Of a stretch of DNA of 16,076 nt, positions 1-16,076 are shown piece by piece (positions within the stretch are counted from its first letter, which is position 1; each line of letters starts with the position of its first letter). Source of the stretch: Chloroflexota bacterium (GTDB lineage Bacteria > Chloroflexota > UBA6077 > CF-72); the NCBI GenBank assembly GCA_019247135.1, contig JAFAPL010000377.1, positions 1 to 16,076 of the forward strand. The letters are read 5' to 3'. The position numbers and the translations under genes are program-made. The notes under the pieces are model-generated. The model worked only from the letters and a program-made list of their open reading frames with translations, did no database searches and had not been told where the DNA came from.

Positions 1-593
1 ACCGTGACCGTGTGAGAGCCGGCCGGGACGCCCTCGAACGGAACCTGAAGATTGGCCGTATGGACGATTCTCGGGTTGCCCATCGGCACGGGAGTGAGCG
101 TGCTGGTGTTGAGGTATGGCGTCGCGTCCTCGTCCAGAAAGTAGTGCAGGTGGTAATCCTCCAGCCTGGTGGCGTTCGCCGCGGGCACGAGCTCTGGACC
201 AGTCCACTGGACACTGATCGTCACTGTTCCCGCTGGGACCGTCGCGCCGGCTGCTGGCGAAGTGATCGAAAGCGAGGCAGTGGCGGGCCGGGGCGCCGAA
301 CCGGTAGCTGGCGAGGGCGACGCGAACGGCGAAGCAGCTGGCGATGCGGCGGGCGAGGCGGCCGGTGACGCGGCCGGTGAGGCCGCTGGCGAAGCCGCGG
401 GAGAAGGCGACGCCGCTGGCGATGCCGCGATCGCGGGTGAAGCGCTGGTGGCCGGCGAAGCGGCGGGTTTAGCCGGCGCCGCGGTCGGAGCCGGCGCGGT
501 TGTCGGGGCAGGTGGAGCCGCCCCGGTGCAGGCGACCAGACCGCAGGTCACAGTGGACAGGCCGATGATCAGAGCGCGCGAGTAGCGCAGCAT
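1..593 (-). CDS. Ala/Pro/Ser-rich lipoprotein, 3' end outside the window
   Basis: This is the first 197 codons of a secreted lipoprotein read right to left; its end lies beyond base 1. The ATG at 593-591 follows GAGAGGA (605-599) with a 5-nt spacer. Residues 1-21 form a signal peptide and the lipobox LVAC puts the lipidated cysteine at position 22, so the protein should be membrane-anchored and extracytoplasmic. Residues 23-105 are a low-complexity Ala/Pro/Ser/Thr linker containing a PAAS tandem repeat. From about residue 107 a folded beta-rich domain begins (LSITSPAAGATVPAG, then HLHYFLD at 148-154 and PAGSHTVT at the window edge). This resembles small Ig-like or DUF4399-type domains, a similarity judged by eye. 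It starts 72 nt after metK on the same strand and could be read through from it or be independent. No function is assigned. Confidence 0.85.
   Translation of the reverse strand, partial: MLRYSRALIIGLSTVTCGLVACTGAAPPAPTTAPAPTAAPAKPAASPATSASPAIAASPAASPSPAASPAASPAASPAASPAASPAASPFASPSPATGSAPRPATASLSITSPAAGATVPAGTVTISVQWTGPELVPAANATRLEDYHLHYFLDEDATPYLNTSTLTPVPMGNPRIVHTANLQVPFEGVPAGSHTVT
315..425 (-). repeat. 12-bp coding tandem repeat (PAAS units) in the lipoprotein linker
   Basis: On the minus strand the tetrapeptide Pro-Ala-Ala-Ser is repeated about seven times, roughly residues 58-93 of the lipoprotein. The 12-bp units share a GCG/GCC-GCx-TCx-CCx pattern but differ at third codon positions. 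The amino-acid repeat is therefore better kept than the DNA repeat. It acts as a flexible spacer between the lipid anchor and the C-terminal domain. Copy number may vary between strains. Confidence 0.75.
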
Positions 594-625
594 GCACGTC
601 CTCTCAATCAAGATGGGAGGTTTCA

Positions 626-645
626 AGCGTGTGTTGTTGCACGCT
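626..645 (-). other. Small hairpin between metK and the lipoprotein gene
   Basis: AGCGTG and CACGCT form a perfect 6-bp stem with an 8-nt loop, 20 bases past the metK stop codon. Read on the minus strand it is followed by TTGAAACC and not by a run of T, so it is at most a weak or factor-assisted terminator. It could also be a processing or stability stem between two cotranscribed genes. Confidence 0.35.
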
Positions 646-665
646 GCGGACCAGCGCCGCCGCGT

Positions 666-1910
666 TTATGTCGCCCGGGCGGTTTCGCGGGCGCCAGTTG
701 CGGCGCGCAGGGCGCTGGCTTTGTCGGTCCGCTCCCAGGGGAGATCCAGGTCAGTGCGACCGAAGTGACCATACGCGGCGGTCTTTTCGAACATCGGACG
801 GCGCAGTTCGAGCGCTTTGATGATGCCGGCCGGGCGGAGGTCGAAGGTCTGGGTGATGGCGCGTTCGATGTCTTCCACGGGCACCGTCTCGGTGCCGTAC
901 GTCTCGACCGCGACGGACACCGGGCGGGCCACACCGATCGCGTAGGCCAGGTTCACTTCGCAGCGCCTGGCCAGGTCCGCGGCAACGACGTTCTTGGCGA
1001 CCCAGCGGGCCGCGTACGCGGCGGAGCGGTCCACCTTGGTTGGATCTTTGCCCGAGAACGCGCCGCCGCCGTGGCGCGCCATGCCGCCGTACGTATCCAC
1101 GATGATCTTGCGACCGGTCAGCCCAGAGTCGCCAAATGGGCCGCCAACGACGAAACGGCCGGTCGGGTTGATGAAGTATTTGGTTTCGTCATCCAGGAAG
1201 CGTGGCTCGATGACCGCCTCGATCACGTGCTTTTTGACGTCACGCGAAATCTGTTCCTGGTCGATGTCTGGCGCGTGCTGCGTCGAAACCACGACGGCGT
1301 CGACGCGTGCTGGTTGGCCGTAGCGGTATTCGACAGTCACCTGGCTCTTGCCGTCGGGGCGCAGCCACGGCAACGTGCCGTTCTTGCGGACCTCCGACAA
1401 CCGACGGGTCAAACGGTGCGCGAGAGCAATCGTCAGTGGCATCAGCTCGGGCGACTCGTCGCAGGCGAAGCCGAACATCATGCCCTGGTCGCCAGCGCCT
1501 GTATCCAGATCATCTTGCAGATCACCCTGCTTGGCTTCCAACGCGTGATCGACGCCCATGGCGATGTCGCCGGACTGACGCGATAGCACCGAGACGATCT
1601 GCGCCTTGCCCAGGTCGAAGCCGGTGTCGGGCGTGGTGTAGCCGATGCGCGTCAGGACGCGCCGCACGATCTCTTCGACGACGTCATCGGGCACGCTCGG
1701 CGTTACCTCGCCAAAGACGGCAACCCAGCTGCGTGTTTCGTCGCTTTTGATGCCCGATTCGCACGCAACGCGCGCGGAAGGCGTCTTGGACAGCGCCCAG
1801 TCGAGTACCGCGTCCGAGATCTGGTCGCAGATCTTGTCGGGGTGTCCTTCGGTGACACTCTCGCTGGTGAACAGCAGGCGCGGATGACTCTGGAACGTGG
1901 TGCTACTCAA
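666..1910 (-). CDS. metK: S-adenosylmethionine synthetase
   Basis: This cytosolic enzyme makes SAM from methionine and ATP, releasing phosphate and diphosphate. The 414-residue protein has the usual family length. It carries the N-terminal ATP/methionine motif [11 protein letters not shown] (16-26), the GAGDQG signature (138-143) and the phosphate-binding glycine-rich loop [14 protein letters not shown] (281-294). The start is TTG at 1910-1908, because no ATG precedes the conserved region. GGAGGA at 1924-1919 sits 8 nt upstream, inside the end of the preceding metE. The TTG overlaps that gene's TGA by 4 nt (TTGA), a sign of translational coupling. It is the last gene of the five-gene methionine/SAM operon. 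The segment at residues 50-70 is somewhat unlike common MetK proteins, but all the signature motifs are intact. Confidence 0.97.
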
Positions 1911-3028
1911 GGTTGGTGTCCTCCGTGGACGGGGGAATCGGGCTCAGGTTTCGGTTCAACGACGGGTGTACCCAGGACATCAGCGCGTACCTGGGCGGTG
2001 CCCTCGCTCATCGCCTGCAGCTTCGCTCGCGCCATATCGGCGGGCACGTGCCGGAGGCCGCAATCAGGATTGACCAGGAGTCGATCGGGTGGCAGCACCT
2101 GCAGGGCTCGGCGCACGCGCGAGGCGATCAGCTCGGCGGATTCGGGCTGTGGGTTCTTCACGTCGATGACGCCCAGACCAAGGCTGAAGTGGGTCTCGGG
2201 GTAGCGGCGAAACAGATCCAAGTCGTCGTAGCCCTTGCGCGCGAACTCGAGCACCAGCTCGTCGATGTCGGCCTCCAGAACAGCAGGAAACAAGAACTCG
2301 TAATGGCCTTCCCAGGCTGGGCGGGCGTAGCGGTTACCGTAGCAGACGTGCACGGCTCGCTCGGGGCCGCGCTCGACCGCATCGAACACCACGTTGAGTG
2401 CCTGAATGGCGAGTCCGGCCTGGTCGGGGTAGCCCGCGAGGAACGGTTCGTCGATCTGGATGATGGCCGCGCCCGCGTGCGCCAGCGCCTTCACTTCTCG
2501 ATTCAGAATTCGCGCGAGGTCGAGTACGAGGTGCGCCGGATCCGAATAGGCCTCGTTGTGTATACGCCGTGCGAGTGAGAACGGGCCCGTCAGTGAGAAC
2601 TTGACCGGACGGTCGGTGTACTGGAGGGTGAACCGCAGATCGTCGACGAGGCCGAGCGTGGCTACCTCGTCGTCGACGGGTAGTGGGTGTCGGACATAGG
2701 CGTCGTAGTAGTCGTAATAGAAGGTCTTCGCGATGTGCGGAATCTCGACGCCAGGCATGCGCGCGAGAAAGTAGTCGACGTCGTTGTCGCGCCTGAGCTC
2801 GCCATCGGAAACGACGTCAACGCCAGCGCATTCCTGATCTTTCAACGCTGCTTTGATTGCTACTTCGTGGATATCGTCGAGGTACTGACCACTGATGCGG
2901 CGCTGGTAGAAGTCTGTCTTCAAGCGTTCGAGCCACTCGGGGACGGAGAACGAGCCGACGACGCTCGTGGTGAGCAAATGCGGCTGTGTGATCGTGCCGT
3001 TACGCTCGTGGGTTGCGGTTTCAGTCAC
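1907..3028 (-). CDS. Core MetE-type methionine synthase (catalytic half only)
   Basis: The 373-residue protein corresponds to the C-terminal, zinc-containing half of cobalamin-independent methionine synthase and lacks the N-terminal half of classic MetE. All four zinc ligands of the family can be placed: H227 and C229 (VHVCYGN), E261 (LVLEFA) and C323 (NPDCGL). E77 in SDGELRR and the IIQIDEP motif (189-195) match homocysteine-binding and catalytic positions. The expected reaction is methyl transfer to homocysteine to give methionine. Characterised stand-alone core-MetE proteins can take methyl from methylcobalamin instead of polyglutamylated methyl-THF; which donor applies here is inference. 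The start is GTG at 3028-3026, overlapping the methyltransferase stop by 8 nt with only a weak Shine-Dalgarno sequence, so coupling to the upstream gene is likely. Its product feeds MetK, encoded next. Confidence 0.9.
1919..1924 (-). promoter_or_regulatory. Ribosome binding site that fixes the TTG start of metK
   Basis: GGAGGA on the minus strand ends 8 nt before TTG at 1910. There is no ATG or GTG between it and the conserved MetK N-terminus, so this site decides the start. Confidence 0.75.
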
Positions 3029-4502
3029 GTGCTCGTGCAGTCATCGTCAGGACATTTGCGCCAACACGATACGCGAAAGCTTCGAACGTGACGTCGAAGC
3101 CGCGGCGCGAGCCGATCGCGGCAATCAGGGTGCCGTTGACCCAGTTCACGACGGAACCGTCATATTTCCCAGGCCCGCGGAAGCCGTTCAGGTACTGGTG
3201 GATGTCGGTCACGAACAGATCGTGACATTGCAGAATCCCATGCGGATGCAGGAGGGGGAGCGTCGCGGCAAAGCTGGCAGCCGCGCCGTTGCTCACGTGC
3301 ATGCGCAGATCGCCATTGGCCATGACGATCGGCCGCATCAACTCGCCATTGATGTCGGGCGCGATCTGGTAACGGTCGAGTTCGACCAGCGGCACGTAGC
3401 GCTCTTCCAGTTTCAAAGCATCCCAGGCTGCGCGCCAGAAGTCGACCGCCGCGGTCGGAGTGGGGAAGCGTTGCCGGTCGGAATCCGACAACAGCTCCGG
3501 GCCAAGCTTTAGCAGGCGCGAAACGAGTTCGGGGAGTTCTTTCGAGGTTGTGTCAAAGCGTTCAGCAATTGTCCGCGCGTCGGACTGCGAAAAGGCGGCG
3601 CGGACCTCCACCTGGAAGAGGTGACCACCGATGCGCACGATCTCGTCTGTAGGCAGGTTGTCGTAGACGTTCGAGATGTAGACGAGAAATGCCTTGTAGC
3701 GGAGAAACGCGAGCGTTTCGGTTGGCCGCAACGCGTCGAGCACGAGCGTACTGATGTGCTCGGCGTGATCCGCAACGTTTTTGCGCGCCAGCTCCAGCAC
3801 GTGCGGTGAGTAGTCACCCATCAGGTAATGCAGGCGTGTGTAGTACTCGCGGCCGCGCTCCTGGTCGAGCCGCCGAAACTCGTCTAGCCAGACGCGCGCC
3901 TGGTTGCCATTGCCGACGCCAATCTCGAGCACATACAGCTCTTCGGGCAAGGCTTTGCGCGCCGCCAGCGCATCCCACACCTGGAACAGCTGCAGGATCA
4001 GGTCGCGCGCGGCCTGGACGTTGCGCGCGTCGCTCTGTCCGCCCGGCAGAGCCTGTTCGTAGCCTTTGCCTGTCGCTTGTTCCCACAGGTTGAGGGATTT
4101 CCAGTACAGGCTGTTGAAGCCCCAGATGAGGCTGCGACTGCCGGGGCGCCAGTCTTCGAGCGCAACGTGGTCGGATGTGGAGGCGCCGTTCTGCAACGCG
4201 GCGGGAATGCAGTCCAGGTCTGGCGGCCTGGCGCGGCGCAAATCGATCGCGATCTCGTACGCCGCACCATCCGAGTCGTCAGGCGCGTGCGCGGCTTCCA
4301 GCGCCCACGGCTCGACACGCCGAATGCTGACCGCCTCGCGGAAGTTCTGCCTGTACTGGATCCAATCGCACACGACGCGCAATTTCGAGAGATCGGCGCT
4401 GCTGTGCGTTGCGGCGTGGAGCGCCGATGACACGATCGGTGCCGCATCGACGGCCTTGGGGCCTCGGAGACGGTCGTCGGACGTACGCAGCTCAATGAAC
4501 AC
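3021..4502 (-). CDS. MidA-like class I SAM-dependent methyltransferase, substrate unknown
   Basis: With the start chosen here the protein has 493 residues. Around residue 191 it has motif I (VLEIGVGNG) of Rossmann-fold methyltransferases, then YLMGDYSPHVLELAR and, near 275, YISNVYDNLPTDE. The last matches the position of the NE-x-x-DALP motif of the MidA/NDUFAF7 family (PF02636-like). The first ~190 residues are a long N-terminal region I do not recognise. An ATG at 4556 exists but has GGGAGG directly against it with no spacer. GTG at 4502-4500 has GGAGG (4515-4511) with an 8-nt spacer and overlaps the metF stop by 11 nt, so it is preferred. Lying between metF and metE, it probably uses SAM made by the operon. 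Mitochondrial MidA methylates a complex I subunit, but that role should not be transferred here. The methyltransferase call is fairly secure; the substrate is unknown. Confidence 0.78.
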   Translation of the reverse strand: MFIELRTSDDRLRGPKAVDAAPIVSSALHAATHSSADLSKLRVVCDWIQYRQNFREAVSIRRVEPWALEAAHAPDDSDGAAYEIAIDLRRARPPDLDCIPAALQNGASTSDHVALEDWRPGSRSLIWGFNSLYWKSLNLWEQATGKGYEQALPGGQSDARNVQAARDLILQLFQVWDALAARKALPEELYVLEIGVGNGNQARVWLDEFRRLDQERGREYYTRLHYLMGDYSPHVLELARKNVADHAEHISTLVLDALRPTETLAFLRYKAFLVYISNVYDNLPTDEIVRIGGHLFQVEVRAAFSQSDARTIAERFDTTSKELPELVSRLLKLGPELLSDSDRQRFPTPTAAVDFWRAAWDALKLEERYVPLVELDRYQIAPDINGELMRPIVMANGDLRMHVSNGAAASFAATLPLLHPHGILQCHDLFVTDIHQYLNGFRGPGKYDGSVVNWVNGTLIAAIGSRRGFDVTFEAFAYRVGANVLTMTARARD

Positions 4503-5445
4503 CGACTGTGCCTCCGCGTCGGATACCGGCCTGCTGGAGGATCTCCGGGATGGCATCCTCCCACGCGAAGGCCATGACGTGCACCCCGCTCACGCCGGGG
4601 ATTTCGCGGACCTGTTGGATGGTTTCAGCACAGATTGCCAGGCCCTCGGCCGACACGCGGTCTTCCGGAACGCCACGCATGCGTCGGATGATCTCTTCGG
4701 GGACGTACATACCGGGCACGTCGCGGCACATATGCTCCAGCGCGCGCAGGGATTTGACCGGACCGACGCCCGCGAGGATCGAGCAGCGTTCGTGCAACCC
4801 CAGGTCGCGGACGCGCTGCATGAAGCGCGCGAAGATCGGTACGTCGAAGATGAACTGCGTCTGGATGAACTGGGCACCGGCCGCCACCTTCTTGCCCAGC
4901 CGCTCGGCGCGGAACTGCAAAGGCGGGGCAAACGGGTTTTCAACGGCACCGATGAACCAGCTGGGGGCGACTTTGAGCTGGCGACCGGACAGCAGGCGGG
5001 CCTGATCGCGCATGGTCCGCGCGGTCCACAACAGGTGAATGGAATCGAAGTCGAAGACTGGCTTCGCCTCGGGATGGTCGCCGAAGCGAGGATGGTCGCC
5101 GGTCAGGAGCAGGACATTAGGAATGCCGATAGCGGCGGCGCCGAGCAGGTCGCTCTGCAGCCCGATGCGGTTTCGGTCACGACATTGCAGCTGCATGATG
5201 GGCTCGACCCCCTCCTGCAGCAGGGCCACACAGCCTGCCCAACTGGCGACCCGAACGATCGCGCTCTGGCCGTCCGTGACGTTCGCGGCATCGATGCAGC
5301 CCTTCAACAGCCGGGCTTTTCGCCTGAGAGCCTGGAGCGATGCTGAGCGTGGGGGACCAATCTCAGCCGTGACGACAAAATCACCCTGCTGGAGCTTCTC
5401 GCGCAGGCTCGGGTGTGGTTCGGCGCCGTTGCGTTCGAAGGTCAT
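4492..5445 (-). CDS. metF: Methylenetetrahydrofolate reductase, MetF subunit
   Basis: This flavin enzyme reduces 5,10-methylene-THF to 5-methyl-THF, the methyl source for methionine. The 317-residue TIM-barrel protein has the family's key features: the catalytic glutamate E28 in FVVTAEIGPPR, NVTDG (55-59), the flavin-site motif CRDRN (88-92), TGDHP with D117 matching the flavin-contacting aspartate, and TQ at 196-197 matching the folate-contacting glutamine. The ATG at 5445 overlaps the metV stop as ATGA, so the two subunits are translationally coupled. Pairing with a cysteine-rich MetV makes this the MetVF type known from acetogens, not the stand-alone NADH-dependent enterobacterial type. 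The true electron donor (NADH directly or a partner protein) cannot be read from the sequence. Confidence 0.93.
   Translation of the reverse strand: MTFERNGAEPHPSLREKLQQGDFVVTAEIGPPRSASLQALRRKARLLKGCIDAANVTDGQSAIVRVASWAGCVALLQEGVEPIMQLQCRDRNRIGLQSDLLGAAAIGIPNVLLLTGDHPRFGDHPEAKPVFDFDSIHLLWTARTMRDQARLLSGRQLKVAPSWFIGAVENPFAPPLQFRAERLGKKVAAGAQFIQTQFIFDVPIFARFMQRVRDLGLHERCSILAGVGPVKSLRALEHMCRDVPGMYVPEEIIRRMRGVPEDRVSAEGLAICAETIQQVREIPGVSGVHVMAFAWEDAIPEILQQAGIRRGGTVGVH
4511..4515 (-). promoter_or_regulatory. Ribosome binding site favouring the GTG start of the methyltransferase
   Basis: GGAGG on the minus strand lies 8 nt before GTG at 4502, inside the end of metF. It argues against the longer reading from the ATG at 4556, which would overlap metF by 65 nt with no usable spacer. 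Confidence 0.7.
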
Positions 5446-5948
5446 CGCCGCGCGGGCAGCTCCGAGCTGTCATCGGTCCAGAGATCTTCGTCTTCCCCGA
5501 GCCAGTAGTTGACCCATGAGCTCTGCCCCCATTTGCGCTGGTCCATCGGGCGCTGCAAGCGACGCAGGTCACTGGCGCGGCCTTCCGCCTCGGCCCGTTC
5601 GTAGGCCACGAGCCAGACACAGCGCGTGCCCGGATAGACCTCGCAGCTGCCGTCCATGCCGACCCCGCCGCAGGGACCATTGCGCAGCTGCTTGGGGCAC
5701 GTCATCGGGCAGGCGTATGCGGTGCTGGGCAGCTCGCATTGGCCGCACATGCGACAACCGAACAGGCGCTCCTTGGTGACACGCTCCCCAAAGGTGAACG
5801 CGCCATACAGCAGGGGGGCCTTGCGCAAGCCCGAGGCGACTGCATGCCAGACAGGGATGCGACGGTCGAGCACGTGGTGGAGGAGCATCATCGAGCGTGC
5901 GGACACGGCGGGTCGAAAGGGCCGTGGCGCGGTCGTGCTCGTGGGCAT
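5442..5948 (-). CDS. metV: MetV-like cysteine-rich subunit of methylenetetrahydrofolate reductase
   Basis: This is a small 168-residue protein of the MTHFR C-terminal/MetV type (PF12225-like). Eight cysteines lie at 65, 68, 71, 80, 84, 93, 102 and 110, in CRMCGQC, CPMTC, NGPCGG, GSCE and TRC contexts. This pattern suits metal binding, as iron-sulfur clusters or zinc. In acetogens MetV forms a complex with MetF and is thought to help pass electrons to the flavin. The start is ATG at 5948-5946, because AGAGGGG (5961-5955) precedes it by 6 nt. A longer reading from 6011 adds 21 unconserved-looking residues without a better site. Its stop overlaps metF by 4 nt. It is the first gene of the five-gene operon, so the promoter should lie within 5949-6106. 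Confidence 0.85.
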   Translation of the reverse strand: MPTSTTAPRPFRPAVSARSMMLLHHVLDRRIPVWHAVASGLRKAPLLYGAFTFGERVTKERLFGCRMCGQCELPSTAYACPMTCPKQLRNGPCGGVGMDGSCEVYPGTRCVWLVAYERAEAEGRASDLRRLQRPMDQRKWGQSSWVNYWLGEDEDLWTDDSSELPARR

Positions 5949-6106
5949 GGAAATCCCCTCTAGCTGAGAGTGTGGTGTGTTCGGTGACGGCGCTTCATCA
6001 GCGCGGGCCACAAAGTTTATGACGGTTGTTTTGGAGTATTACGACAAACGCCGTCGCCCTGGTTATGCGGATACTGCTTGACGGCGCGGGATGAGGGGTC
6101 AGACAC
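5949..6106. promoter_or_regulatory. Divergent control region between metV operon and HMT fusion gene
   Basis: These 158 bases separate the minus-strand metV operon from the plus-strand homocysteine methyltransferase fusion, so both promoters should be here. The centre (about 6013-6047) is AT-richer than its surroundings. The 9-mer TGACGGCGC occurs twice in direct orientation (5985-5993 and 6079-6087). Its 7-bp core occurs once inverted (CGCCGTC, 6049-6055), giving a perfect 7-bp inverted repeat with GACGGCG at 6080-6086. No convincing -35/-10 pair and no recognisable SAM, SAH or cobalamin riboswitch was found. The GACGGCG copies are candidate operators for a shared regulator, possibly the PucR protein encoded downstream; that link is inference. 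Confidence 0.5.
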
Positions 6107-8023
6107 TTGTTAGATCACTACATGGCTGCGCGACGTCGGCGGGCGCCCGTAGCTGGCCCTGACTTCGTCCAGCGGCTGGCCAGCGAGGTGCTGGTGTGCG
6201 ACGGGGCGATGGGCACAATGCTCCACGCTGGCGGCGTCTCGCTGGACCGATCACTGCCGGAGCTGAACCTGTCGCACGCGGACCTGGTCTGCGCTATCCA
6301 TCGGGCCTACATCGCGGCAGGCGCCGACGTCATCGAGACCAACACCTTTGGCGCAAGCCGCTTCCGGCTCAGCCGCTACGGGATTGGTGACCGTGTGACG
6401 GAAGTCAACCGCGCCGGTGCCCGTGTCGCGCGCGAGGCGATCGCGCAGGCGGGCACACCGGGGCTTCTGGTCGCCGGCTCTGTCAGCCCGGCGACGCCGG
6501 CGGGGCTGGGCCATCGTATTGCCGCGCGCGAGCTGCGTGAGGCCTTCCGCGAGCAGATCGAGGCTTTGCTGGAGGGCGGCGTCGACCTGCTGCTGTTCGA
6601 GACCTTCGGAAATCTGGCCGAGCTGGTCGCCGCGCTCGAAGTTGCGCAGGGCCTGGACGCGGGGCCGATCGTGGCGCAGATGACGTTCGTCGAGGACGGT
6701 CGCACGCTGGGCGGCGACAGCCCGGAGGAAGTCGCGACCACGCTGTCCGAGCTCGGAGTGGCGGCCATCGGAGCCAACTGCACGCTCGGGCCTCAGGGTC
6801 TTCTTGACGTCATCAGCGAACTGGCCCGGTACACACAGGTGCCGCTCACCGCGCAACCCAATGCGGGCCCACCGACGCTCGTGGATGGCCAGTTTCAATA
6901 CACGGCCGACCCGGCCTACTTCGCGCGCCACGCACGGCGGTTCGTTGAGCTGGGCGCGGCGCTGGTGGGTGGCTGCTGTGGAACAACGCCGGCACACATC
7001 TCGGCGGTAGCGGCCGCGGTCGCGGGACTGGTACCTACCGCACCGCGTCGGAGCGCAGGTGAATCGCGGGTTCGTGGGCAACCAGCCATGACGCCGGACA
7101 CGAGTGCCGCGGCGCGTGCGGCGCATGGTTTGTTCGAAGGACGAGCGGGCGGGTTCGTGATTGCGTGTGAGCTGCCGGCGCCGCCAGCCGCCGATGCCGA
7201 ACGTGCGGTTCGTGATGCCAGCGCATTGAAGAATGCCGGGTGCCAGATGGTCATTGTCGGCCCAGTGGGTACCACGCGAGCGCAGGTCAGTCCGGCCAGC
7301 ATTGCGCTGATGGTCCAGCAACGCGTGCCCGGGCTGGACGTGATCCTCACCTCGACCACCTGGGAAAAAAGCCTCATGGTGCTGCAGGCTGATCTGCTCG
7401 GCGCCTACGCCTTCGGCATTCGGCACGTGCTGTGTCGAACGGGGACTCCACCGCTGCACGGTGACTACCCCAACGCGGCGGGCGTCTGGGAAGTGGACTC
7501 GCTCGGACTGATCGAGGTTCTGCGCGGGCTCAACGACGGGCGCGACTACAACGGAATCCCGCTCGGACGCCCTACGGCGTTCGTGATCGGGGCGCGTGTG
7601 AATCCCGCCGCCAGCGACTTCGATCATGAGGTCGAGGTTGGTCGACGCAAGCTGGAAGCCGGCGCTGACTTTCTCATGACACCGCCGGTCTTCGAGCTGG
7701 ACACGCTGGAGCGCCTGCTCAGAGCGATCGATGTTCCTGCCCAGGTGCCGGTGTTGCTCGGCTTGATGCCGCTGAAGGATTTGCGCCACGCGGAGTACTT
7801 GCAGCACGAGGTGCCCGAGACGGCCATTCCCGGTGAAGTGCTCGAGCGGATGTGGCGGGCCGGCGAGAGCGGGCCACAGGTTGGACGTGACATCCTGGTC
7901 GAGCTGGCCGCGGCAGCCCGCGAGCGCGCCGGCGTGCACGGAATCGTGCTTTCGTCCTCCGCGGGTTCGGCGGCGGAGCTTGCGGGGTTGTTGCCCGCGT
8001 TGGCCACGGCCTCGCTGCGCTGA
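6107..8023 (+). CDS. Homocysteine S-methyltransferase fused to a degenerate MTHFR-like domain
   Basis: This 638-residue two-domain protein has the layout of Bacillus YitJ. Residues ~20-310 are a homocysteine S-methyltransferase barrel with zinc ligands C225 (IGANC), C290 and C291 (GGCCGTTP). Residues ~340-635 are an MTHFR-like barrel. Aligned by eye with MetF, the second domain keeps the catalytic-type glutamate (E355, ACELP). It lacks CRDRN (TTWEKS at 418-423), has TGT (445-447) in place of TGD, and TPP (525-527) in place of TQ. Folate reductase activity is therefore doubtful, while the methyltransferase half looks intact. The start is TTG at 6107, with GAGGGG (6093-6098) 8 nt upstream; the next in-frame ATG (6122) is too far from that site. 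The stop shares one base with the PucR start. The methyl donor for the first domain is unknown. Confidence 0.9.
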   Translation: MLDHYMAARRRRAPVAGPDFVQRLASEVLVCDGAMGTMLHAGGVSLDRSLPELNLSHADLVCAIHRAYIAAGADVIETNTFGASRFRLSRYGIGDRVTEVNRAGARVAREAIAQAGTPGLLVAGSVSPATPAGLGHRIAARELREAFREQIEALLEGGVDLLLFETFGNLAELVAALEVAQGLDAGPIVAQMTFVEDGRTLGGDSPEEVATTLSELGVAAIGANCTLGPQGLLDVISELARYTQVPLTAQPNAGPPTLVDGQFQYTADPAYFARHARRFVELGAALVGGCCGTTPAHISAVAAAVAGLVPTAPRRSAGESRVRGQPAMTPDTSAAARAAHGLFEGRAGGFVIACELPAPPAADAERAVRDASALKNAGCQMVIVGPVGTTRAQVSPASIALMVQQRVPGLDVILTSTTWEKSLMVLQADLLGAYAFGIRHVLCRTGTPPLHGDYPNAAGVWEVDSLGLIEVLRGLNDGRDYNGIPLGRPTAFVIGARVNPAASDFDHEVEVGRRKLEAGADFLMTPPVFELDTLERLLRAIDVPAQVPVLLGLMPLKDLRHAEYLQHEVPETAIPGEVLERMWRAGESGPQVGRDILVELAAAARERAGVHGIVLSSSAGSAAELAGLLPALATASLR

Positions 8024-9336
8024 TGTCGCGCATCGCGGCCGCCGAGGGGACCGAGGATGCCGACGCCTTGCGTAGCTCTTTACGTACATTGCAGGCCCAA
8101 AACGGTGCGCTGCGCCAGCTCGTGGCTATTCACGACCGGCTCGGAGCGCTCGTGTTGCAGGGCGCCGACGGGGCGTCCATCACGCGCGTTCTGGCTGAGC
8201 TGATCGGCCGGCGCGTGCTGTTGCTCGATGCGCTCTTGCAGGTGGTAGCCATGCACGGCGGCACCGACAGTGCGTGGCGTCCATCGCAGGACTACATACG
8301 CGCGGTGCTCGGCGCACTCGAGCGTGAGCGAAGGCCGTTGCGCGTGCCACCAATGACCGATCTCGGCGTGCCACGGGCGGTTGTTCTGGCGCCGGTCGCG
8401 GTTGGCGAAGCGATTCTGGGGTATCTCGCCATTCTTGCCCAGGGCGACGACGGTGCGAGTGAAGAGCTCGAGCTGCAGATCGTGCAACACGCGGCCACGG
8501 TGTACGCCCTCTCGATGATGCGCGAACGCATGGCGGCGGAGGTGGCTCGTCAACTGAAGGACGAGCTGTTCGAAGGGCTCCTCCTGGGGCGTACGCAAGA
8601 CGAACAGGTTGCGCGCGAGCGGGCAATGCGGCTCGGATACAAGCCCGAGATCACGTACCGCGTGGTCGTCCTGGTCGCGCGGGAGGCTGACGCGACGGCT
8701 GCCGAGGAACGGCCGGAAACTGTCGCACGACGGCGGCGGCTGCTGGAGAGTCTGTCGGAGCTGTGTGCCCGACGCTCGGATTCAGCGTTCGCGGCCTTGC
8801 GGGAAGACGAGCTGGTCGTCCTGCTACCTGAGGATGATGACCCGGTGGCTGTTGGGCGGATGGCGCTGCAGCAGGCGGCGGCACTGCTGCCCGCCTGGCA
8901 GCTGACGGTCGGGGTCGGTGGGACGTGCTCCAATGCGTCGGCGATCGCGCGCTCGTATGCGCAGGCCAGGCGGGCGCTCGAGACGGCGTGGCGCTTCGGG
9001 CGGCAGGGCGAGGTCGTCTCGTTCGACGACCTGGGCTTGTACCGGCTGTTGTTTCACGTGACCGACCCGGACGAGCTGCGTGGTTTTGTCGAGCAGGTGC
9101 TTGGGGCGCTGCTCGAGTACGACCAGCGGCACAATGCTGATTTCGTGCGCACGTTGGGCACGTTTCTGGAGCACAACGGCAACCTGCAGGCGACCGCGCG
9201 CGACCTGAACCTCCACGTCAACTCGGTCGCGTACCGGTTGCAGCGGATTCAGTCGATCGCGGGGCTGGACCTGGAGCGTGCCGAGGATCGCCTGCTCGCG
9301 CAGGTGGCGCTCAAGATCGTGGCGGCGCACGCCTAG
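8023..9336 (+). CDS. PucR/CdaR-family transcriptional regulator
   Basis: The 437-residue protein has the PucR-family plan. A helical/GAF-like N-terminal sensor region (about 15-170) is followed by a central CdaR GGDEF-like region (about 205-325) and a C-terminal PucR-type helix-turn-helix at 371-432 (LEHNGNLQATARDLNLHVNS, then VAYRLQRIQ). Known members respond to purine, sugar-acid or amino-acid metabolites. The ligand here cannot be told from sequence. The ATG at 8023 shares its A with the TGA of the fusion gene (TGATG) and has no clear Shine-Dalgarno sequence, so it is probably translated by coupling. Cotranscription with a homocysteine methyltransferase suggests a role in regulating methionine or one-carbon genes, perhaps both arms of the divergent region at 5949-6106. 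Confidence 0.88.
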   Translation: MSRIAAAEGTEDADALRSSLRTLQAQNGALRQLVAIHDRLGALVLQGADGASITRVLAELIGRRVLLLDALLQVVAMHGGTDSAWRPSQDYIRAVLGALERERRPLRVPPMTDLGVPRAVVLAPVAVGEAILGYLAILAQGDDGASEELELQIVQHAATVYALSMMRERMAAEVARQLKDELFEGLLLGRTQDEQVARERAMRLGYKPEITYRVVVLVAREADATAAEERPETVARRRRLLESLSELCARRSDSAFAALREDELVVLLPEDDDPVAVGRMALQQAAALLPAWQLTVGVGGTCSNASAIARSYAQARRALETAWRFGRQGEVVSFDDLGLYRLLFHVTDPDELRGFVEQVLGALLEYDQRHNADFVRTLGTFLEHNGNLQATARDLNLHVNSVAYRLQRIQSIAGLDLERAEDRLLAQVALKIVAAHA

Positions 9337-9345
9337 TGGAACTAG
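9333..9345. other. Inverted repeat at the PucR gene stop codon
   Basis: CTAGT-GGA-ACTAG is a perfect 5-bp inverted repeat with a 3-nt spacer that contains the PucR stop codon. There is no T-run after it, so a terminator role is doubtful. Confidence 0.3.
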
Positions 9346-9379
9346 TGATGGCGATCTTGTCGCGATTGCACGCATGACG

Positions 9380-9469
9380 TCGCGGGCTGGCGCTGGTGCT
9401 GCCAGATTGTTCAACTTGCAGTGGAACCCTCGCGGGCTGGCGCTGGTGCTTCCAGATCCTTCAACTTGC
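9380..9469. repeat. Two 40-bp direct repeats with exact 50-bp period
   Basis: Copies at 9380-9419 and 9430-9469 begin TCGCGGGCTGGCGCTGGTGC and end TTCAACTTGC. They differ at 3 of 40 positions. A 10-bp non-repeated spacer lies between them. Each copy holds a short stem (CTGGC...GCCAG in copy 1, CTGG...CCAG in copy 2). The pair lies in the 133-bp convergent gap between the PucR gene and the AraC gene, and the second copy ends one base before the AraC stop codon. It may be a local duplication, a paired transcription-termination signal or part of a dispersed repeat family. Confidence 0.85.
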
Positions 9470-10216
9470 CTAGTTGCAGCCGTTGGCGCTGAGTGAGAAG
9501 GGCGCCCGAGCAAACGTTGCGGGGGTCGTCCCCGCCAGGCGGCGGCATTCGTTGGTGAAGTGCGACTGGTCGACGTAGCCCGCGATGGCACTGGCATCGG
9601 CCAGCGCATGCCCGCGATGTAACAGCCGCAAGGCGCGGCGAAAGCGGAGGATGCGCTCGAGCGTCTTCGGGCCGTAGCCCAGCGCGGCCTCGCAGCGACG
9701 TCGCAACGTGCGTTCGCTCACGCCGAGGGCGTCTGCCGCGTCAAAGACGTTCGGTTGACGCGGGCCCGCAAAGGTGCGCACGAGGTGTTCGACGAGGGGG
9801 TCGCGGTCGGCAGCTCGAGCGCGGCGCTCGACCAGTGCTTGCGTGAGGAGCGCGGCCGGATCCGCCGCGTGGGCGAGGCGCTCGACGAGTTCGTCAGCAA
9901 AGCCACGCCAGAATTCACGCAGGGGAATCCGCGCGTCGAGCAACTCGCTGGCTGGAATATCCAGAAAGGCCGGCGCCACACCGGGGCGAAAACGGATGCC
10001 GACGAAACTGCCGTCGGCCTGCAGGCTGACCGGCCGCGTATCCGGGCCCGCAATGATGAGCTGGTCGCCGTCCCAGACGATGTCGATGCACGCATCAGGC
10101 ATAACCGCGCGAGGTTCGCCGCCCGCGTCCGACCAGGTGCAGACGAGAGCGTCAGCCAGTTCTCGTGGTGCGCGCCATTCGGTGTACATGGCCGTTTTCT
10201 GCAAGATCAACTGCAT
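9470..10216 (-). CDS. AraC-family transcriptional regulator
   Basis: This is a 248-residue regulator. The N-terminal domain (about 10-130; MPDACIDIVWDG, LIIAGPDTRPV, IRFRPGVAPAFL) matches the DUF6597-type sensor domain seen in many AraC proteins. The C-terminal DNA-binding domain has two helix-turn-helix units, about 155-175 (DAADALGVSERTLRRR) and 205-230. It includes the family signature GYVDQSHFTNECRRLAG followed by TTPATF. An ATG at 10216 gives the longest form. The ATG at 10189 (MYTEWRAPREL) is also possible and would leave a wider gap to the divergent VOC gene; neither has a clear Shine-Dalgarno sequence. The ligand is unknown. Head-to-head placement suggests it controls the VOC gene. 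Confidence 0.88.
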   Translation of the reverse strand: MQLILQKTAMYTEWRAPRELADALVCTWSDAGGEPRAVMPDACIDIVWDGDQLIIAGPDTRPVSLQADGSFVGIRFRPGVAPAFLDIPASELLDARIPLREFWRGFADELVERLAHAADPAALLTQALVERRARAADRDPLVEHLVRTFAGPRQPNVFDAADALGVSERTLRRRCEAALGYGPKTLERILRFRRALRLLHRGHALADASAIAGYVDQSHFTNECRRLAGTTPATFARAPFSLSANGCN

Positions 10217-10223
10217 TGTGCAG
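10211..10223. promoter_or_regulatory. Inverted repeat in the AraC/VOC divergent junction
   Basis: CTGCA-TTG-TGCAG is a perfect 5-bp inverted repeat between the two divergent genes, covering the longer AraC start codon. It is a candidate operator, judged by position and symmetry only. If it is one, the shorter AraC start at 10189 becomes more likely. Confidence 0.3.
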
Positions 10224-10239
10224 GGCTAGGCTGGGGCAC

Positions 10240-10662
10240 ATGCAGGTTTCCTTCATTGCGAGCGTTGGGGTGATTACGCCTGATCCGGCGCAGAGTCGCC
10301 GGCTCTATGTCGACGGCCTGGGTCTGCCGCTTCATGAGGCCGCGCCGGGCGACGACTACATGTTCAGCGACGCGATCGGCGGCAGCAAGCACTTTGGAGT
10401 GTGGCCGCTCGCGCAGGCCGCTCAGGCTTGCTTCGGGAGTGCCGAGTGGCCGCGCGACCGAGTGACGCCGCAGGTCAGTATCGAATTCGAGGTGGCGTCT
10501 GAGCCCGCGGTGGCCGACGCCGCACGCGAATTGGAACAGCGCGGCTACACGCTGCTGCACGGCGCGCGCACCGAGCCCTGGGGGCAAACGGTGGCGCGAC
10601 TGCAGAGCCTGGAAGGCGCGATTATCGGGCTCTCGTACGTGCCCTCAATGCACTCGAACTGA
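10240..10662 (+). CDS. VOC-superfamily (glyoxalase/dioxygenase-fold) protein
   Basis: This small cytosolic protein of 140 residues has the paired beta-alpha-beta-beta-beta module pattern of the vicinal oxygen chelate fold. It opens with FIASVGVITPDPAQSRRLYV followed by DGLGLPL, and later has VSIEFEV and TEPWGQTVARLQSLEGAIIG. Likely metal-site residues are H51, E82 or E84, and E125, assigned by pattern only. The start is ATG at 10240 with GGGG a few bases upstream; an upstream extension to 10165 runs through the AraC gene and is not credible. Family members range from glyoxalases to resistance and ring-cleavage proteins, so no substrate is assigned. It is divergent from the AraC regulator and ends 11 bp from the converging MetE-like gene. 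Confidence 0.82.
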   Translation: MQVSFIASVGVITPDPAQSRRLYVDGLGLPLHEAAPGDDYMFSDAIGGSKHFGVWPLAQAAQACFGSAEWPRDRVTPQVSIEFEVASEPAVADAARELEQRGYTLLHGARTEPWGQTVARLQSLEGAIIGLSYVPSMHSN

Positions 10663-10673
10663 CGGCGCGGCGA

Positions 10674-11822
10674 TCAACCCCAGATCTTGCGAGCGGTCTC
10701 GACGACGAGCTCGAGCTTGCGCTTCTGTTCGTCCCAGCTGAGCAGGTTGCCGCGTTCGACGCTCGCAAATCCGCACTGCGGCGAAAGGGCAAGGTTCTCC
10801 AGCGGCACGTACCGCGAGGCCTCGTCGACCCGCCGCCGCAAGTCGTCTTGGGATTCCAATGCGCCCAGCTTGGTGGTGACCAGGCCGAGGACGACTTGCT
10901 TTCCGCGCGGCACGAAGCGCAGCGGTTCGAAGCCACCCGAGCGGTCCGAATCATACTCCAGTAAGAAGCGATCCGCCTCGAGCTGCCCGAAGACTTTCTC
11001 GGCAATACGGTCGTAGCCGCCCGCGGTGTGCCACGCGCTCCGACCGTTGCCGCGGCAGATGTGCGTCGCCAGGAGTACCTTCGACCGGTCAAGACCCGAA
11101 ACGGCCATATTGTCGCCGCGAATGTCCTCGTCCATGGCCGCGTCCGGGTCCACGCCGATGGACCGCCATGCTTCGCGCCGGTCCTCCGGGATGTAGTCAG
11201 GCCAGTGGGGATTATCGACCTGAATGTAGGTCACGCCCTCGGCGGCAAGGGCCTCGATCTCGGCTTTGATGATGCGCACCACGTCCTGCATCAGATCCCA
11301 GCGGCTGCTGTAGACCTTGTCGCTGGTGCCCGGCTTCCAGCCGCGCGCCACGATGTACGAAGCCGCGGGCAGGGTGATCTTGAACGGGCCGCCCGCGTGC
11401 TGTTTCAGGAAGGGCACTTCTTCCTGCGTCATTCGCTTGCGCTGCCGAAGCTTCTCGCCGACAACCATGCCGGCTTGCTGCGGCATCTCGCGCACCATTT
11501 CCTGCAGGCCGCTCCGACCAGCGCCCGTTGCGACAGGGTCGGGCAGCTTCCACTCGAAGCGGATCGGCACTTCGCCCTTGACATAGCCATCGACCGAAGT
11601 GACAAAGTCGCCGGCCCAATTACCGCGGCGATACTCGCCATCGGTATAGACGTTGATGCCGACCTGCTTCTGCAGCTCCAGCGCCTGCAGGATCGCACGA
11701 TCCTCGACCTGGGTGAGCTGTTCCCTCGAAATCTGCTTCTGTCCGAAGGCTTCGTGGGCCTGAAGTACTTCGGGCGGACGCAGCAGGCTGCCGACATGGT
11801 CGGCACGGTATGGAGCGGTCAT
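10674..11822 (-). CDS. MetE-type methyltransferase, YxjG/YxjH-like variant
   Basis: This 382-residue protein is built on the MetE catalytic barrel only. The zinc ligands are present: H254 and C256 (THICRGN), E289 (FLLEYDSD) and C350 (SPQCGF). E63 in TDGEYRR matches the conserved glutamate. At the motif that reads QIDEP in the other two paralogues it has QVDNPHW (201-207), so a catalytic-region Asp-Glu pair has become Asp-Asn. It opens with YRADHVGSLLRP, as in the YxjG/YxjH group of methionine-synthase-like proteins. Expected chemistry is methyl or alkyl transfer to a thiol; homocysteine as acceptor is likely but unproved, and coenzyme-M-type transferases share this fold. The ATG at 11822 overlaps the previous gene's TGA (ATGA). 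It is the last gene of the PadR-led operon. Confidence 0.85.
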   Translation of the reverse strand: MTAPYRADHVGSLLRPPEVLQAHEAFGQKQISREQLTQVEDRAILQALELQKQVGINVYTDGEYRRGNWAGDFVTSVDGYVKGEVPIRFEWKLPDPVATGAGRSGLQEMVREMPQQAGMVVGEKLRQRKRMTQEEVPFLKQHAGGPFKITLPAASYIVARGWKPGTSDKVYSSRWDLMQDVVRIIKAEIEALAAEGVTYIQVDNPHWPDYIPEDRREAWRSIGVDPDAAMDEDIRGDNMAVSGLDRSKVLLATHICRGNGRSAWHTAGGYDRIAEKVFGQLEADRFLLEYDSDRSGGFEPLRFVPRGKQVVLGLVTTKLGALESQDDLRRRVDEASRYVPLENLALSPQCGFASVERGNLLSWDEQKRKLELVVETARKIWG

Positions 11823-12898
11823 TTGCGGGCAATCCCTCCAGTCGGAACAAGCAGGCTATCGCGCACCACGCTCGCCGCGCGCGTCATCGCCCGAAGTTTC
11901 TCAAATGCAACCTGGCGCGGCAGGTACTTCATGCCACAGTCGGGCGCCAGGACCAGGCGCTCAGGCGCGACGTAGCTGAGCGCGGCGCGGATGCGGCCCT
12001 CGACGACCTCGGGCGTCTCTACATCGGTTGTGCCGAGGTCAAGTACGCCGAGCACGATCGTCTTGTTGTCGAGTTGACCCAGGACTGAGAGGTCCAGGTG
12101 GGGCTGAGCGGCTTCGATCGAGATCTGATCGACGTTCGCGTCGCGGAGCTCGGACAAGAACGGATACCCAGCGCCTACCTGTTTGTTCTTCACGACGAGC
12201 CCGTAGCCGAAGCATGTGTGCAGCACCGTGCTGGCCGTGATGCCATCAACCGCTTGGTTGATGGCTGCGATCGCGTACTGGCGCGCTTTTTCCGCGCGCG
12301 CCTGCAAGTAGGGCTCGTCGATCTGGAGGACGTCCGCGCCGGCCGTTTGCAGGTCGTGTAGCTCTTCATTGACGGCCTGGGCGAAATCCATGGCCAGGCG
12401 CGACTCGTCGCCATAAAAGTCGTCCTGGGCCTGTTGCGCCATGGTGAACGGGCCAGGGACGGTGATCTTGATGGTTCGGTCGGTGTGCTGTCGGAGAAAC
12501 TCGACGTCTCTGACTTCCACGGGTCGTCTGCGACGGACCGGGCCGACGATCCGCGGAACGGTGTCGAGCTTGCCTGAGCGGCTGAGAGTCTGGCCTGGAT
12601 TGTCCAGGTCGATGCCGTCGAGCGCGGTAGCGAAGTGATTGCTGTAACTCTCGCGGCGGATTTCACCGTCGGAGAGGACGTCGAGCGCGGAGCGTTCCAT
12701 CTCATGGATCGCGACGATGGTGGCGTCGTCCTGCGCTTGTTCGAGGAACTCCGGCGCGACGCGCCACACGTCGCGGGCGCGCACGCGTGGCGGCAAACGA
12801 CTCAGCAGTTTGTCGCGGTCGACGAGCCAGTCGGGCTGCGGGTAGCTGCCGACCACCGTCGTCGGCAAGAGCCGCGCGCTGGCGGCACGTATCGCCAT
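11819..12898 (-). CDS. Core MetE-type methionine synthase paralogue
   Basis: This 359-residue MetE catalytic-half protein has zinc ligands H227 and C229 (LHTCFGYG), E262 (QISIEAA) and C321 (APDCGM). It also has SDGEIRRES (76-84, with the conserved E79) and LQIDEP (191-196). It is clearly divergent from the copy at 1907-3028, with a different N-terminal segment (VVGSYPQPDWLVDRDKLLSR) and an inserted basic stretch VRRRRPVEV at 121-129. Predicted role: methyl transfer to homocysteine or a related thiol from an unidentified donor. The ATG at 12898 lies 15 nt after the PadR stop with only a weak AGG upstream. Its TGA overlaps the next MetE-like gene by 4 nt, so the two are probably made in fixed proportion and may act together. 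Confidence 0.87.
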   Translation of the reverse strand: MAIRAASARLLPTTVVGSYPQPDWLVDRDKLLSRLPPRVRARDVWRVAPEFLEQAQDDATIVAIHEMERSALDVLSDGEIRRESYSNHFATALDGIDLDNPGQTLSRSGKLDTVPRIVGPVRRRRPVEVRDVEFLRQHTDRTIKITVPGPFTMAQQAQDDFYGDESRLAMDFAQAVNEELHDLQTAGADVLQIDEPYLQARAEKARQYAIAAINQAVDGITASTVLHTCFGYGLVVKNKQVGAGYPFLSELRDANVDQISIEAAQPHLDLSVLGQLDNKTIVLGVLDLGTTDVETPEVVEGRIRAALSYVAPERLVLAPDCGMKYLPRQVAFEKLRAMTRAASVVRDSLLVPTGGIARK

Positions 12899-12913
12899 AC
12901 CTGGAACGCGATT

Positions 12914-13552
12914 TTAGGGGCGCCGTGCGTTGGTGCGCGGCGCGGGTAGTGGTTCAAGTGCGGCCGTCCGACGCGCCTCGATGTCGTCGCACAACACGAG
13001 GCCATCACGGGCCCACGCGATTTCAGAGCGTGCGCGCCTGATCAAGCCCTCGAGGGCGTGGATCTTCAAAGTGATGATGTTCTGGTGCTCTTCAGGCGGC
13101 TGTCGCGCCAGCCAGACTTCGACCAGCTCCGCGCGATGTTCGCGGATGGCGTCCGCACGCGCCTGCCACTGCTCGAGCCGCCACTGGAACTGCGCGATGT
13201 GCGCACGTAGCTGCTCGCGCACCGACTCGATCGGTGCAAGATCGAAGAAAGCTGCCTTGAGCATGATCGGGTCGCGCTGCGCGGGCAAGGGCATGAAGTC
13301 AGTCGCCCAGCGGCGGAGCTCGGCCATACCCGCGTCGGTAACCGAGTAAATGCGCTTCTGCGCGCGCAAGCCGCGGGGCGCCACGGTCGCACGGATCAAG
13401 CCTTCGGACTCCATGCGCCGCAGCTCCGGGTAGATCTGGCTCTGGGGAGCAGACCACAGGAAACCAACGGTGCCCTGGAAGTGGCGAACCAGGTCATAGC
13501 CAGTCAGTGGCTGATCTTTCAACACACCGATGAGCGCGTGGCGCAGGCTCAA
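12914..13552 (-). CDS. PadR-family transcriptional regulator
   Basis: This 212-residue regulator has a PadR winged-helix domain in residues 1-85 (SLRHALIGVLKDQPLTGYDL, then SQIYPELRRMESEGLI and KRIYSVTDAGMAELRRW). A helical C-terminal dimerisation domain (about 95-190) is of the Vir_AT type. PadR proteins usually repress neighbouring genes and release DNA on binding a small, often aromatic or toxic, ligand. The start is TTG at 13552, since the family begins M-S-L-R-H-A-L. A GAGGGG-type Shine-Dalgarno sequence lies about 9 nt upstream. It leads an operon with two MetE-like genes and faces an LLM oxidoreductase gene, so it probably controls both directions from the 13553-13727 region. Its ligand may be the transported substrate. 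Confidence 0.9.
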   Translation of the reverse strand: MSLRHALIGVLKDQPLTGYDLVRHFQGTVGFLWSAPQSQIYPELRRMESEGLIRATVAPRGLRAQKRIYSVTDAGMAELRRWATDFMPLPAQRDPIMLKAAFFDLAPIESVREQLRAHIAQFQWRLEQWQARADAIREHRAELVEVWLARQPPEEHQNIITLKIHALEGLIRRARSEIAWARDGLVLCDDIEARRTAALEPLPAPRTNARRP

Positions 13553-13727
13553 ACCCTCTGTCCCCTCGAGCTCGAGTATATCTTGATTCGTTCAGGTCGC
13601 ACGAACCTCGGGCTGGGCTTTTTGGAGAGTTGCCACGAACTGAGGCGGTTGCAAAAAGCAGGCGCGGGGCGAACAATCGACCGTTAGGTATTGGTATACC
13701 GAACCATCCCAGGGGGTCTTGGCCTTC
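13553..13727. promoter_or_regulatory. Divergent promoter region, PadR operon / LLM oxidoreductase
   Basis: This 175-bp gap carries an AT-richer patch on each side. On the minus strand TATACT (complement of 13575-13580) lies 22 nt before the PadR TTG and fits a -10 box. On the plus strand TGG-TATACC (13692-13700) fits an extended -10 box, 28 nt before the GTG of the LLM gene. It contains the palindrome GGTATACC (13693-13700). No good -35 box is seen for either. CTCGAGCTCGAG near 13566-13576 is also symmetric. These are candidate PadR sites by position; none is a clear match to the known ATGT-N8-ACAT PadR operator. Confidence 0.45.
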
Positions 13728-14930
13728 GTGAAGGTGTTCGTCTTCGATCTGTTGCCATATGGAGAAAACCTCGAGCACGTGAAGGACGGCCCCGAGCTGC
13801 CGTGGCCGCTTGAAAAGCGGCACTTCAAGCCAGAGGTCGCGGTGCGCACCTACGCCGAGCACCTGGATGCCTGGGAAGAGCTGGACCGTCTGGGGTACGA
13901 CGGTGTCGGGTTCAACGAGCACCACACGTCCCCTTACGGGCTGATGAACTCGCCGAATCTGCTCGCCGCTTCGGCTGCTCAGCGCACCAGGCGTTTGAAG
14001 CTGTTGATCTACGGAAATTTGCTGCCGATCCATGAGCCACTGAGGCTCGCCGAAGAGCTAGCGATGCTGGATTGCCTGTCGAATGGCCGAATCATTGCAG
14101 GCTTCGCGCGAGGCATTCCGCGCGAGCACAACGTCTACAACGTGCCGCAAAACGAGTCCCGGGCGCGATTCGAAGAGGCGTGGGAGATCATCCGCGGGCT
14201 CTGGACCGAAGAGGTCTTCTCATTTGCTGGAAACTTCTGGTCGTACCACGATGTCGCGTTGTGGCCGCGACCGGTGCAGCAACCGCATCCACCGGTCTGG
14301 GTACCGGTGACGGCGAGCAAGGAGACCATCCAATGGGCCGGTCGCTACAACATCCCGATCACGCCCGGCCAGGGCAATCACCGCGGCGTGCGCGAGGACG
14401 TCATTCGCTACTACGCGCGTCAGCTCGAGGAGAACGGGCATCGCATCACGCCCGCTCATCTGATCATTCAGGCCGACGTGTACATTGCCGACTCCAAGGC
14501 GCGGGCGGTGGAGGAAGCCGGCCCGTACACGCTGTACTTCAATCACACCTTGTTCAGCCACGGCAATATCACCGAACGGAATCTGCAGGCGCAGACCGGC
14601 TACGTCGCGGCTTCGTCCCACGACTACCTCCGACCTGAGAATGTCCCGTTCGTTTCGGGCAACCGCGAGCGCTACCGTGGCATGACCATGGAAGGGTTGC
14701 GAGAGCTCGCCGAGCACATGCCGTGGGGCACGCCTGACGAAGTAGCCGAGCGCATCATCGACGCGGCGGACCATGCGGGCGCCAACCAGGTCACTGTGAG
14801 CCTGAATCGAGGCGCGATGCCACAGGAGATGTTTCTCAACCAGATCCGCCGATTTGCCACGGAAGTGCTGCCGCGTCTACAGACGCACGAGGTTACGCAA
14901 GTGCCTCTGGCGAACGCCGCCGCCGTTTAG
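13728..14930 (+). CDS. LLM-class (luciferase-like) flavin-dependent oxidoreductase
   Basis: This 400-residue TIM-barrel protein of the bacterial luciferase family uses reduced FMN or F420 in known members. Diagnostic stretches are YDGVGFNEHHTSPYGLMNSP, LLIYGNLLPIHEPLRLAEEL, GRIIAGFARGIPREH and a C-terminal WGTPDEVAERI. GTG at 13728 is chosen because it starts the typical VKVFVFDLLPYGENL N-terminus and lies 11 nt after AGGGGG (13711-13716). TTG at 13719 is only 2 nt from that site, though it would add just three residues. Known relatives oxidise alkanesulfonates, long alkanes, aldehydes or aromatic chelators; the substrate here is not identifiable. It is divergent from PadR and sits 26 nt before a peptide-type substrate-binding lipoprotein, which suggests oxidation of an imported compound. 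Confidence 0.88.
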   Translation: MKVFVFDLLPYGENLEHVKDGPELPWPLEKRHFKPEVAVRTYAEHLDAWEELDRLGYDGVGFNEHHTSPYGLMNSPNLLAASAAQRTRRLKLLIYGNLLPIHEPLRLAEELAMLDCLSNGRIIAGFARGIPREHNVYNVPQNESRARFEEAWEIIRGLWTEEVFSFAGNFWSYHDVALWPRPVQQPHPPVWVPVTASKETIQWAGRYNIPITPGQGNHRGVREDVIRYYARQLEENGHRITPAHLIIQADVYIADSKARAVEEAGPYTLYFNHTLFSHGNITERNLQAQTGYVAASSHDYLRPENVPFVSGNRERYRGMTMEGLRELAEHMPWGTPDEVAERIIDAADHAGANQVTVSLNRGAMPQEMFLNQIRRFATEVLPRLQTHEVTQVPLANAAAV

Positions 14931-14956
14931 ACTCACTTCGAAATGGGGGAGGACTG

Positions 14957-16076
14957 ATGCGCTCACACTCGACAGCGTTTGTGCTGCTCGCTACGCTCGC
15001 TGCGCTCGCTACGCTTGCCCTCGGCGCCTGCACGGCTGCAGCGCCGAGTGTGCCAGCAGCGGGTAGTGCACCCGCCGCTGCGACGGCTGCACCGGCGGCA
15101 TCGACGGCGCGGCCCGCGGCTGGCAAAGACACGCTCACGATCGTGTTCCAGCCCAACCAGGGCTCGCTCGATCCGCACTTCGCGGCAACCGATCAGGAGA
15201 TGTTGATCATCCGCAACGTGTACAACGGGCTGCTCAAATACAAGCCGGACACGACCGAGCTCACGGGCGACCTGGCCACGAGCTGGGAGGCGAGCCAGGA
15301 CGGCCTGACCTATACGTTCCATCTGCGGCAGGACGTGGAGTGGCAAAAAGGGTTCGGACACTTCACCGCGAACGACGTCAAGGCATCTTTCGATCGGGTG
15401 AAGGACCCCGCGACCAAGTCGCCTTTCGGACCCAGCATGTCGACGCTCAAAGAGGTGCAGGTCGTCGACGACTACACGGTCAAAATGATTCTGAACGAGC
15501 CATACGCGGCGTTTCCGCACCTGTTGACCGACTATCGCGCCGGACCAATCGTCAATATGAAGGCCGTCCAACAGTACGGCAAGGACTACGACTGGAACCC
15601 GGTTGGAACTGGGCCGTACCAGTTCGAGAGTGGCACACCAAAACAGGAAGCAACGATCGTTGCGAATCCAAACTACTTCGGGGACAACAAAGCGAAGATC
15701 AATCGCATCGTCACGCGGACCGTGCCGGACATCAACGCCGAGTATGTCGGACTGGAAAACGGTCAGTACGACATGGTGCTGCTGGCGCAGACTGACCCGA
15801 CGGTCCTGCAGCGGCTTACGAGTGAAGGCTTTGTACGGACGGCGTTCAGTCGCAACCTCCCCGAGGTCCTGCTCATGAACGTGACCGTCAAGCCATTCGA
15901 CGACCTGAAGGTGCGGCAGGCCATCGCGTACGCGATCGATCGACAGCAGTTGATCGACCTGGCGTTCCCGGGCTACGCCAAGCCGTGGTATTCGCCGGTG
16001 CCCGAAGGCTTCGCCTATGTATCCGCGGACGTACCCCATGTCGACCAGGACCTGGCCAAGTCCAAGCAATTGCTGG
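14957..16076 (+). CDS. ABC transporter substrate-binding lipoprotein, peptide/nickel type (family 5), partial
   Basis: The first 373 codons of an extracytoplasmic solute-binding protein are present; the window ends inside the gene. The ATG follows GGGGGAGG (14945-14952) by 4 nt. Residues 1-24 are a signal peptide with lipobox LGAC and C25 as the lipid-modified cysteine. An Ala/Pro linker follows to about residue 55. The mature domain has the SBP_bac_5 pattern: TLTIVFQPNQGSLDPHFA, NVYNGLLKY, LATSWEASQDGLTYTFHLRQ, FTANDVKASFDRV, VGTGPYQF, VRQAIAYAIDRQQLI. Members deliver peptides, nickel, opines or other small molecules to an ABC importer. The permease and ATPase genes are expected downstream, outside the window. 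It probably shares a transcript with the LLM oxidoreductase, whose substrate it may bring in. Confidence 0.92.
   Translation, partial: MRSHSTAFVLLATLAALATLALGACTAAAPSVPAAGSAPAAATAAPAASTARPAAGKDTLTIVFQPNQGSLDPHFAATDQEMLIIRNVYNGLLKYKPDTTELTGDLATSWEASQDGLTYTFHLRQDVEWQKGFGHFTANDVKASFDRVKDPATKSPFGPSMSTLKEVQVVDDYTVKMILNEPYAAFPHLLTDYRAGPIVNMKAVQQYGKDYDWNPVGTGPYQFESGTPKQEATIVANPNYFGDNKAKINRIVTRTVPDINAEYVGLENGQYDMVLLAQTDPTVLQRLTSEGFVRTAFSRNLPEVLLMNVTVKPFDDLKVRQAIAYAIDRQQLIDLAFPGYAKPWYSPVPEGFAYVSADVPHVDQDLAKSKQLL

Follow-up and report, generated by a model that had tools for sequence, protein, structure and literature searches.

The closest described relatives of the protein studied here are the bifunctional enzymes covered by the models NF006396 (NCBI) and PRK08645, in which a homocysteine S-methyltransferase is joined to a methylenetetrahydrofolate reductase (MTHFR). 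In the flavin-dependent MTHFR of E. coli, Glu28 is the catalytic residue and the pterin ring is held by Asp120 and Gln183. The D120N mutant of this enzyme retains 0.3% of kcat, as given in the available excerpts of PMC11094777. Core methionine synthases without folate domains have also been described (PMC7857596, in the part available).

The window, which is the entire stretch of 16,076 nucleotides that was analysed, encodes a fusion protein of this type (Table 1). It contains 638 residues if translation begins at a TTG codon and 633 if it begins at the ATG at 6122; the window's own protein is found in the database as a homologue of 633 residues (P0001). The NF006396 model accepts the protein over its full length, with a score of 544.2 bits against a cut-off of 453. 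The second barrel scores weakly on PF02219, however, with 58 bits compared to 130 for the neighboring MetF. The AlphaFold model of the fusion has a mean pLDDT of 82 and a pTM of 0.53, and the relative placement of its domains is uncertain.

Table 1. Features of the window. Positions are those of the whole stretch; residue numbers are those of the fusion protein.
Feature	Position	Strand	Basis
MetK, S-adenosylmethionine synthetase	666..1910	-	domain search
Core methionine synthase, MetE catalytic domain only	1907..3028	-	PF01717, 150.6 bits
Class I SAM-dependent methyltransferase-like protein, co-occurring marker	3021..4556	-	PF02636
MetF, motifs intact (CRDRN, TGD, TQ)	4492..5445	-	PF02219, 130 bits; alignment
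MetV (DUF5981), reductase partner subunit	5442..5948	-	PF12225, 91 bits
Divergent promoter region between metV and fusion; degenerate TTTGTG-N7-CACAAA at 6030-6048	5949..6106	.	repeat search
Fusion protein: MetH-type homocysteine S-methyltransferase and remodelled MTHFR-fold barrel	6107..8023	+	ORF, PF02574, PF02219, NF006396
Homocysteine S-methyltransferase domain, residues 29-305	6191..7021	+	PF02574, 251 bits
MTHFR-fold barrel, residues 350-600	7154..7906	+	Pfam PF02219
Glu355, equivalent of E. coli MTHFR catalytic Glu28, kept	7169..7171	+	alignment
Pro386; Asp in 100% of ordinary rows, Pro in 99% of altered rows	7262..7264	+	
Gln393; Arg in 100% of 73 ordinary, kept in 0/41 altered; Gln in just 73%	7283..7285	+	
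Residues 415-422, TSTTWEKS, where ordinary fusions read HxTCRDRN	7349..7372	+	alignment
Residues 445-449, TGTPP in place of TGDPP; Thr447 at pterin-binding Asp120 position	7439..7453	+	profile alignment
Arg497, new, 99% of altered rows; Ala in 65% of ordinary rows	7595..7597	+	
Residues 525-527, TPP in place of TQP; Pro526 at pterin-binding Gln183 position	7679..7687	+	profile alignment
Asp558, 97% of altered rows; Ser in 93% of ordinary rows	7778..7780	+	
PucR-type regulator, GGDEF_2 and HTH_30	8023..9336	+	domain search

The initial annotation of this DNA had proposed that the reductase half of the fusion lost three active-site motifs (CRDRN, TGD and TQ) that the neighboring MetF retains. 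Alignment with ordinary fusions, those with the reductase motifs, bears this out: all three are changed in the fusion barrel (TGD to TGT, TQ to TP), and MetF keeps all three. The CRDRN motif is indeed altered, with the replacements Cys to Thr, Arg to Trp, Asp to Glu, Arg to Lys, and Asn to Ser, but two of the five are conservative when aligned position by position. The strongest losses in the stretch 415-422 are His to Thr415 and Arg to Trp419. Beyond these motifs, the Asp at 386 and the Arg at 393 are universally lost. In a profile alignment with solved MTHFRs, TGD falls on their RGD motif and TQ on their TQ motif, at the positions of Asp120 and Gln183 (codons 7445-7447 for Asp to Thr447 and 7682-7684 for Gln to Pro526, both on the forward strand). 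The proposal that changed positions contact folate in known MTHFRs holds for these two, which contact the pterin (PMC11094777, in the available excerpts). As both pterin-anchoring residues are gone, folate binding in the manner of MTHFR, one role suggested for a pseudo-reductase, is unlikely. Judged from its residues, the altered fusion is very probably not a flavin-dependent MTHFR.

The changes are not confined to the window. A homologue search gave 7916 proteins over the threshold, and the best 120 were analysed; RTGTPP is found in 117 of 121 sequences (the window protein and these best 120 of 7916, P0001 among them). Genomic loci provided 114 candidate frames, 108 of which had wide coverage and 93 of which were distinct (88 ordinary and 5 altered fusions). 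These locus rows were sorted by the Trp within 415-422, and Trp419 is therefore circular for the five altered rows, the other 121 being unaffected. The comparison sets comprise 126 altered and 88 ordinary fusions, or 41 and 73 at 80% redundancy. The altered states recur in the listed homologues and in separate genomes, far more often than chance would give, which disposes of a lone oddity or a sequencing artefact. The initial annotation would have been contradicted by motifs intact in orthologues, and this does not apply, since the changes are conserved there and are a trait of the clade.

Asp386, His415, Arg419, Asp447, and Gln526 are each present in 99-100% of the 88 ordinary fusions. At positions 386, 393, 415, 419, 447, and 526, the ordinary residue is found in none of the 41 non-redundant altered proteins and in 99-100% of the 73 ordinary ones. 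The comparison set for these losses was the 21 barrel positions conserved at 97% or above in ordinary fusions. The ordinary residue is kept in 22% of the 41 altered proteins at position 390, in 12% at position 571, and in 88-100% of altered rows at the other 13 (95% for Glu355). Gly446, Asn476, Gly478, Lys515, Gly519, Pro548, Ala562, Gly593, and Gly612 are kept in at least 95% of the altered proteins. Most of the lost residues have been replaced by nearly fixed new ones. Those at 386, 415, 419, 422, 447, 497, 526, and 558 are present in 97-100% of the 126 altered rows; they include Thr415, Trp419 (126 of 126 aligned rows), Thr447, Arg497, Pro526, and Asp558. These eight positions are also fixed at 95-100% in the 41 non-redundant proteins, and position 393 is not, being conserved at 73%. 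For conservation among the positions of the altered barrel, the replaced sites rank only at the 73rd to 85th percentile. The same filter for near-fixed residues also picks barrel positions 428, 436, 537, and 564, and the methyltransferase half differs too at a few sites (40, 51, and 239).

The active sites of TIM barrels lie at the mouth, where the strands end. In the predicted model, eight of the replaced sites are at the strand ends of the second barrel or no more than about five residues away from them, the exception being position 393. Across the clade, the mouth of the reductase has been selectively replaced and the fold has been kept. In the main clade, the Asp, Gln, His, and Arg residues of the reductase mouth are lost, and a conserved set of Trp, Thr, Arg, and Pro residues is gained.

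A tree was made from 26 altered fusions and 88 ordinary ones by a quick method with no bootstrap and a midpoint root; in it, a branch with an SH-aLRT support of 100 sets all altered rows apart. Under the midpoint root, the altered clade groups with ordinary fusions of Chloroflexota, with a support of 92 for this fork. Altered fusions were found in Chloroflexota and Actinomycetota. Full-length relatives with 58-73% identity are present in 4 of 400 sampled Chloroflexota genomes, and all four have the altered motifs; in the 30 best Chloroflexota loci, the motifs read as altered in 4 and ordinary in 26. The four carriers (G166, G150, G198, and G078; genomes and loci carry G and L numbers) belong to one class, sampled with 29 genomes. 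For Actinomycetota, 200 genomes were sampled from the order of a Streptosporangiaceae-labelled MAG. Among the matches listed, only six of these gave full-length ones: G003, G405, G519, G471, G547, and the further diverged G408.

The members from Actinomycetota share Trp419, with the exception of G408, and their other replacements vary (Ala, Pro or Gly at 386; Thr, Ser or Asn at 447; Arg at 526). Neither G003 nor G408 has retained the equivalent of Glu355. The statement in the initial annotation that this glutamate remains is correct for the window and for 124 of the 126 altered rows; it fails for two of the 126 and for G408. Neutral decay, with the reductase half a relic retained only for the folding or stability of the fusion, would account for such variation and for the members that have lost the Glu. 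Conservation is also slightly lower in the barrel half, whose median identity to the window is 0.73 compared to 0.78 for the methyltransferase half, and the barrel is the more conserved half in 5 of 125 rows; an early local identity figure had indicated that the barrel was more conserved than the rest, which these 125 rows do not support. Against decay, eight of the nine replaced sites are fixed at 95-100% in the 41 proteins and the neighboring Thr445, Pro448, Pro449, Tyr454, Pro455, and Pro527 at 100%, compared to a mean of 74% for the domain. Decay is quite improbable on this evidence, and a pseudo-reductase produced by mere degeneration does not describe the domain, as most of its lost residues have nearly fixed successors in the main clade. 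For the variable Actinomycetota residues and for G408, which has neither Trp419 nor the Glu, relaxed constraint is as good an explanation as a new site.

The altered fusion is never the only MTHFR gene in the genomes searched. All ten altered-fusion genomes have a further PF02219 gene, compared to 12 of 31 ordinary-fusion genomes; in the other 19 of the 31, the fusion is the sole PF02219 gene. The pooled contrast gives a Fisher value of 0.0007, which ignores shared ancestry. Six of the ten altered genomes are from Actinomycetota and all 31 controls are from Chloroflexota, and hence the fair comparison is that within Chloroflexota, with 4 of 4 against 12 of 31 and a weaker Fisher value of 0.035, which ignores shared ancestry as well. 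This weaker value leaves the confidence in the readings below unchanged, because their odds rest mainly on the residues. The Glu, Asp, and Gln motifs are intact in the further MTHFR of all ten altered-fusion genomes. It is a MetF in G166 and G150, an ordinary fusion in G198, and a canonical MetF in G003, G078, G405, G408, G519, G547, and G471; the canonical genes of G078 and the six Actinomycetota genomes are high-scoring. It had been suggested that the reductase work moved to MetVF. Another intact MTHFR does accompany the altered fusion in ten of ten genomes, but canonical MetF also takes this place, and MetVF is not the only substitute.

Two observations concern individual MTHFR genes. In G003 (contig 144, 11097-12047), the MTHFR gene that neighbors the PF02636-like gene gives two separate partial matches, and in-frame stops appear in one search of it, for which a frameshift, an assembly error or a pseudogene is possible. 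In locus L119 (G002 contig 11, an Anaerolineae-labelled MAG), a stretch of about 7 kb contains three MTHFR-like genes.

The altered fusion could still be a methylenetetrahydrofolate reductase, with an unusual flavin mode or a flavin-free one. The fold and the equivalent of Glu28 are kept, and the flavin-free enzyme Mfr shows that this fold can work without flavin (PMC11094777, available excerpts). According to the same excerpts, however, Mfr keeps the Gln, as Gln177, and its residue at the Asp120 position is Glu55, while the Gln and the Asp are found in 0 of 41 altered proteins, which typically have Pro526 and Thr447 there. In addition, another MTHFR, its motifs intact, accompanies the altered fusion in every genome searched. 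This explanation is the least probable of those considered, with only a very small chance of being correct.

The homocysteine half of the fusion looks catalytically intact from its sequence. Cys225, Cys290, and Cys291, which we take to be the zinc ligands, are present, and all three are Cys in 17 of 17 rows (two of which are one locus). The best solved relative of this domain is T. maritima MetH, and the scores against solved relatives are 203 bits for MetH, 103 for BHMT, and 79 for MmuM. This half being closer to MetH than to BHMT or MmuM, methylcobalamin is favored as the methyl donor, from general knowledge of MetH. Three relatives were found in viral contigs, all of them to the homocysteine domain only.

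An alternative role for the barrel would be that of the methyl-THF:cob(I)alamin methyltransferase domain of a split cobalamin-dependent methionine synthase under PucR control, in which it would replace the PF00809 domain and work with a separate B12-binding and activation protein. The fusion protein itself has no match to the PF00809 folate domain up to an E value of 1. A MetH fragment with only the B12 and activation domains is present in G166 and G150 (L164, 7566-9242; L165, 4423-5793), in alike gene surroundings, and no PF00809 match was found in these two genomes. There is thus no recognisable dihydropteroate synthase (FolP) in them either, for which missing parts of the MAGs or folate salvage are possible. 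Five of the 29 genomes of the class are without a PF00809 match; in MAGs that may be incomplete such an absence is weak evidence, and FolP is missing too. Many of the 120 listed homologues of the fragment, several named Chloroflexi or Chloroflexota, are of like length and also have no pterin domain, in a search with a length window that shut out full MetH. The best protein-database matches among those listed have the same make-up, without pterin and homocysteine domains, and relatives of 700-890 residues at about 61-63% identity keep the pterin domain.

The predicted structure of the two-barrel fusion aligns over residues 14-638 with the homocysteine and folate halves of MetH, and the acidic Glu355 is kept in most members, both as a split synthase would have it. 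The rms distance of this alignment is 17.8 over 501 residues, though, and the barrels are thus not placed alike in the predicted fusion and in MetH. Moreover, both pterin-anchoring residues are lost, and the fragment is present in just two of the four Chloroflexota carriers (G198 is without it). G078 has a full MetH, G003 has a MetH-like frame of 1238 residues with PF00809, and in G405, G408, and G519 the homocysteine-domain matches lie in frames of 1192-1408 residues, which by their length are probably full MetH. These genes weaken the replacement of the folate domain as a general role of the altered barrel, and the split synthase is an unlikely explanation. It is also the boldest of the readings: if true, a core enzyme would have exchanged one of its domains for a non-orthologous one.

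The altered fusion is accompanied by a block of five genes, metK, metE-core, the PF02636-like methyltransferase, metF, and metV (666-5948 on the reverse strand of the window), which occurs in Chloroflexota and Actinomycetota. The start of MetV was placed at the ATG at 5946-5948 by choice, its open reading frame opening at 6011. All five genes are found in the window, G166, G150, G519, G408, and G003 (with metK partial, at the end of a 4.5-kb locus). Partial blocks are seen in three genomes: G198 has four of the five genes over the sequence examined, G471 has metV and metF together with the methyltransferase, and G078, over the 4.4 kb examined, has metE-core together with the methyltransferase. 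The pair of fusion and PucR genes adjoins the block in the window, G166, G150, G519, and G471, and is on a separate contig from it in G198, G408, G003, and G078. The PF02636-like protein is present in eight of the ten altered-fusion genomes (absent from G405 and G547) compared to none of the 31 ordinary-fusion genomes, and in 4 of 4 compared to 0 of 31 within Chloroflexota. Its relatives are mostly called hypothetical protein where they are named, and a PDB sequence search with it gave no match up to an E value of 1. The block resembles a cassette dedicated to methyl supply, or else a core methionine synthase that has an accessory protein.

Elsewhere in the window, two more MetE-core proteins are located in tandem (10674-12898, reverse strand) beside a PadR regulator, with a luciferase-like monooxygenase (13719-14930, forward strand) next to this tandem. 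Together with the gene at 1907-3028, this makes three core methionine synthases in the window that have no folate domain. No Rfam element was matched in the window at gathering scores.

On the other side, the fusion gene is followed directly by the PucR-type gene, whose ATG shares one base with the stop codon of the fusion. A PucR-type gene adjoins the altered fusion in 11 of 11 loci (the window and the ten other genomes). None is near the 88 ordinary loci; many of these had just some 1.5 kb of flanking sequence, but the two genes of an altered pair are no more than 200 bases apart. The inverted repeat TTTGTG-N6-CACAAA is located upstream of pucR in four Actinomycetota genomes, exact in G003, G405, and G471 and with one mismatch in G519 (by locus, exact in L023, L257, and L259, with one mismatch in L256). 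In a control of 1.2 Mb (L001-L080 without L023), this repeat occurs with 0 exact copies and one copy with a mismatch. With a spacer of seven, the repeat is found between metV and the fusion, exact in G166 and with one mismatch in G150; in the same control, no copy of it is exact and five have one mismatch at most. The copy in the window has three mismatches and alone is not notable. No copy within one mismatch was found in the window, G198 or G078 with spacers of 5-8, nor in G408 or G547 with a spacer of 6. TTTGTG-N6-CACAAA is a candidate PucR operator.

This arrangement could also mean that the fusion is a sensor or trigger enzyme, which binds a metabolite of the methionine cycle and controls the adjacent PucR protein by contact, its barrel being a pseudoenzyme. 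In keeping with this, the two genes adjoin in 11 of 11 loci from two phyla, G408 with its further diverged barrel mouth included, and several loci have inverted repeats in their promoter regions. On the other hand, if PucR is an ordinary activator that binds a ligand, it would equally be expected beside the enzyme gene that it controls, and the homocysteine half looks catalytically intact. There is perhaps a small chance that the fusion acts in this way, about the same as for the split synthase.

The best reading overall is that the fusion is a PucR-controlled homocysteine S-methyltransferase, with a barrel of MTHFR descent that no longer acts as a flavin-dependent reductase and now forms a different binding site (probability roughly 0.4). 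The other MTHFR, MetVF in the window, would make the methyl-folate. PucR would bind the TTTGTG/CACAAA repeats and regulate the fusion and, where the genes are divergent, metV-metF as well. The rebuilt barrel may bind a ligand or methyl donor other than FAD and methylene-folate, and in this way it would serve the methyltransferase half; such a donor- or ligand-binding role is proposed tentatively, at somewhat less than even odds. The retention of Glu355 in 124 of 126 rows counts against this reading, in that it would also fit a residual folate chemistry. Other points against it are the varied replacements in Actinomycetota, the lower conservation of the barrel half, the modest percentile rank of the replaced sites, the 73% at position 393, the few differences in the methyltransferase half, and the loci with no repeat copy within one mismatch.

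The name MTHFR given to the altered fusion in databases is probably wrong, and a pathway reconstruction that takes this protein as the MTHFR of the cell is probably wrong as well. In a single clade from two phyla, named MTHFR by curated models, the pterin-binding residues have been lost and a new conserved pocket has been gained. The altered fusion is a clean case of a reductase barrel re-used beside a methyltransferase. A candidate regulator, a candidate operator, and a co-inherited methyl-supply block go with it. A literature search within open-licence PMC papers found no title on it.

A comparison with known systems places the altered fusion closest to the bifunctional enzymes of NF006396 and PRK08645, with which it shares the domain order, the length, and homology over the full length. 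It differs from them in the replaced reductase mouth, in the PucR neighbor, and in the company of another MTHFR in each genome searched; the His, Arg, Asp, and Gln of the ordinary NF006396 members (99-100% of 88) are absent from the window fusion. With the flavin-dependent MTHFRs (MetF of the E. coli or Thermus type) it shares the PF02219 fold and the catalytic Glu, but not the equivalents of Asp120 and Gln183 or the His and Arg positions. Flavin-independent Mfr, as which we count MSMEG_6649, is a further relative of the barrel. Mfr keeps the Gln and has a Glu at the Asp120 position (PMC11094777, available excerpts), where the fusion has Pro526 and Thr447. Cthe_2304 (3ijd), an uncharacterised stand-alone MTHFR-like barrel with two bound 5-methyl-THF molecules according to its PDB title, is also among the closest known systems. 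Like the homocysteine and folate half of cobalamin-dependent MetH, the fusion consists of two barrels, the first of them MetH-like with its cysteines; its second barrel, in contrast to that of MetH, is of MTHFR descent and not PF00809.
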